From the NCBI GenBank assembly GCA_021769885.1, contig JAETSA010000008.1, positions 1 through 64,000 of the forward strand: DNA of 64,000 bases, in the 5' to 3' direction. The translations under genes were made by a program, and so were the position numbers. Origin of the DNA: Bacillota bacterium (lineage in GTDB: Bacteria > Bacillota > Clostridia > Oscillospirales > Acutalibacteraceae). Positions 1-64,000 of this stretch are shown here, piece after piece. Numbering within the stretch: position 1 is the first letter of the stretch; every line of letters begins with the position of its first letter. A model generated the notes under the pieces. The model was not told the DNA's origin, did not search any database, and worked only from the letters and a program-made list of their open reading frames with translations.

Positions 1-40
1 TTTGTGCATCGCCGTTAGATTTGTGTGAATTTTGCGGGCG

Positions 41-135
41 GATGAAGGCATCCGCCCCTACGGGGTGGTGATTTGCCATTGGGTTGGTGCAAAATCCAAC
101 CGTGCTCGGGCGGGCGCGCAATGCGCGCCCCTACG
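41..135. repeat. Intergenic hairpin array A1
   Basis: Two short hairpin modules. One has the stem GGATG/CATCC inside GGGCG...CGCCCCTACG. The other has GGGCGCGC/GCGCGCCC. They are separated by a spacer of the TTGGGTT...AATCCAACC type found in most arrays of this window. No gene is visible in 1-284. Confidence 0.8.
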
Positions 136-284
136 GATTGCAGGAAGACAAATCCGCGCGGAATTGTAGTGTTTCAAAAGCGTTATTTTGAATGTTGCAC
201 AATCCGAACGCGAATTTTGTAACAAAATGCACAAATGGCTGTAAGAGAATAATTTAAGTTTTTGATAAAATCGTCAAAAAGCCC

Positions 285-313
285 TTGAAAAAAAGAAAAT
301 GGTTTGCTAAAAT
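285..313 (+). promoter_or_regulatory. Promoter for glgB
   Basis: A TTGAAA -35 box at 285-290 and a TAAAAT -10 box at 308-313 are separated by 17 nt. They lie 84 nt upstream of the glgB start. Confidence 0.6.
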
Positions 314-396
314 AATCCATATAAGGTGAGAAAGTGCCGTTTGCAACTCCTACAGAAACAGGCGTTCCTACCGAAACATATAGAGAGGTTATTCTT

Positions 397-2295
397 ATGC
401 CGAAAAAAGCAAAAGCAGCAGTTTCTCCGCACGAAGTACCGCTGTATCTGTTCCACGAGGGCAGCAATGCGCGCGCGTACGACTATTTCGGTGCGCACAA
501 AACAGCGGACGGCGTATGCTTCCGTGTTTGGGCACCGCGTGCCAAAGCCGTCAGCGTGGTCGGAGATTTTAACGATTGGGATGCGCTTGCCGCACCGATG
601 CAGCCTGTGCCCCAAAGCGGCGGTGTCTGGGAACTGACGCTTCCGAATATTCAGCAGTATGACGCCTATAAATACAATATTGTATCGCAGGCGGGCAAGT
701 CCTTTATGAAAAGCGACCCCTACGGTGTGCATATGGAAACCCGTCCGGGCACGGCGACCAAATATTACGAGGTCGCGGATTGCTACGAATGGTCGGACGA
801 TGCGTGGATTACTGCACGGGGAAAGAAAAACATTTACAAATCCCCCGTCAATATTTACGAAATGCACGCAGGCTCTTGGAAACAATACGAGGACGGAAAC
901 TTCTATTCCTACCGTGCGCTTGCCGATGAGCTTGTACCGTACATTAAGGATATGGGCTACACGCACATTGAGTTTATGCCGCTGACGGAATACCCGTTCG
1001 ACGGCTCGTGGGGCTATCAGGTCACAGGCTATTTTGCCGCAACCTCGCGCTACGGTACGCCTGCGGATTTGAAATATCTGATTGACACCTGCCATAACGC
1101 GGGCTTGGGCGTGATTCTCGATTGGGTGCCCGCGCATTTCCCGAAGGACGCCAACGGGCTTTACGAATTTGACGGCGCACCGCTGTATGAGTACACCGAC
1201 CCCAAAAAGGGCGAGCATTATTCCTGGGGTACGCGCGTATTTGACTACGGCCGACCGGAGGTTCGCTCGTTCTTGATGTCCAGTGCGGATTTTTGGCTGC
1301 GTGAATACCACATTGACGGTCTGCGTATTGATGCGGTAGCTTCTATGCTGTATCTCGATTACGACCGTGACGAAGGGCAGTGGATTCCGAATAAAAACGG
1401 CGGCCGTGAAAATTTGGAAGCCGTGGAATTTCTGCAAAAGCTCAACGAAACCGTATTCCGCGAGCACCCGCACGCGCTGATGATTGCGGAGGAAAGCACC
1501 TCTTGGCCGATGGTTTCGCGTCCCGTGTATATGGGTGGCTTAGGCTTTAACTTTAAATGGAATATGGGCTGGATGAACGACATCCTGCGCTACTTCTCTT
1601 TAGACGGCTTTTTCCGAAAATACAACCACGACTGCATTACGTTCTCGCTGTTCTATGCATTCTCCGAGAACTTTGTATTGCCGATTTCCCACGATGAGGT
1701 CGTACACGGCAAAAAATCGCTGATTGACAAAATGCCCGGCACATATGAAGAAAAATTCGCGGGCGTGCGTGCATTTGTCGGCTATATGATGGCACACCCC
1801 GGCAAAAAGCTGATGTTTATGGGGCAGGAGTTCGGGCAGTTTATCGAGTGGAATTTTGCACAGGGTCTTGACTGGCTGCTGCTCGATTACCCCGCGCACC
1901 GCGCACTGCAAACGTATTTCCGCGAAATCAACCGGCTTTATAAAAAGACCAAGCCGTTTTGGGAAGTGGACGATTCGTGGGAGGGCTTTTCCTGGATTTC
2001 CTCGGATGATAAGGACAATTCCGTCATTGCATTCCGCCGTATAGACGAAAGCGGCAAGGAGATCATTGCGGTTTGCAACTTCACGAATGTGGAACGGACG
2101 GGATACCGCATCGGCGTACCGAAAAAGGGCAACTATAAGGTATTCTTTAATTCCGATGACGAGAAATTCGGCGGCGAGGGGCGCGGTGACCGTGAAAAGC
2201 TCCGCGCAGAGAGCGTCAATATGCACGGCTTCGAGCAAAGCATTGTTTTGGATTTACCGCCGCTTTCGACGATTTATTTAAAGAAAACAAGATAA
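397..2295 (+). CDS. glgB: 1,4-alpha-glucan branching enzyme
   Basis: Forms alpha-1,6 branches in glycogen by cutting and transferring alpha-1,4 chains. The 632-aa protein has an N-terminal CBM48-like region and then a GH13 barrel. The nucleophile Asp312 sits in [10 protein letters not shown], the acid Glu365 in MIAEEST, and the substrate-binding pair His432-Asp433 in ISHDEVVHG. The ATG at 397 is chosen over a GTG at 334 because an AGAGAGG ribosome-binding site precedes it. It is the first gene of the glycogen cluster, 55 nt before glgC. Length and motifs are normal for bacterial GlgB with a short N-terminus. Confidence 0.96.
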
Positions 2296-2350
2296 ACTGT
2301 ACTTTCCATAGTATTTTACAAATTATTTTCCTTGAAGGAGGAATTATTTT

Positions 2351-3565
2351 ATGGCACGTAAAATGGAGTGTATTGCGATGCTGCTCGCGGGCGGGCAAGG
2401 CTCACGCCTCGGGATACTCACCAAAAACATCGCAAAACCTGCCGTCCCCTACGGCGGCAAATACCGCATCATCGACTTCCCGCTTTCCAACTGTGTGAAC
2501 TCGGGCATTTCCACGGTCGGTGTGCTGACGCAGTATCAGCCCTTGGAACTGAATGATTACATCGGCAACGGTCAGCCGTGGGATTTAGACCGCGCCAACG
2601 GCGGTGTGCACGTACTCTCGCCCTATCAGCAAATCAAAGGCTCGGAGTGGTATAAGGGCACGGCAAATGCAATTTATCAGAACATCACGTTTATTGACCG
2701 CTACAACCCCGAATATGTGGCGGTGCTTTCGGGCGACCACATTTATAAAATGGATTACTCCAAAATGCTCGAATATCACAAGGAAAAGGACGCCGCCTGC
2801 ACCATCGCGATGCTCGAAGTGCCGTGGGAGGAAGCCCCCCGCTTCGGTTTGATGCTGACGGATGACGACAATAAGATTACGGAATTTGAAGAAAAGCCCA
2901 AAAATCCGCGCAGCAACAAAGCGTCTATGGGCGTATACATATTCACGTGGAGCAAGCTTCGCCAGTACCTGATTGACGACGAAGCCAATCCCGATTCTTC
3001 CAACGACTTCGGGCACGATGTCATTCCCGCCATGCACAACGCGGGCGAAAAGATGTACGCCTATCTGTTTGACGGCTATTGGAAGGATGTCGGCACGATT
3101 GACAGCCTGTGGGAAGCAAATCTTGACCTTTTGAATCCGAAGGTGGATTTGGATTTGTCCGACCCGACGTGGAAAATCTATTCCAAGACCCCGACCGCAC
3201 CGCCGCACTATATCGCCGCGAGTGCAACCGTGGAAAATTCAATGATCGGCGAAGGCTCGCAGGTCTACGGTGAATTGGATTTCTCCATTTTGTTCCACAA
3301 CGTCACCGTAGAGGAGGGCGCGGTCGTGCGTGACTCTATTGTGATGCCGGGCACGGTTATCAAATCGGGCGCGGTGGTACAGTATGCCATCGTCGCGGAA
3401 AATGCAGTCATTGAAGAGAATGCCGTGGTCGGCGAACGTCCCGAGGATATGCAGAACCTTGAGGATTGGGGCGTTGCCGTGGTCGGCGCGGGTGTCAGCG
3501 TCGGGAAAGGTGCGCACGTCGCACCGAAAGCGATGGTTGACGCAGATGTAAAGGAGGCGGAATAA
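2351..3565 (+). CDS. glgC: Glucose-1-phosphate adenylyltransferase
   Basis: Makes ADP-glucose from glucose-1-phosphate and ATP, the committed step of glycogen synthesis. The 404-aa protein carries the nucleotidyltransferase signature [11 protein letters not shown] at residues 14-24, a [11 protein letters not shown] substrate motif, and a C-terminal left-handed beta-helix of hexapeptide type. A strong AAGGAGG lies 8-10 nt before the ATG. Its stop codon overlaps the glgD start by one base (TAATG), so translation is probably coupled. In Firmicutes GlgC and GlgD form a heteromer with GlgC as the catalytic partner (family knowledge). Confidence 0.97.
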
Positions 3566-4683
3566 TGACCGGCAATAACATTTTGGGCATTATTTATTCC
3601 AATAAATACGACGAATGCTTAAACGAAATTACAGGCCTGCGCACCATGGGCTCGGTGCCGTTTGCAGGCCGCTACAGACTGATTGACTTTGCGCTGTCCA
3701 ATATGGTAAACAGCGGCATTGAAAAGGTCGGCGTCATTACCAAAAGCAATTACCAGTCCCTGATGGATCATTTGGGCACGGGCAAGCCGTGGGATCTCTC
3801 GCGTAAAACGGAAGGTATGTTCATTCTGCCGCCATTCTCGTCCGCAAGCAATATGGGCGGCTATACAAACCGTGTGGAAATGCTGCGCGGTGTGATGGGC
3901 TTCATTTCCCGTTCCACAGAGGAATACATTTTGCTGTCCGACTGCAACGAGGTTATGAATATCGACATTGACGAGCTGATGGATTTCCATACAGACAACA
4001 ATGCGGATATTTCGATTGTCTACCAGCACGGCGACTTGCCGAAGCTGGACAATATTATGGAACTGCAAATGCAGGAGGGCGGGCGCATTACACAGGTCGC
4101 GCTTTCGCCGAACACGTCAGGTGCGGTAGATTATTCTTTAAATATGATTTTGATGAAGCGCTCGCTTTTACAGCGGCTCATCAATGAAGCGGTCAGCCTG
4201 AACCACGAATCCTTTGAACGCGATATCATTCAGGGAAATGTCTCAAAACTTCGCATTTTCGGTTTCGCGGCAAAGGGCTTCACCCGCACTATCGATTCGC
4301 TCGCAAGCTATTTTAAGGTCAGTATGGATTTGTTAGAACCGCAGAACTGCGCACAGCTGTTCGACCCCGACCGTCCCGTATACACCAAGGTGCGTGACGA
4401 TATGCCTGCCATTTACGGTCTTGGCTCTAAGGTCAAAAATTCGCTGATTGCCGACGGATGCATCATCGACGGCGAGGTGGAAAACTCCATTCTCTTCCGC
4501 GGCGTTCGTGTCGAAAAAGGCGCGGTTGTGAAAAACTCTATCCTGATGCAGGGCAGCTTTGTTGCCACCGGCTCCACACTCAATTACACCATCGCCGACA
4601 AGAGCGTCGCAATTACGCCGAACAAAACCCTCTCCGGTGCGGAGAATTATCCCGTATTCGTCGGTAAGGGTATTGTAATTTAA
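3565..4683 (+). CDS. glgD: GlgD subunit of glucose-1-phosphate adenylyltransferase
   Basis: This 372-aa paralogue of GlgC lacks the GGxGxRLxxLT catalytic loop. It begins NNILGIIYSNKYDECLNEI instead, which is typical of GlgD. It keeps PFAGRYRLIDF and a C-terminal hexapeptide helix. By family analogy it is a regulatory or stimulatory partner of GlgC rather than an active enzyme. Its start overlaps the glgC stop by one base. A hairpin array separates it from glgA. Confidence 0.95.
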   Translation: MTGNNILGIIYSNKYDECLNEITGLRTMGSVPFAGRYRLIDFALSNMVNSGIEKVGVITKSNYQSLMDHLGTGKPWDLSRKTEGMFILPPFSSASNMGGYTNRVEMLRGVMGFISRSTEEYILLSDCNEVMNIDIDELMDFHTDNNADISIVYQHGDLPKLDNIMELQMQEGGRITQVALSPNTSGAVDYSLNMILMKRSLLQRLINEAVSLNHESFERDIIQGNVSKLRIFGFAAKGFTRTIDSLASYFKVSMDLLEPQNCAQLFDPDRPVYTKVRDDMPAIYGLGSKVKNSLIADGCIIDGEVENSILFRGVRVEKGAVVKNSILMQGSFVATGSTLNYTIADKSVAITPNKTLSGAENYPVFVGKGIVI

Positions 4684-4699
4684 GCGGATTTTGTGCAAA

Positions 4700-4860
4700 C
4701 CGCGTAGGGACGGACATCCTTGTCCGTCCGCAAATTTCCGCAAGATAAAAAGATAATTTGTAGGGGCGGCTACCTCAGCCGCCCGAGCAAGGCTTGATTT
4801 CGTGCAGACGCATCCTGTGCCGTGTGAGATTCTTTGCTGCGCTCAGAATGACAATTTGCA
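4700..4860. repeat. Intergenic hairpin array A2 (between glgD and glgA)
   Basis: It holds the hairpin GGACGGACATCC/TGTCCGTCC, then GGGCGGCTACCTCAGCCGCCC-type and a degenerate GAGATTCTTTGCTGCGCTCAGAATGA module. This is one of the few arrays inside what should be one operon, so it may affect glgA transcription. Confidence 0.75.
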
Positions 4861-4879
4861 CTAATGAAAGGAAAAACCT

Positions 4880-6304
4880 ATGAAAGTTTTATATGTTTCC
4901 AGTGAAGCACTGCCCTTTATGGCGTCTGGCGGGCTTGCTGATGTGGCAGGCTCTTTGCCGCAGGCACTGCGCAAGCGGTTAATCGGCTGCCGCGTGGTGA
5001 TGCCGATGTATGACGGCATTCGGCAGGAATTAAAGGACACCATGACCTTCCTCACGAGTATTTCCGTGCCCGTGGCATGGCGCAGACAGTACTGCGGTAT
5101 TTTCGAGGCCAAGGCAAACGGCGTTATCTACTATCTGCTTGACAATCAGTATTATTTCAAGCGGGACGGCATTTACGGCTATTACGATGATGCAGAGCGG
5201 TTTGCATTTTTTGCACGCGCGGTGCTTGAAATGCTGCCGCATATCGGCTTCAAGCCCGACATCATCCACTGCAACGACTGGCAGTCCGCGCTCACACCGC
5301 TTTACTACAGCACGATGTATGCAACCCGTGAAGGCTATGAGAATATCAAAACCATTTTCACGATTCACAACATTCAGTATCAGGGTACATACGGCAAGGA
5401 ACTGATTGGCGAAGTGCTCGGCCTGCGTCCGCAGGACACAGGGCTAATCGAGTATGACGGTGACGTCAACTTTATGAAGGGCGCGATTGAAACCGCCAAC
5501 CGTGTGACGACCGTCAGTCCCTCTTACGCCAACGAAATTCTCGACCCGTGGTATTCCCACGGCTTGGATACAATTCTCCGTGAGCGCAGCTTTAAGCTGT
5601 CGGGCATTCTCAACGGCATTGATACCGTCAGCTACGACCCCGAAACCGACCCCGATATTTTTGAGCATTACTCGGCGGCGGACTTCTCCGCAAAAGCCGA
5701 AAATAAACGCGCCTTGCAGGAGCTGATGGGCTTGCCGCAGCGTGCGGATGTGCCGCTGATGGGTATGGTCACGCGCTTGGTCGGGCACAAAGGGCTTGAC
5801 CTTGTGAAAGCGGTGCTCGATGAACTGCTCTCGACCGAGGATATTCAAATGGTCGTGCTCGGCTCGGGCGAATGGCAGTATGAAGAGTTCTTCAAAGCGA
5901 TGGCGGCAAAGCATCCCGACAAATTCGCGCTGAAGCTTGGCTTCGTGCCGTCGCTCTCGCGTAAGATTTATGCGGGCACGGATTTGTTCTTGATGCCCTC
6001 GAAGAGCGAACCCTGCGGACTGTCGCAGATGATTGCGCTTCGCTACGGCTCAATTCCGATTGTCCGCGAAACAGGCGGACTGCGCGACAGCATTCAGGAC
6101 AGCGGCGACGGGCAAGGCAACGGCTTCACCTTTGCAAGCTACAACGCACACGATATGCTGTATACCATTCGCCGTGCGCTCGAGGGCTACAGACAGCCCG
6201 ACGGCTGGAAAATCCTGATGAAGCGCGCAATGGAGTGCGACAACAGCTGGGGCAAATCCGCCAATGCGTATATTAAGCTGTATAAGGATGTTTTGAAGGA
6301 TTAA
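4880..6304 (+). CDS. glgA: Glycogen synthase (ADP-glucose type)
   Basis: GT5 enzyme extending alpha-1,4-glucan from ADP-glucose. The 474-aa protein has two Rossmann domains. The N-terminal loop reads ASGGLADVAG at residues 15-24, so Ala15 stands where E. coli GlgA has Lys15 (KTGGLADV). The C-terminal donor-site motif EPCGLSQMIALRYG followed by GGLRDSI is intact. AAAGGAAAAA lies upstream of the ATG. It is the last gene of the glg cluster, 196 nt after glgD across a repeat array, so it may need its own promoter. Confidence 0.95.
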   Translation: MKVLYVSSEALPFMASGGLADVAGSLPQALRKRLIGCRVVMPMYDGIRQELKDTMTFLTSISVPVAWRRQYCGIFEAKANGVIYYLLDNQYYFKRDGIYGYYDDAERFAFFARAVLEMLPHIGFKPDIIHCNDWQSALTPLYYSTMYATREGYENIKTIFTIHNIQYQGTYGKELIGEVLGLRPQDTGLIEYDGDVNFMKGAIETANRVTTVSPSYANEILDPWYSHGLDTILRERSFKLSGILNGIDTVSYDPETDPDIFEHYSAADFSAKAENKRALQELMGLPQRADVPLMGMVTRLVGHKGLDLVKAVLDELLSTEDIQMVVLGSGEWQYEEFFKAMAAKHPDKFALKLGFVPSLSRKIYAGTDLFLMPSKSEPCGLSQMIALRYGSIPIVRETGGLRDSIQDSGDGQGNGFTFASYNAHDMLYTIRRALEGYRQPDGWKILMKRAMECDNSWGKSANAYIKLYKDVLKD

Positions 6305-6325
6305 AACAGATTTTCGCGCACTTCC

Positions 6326-6600
6326 CGTAGGGGCGCGCATTGCGCGCCCGCAAAAATCAGATAGGGCTTCGCGGAACGACACTTAAGGTCGTTCCCTACG
6401 CCTGTAGGGGTCAGCGTCCCGACAACCCTTGTGTAAAAAATACGGACAGCGAGCCGGGGCTGTCCCTACGATACGTAAAATGATACGCCGACTCCGTAGG
6501 GGCGCTTCACGAAGCGCCCGAGCACGGGTGGATTTCGAACAAACCTGCGGCGGGAGCAAGCTCCCGCCCTACCGATTGTATAATCCGCTTTGTGCAATGA
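6326..6600. repeat. Intergenic hairpin array A3
   Basis: At least five hairpin modules are packed between glgA and the minus-strand GNAT gene: GGGGCGCGC/GCGCGCCC, GGAACGAC/GTCGTTCC, GACAGC/GCTGTC, GGGGCGCTTC/GAAGCGCCC and GGGAGCAAGCTCCC. Each is joined to a GTAGGG or CCCTAC flank. Confidence 0.8.
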
Positions 6601-6650
6601 GTGGATTCTTCGATTCGCTCATAATGACAAGATTTTACACGAAATGCGAT

Positions 6651-7208
6651 TTACAACGCATACCCCATTAAAACCGCACCGCCGACAATATTCAGCACCT
6701 GAAAGCCCTGCTTTTTGTAAAAACGCAGGGCTTTTTTGTTGTTACTGCCGACGCAAAGAAAAACGCCCGACACGTTTTTCGCGCGCAAATGGGCTTTGAG
6801 CGCATCCATTAAAGCTGTACCCATCCCCTGCCCTTGTGCTTCGGGCAATAAATCAATGTGCAAATGCGCGGGATACCGCTTCGCATATTTCTTTTGAAGC
6901 TTGGGCTCAAAATACGCACGTACGCCGCGCAAAAATCCAAGGTTTCGGATATCCTTGCATTCGTTTTTTCGAAAGCTTTCACAATAGGTTTTATAATCGG
7001 GCGCGCAAAGAATATAGCCGACCGCTTCATCCGCTTCGTTTACCGCCACAAAGCAATCGTCCAAGCACGCGCGCGTATAATACCGATTGTAAAGCAACAG
7101 CGTATTTTCCCTTGCCGCCGCATCTTTTCTTAAATTTGCACTTGCAGTCAGCAGACAAATCCGCTCTGCTGCGGGAATATCCCGTGCTTCCATTTTTCGA
7201 ATATGCAA
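6651..7208 (-). CDS. GNAT family N-acetyltransferase
   Basis: A 185-aa acetyltransferase. The acetyl-CoA loop is visible as LPEAQGQGMGTALMDAL (Q/R-x-x-G-x-G/A), followed by the beta5-alpha4 region VGSNNKKALRFYKKQGF. The substrate is unknown. The start is probably a TTG at 7208, which has AAAGGAGGA 8 nt upstream; the first internal ATG is five codons later. It is the last gene of the PadR operon and starts 22 nt after the tiny membrane gene. Confidence 0.85.
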   Translation of the reverse strand: MHIRKMEARDIPAAERICLLTASANLRKDAAARENTLLLYNRYYTRACLDDCFVAVNEADEAVGYILCAPDYKTYCESFRKNECKDIRNLGFLRGVRAYFEPKLQKKYAKRYPAHLHIDLLPEAQGQGMGTALMDALKAHLRAKNVSGVFLCVGSNNKKALRFYKKQGFQVLNIVGGAVLMGYAL

Positions 7209-7230
7209 AAGAATGTATCCTCCTTTGCCG

Positions 7231-7332
7231 TTATTTCTTTTTTTGCCGAATCCCCATATACGAACAGCTGATTGCCAAAAACAAGCCCAATAAAATCCAT
7301 GGGAACGCGGCATTTGCAAACTCACTGATCAT
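7231..7332 (-). CDS. Predicted 33-aa single-pass membrane protein
   Basis: A very small reading frame with its own GAGGAG ribosome-binding site 8 nt before the ATG. It encodes one hydrophobic helix (residues about 9-25, FPWILLGLFLAISCSYM) and a basic tail RQKKK. It lies exactly between the DUF2812 gene (12 nt upstream) and the GNAT gene. The good translation signal and helix-plus-positive-tail layout argue that it is real, but no homology can be claimed by eye. Confidence 0.6.
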   Translation of the reverse strand: MISEFANAAFPWILLGLFLAISCSYMGIRQKKK

Positions 7333-7344
7333 CCCAAACGCTCC

Positions 7345-7896
7345 TCACTTATGCACGGACCTGTAAAATTTCCAATACCGCACACCGAACTGTATAAATG
7401 CAATTACATAAACCGCAAACAGCACACAGTAAAATATAAAAACCGCTCTGCTCTCGGGGAATTGACTGTGGCTCTGTATGAACATTTGCGGAATAATCAG
7501 CGACAAGAAGATTATCAAAAGCGGCGTCATCCGCCCGACAAAAACACGCTTCATCATATCCAGTCGGGACGCGTCGTCGCAGAAAATGCCCTCCTCGGTT
7601 TCGCCCATTTCACAAGCCGCCTTGCGAAAATAGCTGTACCCTGCGTAATTCTGCAAGTATTCCCAGCCGCAATCGCGGAATAGCTGAATGTATTCGTTTG
7701 GCTGTTTGGTGCTGTCCGCATTGTAGTCCAACTGATAGACGACATCCTGCGGCACGCACTTTTCAAAATGATATACGCCAAGCCCGCTGACGCGGACAAA
7801 TGCCCAGCCGTTTTTATGCTGTTCTCTGAGATACTTTTCTTCTTTCTGCCATTCGGGAACCGAAAAAAATCGGAGCTGTGTTTTTGTGTTGCCCAT
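7345..7896 (-). CDS. DUF2812 family membrane protein
   Basis: A 183-aa protein. It starts RFFSVPEWQKEEKYLREQ and continues with HFEKCVPQDVVYQLDYN and FRDCGWEYLQNYAGYSYFRK, the DUF2812 pattern. Two hydrophobic segments follow near the C-terminus (about 123-142 and 153-173). The ATG at 7896 is chosen because GGAGG precedes it, and it sits one base after the PadR stop. In Firmicutes DUF2812 genes are repeatedly paired with PadR regulators, which suggests a small regulated membrane response whose trigger is unknown. Confidence 0.85.
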   Translation of the reverse strand: MGNTKTQLRFFSVPEWQKEEKYLREQHKNGWAFVRVSGLGVYHFEKCVPQDVVYQLDYNADSTKQPNEYIQLFRDCGWEYLQNYAGYSYFRKAACEMGETEEGIFCDDASRLDMMKRVFVGRMTPLLIIFLSLIIPQMFIQSHSQFPESRAVFIFYCVLFAVYVIAFIQFGVRYWKFYRSVHK

Positions 7897-7897
7897 A

Positions 7898-8212
7898 TTA
7901 TTTTGCCGCCTCCATACTTTGATATAAACGCGCAATTCTTTGCATTTCCAAATTTAAAACCTGCGTTCCGAGGTCTGTAATGCAATAAATTTTCCGTTTG
8001 TCCTCTTCCCGCACAAACCGAATCAAGCCGTCCTTTTCCATTTTGGACAAACTCCCGTACAGCGTGCCCGGGCTGATTTTGATTTCCCCGTGCGTCAACT
8101 GCTCGGTTTTTTTCACAATGCTGTAGCCGTGCGCTTCTTCGCGCAGGCATAAAAGAATATAAAAGCCGGTTTCCGTCATCGGCACATATACTTTTCTGAT
8201 ATGACTGTCCAT
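7898..8212 (-). CDS. PadR family transcriptional regulator
   Basis: A 104-aa winged-helix protein with the PadR core TETGFYILLCLREEAHGYSI, then ISPGTLYGSLSKMEKDGLI, and a short C-terminal dimerisation helix (PadR-s1 type). It is the first gene of a four-gene minus-strand operon and probably represses it, because repeated TATATCGMAGT boxes overlap the promoter immediately upstream. Confidence 0.92.
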   Translation of the reverse strand: MDSHIRKVYVPMTETGFYILLCLREEAHGYSIVKKTEQLTHGEIKISPGTLYGSLSKMEKDGLIRFVREEDKRKIYCITDLGTQVLNLEMQRIARLYQSMEAAK

Positions 8213-8242
8213 TCTGTCGCCTTTCTATGCACTGCAATGTAT

Positions 8243-8286
8243 CGTACTTCGATATATAGTATAGCACTGCGATATACTTCTGTCAA
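8243..8286 (-). promoter_or_regulatory. PadR operon promoter with repeated operator boxes
   Basis: A consensus promoter on the minus strand: TTGACA (8286-8281), a 17-nt spacer and TATACT (8263-8258). Two direct repeats of TATATCGMAGT overlap it, one in the spacer (near 8277-8267) and one just downstream of the -10 box (near 8257-8246), about two helical turns apart. The arrangement suits PadR autorepression. Confidence 0.7.
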
Positions 8287-8310
8287 GTATCAAATGTGAT
8301 TTGGATAGGG

Positions 8311-8905
8311 TGTAGGGAACAACCTCTGTGTTGTTCCGGGAAATCTGCACGAAGTGACTTTGATTTACAAATTGTAGGGGTCGCTGTTCTCGCCTGCCGG
8401 CTTGGTCGGTGCTTCTAAGCTTCGCTTAGAGGTGTCCACCGGACACCCGCACCCTCAGCGACCCGTGGGCGAACACAGTTCGCCCCTACAGGTGTAGGGA
8501 GCGACCCCTGTGTCGTTCCGTAAAATTCGCACAAACCAAATTGAATTTGTGCGTAGGGAATGGGCATTGCCCATTCCGCGGGTCGCCGAGGTCGGCGACC
8601 CCTACGGATTGCAATTCACCGTTGGGTTTGTGGAAAATCCAACCGTTCTCGGGCGATTCGTGAATCGCCCCTACGGGTTGTGTTTCACCGTTGGGTTTTT
8701 GCAAAAAGCCGACCGTGCTCGGGCGGATGAAGGCATCCGCCCCTACGGGTTGTGTTTCACCGTTGGGTTTTTGCAAAAAGCCGACCGTGCTCGGGCGGGC
8801 ACGGAAGGTCTCGCCTACCGGCTCGGCCGGTGCTTCTGCATACTTTCGTATGCAGAGGTCTCCACCGGAGACCCGCACCCCGCCCCTACGATTGACGCAT
8901 TGCCG
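8311..8905. repeat. Intergenic hairpin array A4 (largest)
   Basis: About 600 bp of nested hairpins and no gene. It contains a long composite module at 8375-8465 (outer stem GGTCGCTG/CAGCGACC, inner CTAAGC/GCTTAG), several short stems (GCGAAC/GTTCGC, GCGATTC/GAATCGC, GGATG/CATCC) and the variant composite at 8795-8885, where the inner palindrome is TGCATAC/GTATGCA. Reading frames here are spurious. Confidence 0.85.
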
Positions 8906-8908
8906 CGG

Positions 8909-10231
8909 TCAGCACATACGCCGTTTGTACGCTATCCACACGAATGCATTTGCCCCCGCCGCAAGCACACAGGCAAGCAGAACCGAAATCCACACGCCCA
9001 TTTCCGCATTCCGCTTCGGCAGAATCGCAATGAAAACCGCCGACAGCACAAGCAGAACGCACGGAGAAAACGCCGCCCGCAATTTTTCACCGACGGCTTG
9101 GAAATATGTGCCCGCAATCAGAATCACAGGCACAAACGGCAGGCTCCCGCAAAGTATGCGCAGTCCCTGCGCCCCGAATGCTGAAATCTGTGTATTATCG
9201 GTAAAAATGCAAAGCATTTGCTCCGCGAATAAAATCGTGAGCATCACGCCCAAAATCGCATAAATTTCGCTGTAAAGCAGAGTCAGCCGCAGTGTACCGT
9301 TTACACGGCGGCTGTTTTTTGCGCCGAAATTAAAGCCAAGAATCGGTGCGGATGCCTGCGCAAGCGCCTGAAAGGGCACCAGCGCAAACGCAATGATTTT
9401 GGACATATAAGCGAACGCATTTACGCCAAGCGTACCGATATTTCCCGCCAACGCCCGATTCATCAGCAATGTCATAATAGATATGCCCGACATCTGCAAC
9501 AGTGTCGGCACGCCGACCGTGAGAATTTCCGCCATCGTTTTGCGGTTCAGCTGCACCGTGCGGAAGCTTTGCACCGAGCGTTTTCTGAAAAAGAATACGC
9601 TCATCGAAAAACTGGAAATCCAGCAACACACTGTCGCAAGTGCCGCCCCTGTTACGCCGAGCTTTAAGATATATATGAATACATAATCCAAAAGTACATT
9701 TATCGCCGTGGGCACAAGCCAAATACACAGTGCGTAGCGCATTTTGCCCTCTGCGCGGATGATGGAAGAAAATCCCGTAGAAAATACATTGCCGAGCAAA
9801 ATGACTGTAAAATAAGCTTTCGCATAGGGCAGAATCTCCTCAGTCGCCCCGAAAAAGCGCAGCAGCGGCACGCGAAACAACAGACCGACAACAGCAACAG
9901 CGGCAGAAACCGTATAAAAAAGGAACATCGCATTTGCCGTGGCATTCCCCGCGCCCTCGTAATCCGATTGTCCCAATCTGCGGGATACAATCGACGCCGC
10001 ACCGCCGCCGATCATTTGTGCAACCGCCCCCTGAAACATCATAAACGGAAACACAACAGACACGCCGCCCATAGCGTCATCCCCAACGCCGTACCCGACA
10101 AACAGCGTATCCGCAAGATTATACAGCGCATCAAAAAACAATGCACAAAAGGTCGTCAGCGCATAACCGACCAGTAACCTCGGGAGCGGCGTATCCTGCA
10201 TAGAAAGTGCGGTTTTCTTCTTCGGCGTCAT
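8909..10231 (-). CDS. MATE family efflux transporter
   Basis: A 440-aa inner-membrane protein with about twelve hydrophobic segments in two similar halves. The first helix region LFFDALYNLADTLFVGYGVG and the PTLLQMSGISIMTLLMNRAL segment starting the second half are typical of the DinF/NorM-like MATE superfamily. It probably exports cationic or drug-like compounds by Na+ or H+ antiport (family knowledge). Its ATG overlaps the stop of the upstream kinase gene by 4 nt (ATGA), so the two are translationally coupled. Substrate unknown. Confidence 0.93.
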   Translation of the reverse strand: MTPKKKTALSMQDTPLPRLLVGYALTTFCALFFDALYNLADTLFVGYGVGDDAMGGVSVVFPFMMFQGAVAQMIGGGAASIVSRRLGQSDYEGAGNATANAMFLFYTVSAAVAVVGLLFRVPLLRFFGATEEILPYAKAYFTVILLGNVFSTGFSSIIRAEGKMRYALCIWLVPTAINVLLDYVFIYILKLGVTGAALATVCCWISSFSMSVFFFRKRSVQSFRTVQLNRKTMAEILTVGVPTLLQMSGISIMTLLMNRALAGNIGTLGVNAFAYMSKIIAFALVPFQALAQASAPILGFNFGAKNSRRVNGTLRLTLLYSEIYAILGVMLTILFAEQMLCIFTDNTQISAFGAQGLRILCGSLPFVPVILIAGTYFQAVGEKLRAAFSPCVLLVLSAVFIAILPKRNAEMGVWISVLLACVLAAGANAFVWIAYKRRMC

Positions 10232-11214
10232 TGCGGACGTTCCAAGGTGCGGAACGCTTGCTTATACAGCATTGCGGCACTGAGTACATTCCGCCACCAG
10301 CCGAAATGATGCGGCGTATAGCGATAGTATTTTTCGACCTCCTGAATCAGTGCCATAACCCCCTCAGCAAACGCAAAGCGGATGCATTCCTCGCGGCTGC
10401 ACACAATCGGTCTTTCGCTTACCTCATTGTAGGCGCGAACAGACAGTGTTTTCTTCGAGAGCGGCTTCGGAAATTCCAAACAAATAAAATCAAAAATTCT
10501 ATCGCCCCAAAAGCTGCGTTCGGGGTCAATCCACGCAATCTCGATTTCGCCGTTTTCCAGTCGGTGGCAAAGCATATTCGGCATCCACGCGTCGTAATTC
10601 ACCATCGTGCAGGGCACTTCTTTTAAGATGCCTTCGTACTTCTTAGCATAGGTAAGCAGTTTTTTGCCTTTCGGGGACTTCTTGCCGACGCGCTCGGCAT
10701 CGCAAATCAAATTTTCGAGCATACTTGTGAGCGCATCATACCAATTGCCGTGCAATCCGTTTTGCAGATAACCAAATTCGGTATTCTGAATTTGGTGCAG
10801 CTGTGCAACCATTTGTGCCACCTTACGGCTGCATTCCGTTTTTTCGTCGGCAGTCATTTGGAACTCGTCCATTTGCGTGCCCTCAAGTTTTTCCATAATG
10901 AAATATGCGGTCGGTATCAAGGTTTTGGAATCATCCGCAAAGTACACCTCGGGCACACGGATGTCCGTTTGCGTCCGCAGGAGTGAATACCAATACACTT
11001 CGCTTTGCATCATCTCTTTTTCATAGGTAAGAATCGGCGTATCGGCGGCAGGCGCGACCTTTAAGACATACGCTTTATCGGCTTCGACCGCATAAACGGC
11101 ATTATACTCGCCTGCGCCGAGCGGCGCGATGCTTGTAATTCCCGTGATGCCTGCATTTTCAAACAAACGCGTGACGGTTTTGTCGTCTAACAAATATTTT
11201 GTACGGCTGACCAT
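10228..11214 (-). CDS. APH-like small-molecule phosphotransferase
   Basis: A 328-aa kinase-fold protein. An N-terminal G-loop-like LGAGEYNAVYAV and VLKVAP lysine are visible. The catalytic Brenner motif is NYDAWMPNML, so the usual HGD becomes NYD but the Asp and distal Asn remain. The metal-binding motif is AWIDPERSFWGD. GGGAGG lies upstream of the ATG at 11214. Coupling to a MATE exporter suggests modification plus export of a toxic compound or metabolite, but this is inference. Confidence 0.85.
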   Translation of the reverse strand: MVSRTKYLLDDKTVTRLFENAGITGITSIAPLGAGEYNAVYAVEADKAYVLKVAPAADTPILTYEKEMMQSEVYWYSLLRTQTDIRVPEVYFADDSKTLIPTAYFIMEKLEGTQMDEFQMTADEKTECSRKVAQMVAQLHQIQNTEFGYLQNGLHGNWYDALTSMLENLICDAERVGKKSPKGKKLLTYAKKYEGILKEVPCTMVNYDAWMPNMLCHRLENGEIEIAWIDPERSFWGDRIFDFICLEFPKPLSKKTLSVRAYNEVSERPIVCSREECIRFAFAEGVMALIQEVEKYYRYTPHHFGWWRNVLSAAMLYKQAFRTLERPQ

Positions 11215-11327
11215 AAAGGAACCTCCCGAAATAGAATTTTCTGTTTCTATTTTGGATTGTACTGCCAAATTCCAAAAAAATATATCAAAATTCTCGGAAA
11301 AATATTAAAATTCCGAAGTAAAAATAC

Positions 11328-11362
11328 AAAAAAACAGAGGCACGGCTTTTGCCGTACCTCTG
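11328..11362 (-). terminator. Rho-independent terminator of gap
   Basis: On the minus strand CAGAGGTACGGC / GCCGTGCCTCTG pair across AAAA and are followed by a run of eight T. It sits just downstream of the gap stop codon. Confidence 0.9.
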
Positions 11363-11380
11363 CGAAAATCAGGTTTTTAC

Positions 11381-12418
11381 TTACGCAAGCTCTGCGAAGT
11401 ATTTAATGGTGCGAACCATCTGGCTGGTGTAGGAGTTCTCGTTGTCATACCAAGAAACAACCTGTACCTCATAGAGGTCGTCAGCAATCTTCGCAACCAT
11501 GGTCTGGGTTGCATCGAACAGAGAACCGTAACGCATACCGATAACATCGGAGGAAACGATCGGATCCTCATTGTAGCCGAAGCTCTCGGAAGCCGCCGCT
11601 TTCATAGCCGCGTTGATGCCCTCTTTGGTCACGTCAGCACCCTTGACAACAGCGGTCAGGATGGTGGTAGAACCGGTCGGAACGGGCACGCGCTGTGCAG
11701 AACCGATGAGTTTGCCGTTGAGCTCGGGAATAACCAAGCCGATTGCTTTTGCGGCACCGGTGGAGTTGGGAACGATGTTTGCAGCGCCTGCGCGTGCACG
11801 GCGAAGGTCACCCTTTCTGTGCGGGCCGTCGAGAATCATCTGATCGCCTGTGTAAGCGTGGATGGTGCTCATAATACCGCTCTGGATGGGTGCATAATCG
11901 TTGAGTGCTTTTGCCATAGGTGCCAAGCAGTTGGTGGTGCAGGATGCAGCAGAAATAATCTGATCATCCGCAGTCAGGGTCTTTTCGTTTACGCTGTAAA
12001 CGATGGTCTTGAGGTCATTGCCTGCGGGTGCAGAAATAACAACCTTCTTCGCACCGGCAGTGATGTGTGCCTGTGCCTTGTCTTTGGAGCAGTAGAAGCC
12101 TGTGCACTCAAGCACAACGTCTACGCCGATTTCGCCCCAGGGGAGCTCAGCTGCGTTTGCAACTGCGTAAATTTTCAGGGTCTTGCCGTCAACAGTGATG
12201 GTGCCTGCTTCGTCGTCAGCGGAAACGGTGTGTGCGCCTTCGCCGATTTTGCCGCAGTAACCGCCCTGTGCGGTATCATACTTCAGAAGATGTGCAAGCA
12301 TAGAGGGCTTGGTAAGGTCGTTGATAGCAACGACATCATAGCCTTCTGCGCCGAACATCTGTCTGAATGCGAGACGGCCGATGCGGCCGAAACCATTGAT
12401 TGCAACTTTAACTGCCAT
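11381..12418 (-). CDS. gap: Glyceraldehyde-3-phosphate dehydrogenase
   Basis: Glycolytic NAD-dependent enzyme, 345 aa. It has the Rossmann start [17 protein letters not shown], the active-site signature [12 protein letters not shown] with catalytic Cys, and the C-terminal [15 protein letters not shown]. The ATG at 12418 has GGAGGTAATCCCA upstream. Monocistronic, with its own promoter and terminator. Confidence 0.98.
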
Positions 12419-12460
12419 TGGGATTACCTCCAAAAATAATAATTTATTTTTTGCGATATT

Positions 12461-12489
12461 ATTCTATACCGAAACGGGCAAATTTGCAA
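12461..12489 (-). promoter_or_regulatory. Promoter for gap
   Basis: On the minus strand, TTGCAA (12489-12484), a 17-nt spacer and TAGAAT (12466-12461), 43 nt before the start codon. Confidence 0.6.
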
Positions 12490-12650
12490 GAACTTTCGGG
12501 AAAAATCTGTCATGTTGTGAAAAGTTTGTCAGACTGCCTAAAATAATCCCCGATTGCACCCGCACAAAGGATAATACAGTCAATAGTATTGCATTTTCAC
12601 GGATTTTCTATGCACATTTTCGGATTTTTTTCCCATACTAAAGATAGACG

Positions 12651-12860
12651 TAGGGGACGACCTTAAGTGTCGTTCCGTAAAATTTTGCACAATATAAATT
12701 GGATTCACGCGTAGTGGCGCTATAATCTATAAACCGCTTATTGCTCCCTCTTTGAGGGATCTGTCGAGCGTAGCGAGACTGAGGGAGTTTTCCACGTCCG
12801 CCGCTAAGTTGGTTCGAATCCAAACTCGAGCGGGCGAACGCAATTCTCCCCTACGCGTGT
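12651..12860. repeat. Intergenic hairpin array A5
   Basis: Contains GACGACC/GTCGTTCC-type, a composite CTCCCTCTTTGAGGGA...GACTGAGGGAG module preceded by CTATAATCTATAAACCGC, and GGGCGAACGCAATTCTCCCC. The composite resembles copies at 36470-36540 and 47570-47640. Bases 12490-12650 are plain AT-rich sequence with no visible gene. Confidence 0.7.
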
Positions 12861-12890
12861 ATTCCACTTGCTTTTTAGAAGAGGTTATCT

Positions 12891-13619
12891 ATGAAACAGG
12901 ATTTTTCACACCGCCTGCAAACGATGCAGGCGGCATTCGCCGCCGACCCGCACAATGCGTACTTACGCAGCGCGTTGCAGGATTATTTTGACGATTTGCG
13001 CGTGTGTGCGCAGGAAAATCTACAGCCGCCCGTCGGCGAATTGACCCGTGCGGCACTTTCGCTTCTGCGAAAATTCCGAAACGCACAGCCGCCGAACGCC
13101 GAAGAAGCCGCAGTTACCGTGGATTTGACCGCTATGTGCGAAGACCTCGCCTTTGCCTGCGATTTGCTGTGCGACAGACGGAATCGGCGCATTTACTGTA
13201 CAGATGCCGAGGCTGTATTCTCTGTCTGCCGTCCGCGTGCCGTGCTGTGGGCTGTACTCAATCTGCTAACCAACGCGGTACAGCACACCGACGGGCGGTA
13301 TATTTTTATCGGTACATCGGAAACGGAACAGCACGTGCGGGTTTTTGTTTCCTGCGAGGGGAATTTCCCTATATCCGCATTTCAAAGTGCGCTGGCGCAC
13401 ACGGGCGGCGGGCTTTGGTATGCCGCCGAAACCGCCGAACTGCACGGCGGTCAGCTGCTTCTTGCGCAAACCCCCGCACACAACACGGTATCCGTAACCC
13501 TCCCGCGCAAAGCGTATACGCTCCCCTGCATAGTTGAAACTGATTTCACCGACTGGCTCGCAGACAGCCTTTCGCCCGTATACACCGCATTTTGCGAGAT
13601 TTGCACGCCAAGATTGTGA
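12891..13619 (+). CDS. Orphan histidine-kinase-like ATPase domain protein
   Basis: A 242-aa soluble protein. The N-terminal half is helical. The C-terminal half has a GHKL ATPase fold with an N-box LWAVLNLLTNAVQHTDG and a G2-like loop GGGLWYAAETAELHGGQL. There is no transmembrane segment, no sensor domain and no recognisable phospho-accepting His motif, and no response regulator is adjacent. It may be a degenerate or partner-dependent kinase or an anti-sigma-type protein. AAGAGG lies upstream of the ATG. Hairpin arrays flank it on both sides. Confidence 0.7.
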   Translation: MKQDFSHRLQTMQAAFAADPHNAYLRSALQDYFDDLRVCAQENLQPPVGELTRAALSLLRKFRNAQPPNAEEAAVTVDLTAMCEDLAFACDLLCDRRNRRIYCTDAEAVFSVCRPRAVLWAVLNLLTNAVQHTDGRYIFIGTSETEQHVRVFVSCEGNFPISAFQSALAHTGGGLWYAAETAELHGGQLLLAQTPAHNTVSVTLPRKAYTLPCIVETDFTDWLADSLSPVYTAFCEICTPRL

Positions 13620-13624
13620 AAAAT

Positions 13625-14215
13625 GCGCGTTCCGCCACCTGTCATTCTGCGCTGTCAGGCGAAGAATCTCATACAGAACAATGTGAATTTGATATATGCG
13701 TAGGGAACGACCTTAAGTGTCGTTCCGCGAAATCAGCACAATGTAAATTGGATTTGCAAATTGTAGGGGTCGGCGTCCCGACGACCCGCGGGCGAACGCA
13801 GTTCGCCCCTACGACTTGTAGGAAACAACCTCTGTGTTGTACCGCAGGGGTTGGCAGACTTGAGCGGGCGCGCAATGCACGCCCCTACGGCTTGCGGTTC
13901 GCCATTGGGTTGCGCAAAATCCAACCGTGCTCGGGCGGATGAGGGCATCCGCCCCTACGGGTTGTGCATCACGGTTGAGTTTGTGTAAGACCCAACTGTG
14001 CTCGGGGCGCCGAGGTGCGGGTGTCCAGTGGACACCTCTAAGCGAAGCTTAGAAGCGCAACCGAGCCGGCAGGCGAGAACGCCGCCCCCTACGGGGTTTG
14101 CGCATTGCCGTTTGGTGGTTCTAATTCTTTCGGGCGATTCGTGAATCGCCCCTACGGGGTTGTGCGTTGGTTTGCACGCCGTAGGGACAGCCCTTGCGGC
14201 TGTCCGTTCCGAAGT
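13625..14215. repeat. Intergenic hairpin array A6
   Basis: About 590 bp of short hairpins (GTCGTTCC, GCGAAC/GTTCGC, GTTGTACC-type, GCGCGC, GGATG/CATCC, GCGATTC/GAATCGC, GGACAGCC/GGCTGTCC) plus one long composite module with inner CTAAGC/GCTTAG at about 14008-14092. No gene is credible here. Confidence 0.8.
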
Positions 14216-14355
14216 ATCGCACACAATGCAAGACAATTTTTATATAACCGCCCATAAAATTCCAAAAACAGAATTGCGCCTATGAAAAAATATCCGCACA
14301 ATCAAAAATCGGCGAAAATCGGGAAAAATCCGTGCAATCCTGTCAAAATCCGCCG

Positions 14356-14384
14356 TTGCGGTTCTTTTGACCCTATGTTATAAT
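14356..14384 (+). promoter_or_regulatory. Promoter for the DUF1836 gene
   Basis: TTGCGG (14356-14361), a 17-nt spacer and a perfect TATAAT (14379-14384), 30 nt before the start codon. Confidence 0.65.
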
Positions 14385-14414
14385 CATTACACGATGAAAG
14401 GAGGAGAAAGAACT

Positions 14415-14978
14415 ATGTTACAAACCGTTCCGGGTACGGTTCTGCCGTGGACCGAAGGTCTACAGCAAAATGCGTTCGCGGTGCTGTCCCCCGTCTTGGC
14501 GGTAACCAAGGGCTTAACCCTGAGCCAGCTAAAGGAATTGACCGGGCTTGAGGGCTCAACCATTCAGAATTGGGTCAAGCGGGGCTGGGTGGAAAACCCG
14601 GCAGGCAAGCGCTACGGTGAAACACAAATTGTGCGCATTGTCATCATCAATATGCTGCGCAATTCTATGCAGCTGGAAAAAATTATTGCACTGATGGCGT
14701 ACATAAACGGCCGCGTGGACGACCGAAGCGACGATATTTTGCCTGACCGCGAGCTGTTCAGTCTGCTTTGTTCGGTCATTTTTGAAGCGGATCGTATGCA
14801 CTCTACCGACCGCGAGGTGATTGCGTCCATCATCGACAGCCGTATGGCGAACTACCGCGTTCCGAACGCACAGGCAGGCGAAAAGCTGCGACGTGCCGTG
14901 CTTTGTATGGTGCTGGGCTTTATCGCATCCGAAATCAAAAAACAGGCAGACACAGAGTACAACGCTCTGTTCGCCTGA
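14415..14978 (+). CDS. DUF1836 domain protein
   Basis: A 187-aa protein with a MerR-like helix-turn-helix start ([24 protein letters not shown], residues about 37-60) and the DUF1836 core [20 protein letters not shown]. Probably a small DNA-binding regulator; the target is unknown. GGAGGAG precedes the ATG at 14415. The YbjQ gene follows after 26 nt and is probably co-transcribed. Confidence 0.85.
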
Positions 14979-15004
14979 CAATTCTATCAAAAAGGAGAAT
15001 CTGT

Positions 15005-15322
15005 ATGATTTTAACAACAACGCCTAATGTAGAGGGGTATCCCGTCAAGAATTATTTGGGGCTGGTTTGCGGCGAGGTTGTCGCGGGCGTAAATTTCGTC
15101 AAGGATTTCGCGGCGGGGCTTACAAACTTTTTCGGCGGACGTTCCAATTCCTATGAGGATGAGCTGATTGAAGCACGCGAATCCGCGATTCGGGAAATGG
15201 CACAGCGTGCCGAGCAAATGGGCGCCAATGCCGTTGTTGGCATTGACATTGACTATGAGGTGCTCGGGCAGGGAGGCAATATGCTGATGGTCACCGCCGC
15301 AGGCACAGCAGTTATCGTCTAA
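15005..15322 (+). CDS. YbjQ/UPF0145 family protein
   Basis: A 105-aa protein of the YbjQ family (pentameric beta-rich fold, once called heavy-metal-binding). Visible marks are [26 protein letters not shown] and the helix [19 protein letters not shown] followed by [14 protein letters not shown]. Function is unsettled in the family. The start at 15005 has AAAGGAGAA upstream. Confidence 0.88.
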
Positions 15323-15339
15323 CAAATCCCGCTGTATGT

Positions 15340-15375
15340 AAAAAGGGCGCAGGATACCGCACGGGTTCCTGCGCC
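15340..15375 (-). terminator. Terminator for the ABC transporter operon
   Basis: GGCGCAGGA / TCCTGCGCC form a 9-bp stem. On the minus strand it is followed by CTTTTTA, so it mainly terminates the ABC operon. It also lies 18 nt after the plus-strand YbjQ gene and may act both ways. Confidence 0.75.
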
Positions 15376-15406
15376 TTGCTGTGTTCGGAAAACCAATTAT
15401 TTTTAT

Positions 15407-16657
15407 TCACTTGGAACGGTTGCCGCGCAGGGCGTGTATCAGTTCCTTGGGCTTCGGCGGCTTGCCGTACATCAGAACGCCGATTTTGTAAATCGCCGCC
15501 GCCAAATACCCAATCAGAACGGTGGAAACCAGCAAAATTGCAACAGAAATCACAATTTCATACGGCTCCACGTGTCCCAGTGCAATGCGGGTAAACATCG
15601 CCATCGGCGAAGTGAACGGAATGAAGGACGCCGCTTTCATCACACCGTTGTCCACATTATTGATCATAGAAAACACGGTAATCATAAAAGAGACAATCAT
15701 CAAAAAGGTGACGGGCATTACCAAAGTATTGATGTCCTCCAAGCGGCTCGCTAGAGAGGCAAGTGCGCCGTACAGGAACGAATACAGCAAATAGCCCAGC
15801 ACGAAGAACAAAATTGTATATAAGAGCATAGAAAGCGGCATAGCGAAAATGCTTTCCACCACCATATTCCCTGCCCAATAGCTTTTGTTGACCCCGTAGA
15901 ACACGAATGCACTGCCGAGCAGAAGCACTAGCTGCGTAAACCCTGCCGCGCCCGCACCGAGCACCTTGCCGAACATCAGATTCACGGGCTTTGCCGAGGT
16001 AATCAACAGCTCCATCGCACGCGAGCTTTTCTCTACGGCGACGCTCTGCGCCACAAACTGCCCGTACAAAAGCACCGCCATATACAAAAGGAACATTAAA
16101 ATGTAGGTGTAAAAGAAATTTTGGCTTTGGTCGTTGCCTAAAATTACCGTTTCCGACGTCACCGTTGCCTGCATTATATCGGCGGCTTCCTCTGCGGAAA
16201 GTCCCAATGCCGCCATACGGGCATACTGATATTTTACCGTCAGGATTTCCTGTACGGTCATTTCGGTCATATCCGTCATCGCCGCCGTTTCTACGATGTA
16301 TTTATACGCCGCATCGCCTGTCAGAAAAATTGCCGCATCGTATGTGCCGTCTGAGACCTGACTTTTTAACGCTTCCTCGTCAGCCTCGGTTGCGGTAAAC
16401 TGATGCTGTGCAAGCCCGTTTTGCAGAAATGCGGCAGTTTCCTCGGCAATCCCCGCCGATTCAGTACTTGCAACCGCGATATTCTTGGAAGCACCCGCGA
16501 ACGGCGTATTCTCCGTTTTCGATTTTCCCTCGGTAAACCGCGGGTAAAACAGCACAACCGCCATTACAGCAATCAGCAATGCCGTCAATCCGACAAACAC
16601 CTTGTTTTTGGCGTAGCTTAAATATTCAAAACAAAAGATGGTACGAAACTGTTTCAT
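15407..16657 (-). CDS. ABC-2 type transporter permease (NatB-like)
   Basis: A 416-aa membrane protein: one N-terminal helix (VFVGLTALLIAVMAVVLFY), a large extracytoplasmic domain of about 170 residues, and five to six helices in the second half. This is the layout of NatB/YhaP-type exporters. Its start overlaps the ATPase stop by 4 nt (ATGA). Likely an efflux system for Na+ or a peptide/drug; the substrate cannot be told from sequence. Confidence 0.9.
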   Translation of the reverse strand: MKQFRTIFCFEYLSYAKNKVFVGLTALLIAVMAVVLFYPRFTEGKSKTENTPFAGASKNIAVASTESAGIAEETAAFLQNGLAQHQFTATEADEEALKSQVSDGTYDAAIFLTGDAAYKYIVETAAMTDMTEMTVQEILTVKYQYARMAALGLSAEEAADIMQATVTSETVILGNDQSQNFFYTYILMFLLYMAVLLYGQFVAQSVAVEKSSRAMELLITSAKPVNLMFGKVLGAGAAGFTQLVLLLGSAFVFYGVNKSYWAGNMVVESIFAMPLSMLLYTILFFVLGYLLYSFLYGALASLASRLEDINTLVMPVTFLMIVSFMITVFSMINNVDNGVMKAASFIPFTSPMAMFTRIALGHVEPYEIVISVAILLVSTVLIGYLAAAIYKIGVLMYGKPPKPKELIHALRGNRSK

Positions 16658-17565
16658 ATCGACCCCTCCGTATAGTGCACAAAAATTTCGTTCAGCGTCG
16701 GTTCTTTCACACGGAATGCATCGATTTTATCTGCGCAGTCCGCCAAAAGTGCGTACAGTGCCGCTTTGTCTTCGGCGCGGGCGAGCGTGACCGTTACAAG
16801 ATTTTCCGAGCACTCTGCGCGCTGTACCGCATCGGTTTTGTGTTCCTGCAGGAACGCTGCGACTGCCGCGCTGTCTGTTGTGACAATTTCCACGGTACGG
16901 CGGTCAAAGCCGCGTTTGATTTCGCCGATGTCGCCCGAAAGCACCGCTTTTCCGTCACGGAGAATCACAATGTCATTGCAAAATTCTTCAATGTAATTCA
17001 TTTGATGACTGGAAAACAGCACAAGCTTGCCGTTGGCAATCATCTCCTGCACAAGCTCCTTGAGCAATTTCGCGTTGACGGGGTCTAAGCCCGAAAACGG
17101 CTCGTCTAGAATCACAATATCGGGGTCGGTAATCAAGGTCGCCACCAGCTGTATTTTCTGCTGATTGCCTTTGGAAAGCGTATCCAGCCGCTTATCGCGG
17201 TATTCCGCCATTCCGAGTCTTTTGAGCAGACGGTCGGCTTGCTCTGCCGCCTGCTTTTTCGAAAGACCGCCCAGCTTTCCGAAATACAAAAGCTGTTCCA
17301 AAATCGGTTTTTTCGGATACAGTCCGCGTTCCTCCGGCAGATAGCCGATTTTTACGCGGTCCGTGCGCAAGGGCTGTCCGTCCAAAAGCACCCTGCCGCT
17401 GTCGGGTGAAAACACCTGCATAATGATGCGGATGGTGGTGGTCTTGCCCGCGCCGTTGCGCCCCAAAAGACCGAGCGCGCGTCCGCTTTCCACTGAAAAG
17501 GATACGCCCTTCAGCACTTGCTTCTCGCCGAAGCTTTTGGTTAAATTTTCCGTTTGTAATCGCAT
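16654..17565 (-). CDS. ABC transporter ATP-binding protein (NatA-like)
   Basis: A 303-aa ATPase: Walker A GRNGAGKTTT at about 38-47, signature LSKGNQQKIQ (the DUF4162 exporter subgroup often has SKGNQQK), Walker B VILDEPFSGLDP and an H-loop SSHQM. A C-terminal DUF4162-like extension of about 80 aa follows. The ATG at 17565 has GGAGGT upstream. First gene of the two-gene exporter operon. Confidence 0.94.
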   Translation of the reverse strand: MRLQTENLTKSFGEKQVLKGVSFSVESGRALGLLGRNGAGKTTTIRIIMQVFSPDSGRVLLDGQPLRTDRVKIGYLPEERGLYPKKPILEQLLYFGKLGGLSKKQAAEQADRLLKRLGMAEYRDKRLDTLSKGNQQKIQLVATLITDPDIVILDEPFSGLDPVNAKLLKELVQEMIANGKLVLFSSHQMNYIEEFCNDIVILRDGKAVLSGDIGEIKRGFDRRTVEIVTTDSAAVAAFLQEHKTDAVQRAECSENLVTVTLARAEDKAALYALLADCADKIDAFRVKEPTLNEIFVHYTEGSI

Positions 17566-17690
17566 AAATCCGTTTACCTCCACTTGATTGCGGTTTTGGA
17601 ATATGATAAAATATTGAAAACACTGTTTTTGTTTTTGATTATACTCCCGAGCAGAAAAATAATCAACATATAGGAAAGAATGTGCTAAAT

Positions 17691-18482
17691 ATGATACGTG
17701 ATTTAACCGAAAAAAATCTGATTTATCAGATTCGCCAATACAAAATGAAACGCCGTGTGTATTTTTATCCCGAAATTGATTCCACCAACAATGCCGCAAA
17801 AAAGCTCTGCAATGAAAACAAGGGCGGCGGCGCGTTGGTGGTTGCCGATTGCCAGACGGCGGGCAAGGGGCGGCTCGGGCGCAGCTTTGCCTCGCCTGCG
17901 GGCACAGGGCTGTATCTGACGGCAGTATATGAGCTGACAGGGCAGGAAAAGAATTTTGAGCTTTTGCCCGCACTCGCAGGGCTTGCCGTGCGCGATACGC
18001 TTTACAATATGTTCGGTCTCGAGACCGTTATCAAATGGCCGAACGATGTGCTGTACGAGGGCAGAAAGCTCTGCGGCATTCTTTGTGAGGCGGTGAATGT
18101 CGGCAACCGACCGAAATATGTGGCAGTCGGCGTAGGGCTGAATATACAGCGCGGCGACTTTCCCGACGATGTAGACTGCATTGCAGGCGCTGTGGGGGAA
18201 TACTGCACCGATGAAATTGACCGCAACGAGCTTTGCGTAGAGCTTGTGCACAATATGGACAGATACATCATCCGCAGTCACGCGCTTACAGAGGACAGCC
18301 GCGATGCGATTGCACGCTTAAAGGCTTGCTCGGCAACTCTCGGGCAAATGGTGCGCGTGATAACGCCCGACAGCGAATATGACGCACGCGCGCTCGACTT
18401 CGCGGAAAACGGCGGGCTCTTAGTCAGCTGTGCCGAGGGCGAAAAGGTCATTACCTCAGGCGAAGTGATTCATATTCGGTAA
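17691..18482 (+). CDS. birA: Biotin--[acetyl-CoA carboxylase] ligase
   Basis: Attaches biotin to carrier proteins. The 263-aa protein shows the biotinoyl-AMP loop GKGRLGRSFASP, KWPNDVLYEGRKLCGIL and a C-terminal SH3-like domain. It lacks the N-terminal winged helix of bifunctional BirA, so it is an enzyme only and not the bio repressor (group I ligase). A GTG at 17682 is possible, but the ATG at 17691 is better spaced from AGGAAAG. Divergent from the ABC exporter. Confidence 0.94.
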   Translation: MIRDLTEKNLIYQIRQYKMKRRVYFYPEIDSTNNAAKKLCNENKGGGALVVADCQTAGKGRLGRSFASPAGTGLYLTAVYELTGQEKNFELLPALAGLAVRDTLYNMFGLETVIKWPNDVLYEGRKLCGILCEAVNVGNRPKYVAVGVGLNIQRGDFPDDVDCIAGAVGEYCTDEIDRNELCVELVHNMDRYIIRSHALTEDSRDAIARLKACSATLGQMVRVITPDSEYDARALDFAENGGLLVSCAEGEKVITSGEVIHIR

Positions 18483-18537
18483 TATACATCTACAGTGCAC
18501 AGCGGGGCGAAATTTCGTCCCGCTTTTGGTTTGCATT

Positions 18538-18616
18538 CCATATTGACATTCAGTGAATGTCAATATGGATGAAATTATAGCATAAAATATCCTTGTTGAC
18601 AAGCACCAAATGTCAA
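18538..18616 (+). promoter_or_regulatory. Twin operator TTGACA-N9-TGTCAA
   Basis: A 31-bp perfect palindrome at 18538-18568 has the core TTGACA-N9-TGTCAA at 18543-18563. The same core recurs at 18596-18616 with a different spacer. The centres are 53 bp apart, about five helical turns. The second site ends 13 nt before the XRE start codon, so autoregulation is likely. Confidence 0.75.
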
Positions 18617-18629
18617 AAAGAGGGATTTT

Positions 18630-18881
18630 ATGTTTAAAAATAAAGCCGTGAACGGCAGAAACAACATCTGCGGCATCAAGCTTGCCGAAATCCGCAAGGC
18701 GCAAACGCCCTATATGAGTCAGCGGATGCTGGCGGAAAAATTACAGCTTATCGGCATGGATGTAGACAAAAATGCCGTACAGCGTATGGAATCGGGACAG
18801 CGGTTTATAACGGATGTGGAAATTCTCGCACTATGCAGAACCTTTCAGATTACGCCGAATGCGCTGTTTGATATCGATTAG
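18630..18881 (+). CDS. Small XRE-family regulator
   Basis: An 83-aa helix-turn-helix protein: LAEIRKAQTPYMSQRMLAEKL, then DKNAVQRMESGQRFITDVEI as recognition helix, ending at ALFDID. It is almost only a DNA-binding domain. The twin TTGACA-N9-TGTCAA sites directly upstream suggest that it represses itself. No obvious partner gene exists; the next gene has its own promoter. Confidence 0.85.
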   Translation: MFKNKAVNGRNNICGIKLAEIRKAQTPYMSQRMLAEKLQLIGMDVDKNAVQRMESGQRFITDVEILALCRTFQITPNALFDID

Positions 18882-18934
18882 CCGGACGGTGCGCATTTGC
18901 CGATTGTGCAAATGTTGTAAAAACAGTCGATTTG

Positions 18935-18963
18935 TTGACACGGATTTGTATTTGTGATACAAT
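18935..18963 (+). promoter_or_regulatory. Promoter for the acyl-ligase fusion gene
   Basis: TTGACA (18935-18940), a 17-nt spacer and TACAAT (18958-18963), 48 nt before the start codon. Confidence 0.75.
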
Positions 18964-19011
18964 TTCATCATTCTCGTTTATTTTGTAAAAATACGATTTT
19001 CGGAGCGAATT

Positions 19012-21579
19012 ATGAATATTTATGAATCTGTTTATAAACAAAATATTTCCCATCCGAATAAACGCGCGCTTTCCGTGACAATGAACAACGGCGACCGCCG
19101 CATATATACCTACGGCGAAGTGTTCCAAAAAGCGGAGCTTTACAGTAAGCGGCTTGCGGAGGCGGGCGTGCAAGCGGGTGACCGCATCGCGTTTGTATCG
19201 GAGGGCTGTCCCGAATGGACGATTGCTTTTTTGGCGGTGTGCAAATTGCACTGCACAGCGGCACTGCTGGACGCCTCCTTAACGGCAGCGGAACTGGATG
19301 ATTTCATTACGCAATCCGATGTGCGCGCGGCGTTCTTCTCCCCGAAAACGGCGGAAAAATTTGAAGACCTGCCGCCTTACCGATTCCCTGTATTCAATGT
19401 GCTGGACTGCACGGTGCTTTCAGGGTATCCCGATACAGTTTCGGCGGAGCTTCCTGCCACCCCCGACCCCGACGAGGACATCGCCTGCATCATTTTTTCT
19501 TCGGGCACGACCCGCAAAGCGGCGGGCATTATGCACAATCACGACAATCTCATCAACACTACCCGTATGACGCTGGATGTGCAGGGCCTTACCAATGAGG
19601 ACCGCTTTCTTGCCATCATTCCGAACAGCCACATTTACGGTGTGATTTGTTTGGTGCTCGGGCCTGCGCTCATCGGTGCGGACGTGCATTATATTGAATC
19701 CATCAGTGCCGACGCCATTTTAGGCGCATTTGCGGAATACCACCCGACGGTGTTGCCCGCTGTGCCGAAGGTCTATGAGCTGTTTATGACCGCAGTGATG
19801 CGCAAAATCAAAAAAAGCCCCATCACGGCGGCAATGTTTAAGATTTTCTTCCCGATTTGTTTGCGTCTGCGCCGCAAAAACGGCAGTCTGTTAGGCAAAA
19901 CGCTGTTCAAATCCATTCACGAGGGCTTCGGCGGGAACTTACAGTTCCTGTGCTCGGCAGGTGCGCCTTTAAATAAAGACGTCGCCGAATTTTACTACGG
20001 CACGGGGTTTAACATCATCATCACCTACGGCGCGTCCGAAACGAACATCCCAACGATTGGCAATGTGCCCGAAAATCTGCACACCGATTCCTGCGGCAAG
20101 CCGTATCCGCCCGTTTCCGTAAAATTCAGCGATTCGGGGGAGATTTTAATCAAGTCCCCGTATATGATGAAGGGCTATTTCCGCGACAGCGAATCCACTG
20201 CGGCGGCGTTCACCGAGGACGGCTACTTTAAAACCGGCGATCTCGGCGAGCAGGATGAATACGGCAACATCCGCATTACGGGACGTTCCAAAGAAAACAT
20301 TGTCCTTGCAAGCGGCAAGAAAATCACGCCCGATGATTTGGAAGAAAAATACAGTGATTTGCGCGGTGTAAAGGAATTTGTCATCTGCGGCGTACCGCAC
20401 GAAAATACGGATTATGACGAAATTCACGCGTTCGTTGTCCCCGAGGGCATCACCCAGGCGGACAAGGATGCCATCAAAGACGAAATCCGCGAAAAGGGCG
20501 CACAGCTGATTCAAAATATGCGTATCGGCACTACGCACTTTGTGTCGGAGATTCCGCGCACCTCCCTGCAAAAGCCGAAACGCTATTTGTTAAAACAGCA
20601 GGCTCTGCGCGAACGTACCGAAGGCGAACAGGATTTGACGCCCGCTGAGGCTTCACCGCAGGATATGCTTGCGCAGGTGATGCGCGTAGTGGCAAAAATC
20701 GCAAATACGACGGTGGAGGCAATCCGACCCGAAACCAAGATTTTTGCAGAGCTTTCGGTGGATTCTTTAAGCTCTATCAATCTTGCGCTCGAATTGGAAG
20801 ACCTTTACAAGGTCAACATTGAGCGGTTCTATTATGACGATATGACCGTGCAGGATATCTTAGATGCCCTGCAAAACAAAGGCACGCCGCAAAAGGCAAT
20901 CGGGCAGGAAAATGTATCCTACCCGCAAACAAAGTCCAACGGCGACTACTACACCTACGCCTTCTTCCGCAATGCGGCGCGGTTTGTGTATAAGCTCTCC
21001 GTGCACGGCAAAGAAAACATCCCGACCGATAAGGGATTTATTATCTGCGCGAACCACGTGTCGAAAATCGATTACTTGTATATAACTTCTGCGTTCTCCA
21101 AGGAACGGTATAAAACTATGTGCTGTATGGCAAAAAAGGAGCTGTTCCGCAACGACCCGTTCAGCCGCAAGCTGATTAAAGCGGCAGGAATGGTGCCCGT
21201 GGACCGCAGCGGTATCAATATGAAAACGATGGATAGCCTGAAAGCAAAGCTGCACGAAAATTGGGGCGTGGTGATTCACCCCGAGGGCACGCGCAGTGCG
21301 GACGGTATTTTCCGCGAGATGAAGAGCGGCGCGGCAGTGCTTGCGATTGATGCGGGCGTACCGATTGTGCCCGCCTATGTGAACGGTGCGTATGAAGTGT
21401 TCCCGCGCGGTCGCAAGATGATGCGATTCTTTGACTGGAAGCATATGCGAAAGTTCCCCATAGATGTAACCTTCGGCGAAGTAATTTCTTCAGACGGCAA
21501 AGACGTTGCCGAATTGACCGAGGAAGTGCAAAATGCAATCCTCGAATTGCAGGCAAAAGCGAAAGGCGAAAGCAAATAA
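19012..21579 (+). CDS. Acyl-adenylate ligase / acyl carrier / LPLAT acyltransferase fusion
   Basis: An 855-aa three-part protein. Residues 1 to about 535 are an AMP-binding ligase (P-loop IIFSSGTTRKAAG near 161-173, YGASETN, GDLGEQDEYGNIRITGRSKE). Residues about 555-625 are an acyl-carrier domain with the phosphopantetheine serine Ser585 in SVDSLSS. Residues about 645-850 are a PlsC-type acyltransferase with NHVSKID (681-687) and EGTR (758-761). No transmembrane helix is obvious. The likely job is to activate a free fatty acid, load it on its own carrier and pass it to a lysophospholipid or similar acceptor. E. coli Aas has a comparable ligase and acyltransferase but in the opposite order and without this internal carrier. 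Confidence 0.9.
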   Translation: MNIYESVYKQNISHPNKRALSVTMNNGDRRIYTYGEVFQKAELYSKRLAEAGVQAGDRIAFVSEGCPEWTIAFLAVCKLHCTAALLDASLTAAELDDFITQSDVRAAFFSPKTAEKFEDLPPYRFPVFNVLDCTVLSGYPDTVSAELPATPDPDEDIACIIFSSGTTRKAAGIMHNHDNLINTTRMTLDVQGLTNEDRFLAIIPNSHIYGVICLVLGPALIGADVHYIESISADAILGAFAEYHPTVLPAVPKVYELFMTAVMRKIKKSPITAAMFKIFFPICLRLRRKNGSLLGKTLFKSIHEGFGGNLQFLCSAGAPLNKDVAEFYYGTGFNIIITYGASETNIPTIGNVPENLHTDSCGKPYPPVSVKFSDSGEILIKSPYMMKGYFRDSESTAAAFTEDGYFKTGDLGEQDEYGNIRITGRSKENIVLASGKKITPDDLEEKYSDLRGVKEFVICGVPHENTDYDEIHAFVVPEGITQADKDAIKDEIREKGAQLIQNMRIGTTHFVSEIPRTSLQKPKRYLLKQQALRERTEGEQDLTPAEASPQDMLAQVMRVVAKIANTTVEAIRPETKIFAELSVDSLSSINLALELEDLYKVNIERFYYDDMTVQDILDALQNKGTPQKAIGQENVSYPQTKSNGDYYTYAFFRNAARFVYKLSVHGKENIPTDKGFIICANHVSKIDYLYITSAFSKERYKTMCCMAKKELFRNDPFSRKLIKAAGMVPVDRSGINMKTMDSLKAKLHENWGVVIHPEGTRSADGIFREMKSGAAVLAIDAGVPIVPAYVNGAYEVFPRGRKMMRFFDWKHMRKFPIDVTFGEVISSDGKDVAELTEEVQNAILELQAKAKGESK

Positions 21580-21594
21580 TCTAAAAGCGGGCAA

Positions 21595-21632
21595 AAATCC
21601 CCACCGAGCAGTCCTCGGTGGGGATTTCTTTT
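21595..21632 (+). terminator. Terminator of the acyl-ligase fusion gene
   Basis: A perfect 14-bp stem AAATCCCCACCGAG / CTCGGTGGGGATTT followed by CTTTTG. Confidence 0.85.
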
Positions 21633-21649
21633 GTTATGGTTCGTTTCGG

Positions 21650-22075
21650 GTGGGAAAACCCACCTAAAAAAATTGCATAGACAAATGGCGATGCATAAGC
21701 CCGTAGGGGCGAACTGTGTTCGCCCGCCGAAGTCTGATAAAACCTTACGGAACGACACTGAGGTCGTTCCCTACGCCCGTAGGGGCGGGTTATTCCCCTA
21801 ATAGGGGAAATGTCGCGAAGCGACAAAAGGGTAATGGCGTAGCCGTAACTCCGTGCCCGCCCGAGCAAAGCCCGAATTTACAAAAAGCCAACGGATACGC
21901 ACAATCTGTGTAGGGGCGATTCACGAATCGCCCGAGCACGGTCGAATTTCGCACAGACCTGCGGCGCGAGCAAGCCCGCGCCCTACACCTATGCCGACCG
22001 TAAGGGCGTGCATTGCGCACCCGATGAAGTCGAAGAAAATTACGGAACGACACAGAGGTCGTTCCCTACGGATGA
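21650..22075. repeat. Intergenic hairpin array A7
   Basis: Short hairpins (GCGAAC/GTTCGC, GTCGTTCC, GCGATTC/GAATCGC, GCGCGAGCAAGCCCGCGC, GGGCGTGCATTGCGCACCC) and one 79-bp composite at about 21785-21863. In that composite CCCCTAATAGGGG, GTCGCGAAGCGAC and GGCGTAGCC palindromes sit between GGGCGG and CCGCCC arms. Confidence 0.8.
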
Positions 22076-22081
22076 TACAAT

Positions 22082-22306
22082 TCACCCTGTACCGTGCATC
22101 ACGCAATTTTTTTGCATCAGCTTATCATACTTTTTGAAAACCGTCTCAAAAATTTTGCGGCTGTCTTTGTTGACGCTGATTAAGGTTACACTGCTTCTTG
22201 TCTGCTTTACTGTATTATAAATTCGGTTTTTCACACGGGCGAATACGGCGTCGCTCGGGTGAAAAGCAGATACGGCTTGTTTTAGTGCATTTTCAGAATC
22301 AAACAT
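22082..22306 (-). CDS. Small protein downstream of the ECF sigma factor
   Basis: A 74-aa basic, hydrophilic protein with no membrane segment (ALKQAVSAFHPSDAVFARVKNRIYNTVKQ). It begins 8 nt inside the sigma-factor gene, so it belongs to the same operon. Position suggests an anti-sigma-like partner, but it lacks the zinc-binding HxxxCxxC motif and a transmembrane helix. It could also be the remaining N-terminus of a longer protein cut by array A7. Unrecognised. Confidence 0.5.
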   Translation of the reverse strand: MFDSENALKQAVSAFHPSDAVFARVKNRIYNTVKQTRSSVTLISVNKDSRKIFETVFKKYDKLMQKNCVMHGTG

Positions 22307-22805
22307 CGGTAACGCCCTCTTTCTCCAAATTCATTTTAAAGCTTTGCTTTGCCTTTTGCAGGCGCGTGCGCACGGCGGACGCGCTGATTTTTAAAAACTC
22401 ACCAATTTCCTCGCTCGTAAAGCCGAAGCTTTTGAGCGTCAGCAATTCACGGTCATCGGCGGGCAGACCCGCGAGCGCACTCTGAATGCTCAGCTGTGCA
22501 CCGTCCGGTACGGCTGCCGCATCCTGTGCCGAAAAAATTTGCTCGGCGGCGGTTTGGGATTTCTCCCCTGCGTATTTCTGCCGCAGAAAATCGTTTTTCA
22601 GATTCACCGCACAGCGGAATACCCACGCGCGCCAATTGTCAGGGATTCTGTCGCTGTCTATTGCCTTCCAAACGCGCAAAAAAGCCTCCTGCGCCAAATC
22701 CTCAGCCGTCTGGGCGCCAAAACACACATTGAAATACGCATACACGTCGCGGAACAGCTCTGCATATACACGGTCAAACGCCGCTTCTTTTTCCCCCGCG
22801 CTCAT
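22299..22805 (-). CDS. ECF-type RNA polymerase sigma factor
   Basis: A 168-aa sigma-70-family protein: region 2 AEDLAQEAFLRVWKAIDS and region 4 LPADDRELLTLKSFGFTSEEIGEFLKISASAVRTRLQKAKQ. The ATG at 22805 overlaps the stop of the upstream repeat-protein gene by 4 nt, which favours it over a start 10 codons earlier. The usual membrane anti-sigma factor is not apparent; its partners are the repetitive protein upstream and the 74-aa protein downstream. Confidence 0.92.
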   Translation of the reverse strand: MSAGEKEAAFDRVYAELFRDVYAYFNVCFGAQTAEDLAQEAFLRVWKAIDSDRIPDNWRAWVFRCAVNLKNDFLRQKYAGEKSQTAAEQIFSAQDAAAVPDGAQLSIQSALAGLPADDRELLTLKSFGFTSEEIGEFLKISASAVRTRLQKAKQSFKMNLEKEGVTDV

Positions 22806-23671
22806 TTCCGTGTAATCGTGCCGACATCTTGGCAAAGCAACTGCACGGTGTCAAAGGTAGCTTTTGTTGCACGCACCGTCCCGATGTCGCACATCCACAA
22901 CACCTTTTCCCGCAGCAGCGCAGGGCTCACCTTTTTGTGTATACGCACCGTGCCGATATCCTTTAAAATTAACCTTCCCGGCAGGCTTTCCAGAAGGGAT
23001 TCTGTCAAATAGAAATCTGATAAATCCGCTTTGATTAAAACATCTTCGTTAATCGGCGCATAGAGAACGGTTTCCGCCTCCAACTGAATACCGCTTTCAC
23101 GCACACTCGGGTGTGCAACAATCAAATGCGATTGCACTTTTCCGCGCGCGGTCGCGGGGACGGCTGTCACAGCCGCAAAATCAGCGGCATAATATTTATG
23201 TTCCCCGTCGCCTGTGAATTTTTCTGCGGATAAAAACGCATTATTTTCCAAAATTTCCGTGCCCTGAAAATCAAACGGCATCGCTTTACCGTTCACAACC
23301 AGCAATTCTATGTTTTCACTGTTTCTGTCATACAGTGCTTTGCCGTTTACAACCAAAGACAAATGCTTTTGCGGCGAAATCGGCAAAATACGCGCTTTGC
23401 CGTTCACCACATACACATTTTCGCCGTCGGACACATTTGCGTTGCTCAAAGTCACGTCGCCGTTGTAAATATTGAGCTTGGCGTCCGCATCGCAATAAAT
23501 GGTAGACGCCACATTGTGCATTTCTATCTTGGCGAACGCCGCGCGGGTTTGTGCATCGGAATCCTTCGGAAAAACCACCAGTACCACATTTTGAATGGAT
23601 TCAATTTCACTTGCCGCCTCCACGGAATTGTAGCCGCGCAAGTCGCAGAACGTCATATTTTTAAATTTCAT
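22802..23671 (-). CDS. Internally repetitive VVNGKA/DIGTV protein
   Basis: A 289-aa protein with no signal peptide or membrane helix. The middle has three VVNGKA repeats (VYVVNGKARI, SLVVNGKALY, LLVVNGKAMP) about 20 residues apart. The C-terminus has three DIGT(V/I) repeats (LKDIGTVRIHKK, MCDIGTVRATKA, CQDVGTITRK), also about 20 apart. The spacing and beta-rich makeup suggest a stacked beta-solenoid, possibly bactofilin-like in shape only. It is the first gene of the ECF operon, with AAGGAG before its ATG. No family is recognised. An intracellular scaffold or an unusual anti-sigma factor are both guesses. Confidence 0.75.
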   Translation of the reverse strand: MKFKNMTFCDLRGYNSVEAASEIESIQNVVLVVFPKDSDAQTRAAFAKIEMHNVASTIYCDADAKLNIYNGDVTLSNANVSDGENVYVVNGKARILPISPQKHLSLVVNGKALYDRNSENIELLVVNGKAMPFDFQGTEILENNAFLSAEKFTGDGEHKYYAADFAAVTAVPATARGKVQSHLIVAHPSVRESGIQLEAETVLYAPINEDVLIKADLSDFYLTESLLESLPGRLILKDIGTVRIHKKVSPALLREKVLWMCDIGTVRATKATFDTVQLLCQDVGTITRK

Positions 23672-23699
23672 AGGAAAACTCCTTTTTTATTTGCGGACT

Positions 23700-24195
23700 T
23701 CGTAGGGGTCGACGACTCGGCGACCCACAACAATCTGCCGGGATCCCACGGAACAACACAGAGGTTGTTCCCTACACCCGTAGGGGCGGATTATTCCCCT
23801 AATAGGGGAAATGTCGCGAAGCGACAAAAGGGTAATGGCGTAGCCGTAACTCCGCACCCGCCCGAGCACGGTTGGAGTTTGCACGACCCAAACGGTGGAC
23901 GATGAATCCCTCCACCGCTAACGCGGTCCCCCTCCCTTTAACAAGGGAGGCGTTACGTCCGTCCCTACGCGAGAATCAAACTTACGCTAACCCGTAGGGG
24001 CGAACTGCGTTCGCCCGCGGGACGCCGAGGGTGCGGGTGTCCGGCGGACACCTCTAAGCGAAGCTTAGAAGCACCGACCGAGCCGGCAGGCGAGAACAGC
24101 ATCCCCTACAATTTGCGAATCCAACTTACATTGTGCAATATTTTGCGGAACGACACTTAAGGTCGTTCCCTACGCCCTACCGCACGCGGAATGAC
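23700..24195. repeat. Intergenic hairpin array A8
   Basis: Contains GTTGTTCC hairpins, the 79-bp CCCCTAATAGGGG composite at about 23785-23863, a CCGCTAACGCGG...CCCTCCCTTTAACAAGGGAGG module at about 23907-23952, and a long composite with inner CTAAGC/GCTTAG and outer GGACGC...GCATCC at about 24020-24112. No gene. Confidence 0.8.
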
Positions 24196-24212
24196 AGAAT
24201 TTTGCACTTCAT

Positions 24213-24253
24213 AAAGAAAGACGCAGAACGGCTCCTGACTGTCTGCGTCTTTC
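24213..24253 (-). terminator. Terminator of the GPH symporter operon
   Basis: GAAAGACGCAGA / TCTGCGTCTTTC form a 12-bp stem. On the minus strand it is followed by TTTAT. Confidence 0.8.
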
Positions 24254-24266
24254 TTGCATTTTTACA

Positions 24267-25190
24267 TTATTTACAGAAGCCGTAAAGTGAAGATGTGTCC
24301 GTTGCGGTATTGTCCACATACCACGAATTTTTGATTTGTGCCACGACAACATCCGCTTCGGTGACGGCTTTGCCGTCCGCAGTGCTTACCGCAACGGTAT
24401 AGCACTTCACCGCACGAATATCGTCCGCCTGCACGCCGTAGGTGGCAAGGGTTTCCGCGGAAAGCCCCGCTTTGTAAGCGGACAAATCCATATCCTTTTC
24501 TGTCTTTACGGTTGTTGTGAGCTTGTAATCCTCGCCGTATGCGGTTTGATACGCGCCGATGGACTTGAAGCTCGTCTGCTTGCCCGTATTCTTATCAAAT
24601 TCGTCCTCTGTACCGGTCAGGGATTCGCCGTAAGTCGCGACATTCCCCTCGAGTGCGGTGAACATAATTTCATCGGTGATATAATCGTCGCCAAACACTT
24701 CTTTGCGCACTTCAACAAGCTTCGCAAAGTATTTTGCGAAAATCGTGTCGTAATCGTCCCAACCGTTCGAGACCAACTCGACATAATAGTCATACATCGT
24801 GTCGATGACCTGCCCCTGCAAAGAGCCGTCGTCATTTTTGGTCTTTTCGCCTTGGCAGGATTCTTCGTTGTAGCCCTTGTAGCCGCATTTCTTAATATCG
24901 TCGCCGGGCTTGTAGGCGGTATCGCGGTAAATCACGGGATTCATATAGTATTCGCGAATGAAATCGCCGTATTTTTGGCTTTTACTGACTAACGCGGTTT
25001 TGTATGCGTTGTAGCCGTCACCCGTCTGTGCAATGGTATCGACATAGTTGCGTGCGACCTCCTCGGGGTGATATGCGGTATATTTCGCCTTAAAGGTCAG
25101 CGCGGTAATCAAAATCAGAAGGGCAAGAACGGCAAAAAACGCAACCGCAGCATACAGTTTTAAGTTAAAGCTTTTTTCTTTTTTCTCCAT
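24267..25190 (-). CDS. Membrane-anchored extracytoplasmic protein, unknown
   Basis: A 307-aa protein with a short cytoplasmic basic start (MEKKEKSFNLK), one helix (residues about 13-33) and a large hydrophilic outside domain. The domain has two cysteines in KKCGYKGYNEESCQGE. The ATG at 25190 has AAGGAGGG upstream, and the gene lies 13 nt after the sugar symporter, so they are co-transcribed. It may assist the transporter or sense its substrate (inference). No family is recognised. Confidence 0.75.
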   Translation of the reverse strand: MEKKEKSFNLKLYAAVAFFAVLALLILITALTFKAKYTAYHPEEVARNYVDTIAQTGDGYNAYKTALVSKSQKYGDFIREYYMNPVIYRDTAYKPGDDIKKCGYKGYNEESCQGEKTKNDDGSLQGQVIDTMYDYYVELVSNGWDDYDTIFAKYFAKLVEVRKEVFGDDYITDEIMFTALEGNVATYGESLTGTEDEFDKNTGKQTSFKSIGAYQTAYGEDYKLTTTVKTEKDMDLSAYKAGLSAETLATYGVQADDIRAVKCYTVAVSTADGKAVTEADVVVAQIKNSWYVDNTATDTSSLYGFCK

Positions 25191-25203
25191 TTTTGTGCCC
25201 TCC

Positions 25204-26673
25204 TTACGCATTCTCCGCATCGCTCGGCTCCGCGAGCTTTGCCGCCGCGCGGCGTTCCTCGAGCGCCTTGGTAATCATTTCTTTCTTTTCTCCGACCATA
25301 TCATAGAACAAAATCGGCACACCCTGCAAAATCACGAATACCGCAGGAATGATGGTGTAAATCATCAACAGCTTATTGAGCGTTGCATCGGTCTGCGCAG
25401 CATATGCGATGTTCGCATCGGTCGATACCATATAGCCCGACCACGTATACAGAAGCCAAGGACCGAGACCCTTTGTGAAAGCAGAAGCAACCTTGGAGAA
25501 CAGACCGTAGCCCGCATAGGCAAGACCGTCCTGGCGTTTACCTGTTTTGTATTCGATTTCATCCACACAGTCCGCAATCATAATGTTCGGCGTCACGTTG
25601 GTGTTACCGTGTTGCAGACCACAGAAGAAGTTGAGAATCAGGAACGGGATAATCAATCCGTCGTTGAAGCCGATACCGCGCGACACGAGGAACAGAATAC
25701 CCATAGAGGACGCGCCGTATACGCAGAACAGAATAAACGTCTGCTTGGTAGAAAATTTCTTTAACACAAGGTTGACAAGCAGTGTGCCGACCGCCGTGCC
25801 GATACCCATCGGCAAAAGCAGTGCCAGCTTCAAATCCTTGGAACCGAGCAGGTAGATAGCTATGTACAGAGAAACCGTGCCATACACGCCGCGCCCGAAG
25901 CCGCAAAGCTTCGTTAACGACACCATCAGCAGGTTTTTATAGGTGAAAACGACCTTGATTGCGTCCTTTAAGCTGACCTTTTCCTGTGTAAAAGGCACAT
26001 TTTCTTTGTTGTTGGTAAAGAAAATCATCGTAAACAGAATGAGACCCAGTGCGCACACGGCAGTGGAAATCACAAGGTCAAGACCTCTGCCCTCGGCGTT
26101 TCTGTATTGCTGTTCGCCCATGACCGCTTTCATAATCAAGCCGACAACCAAAACGACCACCATACCGCCCGACTGCCCAACCGAGCGCAGGAACGAGGCA
26201 ATGGAAATCGCGCTCGAACGCTCTGACGGGTTCGGTGAGCAAAGCGAACCAAAGCAGTTCGCGGGGCTTTCCACCGCACAGCTAAAGGCAGTATACAGCG
26301 AATAAATGACAAACATCCAAATGATTGCGGCGGTTTGGCTGTTTGTGTTAGGCGCTACGAATACAAGCATCGCAACCAGTGCCAGCGGCACAACACCGAA
26401 GCCGACCCACGGCTTCACCTTACCGAATTTGGTGCGCGTATTGTCCACCAAGTACCCAATCACCAATTCGCAGACCGCACCGACAATGCCCGCGACCAAG
26501 AACACAAGCGAAATCATATTCGCCATCACATCGGAATCAAAGCCCTTGCCCTTAAAGGCAAAGTCCGCAAAGAAGGTTGCGGTGTAATCGGGCATCCATC
26601 CTGTCATTAGTGCGACGCCGAACAGCCCGATGCCGAAGGTCCAAATCTCGGACTTTTTCATATATTTTTTCAT
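25204..26673 (-). CDS. GPH-family sugar:cation symporter (MFS)
   Basis: A 489-aa transporter with about twelve membrane segments. The loop GYLVDNTRTKFGKVKPW matches the D-x4-R-x4-GRxRPW signature of glycoside-pentoside-hexuronide symporters (MelB/XynB type). It is preceded by AAAGGAG and followed within 13 nt by an anchored outside protein. No glycosidase adjoins it, so the sugar is unknown. Confidence 0.9.
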   Translation of the reverse strand: MKKYMKKSEIWTFGIGLFGVALMTGWMPDYTATFFADFAFKGKGFDSDVMANMISLVFLVAGIVGAVCELVIGYLVDNTRTKFGKVKPWVGFGVVPLALVAMLVFVAPNTNSQTAAIIWMFVIYSLYTAFSCAVESPANCFGSLCSPNPSERSSAISIASFLRSVGQSGGMVVVLVVGLIMKAVMGEQQYRNAEGRGLDLVISTAVCALGLILFTMIFFTNNKENVPFTQEKVSLKDAIKVVFTYKNLLMVSLTKLCGFGRGVYGTVSLYIAIYLLGSKDLKLALLLPMGIGTAVGTLLVNLVLKKFSTKQTFILFCVYGASSMGILFLVSRGIGFNDGLIIPFLILNFFCGLQHGNTNVTPNIMIADCVDEIEYKTGKRQDGLAYAGYGLFSKVASAFTKGLGPWLLYTWSGYMVSTDANIAYAAQTDATLNKLLMIYTIIPAVFVILQGVPILFYDMVGEKKEMITKALEERRAAAKLAEPSDAENA

Positions 26674-26713
26674 GAAAATCTCCTTTCCCCGACACATCGG
26701 GAAGTGATAAACA

Positions 26714-26741
26714 GAAAAGAGCGCCCACAAACGCTCTTTTC
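26714..26741 (-). terminator. Hairpin in the 5' leader of the GPH symporter
   Basis: AAAAGAGCG / CGCTCTTTT pair across a 7-nt loop and end in TTTTCTG on the minus strand. It could end transcription from the lipid kinase gene. Because a good promoter lies upstream of it (26761-26789), it is also inside the symporter leader and could act as an attenuator. Confidence 0.55.
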
Positions 26742-26760
26742 TATCCTAACATTAACAAAT

Positions 26761-26789
26761 ATTATATGCCTCGCGCCGAAAATGTGCAA
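26761..26789 (-). promoter_or_regulatory. Promoter for the GPH symporter operon
   Basis: On the minus strand TTGCAC (26789-26784), a 17-nt spacer and a perfect TATAAT (26766-26761). Confidence 0.65.
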
Positions 26790-26837
26790 TTCGCGTTTTT
26801 CACAAAATTCAGGCGCAAATTATGACACATTCACGAA

Positions 26838-27767
26838 TCATATGTTCTCAATCACCTGTGTATAGCTTTCTATGTCGGGCATAATGACATCCAACGCCGC
26901 AGGCAGGATTTGGAAGGTGCTTTCCGTCACGTATTCACACTCGCCGTCTACGTTGACTGCGGCGGGATTTTTGCTGAAGATTTGCAGCTTTTTCCCACGC
27001 ACAAAATTCGTGAAATCCCAAGCGAGATGCTCGCCGCGCTTGTATTTGCCGACAAGTCCCGCCAGCTTCAGTCTGCCGACAGTTTTGCGCACCAGAATGA
27101 AATCTAAAAGACCGTCATCGGGCACGGCCTTCGGCGCACCCTTATAGCCGCCGCCGTACCAGCGGGAGTTGGCGCAGAGGGCAAATAGCATTCTGCCTTC
27201 AATCACTTTGTCGTCATCTATCACGATTTTGAAATCGCTTTTGAGCCGACGGAACAGACAATAGAAAAGGGACATTGTATACGCAAATTCACCGCCCACG
27301 CCGGGAAGCTTTTTGAAATATGCCTGTTTCGCGCAAACCTCGGCGTCCAAGCCCATAGAGCATTGGTTGATTGCCACGTGCCCGCCTGCGTCAATCAAAT
27401 CGAATTTTCGCGTTTCGGCGTTTACCTGCGCATCAATATCCAACAGCTTATCGCTTTTGCCGAAAATACGGGCAAAATCGTTGCCCGAGCCGAGCGGTAA
27501 AATGCCGACTGCCGCATTCGGATATTTGTAAGCCCCGTTTACGACCTCGTAAAGCGTGCCGTCGCCGCCGCAGGCGTAAAAGCGAATCGGTTCGCCGGTT
27601 TTCGCCGCGTTTTCCACGTATGTTTTGCCGTCGCCCTGCGCTTTCGTGGTATAAACTTCATAAGACAGCTCCGGATGCGCTTTGAAATACGCTTCAATCT
27701 GCGGCACAATGCGGGTTGCCGCCTGCCCCTTTCCCGCCGCGGGATTTACAATAAAAATATGCTTCAT
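26838..27767 (-). CDS. Diacylglycerol/lipid kinase family protein
   Basis: A 309-aa lipid kinase of the DagK/YegS/BmrU type. It shows the start IFIVNPAAGKGQA, nucleotide-loop GGDGTLYEVVNGAY, and PLGSGNDFARIFGKSD. The role is probably phospholipid recycling or lipid phosphorylation at the membrane. The ATG at 27767 is preferred over a GTG three codons earlier because AGGTGAG precedes it. It lies 23 nt after the rRNA methyltransferase gene. Confidence 0.92.
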   Translation of the reverse strand: MKHIFIVNPAAGKGQAATRIVPQIEAYFKAHPELSYEVYTTKAQGDGKTYVENAAKTGEPIRFYACGGDGTLYEVVNGAYKYPNAAVGILPLGSGNDFARIFGKSDKLLDIDAQVNAETRKFDLIDAGGHVAINQCSMGLDAEVCAKQAYFKKLPGVGGEFAYTMSLFYCLFRRLKSDFKIVIDDDKVIEGRMLFALCANSRWYGGGYKGAPKAVPDDGLLDFILVRKTVGRLKLAGLVGKYKRGEHLAWDFTNFVRGKKLQIFSKNPAAVNVDGECEYVTESTFQILPAALDVIMPDIESYTQVIENI

Positions 27768-27790
27768 TGCGCTCACCTGTTTTGCATAAA

Positions 27791-28906
27791 TTATTTAAAA
27801 TACATATATAACTGGCACGGAATCATTCCGTTATACAGTTTTCGCCGTTTGTCGGCTTTTCTGCCGAACAGCGTTTCAAATTCCGCCTCGGGACTGATGA
27901 TGCTGTAGCTGAAGCCATGCCGCCGTTCGAATACCGTTCCCATATCCTGCACGAGCCGTGCCGCCGCCTGCGCCGTTTGTAAACGTTCGCCGTACGGGGG
28001 ATTCGTGACCAGCGTACCGCGCTCGGTTTTGGGCGTAAAGTGCCGTACATCGCCGTGTTCCAATACAATAAAGTCTGAAACACCTGCGCGCAGGGCATTC
28101 TCCCGCGCGATTTTCAACGCTTCGCGGTCGATATCCGAACCGTATGCCGTAAAATCGGGTGCTTCGCGCTTCTGTGCACGTGCGCGTTCGCGCTCAGTCT
28201 CCCAAACCTCGGCGGGCAACCACGAAAAGCGCTCCGCCGCGAAATGGCGGCGCACACCGGGAGCGATATTTAAGGCGAGCATCGCGCCCTCAATCAGAAT
28301 CGTACCCGAGCCGCACATCGGGTCATACAGTGTATGGTATGGGCGCAGGTGCGAAAGCGCACAAAGTGCCGCCGCCAGAGTTTCACGCATCGGCGCGTCA
28401 TTTGCCGTCGGGCGGTATCCGCGCTTATGGAGCGGTACGCCCGTAGTGTCTATACAAATACAGACCTCATTTTTCAGAATCGAGAAATCCAATCGGCACC
28501 GTGCGCCTGTTTCCTCGAACCAATCCTTATGATATACCGTTTTCAGCCGTTCGACCGCCGCTTTTTTGATGATTGCCTGGCAGTCGCTGACGCTGTGTAA
28601 ATCAGACTTCAAAGAATAGCCCTTGACGGGAAACTCATCATACTCGCCGATGTAGCTTTCGAGCGACAGCTTCTTTACACCCTGAAACAAATCTTCAAAG
28701 GTATGCGCCGTAAACCGCCCGAGCACCAAAAGGATGCGCTCCGAAAATCGGGAGCAGATATTGGCGCGCGCCAAAAGTGCTTCGTCACCTGAAAAAAATA
28801 CGCGTCCGTTTTCAGCTGTCACCTCTTCTGCGCCCATATCGCGCAGTTCCTGTGCCACAAGGCTTTCCAAGCCAAACAAACACGGTGCAGAAAAATTCAA
28901 ATGCAT
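27791..28906 (-). CDS. THUMP-domain class I RNA methyltransferase (RlmL/YpsC type)
   Basis: A 371-aa enzyme with an N-terminal THUMP region (residues about 40-150) and a Rossmann methyltransferase domain. SAM motif DPMCGSGTILIEGAML and catalytic TNPPYGERL are visible. It most likely methylates a guanine of 23S rRNA (m2G), as proposed for this family. The ATG at 28906 follows TAGGAA; upstream codons in the same frame have no ribosome-binding site. Confidence 0.92.
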   Translation of the reverse strand: MHLNFSAPCLFGLESLVAQELRDMGAEEVTAENGRVFFSGDEALLARANICSRFSERILLVLGRFTAHTFEDLFQGVKKLSLESYIGEYDEFPVKGYSLKSDLHSVSDCQAIIKKAAVERLKTVYHKDWFEETGARCRLDFSILKNEVCICIDTTGVPLHKRGYRPTANDAPMRETLAAALCALSHLRPYHTLYDPMCGSGTILIEGAMLALNIAPGVRRHFAAERFSWLPAEVWETERERARAQKREAPDFTAYGSDIDREALKIARENALRAGVSDFIVLEHGDVRHFTPKTERGTLVTNPPYGERLQTAQAAARLVQDMGTVFERRHGFSYSIISPEAEFETLFGRKADKRRKLYNGMIPCQLYMYFK

Positions 28907-29021
28907 TCGTTTTACCGTTCCTAAATTGTTATCAAAAATAAGTATATATAGATTTTCTCTAAAAATCAACCTTTTTGTTGGTTTTCCTGTTTCTTTGTTA
29001 TATTTTTCTTTCGTACTGCGC

Positions 29022-29455
29022 CGTAGGGGTCGCTGCCTTCAGCGACCCGAGTACCGTCGAATTTTGCACAAGCCTGCGGCGAAACGCAACCCGTAGGGGC
29101 GATTCACGAATCGCCCGCAAAATCAGAACAACCAAACAGCGAACACCAACCCCGTAGGGGCGCTTCACGAAGCGCCCGAGAACGGTTGGATTTTGCACAA
29201 GCCCCGTAGGGGCGGATGTTCTTGTTCGCCCGCGGGACGCTGAAGGCAGCGACCCCTACAATTTGTAAATCAAATTCACATTGTGCAAAATTTACGGAAC
29301 GACACTAAGGTCGTTCCCTACTCCTGTAGGGGCGAACTGTGTTCGCCCGCGGGACGCTGAGGGTGCGGGTGTCCGGTGGACACCTCTAAGCGAAGCTTAG
29401 AAGCACCGACCAAGCCGGCAGGCGAGAACAGCGTCCCCTACAATTTGCAAATCAA
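29022..29455. repeat. Intergenic hairpin array A9
   Basis: Short hairpins with GGTCGCTG/CAGCGACC, GCGATTC/GAATCGC, GCGCTTC/GAAGCGC, GCGGATGTTCTTGTTCGC, GTCGTTCC and GCGAAC/GTTCGC stems, then a long composite (outer GGACGCTG/CAGCGTCC, inner CTAAGC/GCTTAG) at about 29350-29442. No gene. Confidence 0.8.
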
Positions 29456-29548
29456 ATTCACTTTCTGCTGTATGAGATTCCTTCCTTTCCCACAAAAAAA
29501 GAACAGAGAAACGCGTTCTCTGTTCTCTCATTTTGTGGGTATTCGCAA

Positions 29549-29833
29549 TTACTGCTCGACAGCATAGACACTGACCTTTTTGCGGTCTTTGCCCATTCTC
29601 TCGAACTTCACTTTACCGTCGATTTTTGCGAACAGAGTGTCATCAGAGCCTCTGCCGACATTCTCGCCGGGATGAATATGCGTGCCGCGCTGTTTGACGA
29701 GAATGTTGCCCGCCAAAACGAACTGACCGTCCGCACGCTTTACGCCGAGTCTTTTGGATTCGGAGTCACGACCGTTCTTGGTCGAGCCCATACCTTTTTT
29801 ATGCGCGAAAAGCTGAATGTTAATCTTAAGCAT
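29549..29833 (-). CDS. rpmA: 50S ribosomal protein L27
   Basis: 94-aa L27 of the large ribosomal subunit. The N-terminus MLKINIQLF precedes the mature start [15 protein letters not shown]. This extension is the Firmicutes type that must be removed by the Prp protease before L27 works at the peptidyl-transferase centre. The prp gene lies directly upstream (one-base overlap). Confidence 0.98.
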
Positions 29834-30150
29834 TACAGTGCACCTCTTTCAAATTGGATATAATCGGGATATTCTTCCTGAAGCCCCCGAAGATGCAGGG
29901 CAAGCCCTTTTAAAATCGGGAGCGCGGTTTCGGTGTCGCCTGCCGCGAGCCGCACGGATAAAAATCCGTCGCGTACTTCTATCGCGGGGGTGAGCATCAG
30001 CACATCGGTCAACATATTTGCCGCCATATAGACTGCCGAGGAAACGGCCGCACAGACGATATCCTCGCCCGCTTCGGCACTTCCCGAATGCCCTTGCACG
30101 GTAAATCCCGCCGCGCCGTGTTCGCCGAAACTGCAAACTGCAAAAATCAT
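29833..30150 (-). CDS. prp: Ribosomal-processing cysteine protease Prp
   Basis: 105-aa YsxB/Prp protease that cuts the L27 extension. Catalytic His21 (GHSGSAEAG) and Cys33 ([13 protein letters not shown]) are both present. It sits between rplU and rpmA in the usual order, stops one base into the rpmA start and begins directly after the rplU stop. Confidence 0.95.
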
Positions 30151-30462
30151 TTACGCGTTGATAGCGGCAATCTCAACCTTTGTGTAGGGCTGACGATGAC
30201 CTTTTTTGCGTTTCTCGTTCTTCTTTGCTTTGTAAGTGAACACAACGACCTTTTTGCCTTTGCCGTTTTTCAGTGCCTTGGCACTGACGGTTGCGCCCTC
30301 CACATAGGGTGTGCCGACCTTGATGCCGTCGTCTGCACCGACTGCGATGACCTTGTCAAAGGTGACGTCTGTGTTTTCTTCGACTGCAAGCTTTTCGATG
30401 TAAATAACATCGCCGGGCTGAACCTTGTACTGCTTGCCGCCGGTTTCGATTACTGCGTACAT
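30151..30462 (-). CDS. rplU: 50S ribosomal protein L21
   Basis: 103-aa L21, full length: start [20 protein letters not shown], end [18 protein letters not shown]. The ATG at 30462 is preceded by AAGGTAGG. First gene of rplU-prp-rpmA. Confidence 0.98.
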
Positions 30463-30545
30463 TTTTTTACCTACCTTATATAGACTCGCTACTGCGGGGC
30501 GCATACGCTTTGTGTGCCTTTCGGCACGCCCCCAATATGCGGCAA
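30463..30545 (-). ncRNA. Probable L21 (rplU) mRNA leader
   Basis: About 80 nt of transcribed leader between the promoter and the rplU ribosome-binding site. It can form GGGGCG...CGCCCC around GTGCCGAAAGGCAC and carries GCAGTAGCG near the 3' side, which recalls the Firmicutes L21 leader class that mediates autoregulation. Identification by eye only. Confidence 0.5.
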
Positions 30546-30550
30546 ATGGT

Positions 30551-30579
30551 ATTTTAACAGATTTGTCAAGTCTTGTCAA
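30551..30579 (-). promoter_or_regulatory. Promoter for rplU-prp-rpmA
   Basis: On the minus strand TTGACA (30579-30574), a 17-nt spacer and TAAAAT (30556-30551). A second TTGACA lies in the spacer. Confidence 0.75.
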
Positions 30580-30610
30580 GCGTTTTCTTATTTTACAAAT
30601 CTACGTTGTC

Positions 30611-31282
30611 TTATTTTACAAATACATATAAATACAAGGAGAAGAAATGCAGAATCGAACCGATTAAAACGAAGAAATGGAACACGCTGTGAAAATACTT
30701 TTTCTTCGCGCCGATGCCGTATATCACCGCGCCGAGAGTGTATGCCACACCGCCTGCAATCATCAAAATCGTACCCGTGCGGTCAAAGCACTCCCAAAGC
30801 GTTTTGACGGCGACAATAATCATCCAGCCGAGTGCCAAATACAAAATCATTTGTATCACCTTGGTTTTGTTGAACAGTGTCAGCGTAATGGGCACTGCCG
30901 CCGCGACCGTCACCCACGCGACCGCCACAAGCACCCAGCCGAGCACCGCGTTTTGCGGCACAATGACCAATACGGCAAACGGTGTAATTGTGCCTGCAAT
31001 CATCGGGTAAATCATCGCGTGGTCAACCATACGCATCGCCTTTTTCCCGCGGTTCGGACGCAGGGCGTGATATACGGAGGAACAGGAATACATTGCAATC
31101 ATCGTAAACCCGTAAATGAGGCTCAATACAGCATAATCCCAACGGCGCACAACAATGGCGCGAATCAGGCACAAAAGCAGTGCCAATACGGACAGCCCGC
31201 CGCCGACCATATGCGAGATGGAGTTGAGCCAGTCCTCCGCACGCGAATAATTTGCCAGCTTGATTTTGTCTAAGTAACCCAT
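30611..31282 (-). CDS. Hemolysin III family (PAQR-like) membrane protein
   Basis: A 223-aa protein with seven hydrophobic segments. It has the signature AEDWLNSISHMVGGGLSVLALL, MYSCSSVYHAL, VDHAMIYPMIAGTITPF and a C-terminal SVFHFFVLIGSILHFF. The conserved Ser, His and Asp residues form the metal site of the PAQR superfamily. It is probably not a toxin. AAAGGAG precedes the ATG at 31282. Confidence 0.92.
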   Translation of the reverse strand: MGYLDKIKLANYSRAEDWLNSISHMVGGGLSVLALLLCLIRAIVVRRWDYAVLSLIYGFTMIAMYSCSSVYHALRPNRGKKAMRMVDHAMIYPMIAGTITPFAVLVIVPQNAVLGWVLVAVAWVTVAAAVPITLTLFNKTKVIQMILYLALGWMIIVAVKTLWECFDRTGTILMIAGGVAYTLGAVIYGIGAKKKYFHSVFHFFVLIGSILHFFSLYLYVFVK

Positions 31283-31347
31283 AATACATGCTCCTTTTCG
31301 CCGTGACAACGGGATGATTCTGCACACGGCACAGTAATTTTTACGTA

Positions 31348-31547
31348 TAAGTTGAGGACAGTCGAACCCGATATGGTTTAAAATGTCCTATTTCCACTGA
31401 AACTGCGAAGCACCGAAAACGCAGGAGTTGCGGATGAATTTTTGCGTTTGAGACGGAAGGAAGGCTGACGCCTTCCGACGGTGAAAACGTAAAAAGTCGC
31501 CGCAAGAACAAGTTTTCGGCATATTGTGTTCGACTGCCCTCAACTTA
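31348..31547. mobile_element. 200-bp MITE-like element with 20-bp inverted ends
   Basis: The first and last 20 bases are inverted repeats with one mismatch (TAAGTTGAGGACAGTCGAAC and its counterpart ending GCCCTCAACTTA). The interior holds a GGAAGG...CCTTCC hairpin and no credible gene. No transposase or clear target duplication is visible. It could also be a structured RNA closed by a long terminal stem. Confidence 0.5.
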
Positions 31548-31695
31548 AAGCATACGCTTTTTTCTGCGTTTCTACCACCATCTTTGGTTTGCAACGCAAA
31601 AAAGCCGCAACTATCGGTTGCAAAGATAGGAAACAGTGGTTGCATACACAATCCGCCCACCGAAATTTGCACAAGCCAACGGAAACGCACCGACT

Positions 31696-31811
31696 GTAGG
31701 GGTCGGCGTCTCGACGACCCGCGGACGGACAAGGATGTCCGTCCCTACGCGCAAATTCATTTTTTGTGCAAATTTTGCGGAAAGACACTTAAGGTCGTTC
31801 CCTACGCCTGT
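31696..31811. repeat. 116-bp direct repeat, copy 1 (array A10)
   Basis: Identical, base for base, to 32685-32800 in the same orientation. It is made of GGTCG/CGACC, GGACGGACA/TGTCCGTCC and a GTCGTTCC hairpin with a shared mismatch (AAAGACAC instead of AACGACAC). The two copies enclose the XRE/DUF6809 cassette. Confidence 0.9.
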
Positions 31812-31855
31812 AAAGCACCCGCAGGACTGTGAAGATACAAGCTGTAAGCCGTGTA

Positions 31856-32113
31856 TTATTTGAGCAATGCATCAAAATCGCGAAGAAGTTCTTCAGCTGT
31901 TACTTGCAAGCATTTGCAAAAACAAGCAAATTCAAAATCCGTAACTTGTCTTTGGTTCTTTTCAATCTTGCTAATCATCTGTTGATCTATATTCACATTC
32001 ATCGTTTGCATTTTTGCCGCCAAATCGTTCTGTGACAAGCCTTTTTCTTTTCGAATTGTCTGCAATTTTTTACCAATTACATTTTTTTGACCTTGAAATA
32101 GTATTTGCTTCAT
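31856..32113 (-). CDS. XRE-family regulator
   Basis: An 85-aa helix-turn-helix protein (KLQTIRKEKGLSQNDLAAKM, then DQQMISKIEKNQRQVTDFEF) with a C-terminal TAEELLRDFDALLK. A GTG at 32128 is an alternative start; neither has a strong ribosome-binding site. It is divergent from the DUF6809 gene, and two ACGTTA-N3-TAACGT palindromes lie between them, so it probably regulates both. Confidence 0.85.
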   Translation of the reverse strand: MKQILFQGQKNVIGKKLQTIRKEKGLSQNDLAAKMQTMNVNIDQQMISKIEKNQRQVTDFEFACFCKCLQVTAEELLRDFDALLK

Positions 32114-32126
32114 GCGATCACCACTC

Positions 32127-32190
32127 ACGTTATATTAACGTATTGACAATATCATAAAAGCAATGTAAAATTACGTTACATTAACGTAAT
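32127..32190. promoter_or_regulatory. Twin operator and promoter between XRE and DUF6809 genes
   Basis: Palindromes ACGTTA-N3-TAACGT at 32127-32141 and within a 21-bp perfect version at 32170-32190. Between them a plus-strand promoter TTGACA (32143-32148), 17-nt spacer, TAAAAT (32166-32171) drives the DUF6809 gene. Its -10 box touches the second operator. Confidence 0.75.
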
Positions 32191-32220
32191 CAAAAAATAT
32201 ATATGATAGAAGGGAAAAAT

Positions 32221-32526
32221 ATGCCATCCGTTTTGGAAGAACTATATTACGGCAACATCCATCCTGCCGACCGCGCGCTGGCGAACACAAAAAAAGCAAA
32301 AGATTTCAGGCAACTGCATCACGCACAAGTGCAACTCGAGGAACAACTGGAGTCGGTATTAAGTGAACAGGAACTGACACAGTTTCGCACCTACTGTAAT
32401 ATGCAAGGTGAGCTGAACTGCCGCGAACACGAAGAATTATTCCTCTATGCCTTTCGATTGGGTGCAAAAATGATGATAGAAATCCTTTTGCCGCGTGAAA
32501 ACAAATTAACGGAAGAAATAAAATAA
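32221..32526 (+). CDS. DUF6809 family protein
   Basis: A 101-aa helical protein with the family opening PSVLEELYYGNIHPADRAL and the closing FLYAFRLGAKMMIEILL. Function unknown; such genes are common in accessory regions of Clostridia. AGAAGGGA precedes the ATG at 32221. It is controlled from the divergent operator region shared with the XRE gene, and the pair is bracketed by identical 116-bp repeats. Confidence 0.85.
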   Translation: MPSVLEELYYGNIHPADRALANTKKAKDFRQLHHAQVQLEEQLESVLSEQELTQFRTYCNMQGELNCREHEELFLYAFRLGAKMMIEILLPRENKLTEEIK

Positions 32527-32572
32527 CAAGAGAAACGACAGAAACCTTGTGTCGTGGTTGATTTTTCCAAAC

Positions 32573-32945
32573 GGACAGCGAGCCCGGGCTGTCCCTACTG
32601 TGTGTGAAATATCACACTGACCGTAGGGGCGATTCACGAATCGCCCGCCGACATCTGCACAACAAAACGGCGATGCGCAAACCCGTAGGGGTCGGCGTCT
32701 CGACGACCCGCGGACGGACAAGGATGTCCGTCCCTACGCGCAAATTCATTTTTTGTGCAAATTTTGCGGAAAGACACTTAAGGTCGTTCCCTACGCCTGT
32801 TGCTTCTAAGCTTCGCTTAGAGGTGTCCACTGGACACCCGCACCCTCATCCGCCCGAGCGCGCCAACGGCGCGAGCAAGCCCGCGCCCTACACCGTAGGG
32901 GCGAACTGTGTTCGCCCGCACTCCCGCCCTACCACGCGCAGAAAG
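32573..32945. repeat. Intergenic hairpin array A11 with 116-bp direct repeat copy 2
   Basis: Bases 32685-32800 are identical to 31696-31811. Around them are GACAGC/GCTGTC, GCGATTC/GAATCGC, a partial long composite (CTAAGC/GCTTAG and GTGTCCACTGGACAC) at about 32801-32855, and GCGAAC/GTTCGC. Confidence 0.85.
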
Positions 32946-32977
32946 ACAAATAAATCTTGCCGGCATTCCAAAGCCAA

Positions 32978-33006
32978 AGTCCCCGCCGACTGAATCGGCG
33001 GGGACT
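32978..33006 (-). terminator. Terminator of pnp
   Basis: AGTCCCCGCCGA / TCGGCGGGGACT form a perfect 12-bp stem just after the pnp stop. The T tract on the minus strand is weak (TTGGCTTT). Confidence 0.65.
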
Positions 33007-33035
33007 GCATTTTATAACCGAATTTTTATAGAAGC

Positions 33036-35213
33036 TTACTTATCGCGGCGGGGGCGGCGGAAATCGCGGCGCGGTGCGGGACGGCGCTCCGAAATTTCAT
33101 TTTCGGGGGTCAGACCCTCGACCTCAATCAGTGCCTCGCGGCGGGAGAGGTTCAGTCTGCCCTGCTCATCCTTCGGCAGAACCTTGACGATGATTTCATC
33201 ACCGACGTTGACAACATCCTCGACCTTTTCGGTGCGTTTTACATCGAGGTGGCTGATGTGTACCATACCCTCCACACCGGGCACGATTTCGACGAACACG
33301 CCGAAGCTCATCAGGCGGGTAACGATACCCTTGTATACTGCGCCGACCTCAGGACCGTTCGCAATGGTATCCACAATGAATACCGCTTTCTGCGCATTGT
33401 CGAGATCCAATGCGGAAACAAATACCTGACCGTCCTCGTTGACGTCGATTTTGCAGTCGCACTCTGCACAAATCTTCTGAATAACCTTGCCCTGCTTACC
33501 GATGACATCACCGATCTTTTCGGGGTCAATCTTGGTGGTCAGCATCTTCGGCGCCCACTTGGAAAGCTCCTTGCGCGGCTCGGAAATGACAGGCAGCATA
33601 ATTTCATCTAAGATATAGCATCTTGCGGCATAGGTCTTGTCGAGTGCTTCGCGGATGATTTCGGGGGTCAAGCCGTGCACCTTCAAGTCCATCTGAATGG
33701 CGGTGATGCCCTTCTTTGTACCTGCAACCTTGAAGTCCATATCGCCGAAGAAATCTTCCAAGCCCTGAATATCAACCATCGTCATAAAGCGGTCGCCCTC
33801 GGTCACCAAGCCGCAGGAAATACCCGCAACGGGTGCTTTAATCGGCACGCCTGCCGCCATCAGAGACAGCGTAGAACCGCAGATGGAGCCCTGCGAGGTC
33901 GAGCCGTTGGAGGAAAGCACCTCGGAAACGACGCGGATGCAGTACGGGAACTCCTCGACCGACGGAATCACGGGAAGCAAAGCGCGCTCTGCCAATGCGC
34001 CGTGACCGATTTCACGTCTGCCGGGGCCTCTGGAAGGTCTTGTTTCGCCAACGGAGTAGGACGGGAAGTTATAGTGATGCATATAGCGTTTTTCGGTTTC
34101 GTTGTCAATGCCGTCTAAGAGCTGTGCATTGCTCATTGCGCCGAGCGTGGTGATGGAAAGGCACTGTGTCTGCCCGCGGGTGAACATACCCGAGCCATGC
34201 ACGCGGGAGAGCAAATCGACTTCCGCATTCAAGGGGCGGATTTCATCAATACCTCTGCCGTCTACGCGCTTGCCGTCGTCGAGCAACCAGCGGCGCACCA
34301 CGAACTTCTGCAATTTATAAAGGCAATCTTCGATTTTGGCAATATCGTCGGGATAAACTTCATCGAATTTTGCATGTACCGCTTCATAAACGGGCTTGAG
34401 TCTTTCATCACGGACGCGTTTGTCGTCGGTATCGAGTGCCGCGCGGACATCCTCGATTGCAAATTCCTTAATCGCTTCATACATTGCGGGGTCGGGATCG
34501 TTCGACGGGAAGTCAATTTTCTCCTTGCCGACCTCGTCGCGGATGCCTTTGATGAACTCCACGATTTTCTGATTGGTTTTGTGACCGAACATAATGCCGT
34601 CAAACATCTCATCATTGGTGACTTCGTTTGCGCCTGCTTCAATCATCGCAACCAAGGAATCGGTAGACGCAACGGTCACTGCCATCTGTGATTTTTCACG
34701 CTGTGCGGCAGTGGGGTTGATGACATATTCGCCGTCCACCAAACCAACGGAAACACCGCTGATCGGGCCGTCCCACGGGATTTCGGATACGCTGATAGCG
34801 ATGGAAACACCGATCATCGCGGTGATTTCGGGGGAGCAGTCGGGGTCAACGGACATCACGGTTGCGACCACGCCGACATCGTTGCGCATATCCTTCGGGA
34901 ACAGCGGACGAATCGGACGGTCAATCACGCGTGACGCAAGCGTTGCCTTTTCGGAGGCTCTGCCCTCACGGCGCAGGAACGAACCGGGGATTCTGCCCAC
35001 GGAATACAATTTTTCTTCGAAATCCACGGAAAGCGGGAAGAAATCCACGCCCTCGCGCGGTTTTGCGGACATCGTTGCGGTGCAAAGCACCTCGGTCTCG
35101 CCGTAGCGAACCAGGCACGAACCGCCCGCAAGCTGTGCCATCTTGCCGACCTCGACCTTTAAGGGTCTGCCTGCAAGCTCGGTTTCAAACAGTTTGAAAT
35201 CCTTAAAAAACAT
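33036..35213 (-). CDS. pnp: Polyribonucleotide nucleotidyltransferase (PNPase)
   Basis: 725-aa 3'-to-5' phosphorolytic exoribonuclease of mRNA decay. Two RNase PH domains are separated by a helical linker (first with GGSCLVRYGETEVLCTATMS, second with RTRGQTQCLS-like MFTRGQTQCLSITTLG and RREIGHGALAERAL). A KH domain (KIGDVIGKQGKVIQ) and an S1 domain (GAVYKGIVTRLMSFGVFVEI) follow, with a basic tail RRDFRRPRRDK. The ATG at 35213 follows AGAGGTAAAGGT. It lies after rpsO, the common order. Confidence 0.98.
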   Translation of the reverse strand: MFFKDFKLFETELAGRPLKVEVGKMAQLAGGSCLVRYGETEVLCTATMSAKPREGVDFFPLSVDFEEKLYSVGRIPGSFLRREGRASEKATLASRVIDRPIRPLFPKDMRNDVGVVATVMSVDPDCSPEITAMIGVSIAISVSEIPWDGPISGVSVGLVDGEYVINPTAAQREKSQMAVTVASTDSLVAMIEAGANEVTNDEMFDGIMFGHKTNQKIVEFIKGIRDEVGKEKIDFPSNDPDPAMYEAIKEFAIEDVRAALDTDDKRVRDERLKPVYEAVHAKFDEVYPDDIAKIEDCLYKLQKFVVRRWLLDDGKRVDGRGIDEIRPLNAEVDLLSRVHGSGMFTRGQTQCLSITTLGAMSNAQLLDGIDNETEKRYMHHYNFPSYSVGETRPSRGPGRREIGHGALAERALLPVIPSVEEFPYCIRVVSEVLSSNGSTSQGSICGSTLSLMAAGVPIKAPVAGISCGLVTEGDRFMTMVDIQGLEDFFGDMDFKVAGTKKGITAIQMDLKVHGLTPEIIREALDKTYAARCYILDEIMLPVISEPRKELSKWAPKMLTTKIDPEKIGDVIGKQGKVIQKICAECDCKIDVNEDGQVFVSALDLDNAQKAVFIVDTIANGPEVGAVYKGIVTRLMSFGVFVEIVPGVEGMVHISHLDVKRTEKVEDVVNVGDEIIVKVLPKDEQGRLNLSRREALIEVEGLTPENEISERRPAPRRDFRRPRRDK

Positions 35214-35366
35214 ACCTTTACCTCTTTTTCTTTTTATTTTACGAGGCATTCGGTTTTTAGCAATAAATGCGGCTGTTCAAAATTTCCTTGAAAAGCTCCA
35301 TTTACCGCTAAAACTGCCGAACCGCCCCGATTGGAACAATATTTTCGGCGCTTAAAAAAGCAATTC

Positions 35367-35396
35367 AAGGCAAGCAGCGAAATCGCTACTTGCCTT
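35367..35396 (-). terminator. Hairpin between rpsO and pnp
   Basis: AAGGCAAG-AGCGA arms pair with one G-T step across AT. On the minus strand a run of six T follows after GAATTGC. It may be a partial terminator or an RNA processing site; PNPase autocontrol through such a stem is known in other bacteria. Confidence 0.5.
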
Positions 35397-35405
35397 AAAA
35401 AGAAC

Positions 35406-35669
35406 TTATTTACGGATGCCGAGTCTCGCGATAAGCGAACGGTATCTTTCAATGTCAACCTTCTGCAAATATGCAAGCAGGTTACGTCTGTGGCCGACCA
35501 TCATCAAAAGGCCGCGTCTGGAGTGATGATCCTTCTTGTGGGTCTTCAAGTGCTCAGTCAAATCGTTGATGCGCTTTGTCAGCACTGCGACCTGTACTTC
35601 GGGCGAACCTGTGTCGCCTTCGTGTGTGGCATATTCTGCCATGATAGCCTGTTTTTCTTCTTTGGTCAT
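35406..35669 (-). CDS. rpsO: 30S ribosomal protein S15
   Basis: 87-aa S15, full length: [21 protein letters not shown], then [34 protein letters not shown] precedes the ATG. A leader of about 110 nt (35670-35780) able to fold around GCGGCGCAGA/TCTGTGCTGCGC precedes it and may be the site of S15 autoregulation (inference). Confidence 0.98.
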
Positions 35670-35786
35670 TTTGCTTCACCTCTTTAAAATTTTGCCTGTC
35701 GCGCAGCACAGAAGACGGTTAGGTGAACACCCGATGTAAAAAATCAGGTCTGCGCCGCAATCCGTGCATACCGAATCAGCCTATGT

Positions 35787-35816
35787 ATTATATACCGAAG
35801 TCGGTGGATTTGTCAA
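35787..35816 (-). promoter_or_regulatory. Promoter for rpsO
   Basis: On the minus strand TTGACA (35816-35811), an 18-nt spacer and TATAAT (35792-35787). Confidence 0.7.
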
Positions 35817-35821
35817 GGATT

Positions 35822-36382
35822 TTATTGGAAAGATGTATTGCTGTATTGGAAAGATGTATTGCTGTATTCGTAAAGCGGTATAAATGTTTTCTTTGCCGTC
35901 ACAATAAACGTCCTTTTCCCGTTTTCTGCGCCGTACAGCGGGAAAAGTGCTTTGTATTCCTCTGAAAAGCGAAGATACACATCTTCTAAAATATAAATTT
36001 TCGGTGTGCAATGTTCAAGGAGCTGCAAGAAAAATGCATTCTGACACACCGTTCCATATAACACATTTGTCATATCGTTTGTCCATAGGACTTCTAAACT
36101 CGTCATTTCGGGCTGTAGATATTCTCGAATTTTATCAGAACCGAAAAGCGTTATATATGCATATTGTGTTTTATCGTTTGAATCGGTTGTCTTATACAAG
36201 GGGATCTGTGCGCTGATTGAACCACCTTTTACGGTGTGTACGGCGTTGGATATAACGACGGTTTGAATATCTTTATAATATATGCGTTTCCGCTTTATTT
36301 TGCCGAAATAAATTTGTAAAAAATCTTGCTGATGATCGTATTGACGCATCGTACCGTTTGCTTTTGCAAAGATCTTGTTCAT
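35822..36382 (-). CDS. Unknown protein with duplicated C-terminal heptapeptide
   Basis: A 186-aa protein without membrane helices or signal peptide. The N-terminus (FLQIYFGKIKRKRIYYKDIQTVVI) looks like a beta-rich PH-type fold, which is a guess. The last residues are YSNTSFQ twice in a row, made by a 21-bp perfect tandem repeat at 35827-35868. The stop lies almost inside the rpsO promoter. Flanked by XRE and repeat regions; no family is recognised. Confidence 0.65.
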   Translation of the reverse strand: MNKIFAKANGTMRQYDHQQDFLQIYFGKIKRKRIYYKDIQTVVISNAVHTVKGGSISAQIPLYKTTDSNDKTQYAYITLFGSDKIREYLQPEMTSLEVLWTNDMTNVLYGTVCQNAFFLQLLEHCTPKIYILEDVYLRFSEEYKALFPLYGAENGKRTFIVTAKKTFIPLYEYSNTSFQYSNTSFQ

Positions 36383-36469
36383 AATATATCTCCTAAAGCT
36401 TTGTCATTCTGCGTACAGTGAAAAATCTCACGCCGCACGAATGCTTTTAATGCACGCACAGCGGCGTTA

Positions 36470-36955
36470 TAATTAACAAACCGCTTAACGCCCCCTCTTC
36501 GAGGGGGCTGGCACGCCACAGGTGTGACTGGGGGGGAGTTACCTCGTCCGTCCGTTGCATTGGGCGACTTTTTTGCGGGCGAACGCAGTTCGCCCCTACG
36601 CAGTTTGTGCGTTATTGTACATAGCGTAGGGAACTACCTCTGTGTTGTTCCGCAAATTTCATCGGACTTCGCCGGCGCACAATGCACGCCAAGTATGCAG
36701 AAGCGTAACCGAGCCGGCAGGCGAGACCTTGCTCGCGCCGTTTTTGTTTGTACAAATTTTTCGGTCGGCTCGGGCGGGCGTGGAAACCCGCCCCTACGGG
36801 GGTTGTGCATCACCGTTGGGTTTGCGTAAAATCTGACCTTGCTCGGGCGATTCGTGAATCGCCCCTACGGGGTAGTACGTTGTTTTGTATACCGTAGGGA
36901 CAGCCCTTGTGGCTGTCCGTTTGCGGGCGGATGAGTCATCCGCCCCTACGGGTGT
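36470..36955. repeat. Intergenic hairpin array A12
   Basis: Begins with a TATAATTAACAAACCGC...CCCCCTC/GAGGGGG...GACTGGGGG composite (36470-36540). Bases 36575-36690 are identical to 38570-38685, and 36801-36867 match 38686-38752 with one change. The intervening 36691-36800 (110 bp, a truncated long composite plus GGCGTGG/CCCGCC hairpin) is absent from the second copy. Confidence 0.85.
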
Positions 36956-37024
36956 CGCAGACAATCGGAGCCATGCAAATTTCTTGGGTGTGTGTGGCAA
37001 TCTGTCCTTAGAACACAATAATTA

Positions 37025-37063
37025 TACCCCGTATGGAGCATTTTGTCAACTCTGTATGGGGTA
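37025..37063 (+). promoter_or_regulatory. Probable operator of the 37-kb XRE gene
   Basis: An imperfect inverted repeat, TACCCCGTATGGAG and CTCTGTATGGGGTA, separated by 11 nt in an AT-rich stretch 22 nt before the XRE start. Confidence 0.55.
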
Positions 37064-37085
37064 TTCTGTTAAAATAGATTCGGTG

Positions 37086-37310
37086 ATGAATATGGAAACT
37101 AGATTACGTGAATTACGCGAAGATAACGATTTAACACAAGACGAGTGTGCGAGAATCGCGTTTATTTCTAAAAATTCCTATATTCGATATGAAAAGGGAG
37201 AGCGTATTCCACCGTTAGATATAGTGAAAAAATTTGCTGAATATTATGGGGTTTCCATTGACTACATAGCCAAATTGTCAGATATACGTACCCCGATTCA
37301 AAAGCAGTAA
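37086..37310 (+). CDS. XRE-family regulator
   Basis: A 74-aa helix-turn-helix protein: TRLRELREDNDLTQDECARIA, then SKNSYIRYEKGERIPPLDIV, AEYYGVSIDYIAKLSD. Two in-frame ATGs (37086, 37092) exist without a clear ribosome-binding site, so it may be translated from a near-leaderless mRNA. It is convergent with the APH-like gene. Confidence 0.85.
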   Translation: MNMETRLRELREDNDLTQDECARIAFISKNSYIRYEKGERIPPLDIVKKFAEYYGVSIDYIAKLSDIRTPIQKQ

Positions 37311-37333
37311 TTGTGCCTGTAGATTTACAGGTA

Positions 37334-37370
37334 ATCGCCGCCCCCGAGGAATCCCTCGGGGGCGATGTTG
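37334..37370 (+). terminator. Terminator of the 37-kb XRE gene
   Basis: CGCCCCCGAGG / CCTCGGGGGCG stem closed by AATC and followed by ATGTTGTTTGTT. Confidence 0.7.
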
Positions 37371-37394
37371 TTTGTTCCGTACAATCCTTGCGGT

Positions 37395-37426
37395 CGTACA
37401 TTTCGGGCGAACACAGTTCGCCTCTA
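37395..37426. repeat. Single short hairpin at the end of the APH-like gene
   Basis: GGGCGAAC/GTTCGCC hairpin (A13). The TAG stop of the APH-like gene is formed at its CTCTAC edge, so the repeat marks the end of the coding region. Confidence 0.7.
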
Positions 37427-38416
37427 CTTAAACGATGCATTCAAATGCCGCAGCAACGGTTCTCGGATTTTTTGATAGTAACGGACGTGCTGTAAGGATT
37501 CCTTTACCTGTCCAATGCCGAGAGCCTGCTCCGCTTCGTCCGCGCATTCGATTTTTAAAGCGCGCTTCAGATTATATTCTAACCATAAAAGACTGCCGAT
37601 ATTGCTGTCGTACAGCAGTTCCCAATCCGTTTGAATTTCACCGCAGACCGATTGATATCCCCGCAAAAATGCTTCTAAACGGCGATAGCGCAGGTGGCAG
37701 GACTCATACCCTGCCCAGCACAGCGCCAGCTGAAACAGCTCCGTATGCGGATTCCCGTAAGACAGAGATTCCAAATCAATCAAATACGGTTTCCCTGCCT
37801 GCCACAGCACGTTTTTGCTGTCCATATCGCCGTTGCTGATACAAGCTTCCTGCGGCAAATTTTGAAGCGCACGTGCACCGTTTTCCGTTCTGCGGTACAG
37901 CAAATCCCGATACGCGTATAATTTTTTGGCGATTTTCGGGCAATCCATTTCGCTTTTTCGGATATAAAAATCCCAATCTACGGTCGGGGTCTCCGACGGC
38001 GGAACGGACGCATCACAGGGGATTCCGTGAATCCGCGCCAAAATACCGCCCATTATCTCACAGTGCTTCGGTTTGATTGCGCCGTCGTGCAGTGCTTTGC
38101 CGTCCAGCCAATCAAAAACATAAAAATACTGATTTTGCAGGCACTGCATTTTTTCGCCGTTATATATGTTTGCAGGTACAATCGGGATATGTGCATTTTG
38201 CAATTCCTGTTCCAGAGTTTCCGCCAAATGCAGATTACGGAACACATCGGGGCGTTGCATCACGCTCGGATTCAAAAGCTTCACGGCATATGTACCCTGT
38301 GCGGTTTCCATTCTGTACATTTTATGCATATATCCGCCCGAAACAGCGGCCACAGGCGTTTGCAGTTCGCCTAAGGACAGTGTTTTGCATATATCTATAA
38401 AAAAGTCTTGTTGCAT
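37424..38416 (-). CDS. APH-like phosphotransferase
   Basis: A 330-aa kinase-fold protein of the aminoglycoside/choline kinase superfamily. It shows SGGYMHKMYRM (G-loop region), YAVKLL lysine, the catalytic motif ISNGDMDSKNVLW (HGD changed to NGD) and YLIDLESLSYGNP. The substrate is unknown; similar clostridial proteins include CotS-, HSK- and fructosamine-kinase-like enzymes. AAGGAA precedes the ATG. It is convergent with a small XRE gene inside a repeat-bounded segment. Confidence 0.85.
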   Translation of the reverse strand: MQQDFFIDICKTLSLGELQTPVAAVSGGYMHKMYRMETAQGTYAVKLLNPSVMQRPDVFRNLHLAETLEQELQNAHIPIVPANIYNGEKMQCLQNQYFYVFDWLDGKALHDGAIKPKHCEIMGGILARIHGIPCDASVPPSETPTVDWDFYIRKSEMDCPKIAKKLYAYRDLLYRRTENGARALQNLPQEACISNGDMDSKNVLWQAGKPYLIDLESLSYGNPHTELFQLALCWAGYESCHLRYRRLEAFLRGYQSVCGEIQTDWELLYDSNIGSLLWLEYNLKRALKIECADEAEQALGIGQVKESLQHVRYYQKIREPLLRHLNASFK

Positions 38417-38479
38417 ATTTAAATTTCCTTATAAAAATTTTGAAGTGACATAATCTATACACAATAATTTGATTTGCAA

Positions 38480-38770
38480 ACCCGTAGGGACAGCCCGGGC
38501 TCGCTGTCCGTTTTTTTACATGCACGGTGAATTTGGTGTATGTGTAGGAACGGACATCCCTGTCCGTCCGCGGGCGAACGCAGTTCGCCCCTACGCAGTT
38601 TGTGCGTTATTGTACATAGCGTAGGGAACTACCTCTGTGTTGTTCCGCAAATTTCATCGGACTTCGCCGGCGCACAATGCACGCCGGTTGTGCATCACCG
38701 TTGGGTTTGCGTAAAATCTGACCTTGCTCGGGCGATTCGCGAATCGCCCCTACAGGATTTGTGCCCCGCC
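38480..38770. repeat. Intergenic hairpin array A14
   Basis: GACAGC/GCTGTC and GGACGG/CCGTCC hairpins, then 38570-38685 (116 bp identical to 36575-36690) directly joined to 38686-38752 (matching 36801-36867), then GCGATTC/GAATCGC. Confidence 0.85.
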
Positions 38771-38787
38771 GTTGGGTTGTGTGCACT

Positions 38788-39714
38788 TCACGGGTTCGTT
38801 GTCTTTTGATAGCACCGCACGTAATCCACGACGAAATCATAAGCTTTGGATTTGTCGTTTTTCTCAGGGTCGCCGCACCAGAATTTTTCGAGCTTTCCCG
38901 TTTCCTTGTTGCGTACAAGTCCCGGGCGGTATACGCCGTTTTCGATACTCCCCGCCACCTCGGTAGACAAAAGCAGATATTCGGGGACTTTGCAGATGCC
39001 CATTTCCCGTCCGTTATAGATATGTGCGGTTTCCCACGTTTTACAGCCGTCCACAAAAAAGGTATACTTATCCTTTTCCCACAGCAGACCGTAGGTGTGA
39101 AATTCTGTATACATATTCGGCACGTAGAATGCGGGCGACGAAACCGTTTTCAGCCGTTCGTCGTAGCCGTCCGCGTGAATCACGTGGATATTTTGATTTT
39201 TGGCTTTCTCGAGTAAATGAAACGCGTGCGGCGATTCCATCACATCGATTTCCACGCCGTCCGCACCGCTCCACTGCACATCGTCATCGGAAAATGCGAT
39301 ATCGTTGTCGGGCATCAGCCAAAACGCCGACCAAATCCCGACGGCGCTCGACGGCTTGCAACGGACTTCAAAATAGCCCTCGGTCTGTGAAAATCCGACG
39401 TAATCCGCGCGTGTTTCATATTCGGGATGTACGTGGCTCGTTTCGAGCATTGCCGTATACCACCCCTCGCCGCGACTGCCGTTTTTCCACAGCGTGCGGA
39501 TGTGCAGTTTGCCGTTCTCGACGAACACCACATCGGGGTCACAGACGTTGAACGCCGCGCGGCGGATGCCGTTTTTCTCGGGATGCTTCGCATCAATAGC
39601 GGTATTGTATTTCCACTTGGTTAAATCCAACAACTCAAAATTGTCCTCGAAGGTTAATTTCCATTCCGTCGGGGAAAGGTTTAATTTTTGTGCAGGAGAT
39701 AGCTTTTTTAGCAT
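38788..39714 (-). CDS. GH16-type beta-glucanase-like protein, no signal peptide
   Basis: A 308-aa jelly-roll glycoside hydrolase. It opens WKLTFEDNFELLDLTKWKY and has the GH16 catalytic motif GVEIDVMES (nucleophile Glu, helper Asp, acid/base Glu) preceded by IWSAFWLMPDN, with TYGLLWEKDKYTFFVDG after. GH16 enzymes cut beta-1,3/1,4-glucans or galactans, usually outside the cell, but this one starts MLKKLSPAQKLNLSP with no signal peptide, so it probably acts on imported oligosaccharides. It starts 11 nt after the FAD protein gene. Confidence 0.88.
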   Translation of the reverse strand: MLKKLSPAQKLNLSPTEWKLTFEDNFELLDLTKWKYNTAIDAKHPEKNGIRRAAFNVCDPDVVFVENGKLHIRTLWKNGSRGEGWYTAMLETSHVHPEYETRADYVGFSQTEGYFEVRCKPSSAVGIWSAFWLMPDNDIAFSDDDVQWSGADGVEIDVMESPHAFHLLEKAKNQNIHVIHADGYDERLKTVSSPAFYVPNMYTEFHTYGLLWEKDKYTFFVDGCKTWETAHIYNGREMGICKVPEYLLLSTEVAGSIENGVYRPGLVRNKETGKLEKFWCGDPEKNDKSKAYDFVVDYVRCYQKTTNP

Positions 39715-39725
39715 ATGCCGTTCCT

Positions 39726-41126
39726 TTATTTTTCTAATTCTCTGCCCATCAAAACGCCCATCACGCTGGACATCATCAGTCCGTGCGTCCAACCGCTGGA
39801 ATCACCGAGACAGTGCAGTCCTTTTACATTGGTGTTGAATTTTTCATCCATTTTGACACGGTTGGAATAAAATTTGATTTCGGGGCCGTACAACAGCGTC
39901 TCGCCGCTGGCAAAGCCCGGCACAACCTTATCGACCGCTTCAATGAATTTGATAATGTTCATAAGCGTCCTGTAGGGCATCGCCGCCGTGAGGTCGCCCG
40001 CCACGGCGTCGGGCAGAGTCGGGCGCACGTTACTGCGTGCCAGCTCTTGCGGCCACGTGCGCTTGCCTGCTAAAATATCACCGTACCGCTGCACGAGAAT
40101 GTGCCCGTCCGCGAGCATATTGACGAGTTCCCCTACCTTTTTCGCATACGGAATCGGCTCGTCAAACGGCGCACGGAAATTGTGACTGCAAAGAATCGCC
40201 AAATTCGTGTTGTCGCTTTTTGTATTTTTATAGCTGTGCCCGTTCACGACTGCTAAGGAGTTGTTATCGTAATTCTCTTGGCTCACAAAGCCGCCCGGAT
40301 TTTGACAGAAGGTGCGCACCTTGTTGGCAAACGGTTCGGGGTAGCCAATCAGCTTGGACTCATACAATACCTTATTGACCTCATCCATCACCTCGTTGCG
40401 CACCTCGACGCGCACGCCGATATCCACCGTGCCCGGCAAATGGTCGATGCCGTGCTTACGGCACATCTCCTCGAGCCAATCCGCGCCCTTGCGCCCCGTG
40501 GCAATCACAACGGTGTCGGCATATTCCGTGCGAATCTCCTGTGTGCCGCAAGGCTGTACGATTGCGCCCTTCGCTTCGCCGTTTTCAATCAGCAAATCCA
40601 CACACTCCGTACGGAAGTGAACGGTTACGCCGTTATCCAGTAAAAATTTTTCAATTTTTCCGTACAGCTGCTGTGCCATTTCTGTGCCGAGGTGGCGAAT
40701 CGGACAATCCACCAGCTTCAGCCCTGCCTGAATGGCACGCAGACGAATCTGCTTGACCTCTTCAGGATGCTCCACGCCCTCTACGTGTGGGTCAGCACCG
40801 AAGTCGAGATAGATTTTATCGGTATATTCAATCATTTTCTGCGCAAAATCCGCCCCGATTAAATCGGGCAGATTGCCGCCGACCTCATAGCAAAGCGACA
40901 GCTTGCCGTCGGAAAACGCACCCGCGCCTGAAAAGCCCGTGGTGATGTTGCAGTCGGGCTTGCAGTTCACGCAACGCCCCGTCTGCGCCTTCGGGCAGTG
41001 CCGCTTTTCGACAGGCAACCCCTTTTCCACAATGGTGATGGATTTTTTTGAGCCGTTTTTGAGCATTTCCAGTGCAGTAAAAATACCCGAAGGACCTGCG
41101 CCGATAATCAATACATCCTGTTTCAT
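39726..41126 (-). CDS. FAD-dependent dehydrogenase (COG2509-like)
   Basis: A 466-aa flavoprotein. The dinucleotide fold DVLIIGAGPSGIFTALEML starts at residue 3, and a second site VIATGRKGADWLEEM lies in the middle. A cysteine group HCPKAQTGRCVNCKPDC near 43-59 is typical of this uncharacterised family and could bind metal or a cluster. The C-terminus CLGDSSGWTHGLMMSSVMG closes the FAD site. AGAGGAAAAA precedes the ATG at 41126. The substrate is unknown; it is co-transcribed with the GH16 gene. Confidence 0.88.
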   Translation of the reverse strand: MKQDVLIIGAGPSGIFTALEMLKNGSKKSITIVEKGLPVEKRHCPKAQTGRCVNCKPDCNITTGFSGAGAFSDGKLSLCYEVGGNLPDLIGADFAQKMIEYTDKIYLDFGADPHVEGVEHPEEVKQIRLRAIQAGLKLVDCPIRHLGTEMAQQLYGKIEKFLLDNGVTVHFRTECVDLLIENGEAKGAIVQPCGTQEIRTEYADTVVIATGRKGADWLEEMCRKHGIDHLPGTVDIGVRVEVRNEVMDEVNKVLYESKLIGYPEPFANKVRTFCQNPGGFVSQENYDNNSLAVVNGHSYKNTKSDNTNLAILCSHNFRAPFDEPIPYAKKVGELVNMLADGHILVQRYGDILAGKRTWPQELARSNVRPTLPDAVAGDLTAAMPYRTLMNIIKFIEAVDKVVPGFASGETLLYGPEIKFYSNRVKMDEKFNTNVKGLHCLGDSSGWTHGLMMSSVMGVLMGRELEK

Positions 41127-41251
41127 TTGTTTTTCCTCTTTCTCTGCCGCATATAAATAGGATATAGCCAAAGCACAAAAAAACCGTAAGCAGAGGTGCG
41201 CCCCCTGTTACGGCAGTCGTTGCCAAACGGCAAAAAATATAACTGCAAATT

Positions 41252-41280
41252 ATGATAGCACGTTTTGCAGGATTTGTCAA
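41252..41280 (-). promoter_or_regulatory. Promoter for the FAD/GH16 operon
   Basis: On the minus strand TTGACA (41280-41275), a 17-nt spacer and TATCAT (41257-41252). Confidence 0.7.
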
Positions 41281-41369
41281 ATCGAACGGAATTTTTAAGT
41301 GGGCGAAAACAGATTTTGTGAAAAATAGTGCTTTAAGTAAAGCGTTTCAGGAAACGAACGATGATGTGT

Positions 41370-41755
41370 TCCGCAGGGGTTCGGGAAATTTTGCGGGCGA
41401 AGAATCCCTCCGTCACGGCTTCGCCGTGCCACCTCCCTTTCACAAGGGAGGCGTTGTGAAGTCCCCTACAAATGGTATGCAAAAGTTTGTCATTCTGAGC
41501 CGCAGGCGAAGAATCTCCTTTTGTGCGAGCTTCTTCTGACGGAGATCCTTCGCTATCGCACAGGATGACAGTGCGGGCGGGCGTGGAAGGTCTCGCCTGC
41601 CGGCTCGGTCGGTGCTTCTGCATACTTCCGTATGCAGAGGTCTCCACCAGAGACCCGCACCCCGCCCCTACGAGGTCAGTGCACCGCCGTTGAGTTTATG
41701 CGAAATCCAACCGTGCTCGGGCGATTCGTGAATCGTCCCTACGAGGGTGCATCCT
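41370..41755. repeat. Intergenic hairpin array A15
   Basis: A CCCTCC...CCTCCCTTTCACAAGGGAGG module at about 41405-41450, a CATTCTGAGC...GAATCTCC module with its partner to about 41575, the TGCATAC/GTATGCA variant of the long composite at about 41580-41670, and GCGATTC/GAATCG. Confidence 0.8.
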
Positions 41756-41756
41756 G

Positions 41757-41798
41757 CCAAAAAAACCGCCGACGGCAATCTCTGACTGCTGTCGGCGG
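41757..41798 (-). terminator. Terminator of the BY-kinase gene
   Basis: CCGCCGAC / GTCGGCGG stem with imperfect inner pairing. On the minus strand it is followed by a run of seven T. Confidence 0.85.
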
Positions 41799-41826
41799 GG
41801 ATATCCTTTAGTTTTGCTTTTTATTT

Positions 41827-43299
41827 TCAGCTTTCTTGCTTATGGTGCTTGTCACTGCCGTAGCCGTACCCGTAACTGCCGTAGCCATAGCCGTAGCCGT
41901 ATTTAGAACCGGCGCGGCGTCCGACGGAATCGGATTTTACATCGTTGTAAATGCAGCCGATAATTTCCGTACCCGAATTGTCGAGATTTTCAATCGCACG
42001 CTTGATGCGGCGCATCGGCGCGCAGTCCTGACGCACAACCAACACGATTGCATCGGAGAATGCCGCCAAAATCGAGGCATCCGCCACAACACCGCAAGGC
42101 GCAGTATCAATCACGACATAATCAAATTCCCGTTTTGCCGAGGAGATAATTTCCTCCATTTGGGTGGTGGAAAGCATTTCGGACGGGTCTAAAATGCCTT
42201 TGCCGTTGAGCAACAGATACAAATTATATTTTTCGGAGTATTTAATGGAATCTGCAAGCGACTTACTGCCGTTTACGACGCCGAGAATGCCCGTGTCCTC
42301 CGTTGCATTGATGCTCAGTGCTTTTGCAACGGCAGGTTTGCGCAAATCGCCGTCAATCAGCAAAACTTCCTTGCCGTTTTTCGCAAGCGCGAGCGCAATA
42401 TTGATTGCCGTTGTGGTCTTGCCTTCATTTTCAAGGGTGCTGGTCACCACGAGCGCCTTTTGCCCCTTGCGGAACAGCATATGATTGAGCTTTGTACGAA
42501 TCAGCTTAAAGGACTCAATGAACGCGAAGCCCGAACGGCGGTCCGTCAGCAGAATACTGTTCTTTTCGCCCTTTTTGTTTTTGACCGGCACGTGATTGAC
42601 GTTGCCGATAATCTTGAGCCCCAATTTGTTGCGGATATCATCGGAAACCAGGACTGCGTCCTTCATAATAATGACCACAACCATAACAAGCACGGCAAGC
42701 AACGCGCCTGCCAAAAAGCCGACTGCCGTATAAATCTTGGTATTGTTATTGGCGTTCGGCCGAGTCGCCAGCATCGGCGGGTCAATCACATTCAGCTGTG
42801 TGCTGGGGAATGCGTTGCTGATGGCTTCCTCATAGTAATTCATATACGCATTTGCAATGCCCTCGGAAAGCTCCGCATTCGGCGTGGTGACTGTCAGATA
42901 CACAATCATTGTTTCTTCAATGGACTGCACGGAAATAAAGCTTTTGATATCGTCCGCCGAAATATCTTTAAAGCCGCAGTTATTGGCAACCTTGGTGCAA
43001 AGCTCAGTTGTGGTGAAAATATATTTGTAGCTGCCCGCCAAGGTGACAGATGCATTCAGGTCGGAGCTGCTCTGCCCTGAAGAAACGAGCGAAGAATTAC
43101 GGTTGTACGCCACAAACATAATTTGAGAGGAATACTGCGGTACATACGTAAGCTTCGCCGCCGCAAAGCCCGACGTTGCCAAAACGATTGCCGCAAGCAG
43201 TACAACCCACCATTTTTTCAAAATCTTTCGGATATAAAGAAGCAGGATTTCAATATTGATCCCGTCCTGCTCATTTTTGGAAACAGAATTATAATCCAT
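41827..43299 (-). CDS. Wzc-type BY-kinase fused to Wzz polysaccharide co-polymerase
   Basis: 490-aa membrane protein for capsule/exopolysaccharide export control. Residues 1-212 form a Wzz domain with helices at about 31-49 and 190-212. Residues 250-450 are a bacterial tyrosine kinase: Walker A STLENEGKTT (287-296), Walker A' LLIDGDLRKP (313-322), Walker B DYVVIDTAP (393-401). Residues 467-480 form a tyrosine cluster (seven Tyr in YGYGYGYGSYGYGY), the autophosphorylation tail. Most Firmicutes split modulator and kinase into two proteins (CapA/CapB); here they are fused as in Proteobacteria. No polysaccharide genes are adjacent. Confidence 0.92.
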   Translation of the reverse strand: MDYNSVSKNEQDGINIEILLLYIRKILKKWWVVLLAAIVLATSGFAAAKLTYVPQYSSQIMFVAYNRNSSLVSSGQSSSDLNASVTLAGSYKYIFTTTELCTKVANNCGFKDISADDIKSFISVQSIEETMIVYLTVTTPNAELSEGIANAYMNYYEEAISNAFPSTQLNVIDPPMLATRPNANNNTKIYTAVGFLAGALLAVLVMVVVIIMKDAVLVSDDIRNKLGLKIIGNVNHVPVKNKKGEKNSILLTDRRSGFAFIESFKLIRTKLNHMLFRKGQKALVVTSTLENEGKTTTAINIALALAKNGKEVLLIDGDLRKPAVAKALSINATEDTGILGVVNGSKSLADSIKYSEKYNLYLLLNGKGILDPSEMLSTTQMEEIISSAKREFDYVVIDTAPCGVVADASILAAFSDAIVLVVRQDCAPMRRIKRAIENLDNSGTEIIGCIYNDVKSDSVGRRAGSKYGYGYGYGSYGYGYGSDKHHKQES

Positions 43300-43363
43300 A
43301 ATATTTCAAAACTTCCCTTTCATAGGCTAAGGCAACCCAGCCAAAACGGCTAAATCTCAATTT

Positions 43364-43392
43364 ATTATACCAAACAAATTTTATATGCGCAA
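43364..43392 (-). promoter_or_regulatory. Promoter for the BY-kinase gene
   Basis: On the minus strand TTGCGC (43392-43387), a 17-nt spacer and TATAAT (43369-43364). Confidence 0.6.
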
Positions 43393-43468
43393 TAGATAAT
43401 TCGTTTTTTAAGGACGTTTTTTTCCCGTTCGCCGCCGGCTCTGCAGCAGACGCAAATCGGAAGCACAC

Positions 43469-44410
43469 TTAATAAGAGAAGCTGTATGTATATGCCGTCC
43501 ATGTATGCGCCGCAAAGTTCCGCACGCGCACAACGACTTTATCCGCGTATACTTCGGTTTGCAGTCCCATACCCGTATCCTGCACATCGGCGTTGCCGTT
43601 GGTGTTTTCAGAGCCGAACGAAGGCACATTGATATAGGTAATCTGCCCTTCCTCGAAAACACCGTACCCGTCCTCGCGCAGACCCATATGCAAATGTCCC
43701 GTAAAAAAGAAAATACGGTTGTCGTATTTTTGCAAAAGCGCGTGCAGTTCGTCGCTCTGTTCACCGACGTGCCCCTCTTGCCAAACCTCTGAAAACACGT
43801 GATTCAAAGGCCAATGGCTGAACAGAAATACGGGCTTTCCGCTTGTTTCTGCCTCTTTCAAAACGCCGTTGAGCCATTCGAACTGCTCGGGGGATATATA
43901 CTGCGCCACGCCTGCGTCGCAGTCGGATGCCAACACAATAAAATAGCACCCCTCTATCACACGCGCGTAATACAGCTCATCAATTTGATTCTCCAAAAAC
44001 GTATTGTTGAAGCGGATGAAACGTTCGCGCAACTTGTCATAATCGCCCCTGTTGTGTTTTCCCGGGCAAATGTCGTGATTGCCCACCGCCATAAGCACGG
44101 TATCTACGGTATTGTATTTTCGCAAAAGCCCGTACAGAATCGCGTTTTCGAATACCTGCCCGTTCATCGTGTTGTCGCCGAGCATTACCAGCGCACGGCT
44201 CTGCACCTCGGCACTCGCCATATCCCGAAAGCCCTCGCCGTACAGCGTGTGCTTCTCCGCACTGTTGCCCTCCATATGTCCGTCGGAAAGCACGGTAAAG
44301 CTGAACTGCATCTCCTCTTGTGCGGGCGGTGCGTAAGACGCAACCTCCCCCGACGGCGAAAATACAAAGACTGCCAAAACAACGGCAAGGATTTTATAAA
44401 GTACGGACAT
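43469..44410 (-). CDS. Secreted calcineurin-like metallophosphoesterase
   Basis: A 313-aa phosphoesterase with an N-terminal signal peptide (YKILAVVLAVFVFSPSGEVAS). Metal-binding motifs are LSDGHME, LGDNTMNG, GNHD, FSHWPLNH and GHLHMG, in the normal order. The first motif reads DGH instead of the usual DxH spacing DSH/DTH. It acts outside the membrane; the substrate is unknown. It lies 21 nt upstream of nothing on its strand except the BY-kinase and follows aroQ by 21 nt, so it may be read from the aro transcript. Confidence 0.9.
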   Translation of the reverse strand: MSVLYKILAVVLAVFVFSPSGEVASYAPPAQEEMQFSFTVLSDGHMEGNSAEKHTLYGEGFRDMASAEVQSRALVMLGDNTMNGQVFENAILYGLLRKYNTVDTVLMAVGNHDICPGKHNRGDYDKLRERFIRFNNTFLENQIDELYYARVIEGCYFIVLASDCDAGVAQYISPEQFEWLNGVLKEAETSGKPVFLFSHWPLNHVFSEVWQEGHVGEQSDELHALLQKYDNRIFFFTGHLHMGLREDGYGVFEEGQITYINVPSFGSENTNGNADVQDTGMGLQTEVYADKVVVRVRNFAAHTWTAYTYSFSY

Positions 44411-44431
44411 AGTGTTTTCCCTTTTCTCTGT

Positions 44432-44863
44432 TTATTTTCTGCTTACAAGATACTCCATTGCTTTTTTATAGCCGTCAAACCCAAGTCCGATGAAATGCGC
44501 TTCGCACGCCATTCCCGCATAGGAAAGCTTCCGAAATTCCTCACGTGTGTTTACATCGGAAATATGCACCTCTGCGGCAGGAATCCCGACCGCCTTCAAT
44601 GCGTCTAAAATGGCAACACTCGTATGCGTATACGCGGCAGGATTGATGACGATGCCGTCAAACGCGCCGTACGCTGCCTGAATTTTATCCACAATGTCGC
44701 CTTCGTGATTGGACTGGAAGCACTCAACCTCCGCGCCCAACTCCTCTGCCCAAGTCCGAATCATTGAAAGCAGAGTTTCATAATTTTGCGCGCCGTAAAT
44801 GGCAGGCTCGCGAATGCCGAGCATATTGAGATTCGGTCCGTTGATAATCAAAAGCTTTTTCAT
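44432..44863 (-). CDS. aroQ: 3-dehydroquinate dehydratase, type II
   Basis: 143-aa shikimate-pathway enzyme. It shows LLIINGPNLNMLGIREPAIYG with catalytic Tyr (YG), FQSNHEGDIVDKIQ, INPAAYTHTSVAI and VHISDVNTREEFRK (catalytic His). The ATG follows the aroE-K stop with no gap, and its GGAGG lies inside the end of that gene. Confidence 0.97.
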   Translation of the reverse strand: MKKLLIINGPNLNMLGIREPAIYGAQNYETLLSMIRTWAEELGAEVECFQSNHEGDIVDKIQAAYGAFDGIVINPAAYTHTSVAILDALKAVGIPAAEVHISDVNTREEFRKLSYAGMACEAHFIGLGFDGYKKAMEYLVSRK

Positions 44864-46078
44864 TTATAATACCTCCGTAATACGGCGTTCCACCGTCGGG
44901 ATATCCCCGTTGCCATCGATTTCGAAGTCGCTCACCGCGCGGTACAGCGGCAGACGCTGTGCGTACATATCGGACAGATTATTTTGCTGTGAAAGCGGTC
45001 TGCCGTCCGTCGGCAGCACCGAAATATCGCGATTGATAAACAATACCGTACTGTTTTGCCGCAGAATATCAAAATTCTCGGGGCGTGTGACCGCGCCGCC
45101 GCCCGTGGCGATGACTGCGCCGCTCTGCCGGCATAAATCAGACAGCACCTGGGTTTCTAAAGCACGGAAGCCCGCTTCGCCGTCCGTTTTGAAAATTTCG
45201 GGAATCGTGCGCCCCGCCTTTTGCACCAGCACTTCGTCCGCGTCAAAAAACGGTCTGTCGGTTTTTTCGGCAATCCGCCTGCCGAGCGTGGATTTGCCGC
45301 ACCCGGGCATACCAACGAGCACAAGGTTCTGCATTTGCCGTGCCAAATCGCGATGGATTTCGCCGATAACGCCGTCTGCAATCGGTTCGCCTGTGAACAG
45401 CTCCGCCGCGCGTTTCGCCTGCGCCACCAGCATTGAAAGCCCCGAACAGGCGGGAATCCCCCGACGCTCGGCGTCTAAAATCAGCTTCGTTTTCTGCGGG
45501 TTGTAGACAATATCCAAAACGCCCGAAAGCTTTTTGAAGCCGTCTAAAGGCAGAGGTGTTTCCAAATTCTTCGGATACATCCCGACAGGGGTCGTATTCA
45601 CAATCAAATCCGCATCGAAATGGCGGCTGATATTTTGATAGTTGTTTTCGCCGCCGCGGGAGATATTCACAATTTCCCGCGCGCCGAGGTCACGAAGCAC
45701 CTTGATAATCGGCAAAGATGCCCCGCCCGAGCCCAAAACCAACGTCTTTTTGCCCGAAACGGCGATACCGCTTTTCCGTACAAGATACAAAAAGCCGTCA
45801 TAATCCGTATTGTCGCCGCGCAAGCCCCCGTCCGGCAAAACGGTAATTGTATTAACCGAGCCGATTGCCTTTGCATTTTCGGAAATTTCCGAAAGATAGG
45901 GCAGCACCGCTTTTTTATAGGGGATGGTTACATTCAAGCCGTCAAATCCCCGCGCCTTTAAAAAGGATTCCAAATCCGCAGGGGCAACCTCAAATAAGCC
46001 GTATTCGTAATCCCCCAACCGCGCGTGAATCTGCGGTGAGAAGCTGTGCCCCAATTTTTCACCTAATAATCCGTACAT
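44864..46078 (-). CDS. aroE-aroK: Shikimate dehydrogenase / shikimate kinase fusion
   Basis: A 404-aa two-domain enzyme for consecutive shikimate-pathway steps. Residues 1 to about 247 are AroE: HSFSPQIH (11-18), TIPYKKA with catalytic Lys55, GDNTDYDGF with Asp92, nucleotide loop LGSGGASLP, and VYNPQKT. Residues about 250-404 are AroK: Walker A GMPGCGKSTLG (256-266), FFDADEVLV and ATGGGAV (325-330). The ATG at 46078 is preceded by CAGGTGA. Followed directly by aroQ, so three successive activities come from two adjoining genes. Confidence 0.95.
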   Translation of the reverse strand: MYGLLGEKLGHSFSPQIHARLGDYEYGLFEVAPADLESFLKARGFDGLNVTIPYKKAVLPYLSEISENAKAIGSVNTITVLPDGGLRGDNTDYDGFLYLVRKSGIAVSGKKTLVLGSGGASLPIIKVLRDLGAREIVNISRGGENNYQNISRHFDADLIVNTTPVGMYPKNLETPLPLDGFKKLSGVLDIVYNPQKTKLILDAERRGIPACSGLSMLVAQAKRAAELFTGEPIADGVIGEIHRDLARQMQNLVLVGMPGCGKSTLGRRIAEKTDRPFFDADEVLVQKAGRTIPEIFKTDGEAGFRALETQVLSDLCRQSGAVIATGGGAVTRPENFDILRQNSTVLFINRDISVLPTDGRPLSQQNNLSDMYAQRLPLYRAVSDFEIDGNGDIPTVERRITEVL

Positions 46079-46109
46079 ATCGTCACCTGAAAAACGTTTA
46101 TTTCTATTC

Positions 46110-46285
46110 GTAGGGAACGACCTTAGTGTCGTTCCGTAAAATTTCGTCAGTCTTCCGCGAGCGGCGAATCCCTCCACCGCTAACGCGGTCCCCCTCCCTT
46201 TCACAAGGGAGGCATTGTAAATCGCCCCTACGGGGTTGCAAAAACCTGTCATTCTGAGCGAAGCGAAGAATCTCCATCAGAACGA
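46110..46285. repeat. Intergenic hairpin array A16
   Basis: GTCGTTCC hairpin, the CCGCTAACGCGG...CCTCCCTTTCACAAGGGAGG module at about 46166-46212 and a CATTCTGAGCGAAGCGAAGAATCTC-type module at about 46250-46275. Confidence 0.8.
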
Positions 46286-46317
46286 AGTAAATCGATTCGC
46301 ACAAGGCTTTTAAAATT

Positions 46318-46361
46318 AAAAACTGCTTTCGTGCCTATCATAACACAAAAGCAGTTTTTTT
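46318..46361 (-). terminator. Terminator of the heat-shock operon
   Basis: AAAACTGCTTT / AAAGCAGTTTT stem just downstream of dnaJ. T-rich runs lie on both strands. Confidence 0.8.
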
Positions 46362-46369
46362 TACAGTAT

Positions 46370-47527
46370 TTATTTCTTCTTTTTGCCGAAAAAGCCTTTT
46401 TTCTCTTCTTCGCCGTGGCCGAGATGCGCGGTTTCGTTGCCGAGGGCTTTGTCAAGCTCCAAAAGCAGGCGTTTCTGCTCCGCATTCAGGGTACGCGGTA
46501 CGTCCACGATTACACGCACAAGCTGATCGCCGCGTCCGCGGTTGTTGAGACTCTGTATGCCGCGCCCTTTGAGCTTAAACACATCGCCCGACTGTGTGCC
46601 TGCGGGGATATTGTATTTCACCTTGCCGTCGAGGGTGGGCACCTGCAATTCACAACCGAGCGCCGCCGCCGCATAGCTTACGTGCATCTCCACCCAAACA
46701 TTGTAGCCGTCGCGCTCAAAAATCGGGTGCGGACGCACATTGACCGCCACGCGCAAATCGCCTGCCGGGCCGCCGTTTATGCCCTTATTGCCCTGCCCGC
46801 GTGCATTGATGATTTGACGGTCGTCAATACCCGCAGGAATTTTAACGGTGATTTTCGCAGGTCTGCGCACACGTCCTGCGCCTCGGCACTTTTTACAGGG
46901 ATTGTCGATAATCGTACCCTTGCCGCCGCACCGCGAGCACGCTTTCTGCGTTTGAAACATTCCGAACGGGGTTCTTTGGGAGGTGGTGACCTGCCCGCGT
47001 CCGTTACATTCAGGACAGGTTTTCGGAGAGGAGCCCGCTGCCGCACCGCTGCCGTGGCATTCATCGCAAACCTCAATACGGTTGGATTCGACCTCGCGTT
47101 CACAGCCCTTTGCCGCTTCTTCAAACGAAATCGTCACGCTTGTCTGCGTGTCACTGCCGCGCTGGGGCGCATTCGGATTGGAAGCACCGCCGCCACCGAA
47201 GCCGCCGCCGAAAATATTGCTGAAAATGTCGCCGAGGTCAAAGTCGAAGCCCTGCCCGTTAAAGCCGCCGTAGCCGCCCTGCCCCGCGCCGTAGCTCGGA
47301 TCAACGCCCGCGTGACCGAATCGGTCATATTTCGCCTTTTTTTCTGCGTCAGACAATACCTCGTAAGCCTCATTCGCCTCTTTGAACTTTTCTTCGGCTT
47401 CCTTGTCACCGGGATGCAGGTCGGGGTGATACTGCTTTGCGGCTTTGCGGTATGCTTTTTTAATTTCATCCTCAGAGGCACTTTTGTCCACGCCGAGGAC
47501 TTCGTAATAATCGCGTTTTTCTGCCAT
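46370..47527 (-). CDS. dnaJ: Chaperone protein DnaJ
   Basis: 385-aa DnaK co-chaperone: J domain with HPD ([12 protein letters not shown]), a Gly/Phe-rich linker ([20 protein letters not shown]), four zinc-finger repeats ([32 protein letters not shown]) and a C-terminal substrate domain. AAGGGAG precedes the ATG. It is separated from dnaK by a 434-bp hairpin array, unusual for this operon. Confidence 0.97.
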
Positions 47528-47561
47528 GTAAGTACTCCCTTAAATCGGGTATATCGCGTAG

Positions 47562-47945
47562 GGACGGTATAATCTACAATCCGTTTAATGCCCCCTCAGG
47601 GAGGGGGCTGGCACGCCGTAGGCGTGACTGGGGGAGTTGTTCCGCCCTATGCAAGTTTATTGGTTTTCGCGGGCGCACAATGCACGCCCCTACGGGGTAG
47701 AGCCGTTGTGTTTCTCTTACGTAACGGCGGGAGCAAGCTCCCGCCCTACGTATATCTCCGTTGGTCTGTTCTGACCTTTTTGGGGCGTCGAGGACGCCGC
47801 CCCCTACCGACGAGGGGGATGTGCGTAGGAAACGGGCAATGCCCGTTTCGCGGGCGGCTGAGGGTGCGGGTGTCCGGCGGACACCTCTAAGCGAAGCTTA
47901 GAAGCACCAACCGAGCCGGCAGGCGAGAACGCCGCCCCTACGGTA
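47562..47945. repeat. Intergenic hairpin array A17 (between dnaK and dnaJ)
   Basis: Starts with TATAATCTACAATCCG...CCCCCTC/GAGGGGG...GACTGGGGGAG (47570-47640), then GCGCACAATGCACGC, GGGAGCAAGCTCCC, GGGCGTCGAGGACGCC, AACGGGCAATGCCCGTTT, and a long composite (outer GGCGGCTG...GCCGCC, inner CTAAGC/GCTTAG) at about 47850-47942. It interrupts a normally tight operon. Confidence 0.85.
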
Positions 47946-47961
47946 TACGTGTATCGCCGAA

Positions 47962-49836
<1,875 letters not shown>

Positions 49837-49877
49837 TTATATGTCAAATTCAGGTTGTACGCTTTCGGGGTTCAGCC

Positions 49878-50411
49878 TTAATTTACAACTTTTACAACGG
49901 CGGGACGGAGAATTTTTTCACCGAGCCGATAGCCCTTTGAAAACACGTCTGTCACGCTGTTTTCGGGTGCGCCGTCCTCTTCGGTGTGCATTACCGCGCT
50001 GTGAATGTTCGGGTCAAAGGTATCGCCCGCTTCGCCGTAGGCTTCCACACCGAGCTTTTTAAAGATTTCCGTAAACTGATTAAAAATCATATCCACGCCC
50101 TTTTGGTAATCCGCAAGAGCCGCATCCTTATTGTCTGCCGCGCGTTCGAAATTGTCTAAGACGGGCAAAAGCTCCGTGAGCACCGCCGCTTTACTGTCGG
50201 CATATGCCTGCTCCTTTTCGCGGACGGAACGCTTGCGGTAGTTATCATATTCCGCCAAGGTGCGCAGGTGCTTGTCGTTTGCGTCTTGCAGGGCTTTTTC
50301 AAGCTCGGCGGTTCTGTCCTCTGCCGCGGCGGTTTCTTCCGTTTCCACTGCCTGTGCGGTCGTTTCTGCCGCTTCCTCTGCCGGCTTTTTCGCCGTATCC
50401 TTTTTTGCCAT
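49878..50411 (-). CDS. grpE: Nucleotide exchange factor GrpE
   Basis: 177-aa DnaK exchange factor: an acidic, Ala/Glu-rich N-terminus (about 50 aa), a long coiled coil (LRTLAEYDNYRKRSVREKEQAY) and a C-terminal beta domain NPNIHSAVMHTEED-type with EKILRPAVVKVVN. It starts 4 nt after hrcA. Confidence 0.97.
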   Translation of the reverse strand: MAKKDTAKKPAEEAAETTAQAVETEETAAAEDRTAELEKALQDANDKHLRTLAEYDNYRKRSVREKEQAYADSKAAVLTELLPVLDNFERAADNKDAALADYQKGVDMIFNQFTEIFKKLGVEAYGEAGDTFDPNIHSAVMHTEEDGAPENSVTDVFSKGYRLGEKILRPAVVKVVN

Positions 50412-50415
50412 AGCT

Positions 50416-51453
50416 TTACTCCTCCACCGTATCGGAAAGCATCTTTCCGACGATTTCTGTTAAGTACCGCAGACTCGGAATGAGCCGTGCGTAGTCCATA
50501 CGTGTCGGGCCGATCAGCCCCAAAGTGCCGCTTTCGCGCCCCGCAATTTCATAATTGTCAAAAATCATACTGGAATTTTGCAGCTCGCGGAAGCGATTTT
50601 CCTGCCCGATTAAAACCTGCGGCGCGTGTTTGCCGCTGTTCGCATAACCTGAAAAAATCTGCCCGAGCAATTCGCTGTGCCGCAAAAACTCAATCAGTTC
50701 AAAGGCGTTTCCGGCGTATTCCTTGTAGCTAAGCAGATTGCTCTGTCCTTCCAGTAACAGCTCCGTGTGTTCTGTCATGGCGGCCACGTCTGCGAGTGCA
50801 ACCAAAAGCGGGGTCATATCGAGAGATTTCTCGCCGAGCGAAACCGCAAGCGTTTGGATTTTTGCGATGTGCATTGCCGCCGCAGGCTTGCCGATAAAAT
50901 TCGCATTGACGATATTGTAAAAGCTTTCCGCCATATCTACGGTGATTTCACCGAAGGTCTTGCACACGCGGCTTTTGAGAATCCCCGAGGAAGTGAGCAT
51001 CACAATCATCGCTGTGCGTGTACCGATGGGCACCAATTCCACGCGCCGCACCACCGCCGCCTCATCTGCGGGTGTGGTTGAAACCGCCGCGCACCGCGTC
51101 ATTTCCGAAAGCAGACTGCCCGCAGTTTCCAGCACCTTTTGCACATCGCCCGCGCTTGTTGCCAATTTTGCTTCCATCAGCCGTTTTTCATTCGGCGAAA
51201 GCTCATATTGCCCCATCAGGCGATCCACATAATACCGATACCCAAGCTCCGAGGGGATGCGCCCTGCCGATGTGTGCGGCTGTTCCAGCAGCCCCATATT
51301 GGAAAGCTCCGCCATCTCGTTGCGTACCGTCGCCGAGGAAACCGCCATATCGAGCGATTCCACAAGCGTTTTCGACCCGACAGGCTCGCCTGTAGCGATG
51401 TAGCGTTCCACAATCGCCGCCAAGAGCTTCTTTTTACGTTCCGAAAGCTCCAT
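50416..51453 (-). CDS. hrcA: Heat-inducible repressor HrcA
   Basis: 345-aa repressor that binds CIRCE. It has an N-terminal winged helix (ERKKKLLAAIVERYIATGEPVGSKTL, SSATVRNEMAELSNMGLLEQPHTSAGRIPS) and a C-terminal GAF-like dimer domain. The ATG at 51453 has AAAGGCGGGCGG upstream, which favours it over a start 13 codons earlier that would lie inside CIRCE. First gene of hrcA-grpE-dnaK-dnaJ. Confidence 0.97.
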   Translation of the reverse strand: MELSERKKKLLAAIVERYIATGEPVGSKTLVESLDMAVSSATVRNEMAELSNMGLLEQPHTSAGRIPSELGYRYYVDRLMGQYELSPNEKRLMEAKLATSAGDVQKVLETAGSLLSEMTRCAAVSTTPADEAAVVRRVELVPIGTRTAMIVMLTSSGILKSRVCKTFGEITVDMAESFYNIVNANFIGKPAAAMHIAKIQTLAVSLGEKSLDMTPLLVALADVAAMTEHTELLLEGQSNLLSYKEYAGNAFELIEFLRHSELLGQIFSGYANSGKHAPQVLIGQENRFRELQNSSMIFDNYEIAGRESGTLGLIGPTRMDYARLIPSLRYLTEIVGKMLSDTVEE

Positions 51454-51485
51454 ATCCGCCGCCCGCCTTTCCGAAATTTGCACTG

Positions 51486-51512
51486 TTAGCACTCTAAGTG
51501 TATGAGTGCTAA
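51486..51512. promoter_or_regulatory. CIRCE operator
   Basis: A perfect TTAGCACTC-N9-GAGTGCTAA inverted repeat between the -10 box and hrcA. It is the HrcA binding site controlling the heat-shock operon. Confidence 0.98.
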
Positions 51513-51523
51513 CTACAATTTAT

Positions 51524-51552
51524 ACTATACAGTTAGGTTGCCTTTTTGTCAA
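51524..51552 (-). promoter_or_regulatory. Promoter for hrcA-grpE-dnaK-dnaJ
   Basis: On the minus strand TTGACA (51552-51547), a 17-nt spacer and TATAGT (51529-51524), with CIRCE covering the transcription start. Confidence 0.9.
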
Positions 51553-51642
51553 CAATTTATTTGTAAACAATTTGTTAAAATCCCGTTTTTTCCCGATTTT
51601 GTACGGATTATCGATAAATTCTCAGAATTGTGCGTTTTACGG

Positions 51643-51671
51643 TTGACTTTCGGCGGGCGTCTATTTATAAT
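51643..51671 (+). promoter_or_regulatory. Promoter for the Na/Pi transporter
   Basis: TTGACT (51643-51648), a 17-nt spacer and a perfect TATAAT (51666-51671), 84 nt before the start. Confidence 0.75.
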
Positions 51672-51755
51672 TGTTTTGATTCGCAATTTTTTGGAATCTT
51701 TTTCCGTCCCGTGTTCGGGACAAAGCCAAACGGCTCTACCCTATTGGAGGAAATT

Positions 51756-53402
51756 ATGAAATTTACGGATCTTTTAGGCTTATTCGGCGGCATCGCGCTG
51801 TTTCTTTACGGTATGCAGATGATGAGCAGCGGCTTGGAAGCGGCGGCGGGCAACCGAATGAAGCGCATTTTGGAGCGTTTAACGGCAAACCGATTTTTAG
51901 GTGTGCTTGTGGGCGCGGGCATCACGGCAGTGATTCAATCCTCGGCAGCAACGACCATGATGGTTGTCGGCTTTGTGAACTCCGGGATGATGACCTTAAA
52001 GCAAGCGGTCGGCATTATTATGGGTGCGAACATCGGCACAACCATCACCGGTCAGCTCGTCGCGTTGGACGTCGGCGCACTCGCCCCGATTTTTGCGTTT
52101 GCCGGCGTGGTTTTAATCGTGTTCTTAAAGAAACCGTCGGTGCATCACTACGGGCAGATTATTGCGGGGCTCGGCATCCTGTTCATCGGTTTAAATATGA
52201 TGAGCAGTTCTATGGCACCCTTACAGCAGTCCGAAACCTTTGTGCATCTGCTTTCCACCTTCCAAAATCCGTTGGTCGGGATTCTCGCCGGTATGGTCTT
52301 TACCGCAATTGTGCAGTCCTCGTCGGCAACGGTCGGCGTTTTGCAGGCGCTCGCCGTCAGCGGCGTTATCGGACTGCCGAGTGCAGTGTACGTCCTGTTC
52401 GGGCAAAACATCGGTACGTGTGTGACGGCAATGCTCGCGTCCGCCGGCTCCAACCGCAACGCGAAGCGCGCCACGCTTTTGCACCTGTTTTTCAACGTCA
52501 TCGGCACGGTGATTTTCACAGTCGTTTGTATGACGACGCCGCTCGCGTCCTTTGTAGAATCCTGGACGCCTGACAACCCTGCCGCACAGATTGCCAATAT
52601 GCATACCTTATTTAATGTAGCGACCACATTGGTCCTGTTCCCGTTCGGCAATCTTTTGGCACAGCTTGCCAAGAAAATTCTGCCCGACAAGGCACAGGAT
52701 GAGGACAAGACCCAGCATCTTCTGTATTTACAGCCGCTCGACACCACGCGCGAGCTTTCCATCGGTCTGTCGGCGATTGCTTTAAACGGCGTGCGCCGCG
52801 AATTGGAGCGTATGGCAGATATGACGCGTGAAAACGTAGACCGCAGCTTCTTAGCCGTCTTGGACGGCAACAAAAAACGCCTGCCCGATGTAGAGGAGCG
52901 GGAGGAATACATCGATTTCTTAAACAAAGAAATCTCCCGCTATATCTCGGATATGATTGCTTACGAGGTCAACGAATCCGACTCCGTTCAGGTCAGTGCA
53001 TTCTTTAAGATTGCCGGCAATTTGGAGCGTATCGGCGACCACGCGATGAACATCTGCGAATACACCAAAATGATGGAAGACAACCGTATGCACTTCTCGG
53101 AAAGTGCACAGGAGGAGATTCGCGAAATGCGCCGCGTGGGCAGCTATGCGCTGTCGCTGATTCATCATTTGGACAAAATCGACGAATCGCGTTTCGCCAA
53201 AATCGCCGCCGTCGAACAGCAGATTGACGATATGGTGGATTTGTACCGCAAAAATCAGATGCGCCGTATGCACAAGGGCAGCTGTTCCGACCAGGCGTGT
53301 GTGATTTATTCCGAGCTGCTCACCGACTTTGAGCGTATCGGCGACCACATTCTCAATATCGGTGAAGCGATTTCCACCGTGCACCCGATGAAGAGCATTT
53401 GA
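51756..53402 (+). CDS. Na/Pi cotransporter with C-terminal PhoU-like domain
   Basis: A 548-aa membrane protein of the NptA/YjbB family. It has two inverted repeats with the QSSAAT and QSSSAT phosphate-binding signatures, GLFGGIALFLYGMQMMSSGLE at the start and IMGANIGTTITGQ. Residues about 330-545 form a cytoplasmic helical PhoU-like region (NLERIGDHAMNICEYTK and DFERIGDHILNIGEAI). Likely Na-dependent phosphate uptake or efflux. GGAGGAAATT precedes the ATG. Confidence 0.94.
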   Translation: MKFTDLLGLFGGIALFLYGMQMMSSGLEAAAGNRMKRILERLTANRFLGVLVGAGITAVIQSSAATTMMVVGFVNSGMMTLKQAVGIIMGANIGTTITGQLVALDVGALAPIFAFAGVVLIVFLKKPSVHHYGQIIAGLGILFIGLNMMSSSMAPLQQSETFVHLLSTFQNPLVGILAGMVFTAIVQSSSATVGVLQALAVSGVIGLPSAVYVLFGQNIGTCVTAMLASAGSNRNAKRATLLHLFFNVIGTVIFTVVCMTTPLASFVESWTPDNPAAQIANMHTLFNVATTLVLFPFGNLLAQLAKKILPDKAQDEDKTQHLLYLQPLDTTRELSIGLSAIALNGVRRELERMADMTRENVDRSFLAVLDGNKKRLPDVEEREEYIDFLNKEISRYISDMIAYEVNESDSVQVSAFFKIAGNLERIGDHAMNICEYTKMMEDNRMHFSESAQEEIREMRRVGSYALSLIHHLDKIDESRFAKIAAVEQQIDDMVDLYRKNQMRRMHKGSCSDQACVIYSELLTDFERIGDHILNIGEAISTVHPMKSI

Positions 53403-53460
53403 GGTTCGAAAGCTTTTTGCGGAGCACAACACATATATTACATACTATTATATTGTATAT

Positions 53461-53504
53461 AAAACCTGTCCGTTCGGTTTCTCACCATGCGGGCAGGTTT
53501 TTTG
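53461..53504 (+). terminator. Terminator of the Na/Pi transporter
   Basis: AAAACCTG-CCG / CGG-CAGGTTTT stem followed by TTTTTTG. Confidence 0.85.
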
Positions 53505-53524
53505 TGCGTTGCTTGGGGGTGTTC

Positions 53525-54110
53525 CGATTTTTGCGCGCCCCTACGGAGTGATACGTTGTTCCGCGCACCGTAGGGACAGCCCGGGCTCGCTGTCCGCGGG
53601 CGAACGCAGTTCGCCCCTACGATGTAGGGAACAACCTCTGTGTTGTTCCGTAAATTTTGCACAACATTAATTTGATTCGCGTGTAGGGCGCGGGCTTGCT
53701 CGCGCCGTTGGGGTTACGCGGGAACCAACCGTGCTCGGGCGCTTCGTGAAGCGCCCCTACAGGGTTTGCGCACCGCCACAGATTTGTGCAAAATCCAACC
53801 GTGCTCGGGCGGATGAGGTTACGGCTTCGCCATTACCCTTTTGTCGCTTCGCGCCATTTCCCCTAAAAGGGGAATCTACATCCGCCCCTACGAGGGTAGG
53901 GAACGACCTTAGTGTCGTTCCGCGAAATTTTCAGCGACTTTGACGGGCGCTTCGTGAAGCGCCCCTACAAGGTTTGTGCACCGCCGTCGGGTTGTGCAGA
54001 TTTTACATTTTCTCGGGCGGATGAGGGTGCGGGTGTCCAGTGGACACCTCTAAGCGAAGCTTAGAAGCACCGACCGAGCCGGCAGGCGAGAACGCCGCCC
54101 CTACGGGGTT
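53525..54110. repeat. Intergenic hairpin array A18
   Basis: Short hairpins GACAGC/GCTGTC, GCGAAC/GTTCGC, GTTGTTCC, GCGCGGGCTTGCTCGCGC and GCGCTTC/GAAGCGC. At 53808-53886 a GGATG...CATCC stem carries a 55-bp insert with GTCGCTTCGCG and CCCCTAAAAGGGG palindromes in its loop. A long composite with inner CTAAGC/GCTTAG lies at about 54015-54103. Confidence 0.85.
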
Positions 54111-54151
54111 AGCGCATTGCCTTGGAAAATTTTGCAGGAATTTAAAAATTC

Positions 54152-54180
54152 TTGCAACACTTCTAGCTTTATGGTAGTCT
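54152..54180 (+). promoter_or_regulatory. Promoter-like element of the ECF/beta-propeller operon
   Basis: TTGCAA (54152-54157), a 17-nt spacer and TAGTCT (54175-54180). The TGCAAC...GTCT layout also resembles ECF-type promoters, so autoregulation by the encoded sigma factor is possible. Confidence 0.5.
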
Positions 54181-54222
54181 GTTTATATGAAAGGGATTTT
54201 GAAAGACAAAGGGGGCACTGCT

Positions 54223-54738
54223 GTGGACAATACTGCTGCACTGCTGAAACAGGCAAAAGAGGAAAACGCCGCGGCATTCGGCACGCTGTATGCGCTGTAT
54301 GCCGAACAGGCATACGCTTACGCCTGCGCAATTTTAAAAAATACGCACGCCGCAGAGGATGCGGTACAGGAAACCTGCATCAAGGTGTACAAAAGTGTGC
54401 GCAACATTCGAAATGCGGACGCTTTTAAAGCCTATTTTTTCAAAACCCTTTCCAATACGGCAAAAACCGCACTGCGCCGCAGTACATTCTGCACAGTGGG
54501 CGAGGAAATTACGGATTCTGCCCCTGCACCTGAAAATACCGCGCAAACGGCGGAGCTGCGCACGGATCTTGCCGCCGCGCTCTATAAGCTGACCGACGAA
54601 GAACGGCAAATTGTCCTGCTGTCGGCGGTGGCGGGTCTTTCTTCCAAAGAAATCGCGGACACCGTCGGTTTGACGGCGGGTGCGGTGCGATCCAAGCTTT
54701 CAAGGTCCCTTCAAAAACTTCGTACATATCTTTCTTGA
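54223..54738 (+). CDS. ECF-type RNA polymerase sigma factor
   Basis: A 171-aa sigma factor: region 2 AILKNTHAAEDAVQETCIKVYKSV and region 4 LTDEERQIVLLSAVAGLSSKEIADTVGLTAGAVRSKLSRSLQKL. A GTG at 54223 preceded by AAAGGGGG is the better start; the ATG at 54187 has no ribosome-binding site and lies next to the -10 box. The membrane beta-propeller protein starts 14 nt downstream and probably works with it. Confidence 0.92.
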   Translation: MDNTAALLKQAKEENAAAFGTLYALYAEQAYAYACAILKNTHAAEDAVQETCIKVYKSVRNIRNADAFKAYFFKTLSNTAKTALRRSTFCTVGEEITDSAPAPENTAQTAELRTDLAAALYKLTDEERQIVLLSAVAGLSSKEIADTVGLTAGAVRSKLSRSLQKLRTYLS

Positions 54739-54752
54739 AAGGAGCTGCCAAA

Positions 54753-56861
54753 ATGAAAAAATCCAAGAATTTTGACGATATTTATAAGGCCTTACAAGCC
54801 GAAACAGCACAGGCACTCCCCCAATCGCTGTCGCCTGCGGCAATCGTGCAATCGCTCGAAAGCGTACAGCCGCAGCCGAAAAAGCACCGTGCGGCACGCT
54901 ACGCCTCCATCGCGGCGGCGGTCGCCGTGGTCGTGATTGCGGCGGCGGTCGGTCTGCGACTTTCGGGTGTGCCGAGATCCGACAGCGTCATTTCCGCGCC
55001 GCGCCTGCCGCAAAGCGCACAGACGTCCGCAGAAGCAGAGGATGCCTATCTGCGCACGGCAAGCTATGCGGAAATTGAAAATTTCTTTTTGGAAAAGCAA
55101 AAGACGTATAAAGCCAAAAGCTATGCCGATGATATGTTCGCGTTCAACTTCAACGCACCCAAAGATGCCGTGCCGGAGACCGCATACGGTACGGGCGCCG
55201 CGCCGAATATGGCTGAAGGCACCGCGAACTCCGGTTCTGCACCTGCCGCAGGGGACATCAGCGGCGAAGTCCGCGCCCACGGCGAGACAAACACGCAGGT
55301 CGAGGGTGTGGACGAAGCAGACATCCTCAAAAACGACGGCAACTATTTATACATCGTGCGGCGTGCAAAAAACGCGATAGAAATCGTAGATATCCGCGAC
55401 CCGAAGCAGATGCACACAGCGGCAACCGTTTCCTGCGCATCCGAGTCCGAAATGCGGAGCGCAGAAGAGCTGTATGTATACGGCAATCGGCTGGTCGTAC
55501 TCTACAGCGCGCGTCCCTCTAACGGGGAAGGTGCAATAGATATGTACCGCGCCTGCTATGCCTATACGGTTGAGAATTTAAAAACAGCTGTAGAGGTCTA
55601 TGATATTTCCGACCGTACCGCGCCGCGTCTGTGCTTTGATTATGCCGTGGACGGCGGTCAGATATCCTCTCGTTTGGACGGCAGTACACTGCTGCTCACA
55701 ACCACATACAGCGTGCCGATTTATAAAAACGAGGACGATATGAAAAATGCGTGCGTGCCCTGCACTTATCAGGCTGAGGAAAAGACACGTTTTTCGGAAA
55801 GCGACATCCGCATCGTATCGGACGCAGACAGCACCGAATATCTGACCGTCAGCCGTTTGGATATCTCGGCGGATACCGCCGCGCCGCAGACCAAAGCCGT
55901 GCTCGGCGGCGGCGAGGAGCTTTATTGCGACGGCGAAAGCCTGCTGGTCGCACAGACGGATTTTTCCGAGCTGCAAAAAGAATCCGAAACAGTCCAAAAT
56001 GACATTGCCCGCCTGACAGAGCTGCATACGCGTCTGTATGCCTTTGATTTAAAAGGCGGTATTGCCTACAAGGGCTCGACGCAAATCCAGGGCAGAACGC
56101 TCAACCAGTTCTCTATGGACAGCTTCGGGAACTGCTACCGCATCGCGACCACAGCGGACAGCGGCAGTATCGTGACCGTGCTCAGCAAAGACCTTAAAAC
56201 CGTCGGCGAGCTCGGCGGCATTGCAAAGGGCGAATCCATTTATGCGGCACGGTTTATGGGCGACACGGCGTATTTGGTTACCTTCTATCAAACCGACCCG
56301 CTGTTCGTGATTGACCTCTCCGACCCGACCGCACCGAAGGTCACAGGCGAATTGAAGATTCCCGGTTTTTCGAATTATCTGCACCCGTATTCGGAAAATC
56401 TGCTCATCGGCGTCGGGCAGGACGGCACCGCCGCGGGCGCAAACGGGCACTTGAAAATCTCGCTGTTTGACGTCAGCGATAAGCAAAATCCGAAAGAAAT
56501 TTCCAAAGCCGTTTACAGCGGCAGCTCCGTTTCAACAAGCCCCGTGCAAAATACGCACAAAGCATTTCTGACTGTGCGCGAGAGCGGTGAATTTGCCATT
56601 CCCGTGCAGGAGATTTCCTACAGCACATCGGCTTTCAGATGGTATGCGAGTATGCTTTGTGTGCAGGACGGCAAGCTGCAAATCACCGGCACCTATACCC
56701 CGAAAGCAGACGGCACTGAGCTTACGCGCGTCACTTATGCGGGCGAAACGGTCTTTACACTGTCCGAAAATACGCTGACGGCTTTCGACAAAGCGACAGG
56801 TGAAATTTTGTCGGAAATCACGTACAATCGCGATGCTTCGGGGAATGTGGTGATAGAATGA
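54753..56861 (+). CDS. Membrane-anchored beta-propeller domain protein
   Basis: A 702-aa type-II membrane protein. It has a cytoplasmic N-terminus of about 45 aa, one helix (about 48-68, SIAAAVAVVVIAAAVGLRL) and a large outside domain of the Beta_propel family (PF09826 type) opening with TNTQVEGVDEADILKNDGNY and continuing in blades such as DLSDPTAPKVTGELKIPGFS. AAAGGAG precedes the ATG at 54753. The pairing with an ECF sigma factor makes the short cytoplasmic tail a candidate anti-sigma segment; this is inference. Confidence 0.9.
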   Translation: MKKSKNFDDIYKALQAETAQALPQSLSPAAIVQSLESVQPQPKKHRAARYASIAAAVAVVVIAAAVGLRLSGVPRSDSVISAPRLPQSAQTSAEAEDAYLRTASYAEIENFFLEKQKTYKAKSYADDMFAFNFNAPKDAVPETAYGTGAAPNMAEGTANSGSAPAAGDISGEVRAHGETNTQVEGVDEADILKNDGNYLYIVRRAKNAIEIVDIRDPKQMHTAATVSCASESEMRSAEELYVYGNRLVVLYSARPSNGEGAIDMYRACYAYTVENLKTAVEVYDISDRTAPRLCFDYAVDGGQISSRLDGSTLLLTTTYSVPIYKNEDDMKNACVPCTYQAEEKTRFSESDIRIVSDADSTEYLTVSRLDISADTAAPQTKAVLGGGEELYCDGESLLVAQTDFSELQKESETVQNDIARLTELHTRLYAFDLKGGIAYKGSTQIQGRTLNQFSMDSFGNCYRIATTADSGSIVTVLSKDLKTVGELGGIAKGESIYAARFMGDTAYLVTFYQTDPLFVIDLSDPTAPKVTGELKIPGFSNYLHPYSENLLIGVGQDGTAAGANGHLKISLFDVSDKQNPKEISKAVYSGSSVSTSPVQNTHKAFLTVRESGEFAIPVQEISYSTSAFRWYASMLCVQDGKLQITGTYTPKADGTELTRVTYAGETVFTLSENTLTAFDKATGEILSEITYNRDASGNVVIE

Positions 56862-57121
56862 AAGCTACCGTATATAAATCCGCTGTGTTTTGCGGCGTGA
56901 TGGCGCTTTCCTGGCTGCTTTTGAGCTTCTATTTCTTCCCGATAAAAGCAGGTCCTGAAAATTACCAAAGCTTTTACGAGTTCCTGAAAGACGCCCTGTA
57001 CCACATCGCCGCCATCAAGCTGATTATCTCGCTGATTTTCTCCGTCTTTGCCCTGTTCGTCACGGAATTGCACGAGGAGAAAAAGCGAAAGGCAAAAGAA
57101 ACACGCACGGAAACAAAGTAA
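56858..57121 (+). CDS. Small two-helix membrane protein
   Basis: An 87-aa protein with two hydrophobic segments (about 8-28 and 52-70) and a basic cytoplasmic tail EEKKRKAKETRTETK. It overlaps the beta-propeller gene by 4 nt (ATGA), so it is translationally coupled to it. Function unknown; possibly a partner of the propeller protein. Confidence 0.8.
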   Translation: MKATVYKSAVFCGVMALSWLLLSFYFFPIKAGPENYQSFYEFLKDALYHIAAIKLIISLIFSVFALFVTELHEEKKRKAKETRTETK

Positions 57122-57134
57122 CCGCGCTTACAGC

Positions 57135-57168
57135 AAACCCCCACAGGATACATCCTGCGGGGGTTTTG
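57135..57168 (+). terminator. Terminator of the ECF/beta-propeller operon
   Basis: AACCCCCACAGGA / TCCTGCGGGGGTT stem, 13 bp with one mismatch, followed by TTTTGG. It lies between convergent genes and may serve both. Confidence 0.85.
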
Positions 57169-57186
57169 GTTCTGTCAGATGAACAA

Positions 57187-58836
57187 TCAATAAAGCTGAC
57201 CGTTCTGCACATTGAATTTTAATTGATGCGCCGTTCCGTTTTCTGTATATTCCACTTCCATAACATCCTTTTGTACAAACGCGGCACGGTGGATTCGAAT
57301 GTCCTTCGGTTCAAAGGTTTCATTTAAAACCGCAAGCTGTGCGCGGTTATACTCCTCAATATTGTCTGAAATAAACAGCAGACTGCCGAAAACAGAATTG
57401 ATTTTTGCAAGCAGCTTTCTTTGGTCAAAATCCGTTTGCACATTCTTATCACGCAGAAGAAATACATCCGGATCATTCATCCAGACTCTGCCGTCCAAAT
57501 GGCGTCTGAATATCGTATTGCAAACCGCGTGCGCAGTAGAAACCTCTTCGCGGATGGCGTGCTTTCTCGGTTTCCAGCCAAGGGAAATATCCGAGCCGAT
57601 GCGACAATAATCCACCTTGCCGAAGGCAGGCATCAACGGAACGCCGCAGCCCAAAATCAGCTTATCCCCACAGCATTCCCGAAGAAGCTCCATAGCATCG
57701 CACATAATTTCGCCGCGCGATTTATTGTGCATAGGCAGAACGCACGCGCCGTAGAGAAAATCGAGCTTCACCAAATCATAGCCCCAGTCATTCAGCACCA
57801 CGTCAAAAACGCGCTTCAAATAGGCGCGCACATCGGGATTGTAAATATCCAGCGAGTAAAAGCCGCCCCAGTTGTGACCTGTTTTATAGGGCTTGCCGTT
57901 TTTATCCTTGATAAACCAGTCCTTATGCTCCTTATAAAGCTTGGAGGATTTCGTGCCTGCAAAGGGAGCAAACCACAAGCCTGCAAGCATACCGTTTTGA
58001 TGAATACTGTCCGCAATATGTTTCATCCCGTTCGGGAATTTCTTTCTGTCCGTATCCAGCCAGTCGCCGATTGCATTTTGATAGCCGTCATCAATTTGGA
58101 AGCAGTCAATTTTGGTATCTAACTTTGCAATGCTGTTTAAATCACGTAAAACAACCTTCTCGTTGATATTGCCGTAGTAGTTATACCAAGTGGTATAGCC
58201 TGTTCTTCGCTTGTTTGTACGGCACTGCACGCCCATTTTCTCAAAATACGAATCAAAGGCTTTATCATATTCGTCACTGACCACGGCAAAAGACAACAGT
58301 TCCGTTTCATTGTGAAAGGTTACGCCTTCCAAATCCTTGCTGACCAATATACAATCCTGTTTTGTGTCAAAAGTGATGATTGTATATCCGCATCTTTCGT
58401 TTAAGGAACCGAAAATATCCACTTTATTTCCGCGTCGAACATAGGCATAGGACCAGCCGTAAAAAATGCCGCTCTGTCTCGGAAATTTGTGAAAAAGCGT
58501 GTCGCCCGATTTGCTGTGACCGATGTATTTCAGCGGTGATTTGGTCACCAAAAATTCCGTAAGCTTTGACAGCTCCTGCATCTGCCCGTCAGCGGCATAT
58601 TCTAAGCTGTCCGTCCAGCTCTGATACCCGTTCACAAAAATTCTGTCGTCCGCTGTGAACCGATACGGATACCGAACCGTAAATTCCGTGATTTGAATAT
58701 CTGTTTTGGGTTGAATGCTTATATGTAGTTTTTCGTCCGCATTCTCCACCCGCAGTGAAAAGTGCTCCGTGCAATCGGAGCTTGCCGTAAACGGCTTTCC
58801 GTCTGCCGTATATTTCAGCTGAAATGATATATCCAT
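57187..58836 (-). CDS. Alpha-galactosidase, GH36 family
   Basis: A 549-aa retaining glycosidase: an N-terminal beta-sandwich, then a barrel with CFQIDDGYQ (Asp249-Asp250), nucleophile Asp359 in VKLDFLYGA and acid Asp416 in CRIGSDISLGW. WFAPFAGTKSS and GLWFAPF mark the GH36 active-site loop. There is no signal peptide, so it is cytoplasmic and acts on imported alpha-galactosides. AGGAGAG precedes the ATG. It begins 12 nt after the phosphoesterase gene. Confidence 0.93.
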   Translation of the reverse strand: MDISFQLKYTADGKPFTASSDCTEHFSLRVENADEKLHISIQPKTDIQITEFTVRYPYRFTADDRIFVNGYQSWTDSLEYAADGQMQELSKLTEFLVTKSPLKYIGHSKSGDTLFHKFPRQSGIFYGWSYAYVRRGNKVDIFGSLNERCGYTIITFDTKQDCILVSKDLEGVTFHNETELLSFAVVSDEYDKAFDSYFEKMGVQCRTNKRRTGYTTWYNYYGNINEKVVLRDLNSIAKLDTKIDCFQIDDGYQNAIGDWLDTDRKKFPNGMKHIADSIHQNGMLAGLWFAPFAGTKSSKLYKEHKDWFIKDKNGKPYKTGHNWGGFYSLDIYNPDVRAYLKRVFDVVLNDWGYDLVKLDFLYGACVLPMHNKSRGEIMCDAMELLRECCGDKLILGCGVPLMPAFGKVDYCRIGSDISLGWKPRKHAIREEVSTAHAVCNTIFRRHLDGRVWMNDPDVFLLRDKNVQTDFDQRKLLAKINSVFGSLLFISDNIEEYNRAQLAVLNETFEPKDIRIHRAAFVQKDVMEVEYTENGTAHQLKFNVQNGQLY

Positions 58837-58848
58837 ACTGCCGCTCTC

Positions 58849-60183
58849 CTAATTTTGCACCGTTACATAAGTCGCGCTTTCCGCGCCCCAGCTGTCTATC
58901 GCATAGATTTTGTAGCTGTGCGCCTGCCCGTCATCCTGTAGCTCGAGCTCTACTGTATTTTTCATACGGTCAATGCCGTTGTAAAAATCGCTGAAGAAAT
59001 ATTCGGTTTCCTTATCGTCTATGACCACTTTATAGGAATGCACAAAATCGTCATCCGCACCTGCCGCGAACGATAAAATCACTTTGCCGTCCTTTGCAGC
59101 TATGCTACCTGTTGTATTCTTGAGAACAGGCGCTTGATTATTCGCTTTTCTCTTGTCAAAAGCATACCTGCCGTCATTCACATACGGGAGAGGAAAGCTC
59201 CAAAGCATATCCTTTTTCTCTTCATATCCCACAGTGCCGTCCGCAAAATTGATGCGGTGCACATCGATTTTATCCGCCGAAAACGTCAAAATATACCCCA
59301 TAGGGGTGGCAGTGGCATTCGGCGGAATCGTGCCGTTCTCCTTCCCCTGTTCCAGCTCCGTATAAGAAAGCGACTGCGTATTGATAACCGTATACGCGCC
59401 CTGCCATATGGAGCGTTCATCGAGAAGCGAATAGTGCACGTGCCCGCTGAAGTTGATGACATTCGGATATTTTTCCAAAACCTTGTTCAGCGTGGTATCG
59501 CCCCAATCCTCACTGCCGTAGCTTGTATGCTTTGGCTGATTGTGTGTCATCACAAAAACCGGCTTCCCGTCCGAATCGGCACTTGCCTTTTCAAGCTCTT
59601 TATCCAGCCAGTCAGCCGTTATATTGTATGCGCTTGTCATACTGCCGTAATTCGGCGACGCACCGATGAAATGATACCCGTTTACAACATAATGCGTCCA
59701 CGGCGATTGCCCCATAATATCCTCAAAGGCTTCGATATGGCGAATAGCCGCAAAGGCATTCGGATTCCAATAGTCGTGGTTGCCCATAATTGTCTGCACA
59801 ATCGGCTTATCCGCGCCGAACACCTCGTCCATAGCATCCGCATAGGTCTGAAATGCAAAGCGCGTGCCGCAATCGCCTATGTCGCCCGCAAACAAAATCA
59901 TATCCACATCATTGTTTTTCAAAACGCGCAGGGTCGTTTTCAAATTTTTGATATGTGCAGTATAATCTTCGGAAGCCTTTTCCGGTTCTTTTTCCAAATC
60001 CTTTGCAGCGGGTGCCAGCTGTGTATCGGAAATCACTGCAACCATAAAAGCATCCTTTTCGATTTCAAACGTCTGCATCTCTGTTTCGTCAATTAAATTT
60101 GTATATTCATAGCCGGCAAAAGCGGAAAATGCAACACCTGCCGCAACGAAGATGCAAAGAATGATGATGATCGCCTTTTTCAT
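58849..60183 (-). CDS. Membrane-anchored or secreted metallophosphoesterase
   Basis: A 444-aa calcineurin-like phosphoesterase with an N-terminal hydrophobic segment (AIIIILCIFVAAGVAFSAFAG). Motifs in order are VISDTQL, FAGDIGD, MGNHDYW, THNQPKH and SGHVHYS. The last 80 residues look like a fibronectin-III/Ig-type beta domain ending DSWGAESATYVTVQN. AAAGGGG precedes the ATG. First gene of an operon with the GH36 enzyme, divergent from the TetR gene. The substrate is unknown. Confidence 0.9.
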   Translation of the reverse strand: MKKAIIIILCIFVAAGVAFSAFAGYEYTNLIDETEMQTFEIEKDAFMVAVISDTQLAPAAKDLEKEPEKASEDYTAHIKNLKTTLRVLKNNDVDMILFAGDIGDCGTRFAFQTYADAMDEVFGADKPIVQTIMGNHDYWNPNAFAAIRHIEAFEDIMGQSPWTHYVVNGYHFIGASPNYGSMTSAYNITADWLDKELEKASADSDGKPVFVMTHNQPKHTSYGSEDWGDTTLNKVLEKYPNVINFSGHVHYSLLDERSIWQGAYTVINTQSLSYTELEQGKENGTIPPNATATPMGYILTFSADKIDVHRINFADGTVGYEEKKDMLWSFPLPYVNDGRYAFDKRKANNQAPVLKNTTGSIAAKDGKVILSFAAGADDDFVHSYKVVIDDKETEYFFSDFYNGIDRMKNTVELELQDDGQAHSYKIYAIDSWGAESATYVTVQN

Positions 60184-60312
60184 TTTATAAACTCAATCCC
60201 CTTTCAAATCCGTCTGAAAATAACAGCTTATATTCCTAACGGCAAGCACTGCGAATATCCGTTGTTCCTAAACAGCTTCGCATTGACAAGAAGGTTTGCG
60301 CAAGATATAATG

Positions 60313-60369
60313 TTATTGACTGTTTGGTCAACAAGTTGATTATATACATTATAGACCGACTTGTCAATA
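60313..60369. promoter_or_regulatory. Divergent TetR operator/promoter region
   Basis: Arms TTATTGAC...GGTC (60313-60329) and GACC...GTCAATAA (60353-60369) form an imperfect inverted repeat. Inside are TTGAC-N6-GTCAA (60316-60331) and TCAACAAGTTGA. The minus-strand promoter is consensus: TTGACA (60367-60362), 17 nt, TATAAT (60344-60339). A plus-strand TTGACT lies exactly 17 nt on the other side of the same hexamer. Confidence 0.75.
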
Positions 60370-60385
60370 ATTGAAAGGTGCAGAT

Positions 60386-60994
60386 ATGAAAAAATCTTTG
60401 AAAACAGAAATCACAAAAGAAAAGATATTAAAAGCAGCTGTCGAAGAGTTCGGAACGTATGGATATGAAGGCGCAACCGTGAATCAAATCTGCCAAAAGC
60501 ACAACATTTCGAAAGGCTTAGTTTATCATAATTTTGAAAATAAGGATGCACTTTATGTATGCTGTGTGGATAAAGCGGTAACAGAATTTATTTCGTATAT
60601 GCAAAAATATGAATTTGCATCCGACTTCAAATTCTATATGCTGAAAAGATGTGCCTTTTTTGAAATGCATCCCTATTACAGCCGCTTGATTTTCGGCTTC
60701 ATCCTGTGTGAAAACAACGAATTATCCGAAAGGATTCAAGAAATCCAAAACAAATTCGATGCATTTAACAGAAACATTTATATACACGCCTTGAACAGCT
60801 TAACACTCCGCGACGGAATCGCCGAGGAGGATGCTTTGCAATACTACACATTACTGCAGAATATGCTGAACAATTATATGCGAATGGACACCCCATCCGC
60901 AAAAGGATTCGTTCCGATGATGGAGCATCACGAAAAAAGCCTGGAAAGAATCTTGGATTTCATACTTTACGGAATTGCAAAGGAGAACGGCTGA
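60386..60994 (+). CDS. TetR-family regulator
   Basis: A 202-aa repressor with an N-terminal helix-turn-helix (ITKEKILKAAVEEFGTYGYEGATVNQ then ISKGLVYHNFENKDALY) and a helical ligand domain. The ATG at 60386 is chosen over an upstream TTG because GAAAGGTG precedes it. It likely regulates its own operon with the DUF5054 gene and the divergent phosphoesterase/GH36 operon. Confidence 0.93.
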   Translation: MKKSLKTEITKEKILKAAVEEFGTYGYEGATVNQICQKHNISKGLVYHNFENKDALYVCCVDKAVTEFISYMQKYEFASDFKFYMLKRCAFFEMHPYYSRLIFGFILCENNELSERIQEIQNKFDAFNRNIYIHALNSLTLRDGIAEEDALQYYTLLQNMLNNYMRMDTPSAKGFVPMMEHHEKSLERILDFILYGIAKENG

Positions 60995-63030
60995 TGAAAA
61001 AAGTATTTGTTGTATCCAAAACACACTTAGATTTGGGTTTTACGGATTACGCAGAAAATATTCGGCGCAAATATATCGAAGAATTTATTCCGCAGGCGAT
61101 CAGCCTTGCCAATACCGTGAATACAGCGGAACGCAAAAGCTTTATCTGGACCACCGGCTCTTGGATACTCAAGGAAGCACTTGCGTATGCAAACGAAACG
61201 CAAAAAGCCGATTTGCTGAAGGCTTTGCAAAACGGGTATATTGTGCCGCACGCACTGCCCTTTACAACGCATACGGAGCTACTCGACGAGGATACCTTCC
61301 TCTACGGACTTTCCATTGTGGATGCGCTTGATAAAATCCGAGGCAGAAAAACCGTCGCCGCAAAAATGACCGATGTGCCCGGGCACACAAAGGCAATCGT
61401 TCCGTTGCTCGCAAAGCACGGCATTAAACTTTTACATATCGGCGTCAACGGTGCATCTGCCGTACCGGACGTGCCGGAATGCTTTTTGTGGAAACAGGAT
61501 GACTGTGAAGTGGTGGTTGTCTATTCCGGCGATTACGGCGGTGCTTTTCAGTGCGACCTCCTCGAAGAGGTGCTGTATTTTGACCACACCCTCGACAATC
61601 ACGGTGCGCCGTCGCCTGAAAAGGTTTCGGAAAAATTAGAAAAAATCCAAAAGGATTTTCCCGACTACGAGGTAGAAGCATCTTCTCTTGACGATTATGC
61701 AGAAGCCTTGTGGCAGGTCAGAGATAAGCTGCCTGTTGTGGAGGCGGAAATCGGCGACACCTGGATACACGGCAGTGCCTCTGACCCGTATAAATCCGCC
61801 GCCCTGCGTCAGCTGATGCAGTTGAAACGCGAATGGCTTGCCGACGGGACGATGCAAAGAGGCACAAAGGAATATATCGGCTTTACCGACAACCTGCTTT
61901 GCGTTGCCGAGCACACCTGCGGGATGGATACAAAGCCCTATTTTGCGGATTACGAAAACTACTTAAAAGCGGATTTTCCGCGTGCCAGAAAAAAAGATAA
62001 AATCATTGTCAAGCACCCGTTTCGGGATTTCCCCTACAATATCCTCAATATTATAAACAAAATACGGTTTCACAGTTCATACCGTACGATTGAAAAAAGC
62101 TGGCAGGAGCAAAGAGAATACTTGAATCAGGCTGTAAGCTTTTTGGATGACGCGCATAAAATGCAGGCAAAAAAAGCACTGGCTTCTCTCCTGCCCCAAG
62201 AACCTATCGTCTTTGAAAATGCCGAAAAGCTGAACGGCGCCGTAAGTGCGTTCGGCTTCGAGCTTGTGCTCAACGACTTCGGCGGCATCGGCAGTTTTAC
62301 CTATCACGGTCAGGAAATTCTGAAAAACAATTCAAAACCGTTTTTGGAATACCGCGTTTACACAAGCAAGGATTACGATTTTTGGTTTCACAATTACGCA
62401 AGGAATATGAAAGAAAACGCAGTTTGGGCATATCCTGACTTCGGCAGACCGCTTTTAAAATATGCGGACGGGAAATATCCGCAAGGCAGTTTTTATTACA
62501 AACTGACCGATGCCTTTGTGTTAAAAGAGGCCGCTTCCGTAAAAATATTGGCAAATCTCGAATGCGATAAACCGCTTTGCGAGAACGCCGGTGCACCGAG
62601 GACGGTGCAAATTCTTTACACCTTACACAGCGGCGGACTCAAATTTGACGTTTTGTGGTACGGCAAGGATGCCAACCGATTGACAGAAGCCGTTTTTCTG
62701 CATATGTATCCGAATGCCGACGATTTCAGCTTAGTAAAGCTCGGCAGTCGGATTGACTACAAAAATGTCGCTTCCATGGGCGGGAAAAATCTCCACGCAG
62801 TTGAAAAGTGCATTATGAAAAATCACGCGGGCAGTTTTGACTTTGTGAATCATCATTCTCCCCTGATATCCATAGGCAAAGGGAAAATCCTCGAATACGA
62901 CAATAAAATCGAGCCCATAGAAGACGGCATTTCCTATGTCCTTTACGATAATGTATGGGGCACAAATTTCCCGTTATGGTATGCGGATAACGCCCGGTTC
63001 TCGTTTGAAATATTAAAAAACGAAGGGTAA
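60994..63030 (+). CDS. DUF5054 protein related to GH38 alpha-mannosidases
   Basis: A 678-aa cytoplasmic protein. The N-terminal barrel shows KTHLDLGFTDYAENI (His/Asp of the GH38 metal site), KMTDVPGHTKAIVPLLAKHGIKLLHIGVN and EIGDTWIHGSASDPYK. A beta-rich C-terminal half follows. DUF5054 proteins share the GH38 fold but their substrate is not established here. It overlaps the TetR stop by one base. Together with the GH36 enzyme it suggests use of an alpha-linked galactose/mannose-containing glycan. Confidence 0.88.
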   Translation: MKKVFVVSKTHLDLGFTDYAENIRRKYIEEFIPQAISLANTVNTAERKSFIWTTGSWILKEALAYANETQKADLLKALQNGYIVPHALPFTTHTELLDEDTFLYGLSIVDALDKIRGRKTVAAKMTDVPGHTKAIVPLLAKHGIKLLHIGVNGASAVPDVPECFLWKQDDCEVVVVYSGDYGGAFQCDLLEEVLYFDHTLDNHGAPSPEKVSEKLEKIQKDFPDYEVEASSLDDYAEALWQVRDKLPVVEAEIGDTWIHGSASDPYKSAALRQLMQLKREWLADGTMQRGTKEYIGFTDNLLCVAEHTCGMDTKPYFADYENYLKADFPRARKKDKIIVKHPFRDFPYNILNIINKIRFHSSYRTIEKSWQEQREYLNQAVSFLDDAHKMQAKKALASLLPQEPIVFENAEKLNGAVSAFGFELVLNDFGGIGSFTYHGQEILKNNSKPFLEYRVYTSKDYDFWFHNYARNMKENAVWAYPDFGRPLLKYADGKYPQGSFYYKLTDAFVLKEAASVKILANLECDKPLCENAGAPRTVQILYTLHSGGLKFDVLWYGKDANRLTEAVFLHMYPNADDFSLVKLGSRIDYKNVASMGGKNLHAVEKCIMKNHAGSFDFVNHHSPLISIGKGKILEYDNKIEPIEDGISYVLYDNVWGTNFPLWYADNARFSFEILKNEG

Positions 63031-63146
63031 AAGCGAAGGGCTATACCCCCACATCGGCTGAGATTCGTTTCATTGTTGCCTGGAAAGGCGAAACAGATGA
63101 GGAGGAAACGCCTATCCTGCTTTCGGATATATATTTCGCGAAATGA
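63009..63146 (+). pseudogene. C-terminal remnant of a lost gene
   Basis: A 45-codon frame without ATG, overlapping the end of the DUF5054 gene in another frame and reading on to TGA at 63144. Its part GYTPTSAEIRFIVAWKGE, then TDEEETPILLSDIYFAK, has the alternating pattern of closing beta strands in carbohydrate-binding jelly-roll domains. It looks like the tail of a gene whose front was deleted. Confidence 0.4.
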
Positions 63147-63366
63147 TATAAAAAAGTAATAAAAGTGCCAAAAAGAAAATCAGGGGACGGAGTTGTGATT
63201 GATATAACCGCTCCCCATCAATTTAAGTATAGTACAAAGATTTGTTTGAACAATATGAAATTGATTACTGCCGAAAGGTTTTGGGGAAATGATTTAGCAT
63301 AAAGCTTTTCGCTTGAAGTTAGCGATTTAATATTTTTCCGAAGTCCATATTGAGGAGTGTGCGCAG
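63147..63366. other. AT-rich junction before the TOTE gene
   Basis: About 220 bp without a gene and clearly richer in A/T than the rest. It contains a GGGG...CCCC hairpin at about 63183-63218 and, at its left edge, the palindrome ATTTCGCGAAAT (63133-63144). No array hairpin is present. It probably carries the promoter of the next gene, but no consensus pair with normal spacing was found. Confidence 0.5.
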
Positions 63367-64000
63367 ATGAATAAAAAGGCTTTTATTGGTGGTCAAGAAT
63401 ATACAGCTGTGGAAAAGCTTTTCTCATTAGAGAATGGACAGTCGGTTATTATCTGTGCAGATGAACGCGGGGGAAAATATACTTGTTCTGAAGTATTTTG
63501 GCAGAACAGTGCGCCTAAAATAGAGCAAACTGCTCCGATTCATACGCATAGCTCCGCCAAAGAGAAAATCGACTTTTTCCTTTCCGTGTTTAAGGGACGG
63601 CCGGACTTGTATGCCAAGCGCTATTACAGCGAAAAGACAGGAAAAAGCGGATATACGCCTGTGTGTAAAAATGAATGGTCTTACGTTTTGTGTGACAAAA
63701 GAAAATATAAATGTGCGGACTGTCCCAACCGTGAATTCACACCTTTAAGTGCGGAGGCGGTTAAAGCACATTTGATTGGACAGGATGTTTTTTTCCGAGA
63801 TGTCGCGGCGATTTATCCTATGTTAGAGGACAATACAACATATTTGTTGGTTGCGGATTTTGACGAGAAAAATTGGCAGGCGGATGTGTCTGCTTTTTGT
63901 AAATGCTGTAAGGAGTTTGGCATTACTCCCGCAGTAGAGCGCTCGCGTTCGGGCAACGGTGCTCATGTGTGGTTTTTCTTTTCCGATCCCGTTTCGGCAG
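63367..64000 (+). CDS. TOTE-type archaeo-eukaryotic primase domain protein (5' part)
   Basis: The frame runs off the window after 211 codons. AGGAG lies 9 nt before the ATG. After about 65 residues comes KIDFFLSVFKGRPDLYAKRY and SGYTPVCKNEW, then four cysteines (100, 109, 116, 119; CADCPNREFTPLS), VAAIYPML, LLVADFDEKNWQADV with the metal-binding Asp164/Asp166, and ERSRSGNGAHVWFFF with His200. These are the marks of the primase module of TOTE conflict systems, normally followed by a DEAD/DEAH-type helicase and a nuclease in the same protein. Those parts lie outside the window. Base use is more AT-rich than neighbours, which suggests transfer. Confidence 0.88.
   Translation, partial: MNKKAFIGGQEYTAVEKLFSLENGQSVIICADERGGKYTCSEVFWQNSAPKIEQTAPIHTHSSAKEKIDFFLSVFKGRPDLYAKRYYSEKTGKSGYTPVCKNEWSYVLCDKRKYKCADCPNREFTPLSAEAVKAHLIGQDVFFRDVAAIYPMLEDNTTYLLVADFDEKNWQADVSAFCKCCKEFGITPAVERSRSGNGAHVWFFFSDPVSA

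Follow-up and report, generated by a model that had tools for sequence, protein, structure and literature searches.

The window analyzed here, a stretch of 64,000 nucleotides, comprises positions 1–64000 of contig C24 (172,444 bases; contig and window numbering are identical) in a 2.32-Mb assembly of 38 contigs that is 97.6% complete. At its right edge, an ATG-started frame on the forward strand begins at 63367 and remains open to the window end (63367–64000, 211 codons). Because the contig extends beyond the window, the gene can be read whole: the frame continues to a stop codon at 66288 and encodes a protein of 973 amino acids (C24:63367–66288). A likely ribosome-binding site, GAGGAG (63352–63357, + strand), can be read from the sequence 9 nt before the ATG. 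The preliminary description of this DNA had a gene begin at this point, and that gene proves to be real and complete, since to the right of 64000 the frame shows no early stop and runs into a helicase. Upstream, a DUF5054 protein of 678 amino acids is encoded at 60994–63030, and the two genes are separated by an AT-richer junction (63031–63366), as had also been described: GC content falls to 38% in the 500-base bin 63000–63499, a bin that takes in the gene's first 133 bases, versus 45–46% in the bins on either side. The junction contains a 36-codon open stretch (63036–63143), followed by TGA, which matched no Pfam family and may or may not be the gene remnant of the preliminary description, and in a same-genus copy (L094) DNA similarity stops at the stop codon of the upstream DUF5054 gene. 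A paralogue of the DUF5054 gene is present in two separate pieces beyond the window, C24:79361–80080 (− strand) and C11:140981–142018, which cover residues 438–676 and 96–438, respectively; this points to a second copy that has been split or rearranged, or to a break in the assembly.

The N-terminal part of the protein is an archaeo-eukaryotic primase (AEP), or primase-polymerase, domain spanning residues 66–299, of which residues 66–211 fall in the window (63562–64000, + strand). Against the Pfam AEP-TOTE family (PF22548), the whole protein scores 317.3 bits, the curated cut-off being 27, and the 211 codons inside the window alone score 181.7 bits (E = 2.2e-53), so the match is not a chance one. 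The Cys4 region and the ADFD and SGNGAHVWFF motifs attributed earlier to these 211 codons were all found. Counting conservation among those rows of an 82-row alignment that cover each position, and using AEP motif definitions from the accessible part of PMC5862659, C100, C109, C116, and C119 (63664–63723, + strand), a probable zinc site, are each kept in 80 of 80 rows; the metal ligands of motif I, D164 and D166 within A163–D166 (D-F-D at 63856–63864, + strand), in 81 of 81 and 80 of 81, respectively; H200 of the motif II region (S195–F204; 63949–63978, + strand) in 82 of 82; and D238 likewise in all 82. Both the score over the curated cut-off and the retention of the motif I–III residues thus place the domain in the AEP-TOTE family. 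Its closest solved counterparts are CAPP structures. A phmmer search matched the Marinitoga CAPP 7nqf over residues 195–292 (E = 1.4e-8), and a Foldseek search with an AlphaFold model of the whole protein (52-row alignment, mean pLDDT 86.1) matched four CAPP chains with TM scores of 0.77–0.81 (0.81 for 7nqd_B), these scores being normalized by target length and reported without aligned ranges. The CAPP entries matched in all are 7nqd, 7nqe, 7p9j, and 7nqf.

Beyond the window, the same chain continues into an XPB/RadD-like SF2 helicase (C24:64693–65700, + strand) and a C-terminal domain of PLD fold (C24:65884–66240, + strand). The helicase is identified by Pfam, phmmer, and its conserved residues: residues 443–603 match ResIII (67 bits) and DEAD (40 bits), residues 680–778 match Helicase_C at 20.9 bits, below the cut-off of 23.5, XPBII is the best solved relative of residues 444–736, and XPB, UvsW, and RadD entries are among the Foldseek matches of the whole-protein model. 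K471, D572, E573, R774, and R777 are each kept in 82 of 82 rows. For the C-terminal domain, the Pfam match is to PLDc_2 (residues 840–958, 20.5 bits, below the cut-off of 27), and a separate model (pLDDT 86.7) matches the nucleases Zucchini (4ggk), Nuc (1byr), and NucT (6ehi), but also the DNA-binding protein TrmBL2 (5bpd) and FAM83-type entries, which to our knowledge are not nucleases. In place of the H-x-K-x4-D motif of the HKD nucleases, the protein has R917-Q-K919…D924. Of the 77 rows extending into this part, only L038 and L039 have H917 and K919 together, and these two homologues, which retain HQK, fix the register of the lost motif; a looser pattern scan gave three hits, one of which (L025) lies off-site. 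With the pair so rarely kept, the expected nuclease looks inactive here, and its loss, which separates the protein from Nuc, NucT, and Zucchini, brings the domain closer in kind to the non-nuclease members of the fold. D924, W929, and Y930, however, are kept in all 77 rows, and we read the domain as a probable pseudo-nuclease under constraint rather than one in random decay. Six of six plasmid homologues scanned with Pfam have the AEP and helicase domains and no PLD match. Of the domains that the preliminary description expected in the whole protein, then, the AEP-TOTE domain and the helicase are present, but the nuclease is not recognizably active.

That description had also assigned the gene to a TOTE conflict system, with the AEP module as the defining feature of such systems. 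The acronym stands instead for TPR, OB, TBP, and Effector, as given in the accessible part of PMC12458937, which cites Aravind, Iyer et al. 2022. Pfam scans of 19 other nearby proteins (9 and 10 proteins) yielded no TPR match, no fused or adjacent OB-fold or cold-shock protein, and no TBP match, and the effector, understood here as an active nuclease encoded by the AEP gene itself, is represented by a PLD fold that lacks the H-x-K pair. TBP (PF00352) was found in none of 49 genomes, namely this one and 48 with aligned homologues, a search that left out 31 of the 80 genome loci. It was likewise found in none of 33 further genomes: 31 other genomes of the phylum in which AEP-TOTE was matched at E ≤ 0.001, in some of them as short pieces and in one below the cut-off, and two genomes of the same order with a homologue, in one case without the AEP part. 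As a positive control, the same model detects TBP in four archaeal genomes. The TOTE gene set is rejected for this locus on these grounds, no TPR, OB, or TBP among the 19 nearby proteins and TBP in 0 of 82 genomes. What remains of the assignment is a gene with an AEP-TOTE domain that runs into a helicase, and "TOTE" serves here as a domain label that overstates what the gene belongs to. Since nearly all of the 82 genomes have an AEP-TOTE match, the AEP family is frequent where TBP is not found, and by itself the product label gives no grounds for assuming a TOTE system. The point has some reach, as many genes, E. coli homologues in RefSeq among them, bear the name used by Pfam PF22548 and NCBI for this same domain family, "TOTE conflict system archaeo-eukaryotic primase domain-containing protein." A literature search on TOTE or prim-pol defence returned no paper that we recognized as treating the TOTE AEP domain, and the accessible parts of a Tn7-cargo paper and of a BREX paper held no AEP case under primase or TOTE.

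A better fit is offered by the CAPP proteins. As described in the accessible part of PMC8211822, CAPP_A with a helicase is one type of CAPP, the commonest architecture among the non-CRISPR relatives, typically found in mobile elements, is prim-pol plus helicase, and MpCAPP acts as both a DNA-dependent DNA polymerase and a primase, its DxD-to-AxA mutant being inactive. The protein studied here shares with the non-CRISPR "CAPP-Helicase" of that account a CAPP-like AEP domain (7nqf by phmmer, 7nqd_B by Foldseek), a helicase C-terminal to it in one chain (ResIII, DEAD), and a mobile context without cas genes, with no Cas1 match in its genome and with an integrase, a relaxase fragment, and element-end repeats nearby. 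The non-CRISPR CAPP_A-helicase is the closest of the known kinds, and primase and polymerase activity is predicted. Unlike the CAPP-Helicase as portrayed in that part of PMC8211822, the protein and its aligned relatives, which are mostly from Bacillota and Bacteroidota, add a C-terminal PLD-fold domain, nearly always without the H-x-K pair. We regard the identity of the protein itself as close to certain. Z1568, which we take to be an AEP-helicase found in E. coli O157, gives a second point of reference. The Z1568-like family of E. coli has a Prim-Pol clade AEP in common with our protein (PMC5862659, accessible part), and the E. coli plasmid homologue that we scanned ends after the helicase, at 786 amino acids, unlike the 973-residue protein here. 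The Thermus element ICETh2 likewise carries a prim-pol with a helicase neighbor on mobile DNA, according to the accessible parts of PMC7693054 and PMC9751324, but its Ppol and Hel are two separate genes rather than one chain.

On its 3′ side, the gene adjoins an AbiE/MobP3-fragment/Fic/integrase element (C24:66509–73870), outside which it apparently lies and which is not counted in the AEP system. An att-like hairpin repeat 3′ of the AEP gene (C24:66315–66384) shares 84% identity over 70 nt with a second element-end repeat that follows the integrase (C24:73897–73964). The element comprises AbiEi (C24:66509–67126), AbiEii (C24:67113–68024), an HTH_36 gene (C24:69166–69606), a DUF4367 gene (C24:69796–70284), a C-terminal fragment of a MobP3 relaxase (C24:70304–71032), a Fic gene (C24:71118–72164, − strand), and a tyrosine integrase (C24:72647–73870); apart from the relaxase fragment, Pfam scans of the neighbors named no transfer gene. 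The 220-nt gap between the AEP gene and AbiEi holds a hairpin, the element-end repeat, and, just before AbiEi, a perfect sigma-70 consensus, of which only the perfection is notable, since 11 promoter-like sites were found against 9.4 expected in shuffles. Given the gap, the hairpin, the repeat, and this promoter-like site of its own, AbiE is an unlikely operon partner here, and the AEP gene appears to stand alone in its own genome. Further integrase ends lie at C24:69597–69761 and 82090–82475, and an integrase end with its tail also at 73706–73964; these repeated ends and their hairpin or att-like tails, in which the att cores are putative, look like successive side-by-side insertions by one integrase family. 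A 188-nt repeat with a hairpin (86% identity; C24:74435–74622 and 84494–84681) follows two element ends, and copies of it stand directly behind the related elements of L128 and L129, whereas in L127 the copy lies 2.3 kb past the element. Pieces of the element are found at 72–90% DNA identity at these three loci (L127–L129), in the same-genus genomes G009, G010, and G011.

Homologues of the AEP-helicase are spread patchily, in line with the earlier view of the gene as acquired DNA: none of 24 same-genus genomes has a full-length homologue, one (G004) giving a short helicase-only match. Of 299 genomes sampled from the phylum, 31, this one included, have an AEP-TOTE match over the family cut-off. 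The E. coli plasmid homologue is covered to at least 80% in 681 of 5426 complete E. coli genomes, with a TOTE-type product name on most of the 25 rows listed among those matches; the one chromosomal copy opened bears the name of a TOTE-domain protein and is preceded by a YagK/YfjJ-domain gene and followed by IS66 genes. A scan of viral contigs gave one relative, and phage records matched the helicase part alone, none of them reaching 80% query coverage. The nearest homologue among 40 related genomes (69% identity; L134:8128–9780, − strand, on G037:C28) comes from the same order. An in-frame loss has removed its AEP part, leaving a protein of 551 amino acids whose start runs directly into the helicase and which keeps the PLD part; the gene lies ∼20 nt behind an SLFN_AlbA_2/HATPase gene. 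The primase may thus be dispensable in some copies, or this copy may be dead.

Collectively, the comparisons and structural models make it somewhat probable that the gene encodes a mobile-DNA-borne, single-protein primase-polymerase/helicase of the non-CRISPR CAPP_A-helicase kind that serves mobile-DNA processing, such as priming and restart; for the more specific use, the finishing or restarting of synthesis on moved or damaged DNA, we put the chances at about even. In such a scheme, a nick, a fork, or a recombination intermediate would be the site where the SF2 motor tracks on duplex DNA or opens it; on the single strand thus exposed, DNA would be primed or extended by the AEP domain. The pseudo-PLD domain would hold DNA or dimerize the enzyme instead of cutting. 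The most likely use would be to complete or restart DNA synthesis during integration, transposition, conjugation, or fork collapse, and the beneficiary would be the mobile element. The near invariance of the AEP and helicase catalytic residues in the 82 aligned proteins favors this reading, as do the genome's lack of Cas1 and TBP matches and the fact that the nearest characterized domain, that of MpCAPP, primes and extends DNA (PMC8211822, accessible part).

The plasmid homologues point the same way. At E ≤ 1e-40, 102 plasmid records match (44 conjugative, 22 mobilizable, and 36 nonmobilizable), and recombination or transposition genes adjoin the AEP-helicase gene in 10 of the 18 neighborhoods opened, which were hand-picked from two ranked listings and are not a random sample. 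In six (L136, L137, L145, L147, L150, and L151), the neighbors are three tyrosine recombinases in a row, with a DUF736 gene in between in L137 and L150; three have TniB/TniQ genes beside the AEP-helicase gene (L141 and L148 on the same strand, L144 on the opposite one), and one (L153) has a recombinase together with a DUF4158 gene. The other eight lack such a set: L154 has a single tyrosine recombinase nearby, toxin–antitoxin genes adjoin in two (HigB-type in L139, AbiEii in L143), a HipA piece lies two genes away in L152, and the remainder are L138, with a Gp2-type gene, L140, L142, and L149. On the Sphingobium plasmid pTB1 (L141:811–8403), a weak rve/Mu-transposase gene, its matches lying below cut-offs, is followed by TniB, TniQ, and the AEP-helicase gene with 4-nt overlaps each, a four-gene run arranged as if it were one transposition operon. 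Against a role in mobile-DNA processing stand the choice of the 18 plasmids by hand, the eight without a recombination set, and the restriction of all six recombinase trios to Alphaproteobacteria, as well as the AEP-less copy at L134, which keeps the helicase and PLD parts. Moreover, the relaxase near the gene is a fragment with no other transfer gene named around it, and in Thermus the ICETh2 prim-pol with its helicase neighbor is dispensable for element replication (PMC7693054, accessible part). Finally, homologues also lie tightly by toxin–antitoxin and ATPase genes, which fits a conflict role at least equally well.

This last point underlies the live rival, defence in a broad sense, in which the helicase-primase would sense or convert intermediates of invading DNA, acting with or guarded by a toxin-like neighbor; we consider it possible, though distinctly less likely than mobile-DNA processing. 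In 82 loci (this one, 80 genome loci, and one viral), the recurrent close neighbors are SLFN_AlbA_2/RecG-like genes (17), AAA_14/DUF4143 genes (11 and 6, in two clusters), a small HTH gene (8), an ATPase_2/DUF234-like gene (8), and AbiE in a few more, the genes having come from a mechanical ORF picker and the cluster identities from Pfam scans of a few representatives. Partner genes lie within 250 nt on the same strand in 29 of 55 cases, against 65 of 935 for all neighbor genes (Fisher P = 3e-22, ignoring kinship); by type, this holds for 12 of 19 AAA_14, 7 of 8 ATPase_2, 7 of 19 AlbA_2, and 3 of 9 AbiE genes. In gut bacteria, many homologues have AAA, Schlafen, or AbiE genes beside them, and on an Arcobacter plasmid, AbiEii ends 6 nt before the AEP-helicase gene. 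The partner types also interleave on a quick tree of 80 rows with long branches (AbiE, 4 rows and 4 changes; AAA_14, 12 and 8; AlbA_2, 13 and 9; ATPase_2, 7 and 3). The same labels nevertheless cluster on that tree, needing 36 changes in total where shuffling gave 48.3 on average, which means that the loci lack independence and that the Fisher P value overstates the association. The association is, besides, far from universal: 40 of the 82 loci, labeled "other" or "none," have no such partner in reach, and 6, labeled "edge," are cut by contig ends, to which all three labels are partly due. The ten-row clade that holds our protein (L002, L004–L008, L010, L011, L015, and L017) shares no partner, and its sole example is the AbiE pair at the present locus, which sits behind the hairpin, the element-end repeat, and its own promoter-like site. 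Nor is there a recognizable active nuclease in the protein, and the best PADLOC matches are PrimPol models, followed by partial helicase matches such as PbeA. The one defence phenotype found for a mobile prim-pol, that of PMC7693054, was followed by the report of addAB loss of function in every ppol mutant isolated (PMC9751324; both sources in their accessible parts). The earlier characterization of the region as acquired defence DNA is unsupported in its defence part, and homologues are common both on mobile DNA and in bacterial chromosomes. Were the defence reading true, the TOTE label would be right in spirit, even though the TOTE gene set is absent.

The gene could instead encode the replication primase-helicase of the adjoining integrative element, which we think unlikely. 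A one-chain AEP and helicase is typical of mobile-element replicases (PMC5862659, accessible part), and an HTH_36 gene, a relaxase fragment, and an integrase all lie within 8 kb. However, the AEP gene lies outside the repeat pair that bounds the element, and G009, G010, and G011, which hold relatives of the element, have no match to the AEP-helicase protein. The SF2 nature of the motor also speaks against a replicase, but this is not decisive, because the motors listed for AEP replicases in that part of PMC5862659 are RepA-type, DUF927, D5-type SF3, and, remotely, SF2. Less probable again is a decaying passenger without present function: remnants do lie nearby (C24:69597–69761 and 70304–71032) and a same-order genome does carry a copy without the AEP part, but a good ribosome-binding site, 973 intact codons, and the retention of catalytic residues in both enzymes make it very improbable. 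Least probable of all is a CRISPR-associated prim-pol aiding spacer acquisition, to which we give almost no credence: the AEP domain scores 287 bits with the PADLOC CRISPR-associated PrimPol model and matches solved CAPP structures, but the role is rejected for this genome by the absence of a Cas1 match from the 97.6% complete assembly, and in the 23 of 33 searched genomes that have Cas1 it never lies within 49 kb of an AEP/helicase homologue on the same contig, a comparison that short contigs limit.

Returning to mobile-DNA processing, a wider proposal can be made, although only tentatively and with slightly less confidence than we give even to defence: the AEP–SF2 helicase would be a general service enzyme repeatedly recruited by mobile DNA, its close neighbors being exchangeable ATPase or toxin genes and recombination machines as unrelated as tyrosine recombinase trios, Tni-type transposases, and a recombinase/DUF4158 unit, and the pseudo-nuclease of the gut Bacillota and Bacteroidota proteins would act as a clamp on DNA or on a partner. 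The AEP-helicase is a well-conserved gene of a known, widespread kind, in which the points of note are the lost nuclease site and the repeated neighborhood with recombination genes. If that neighbor pattern is real, then a common and apparently little-tested mobile-DNA enzyme could be given a role.
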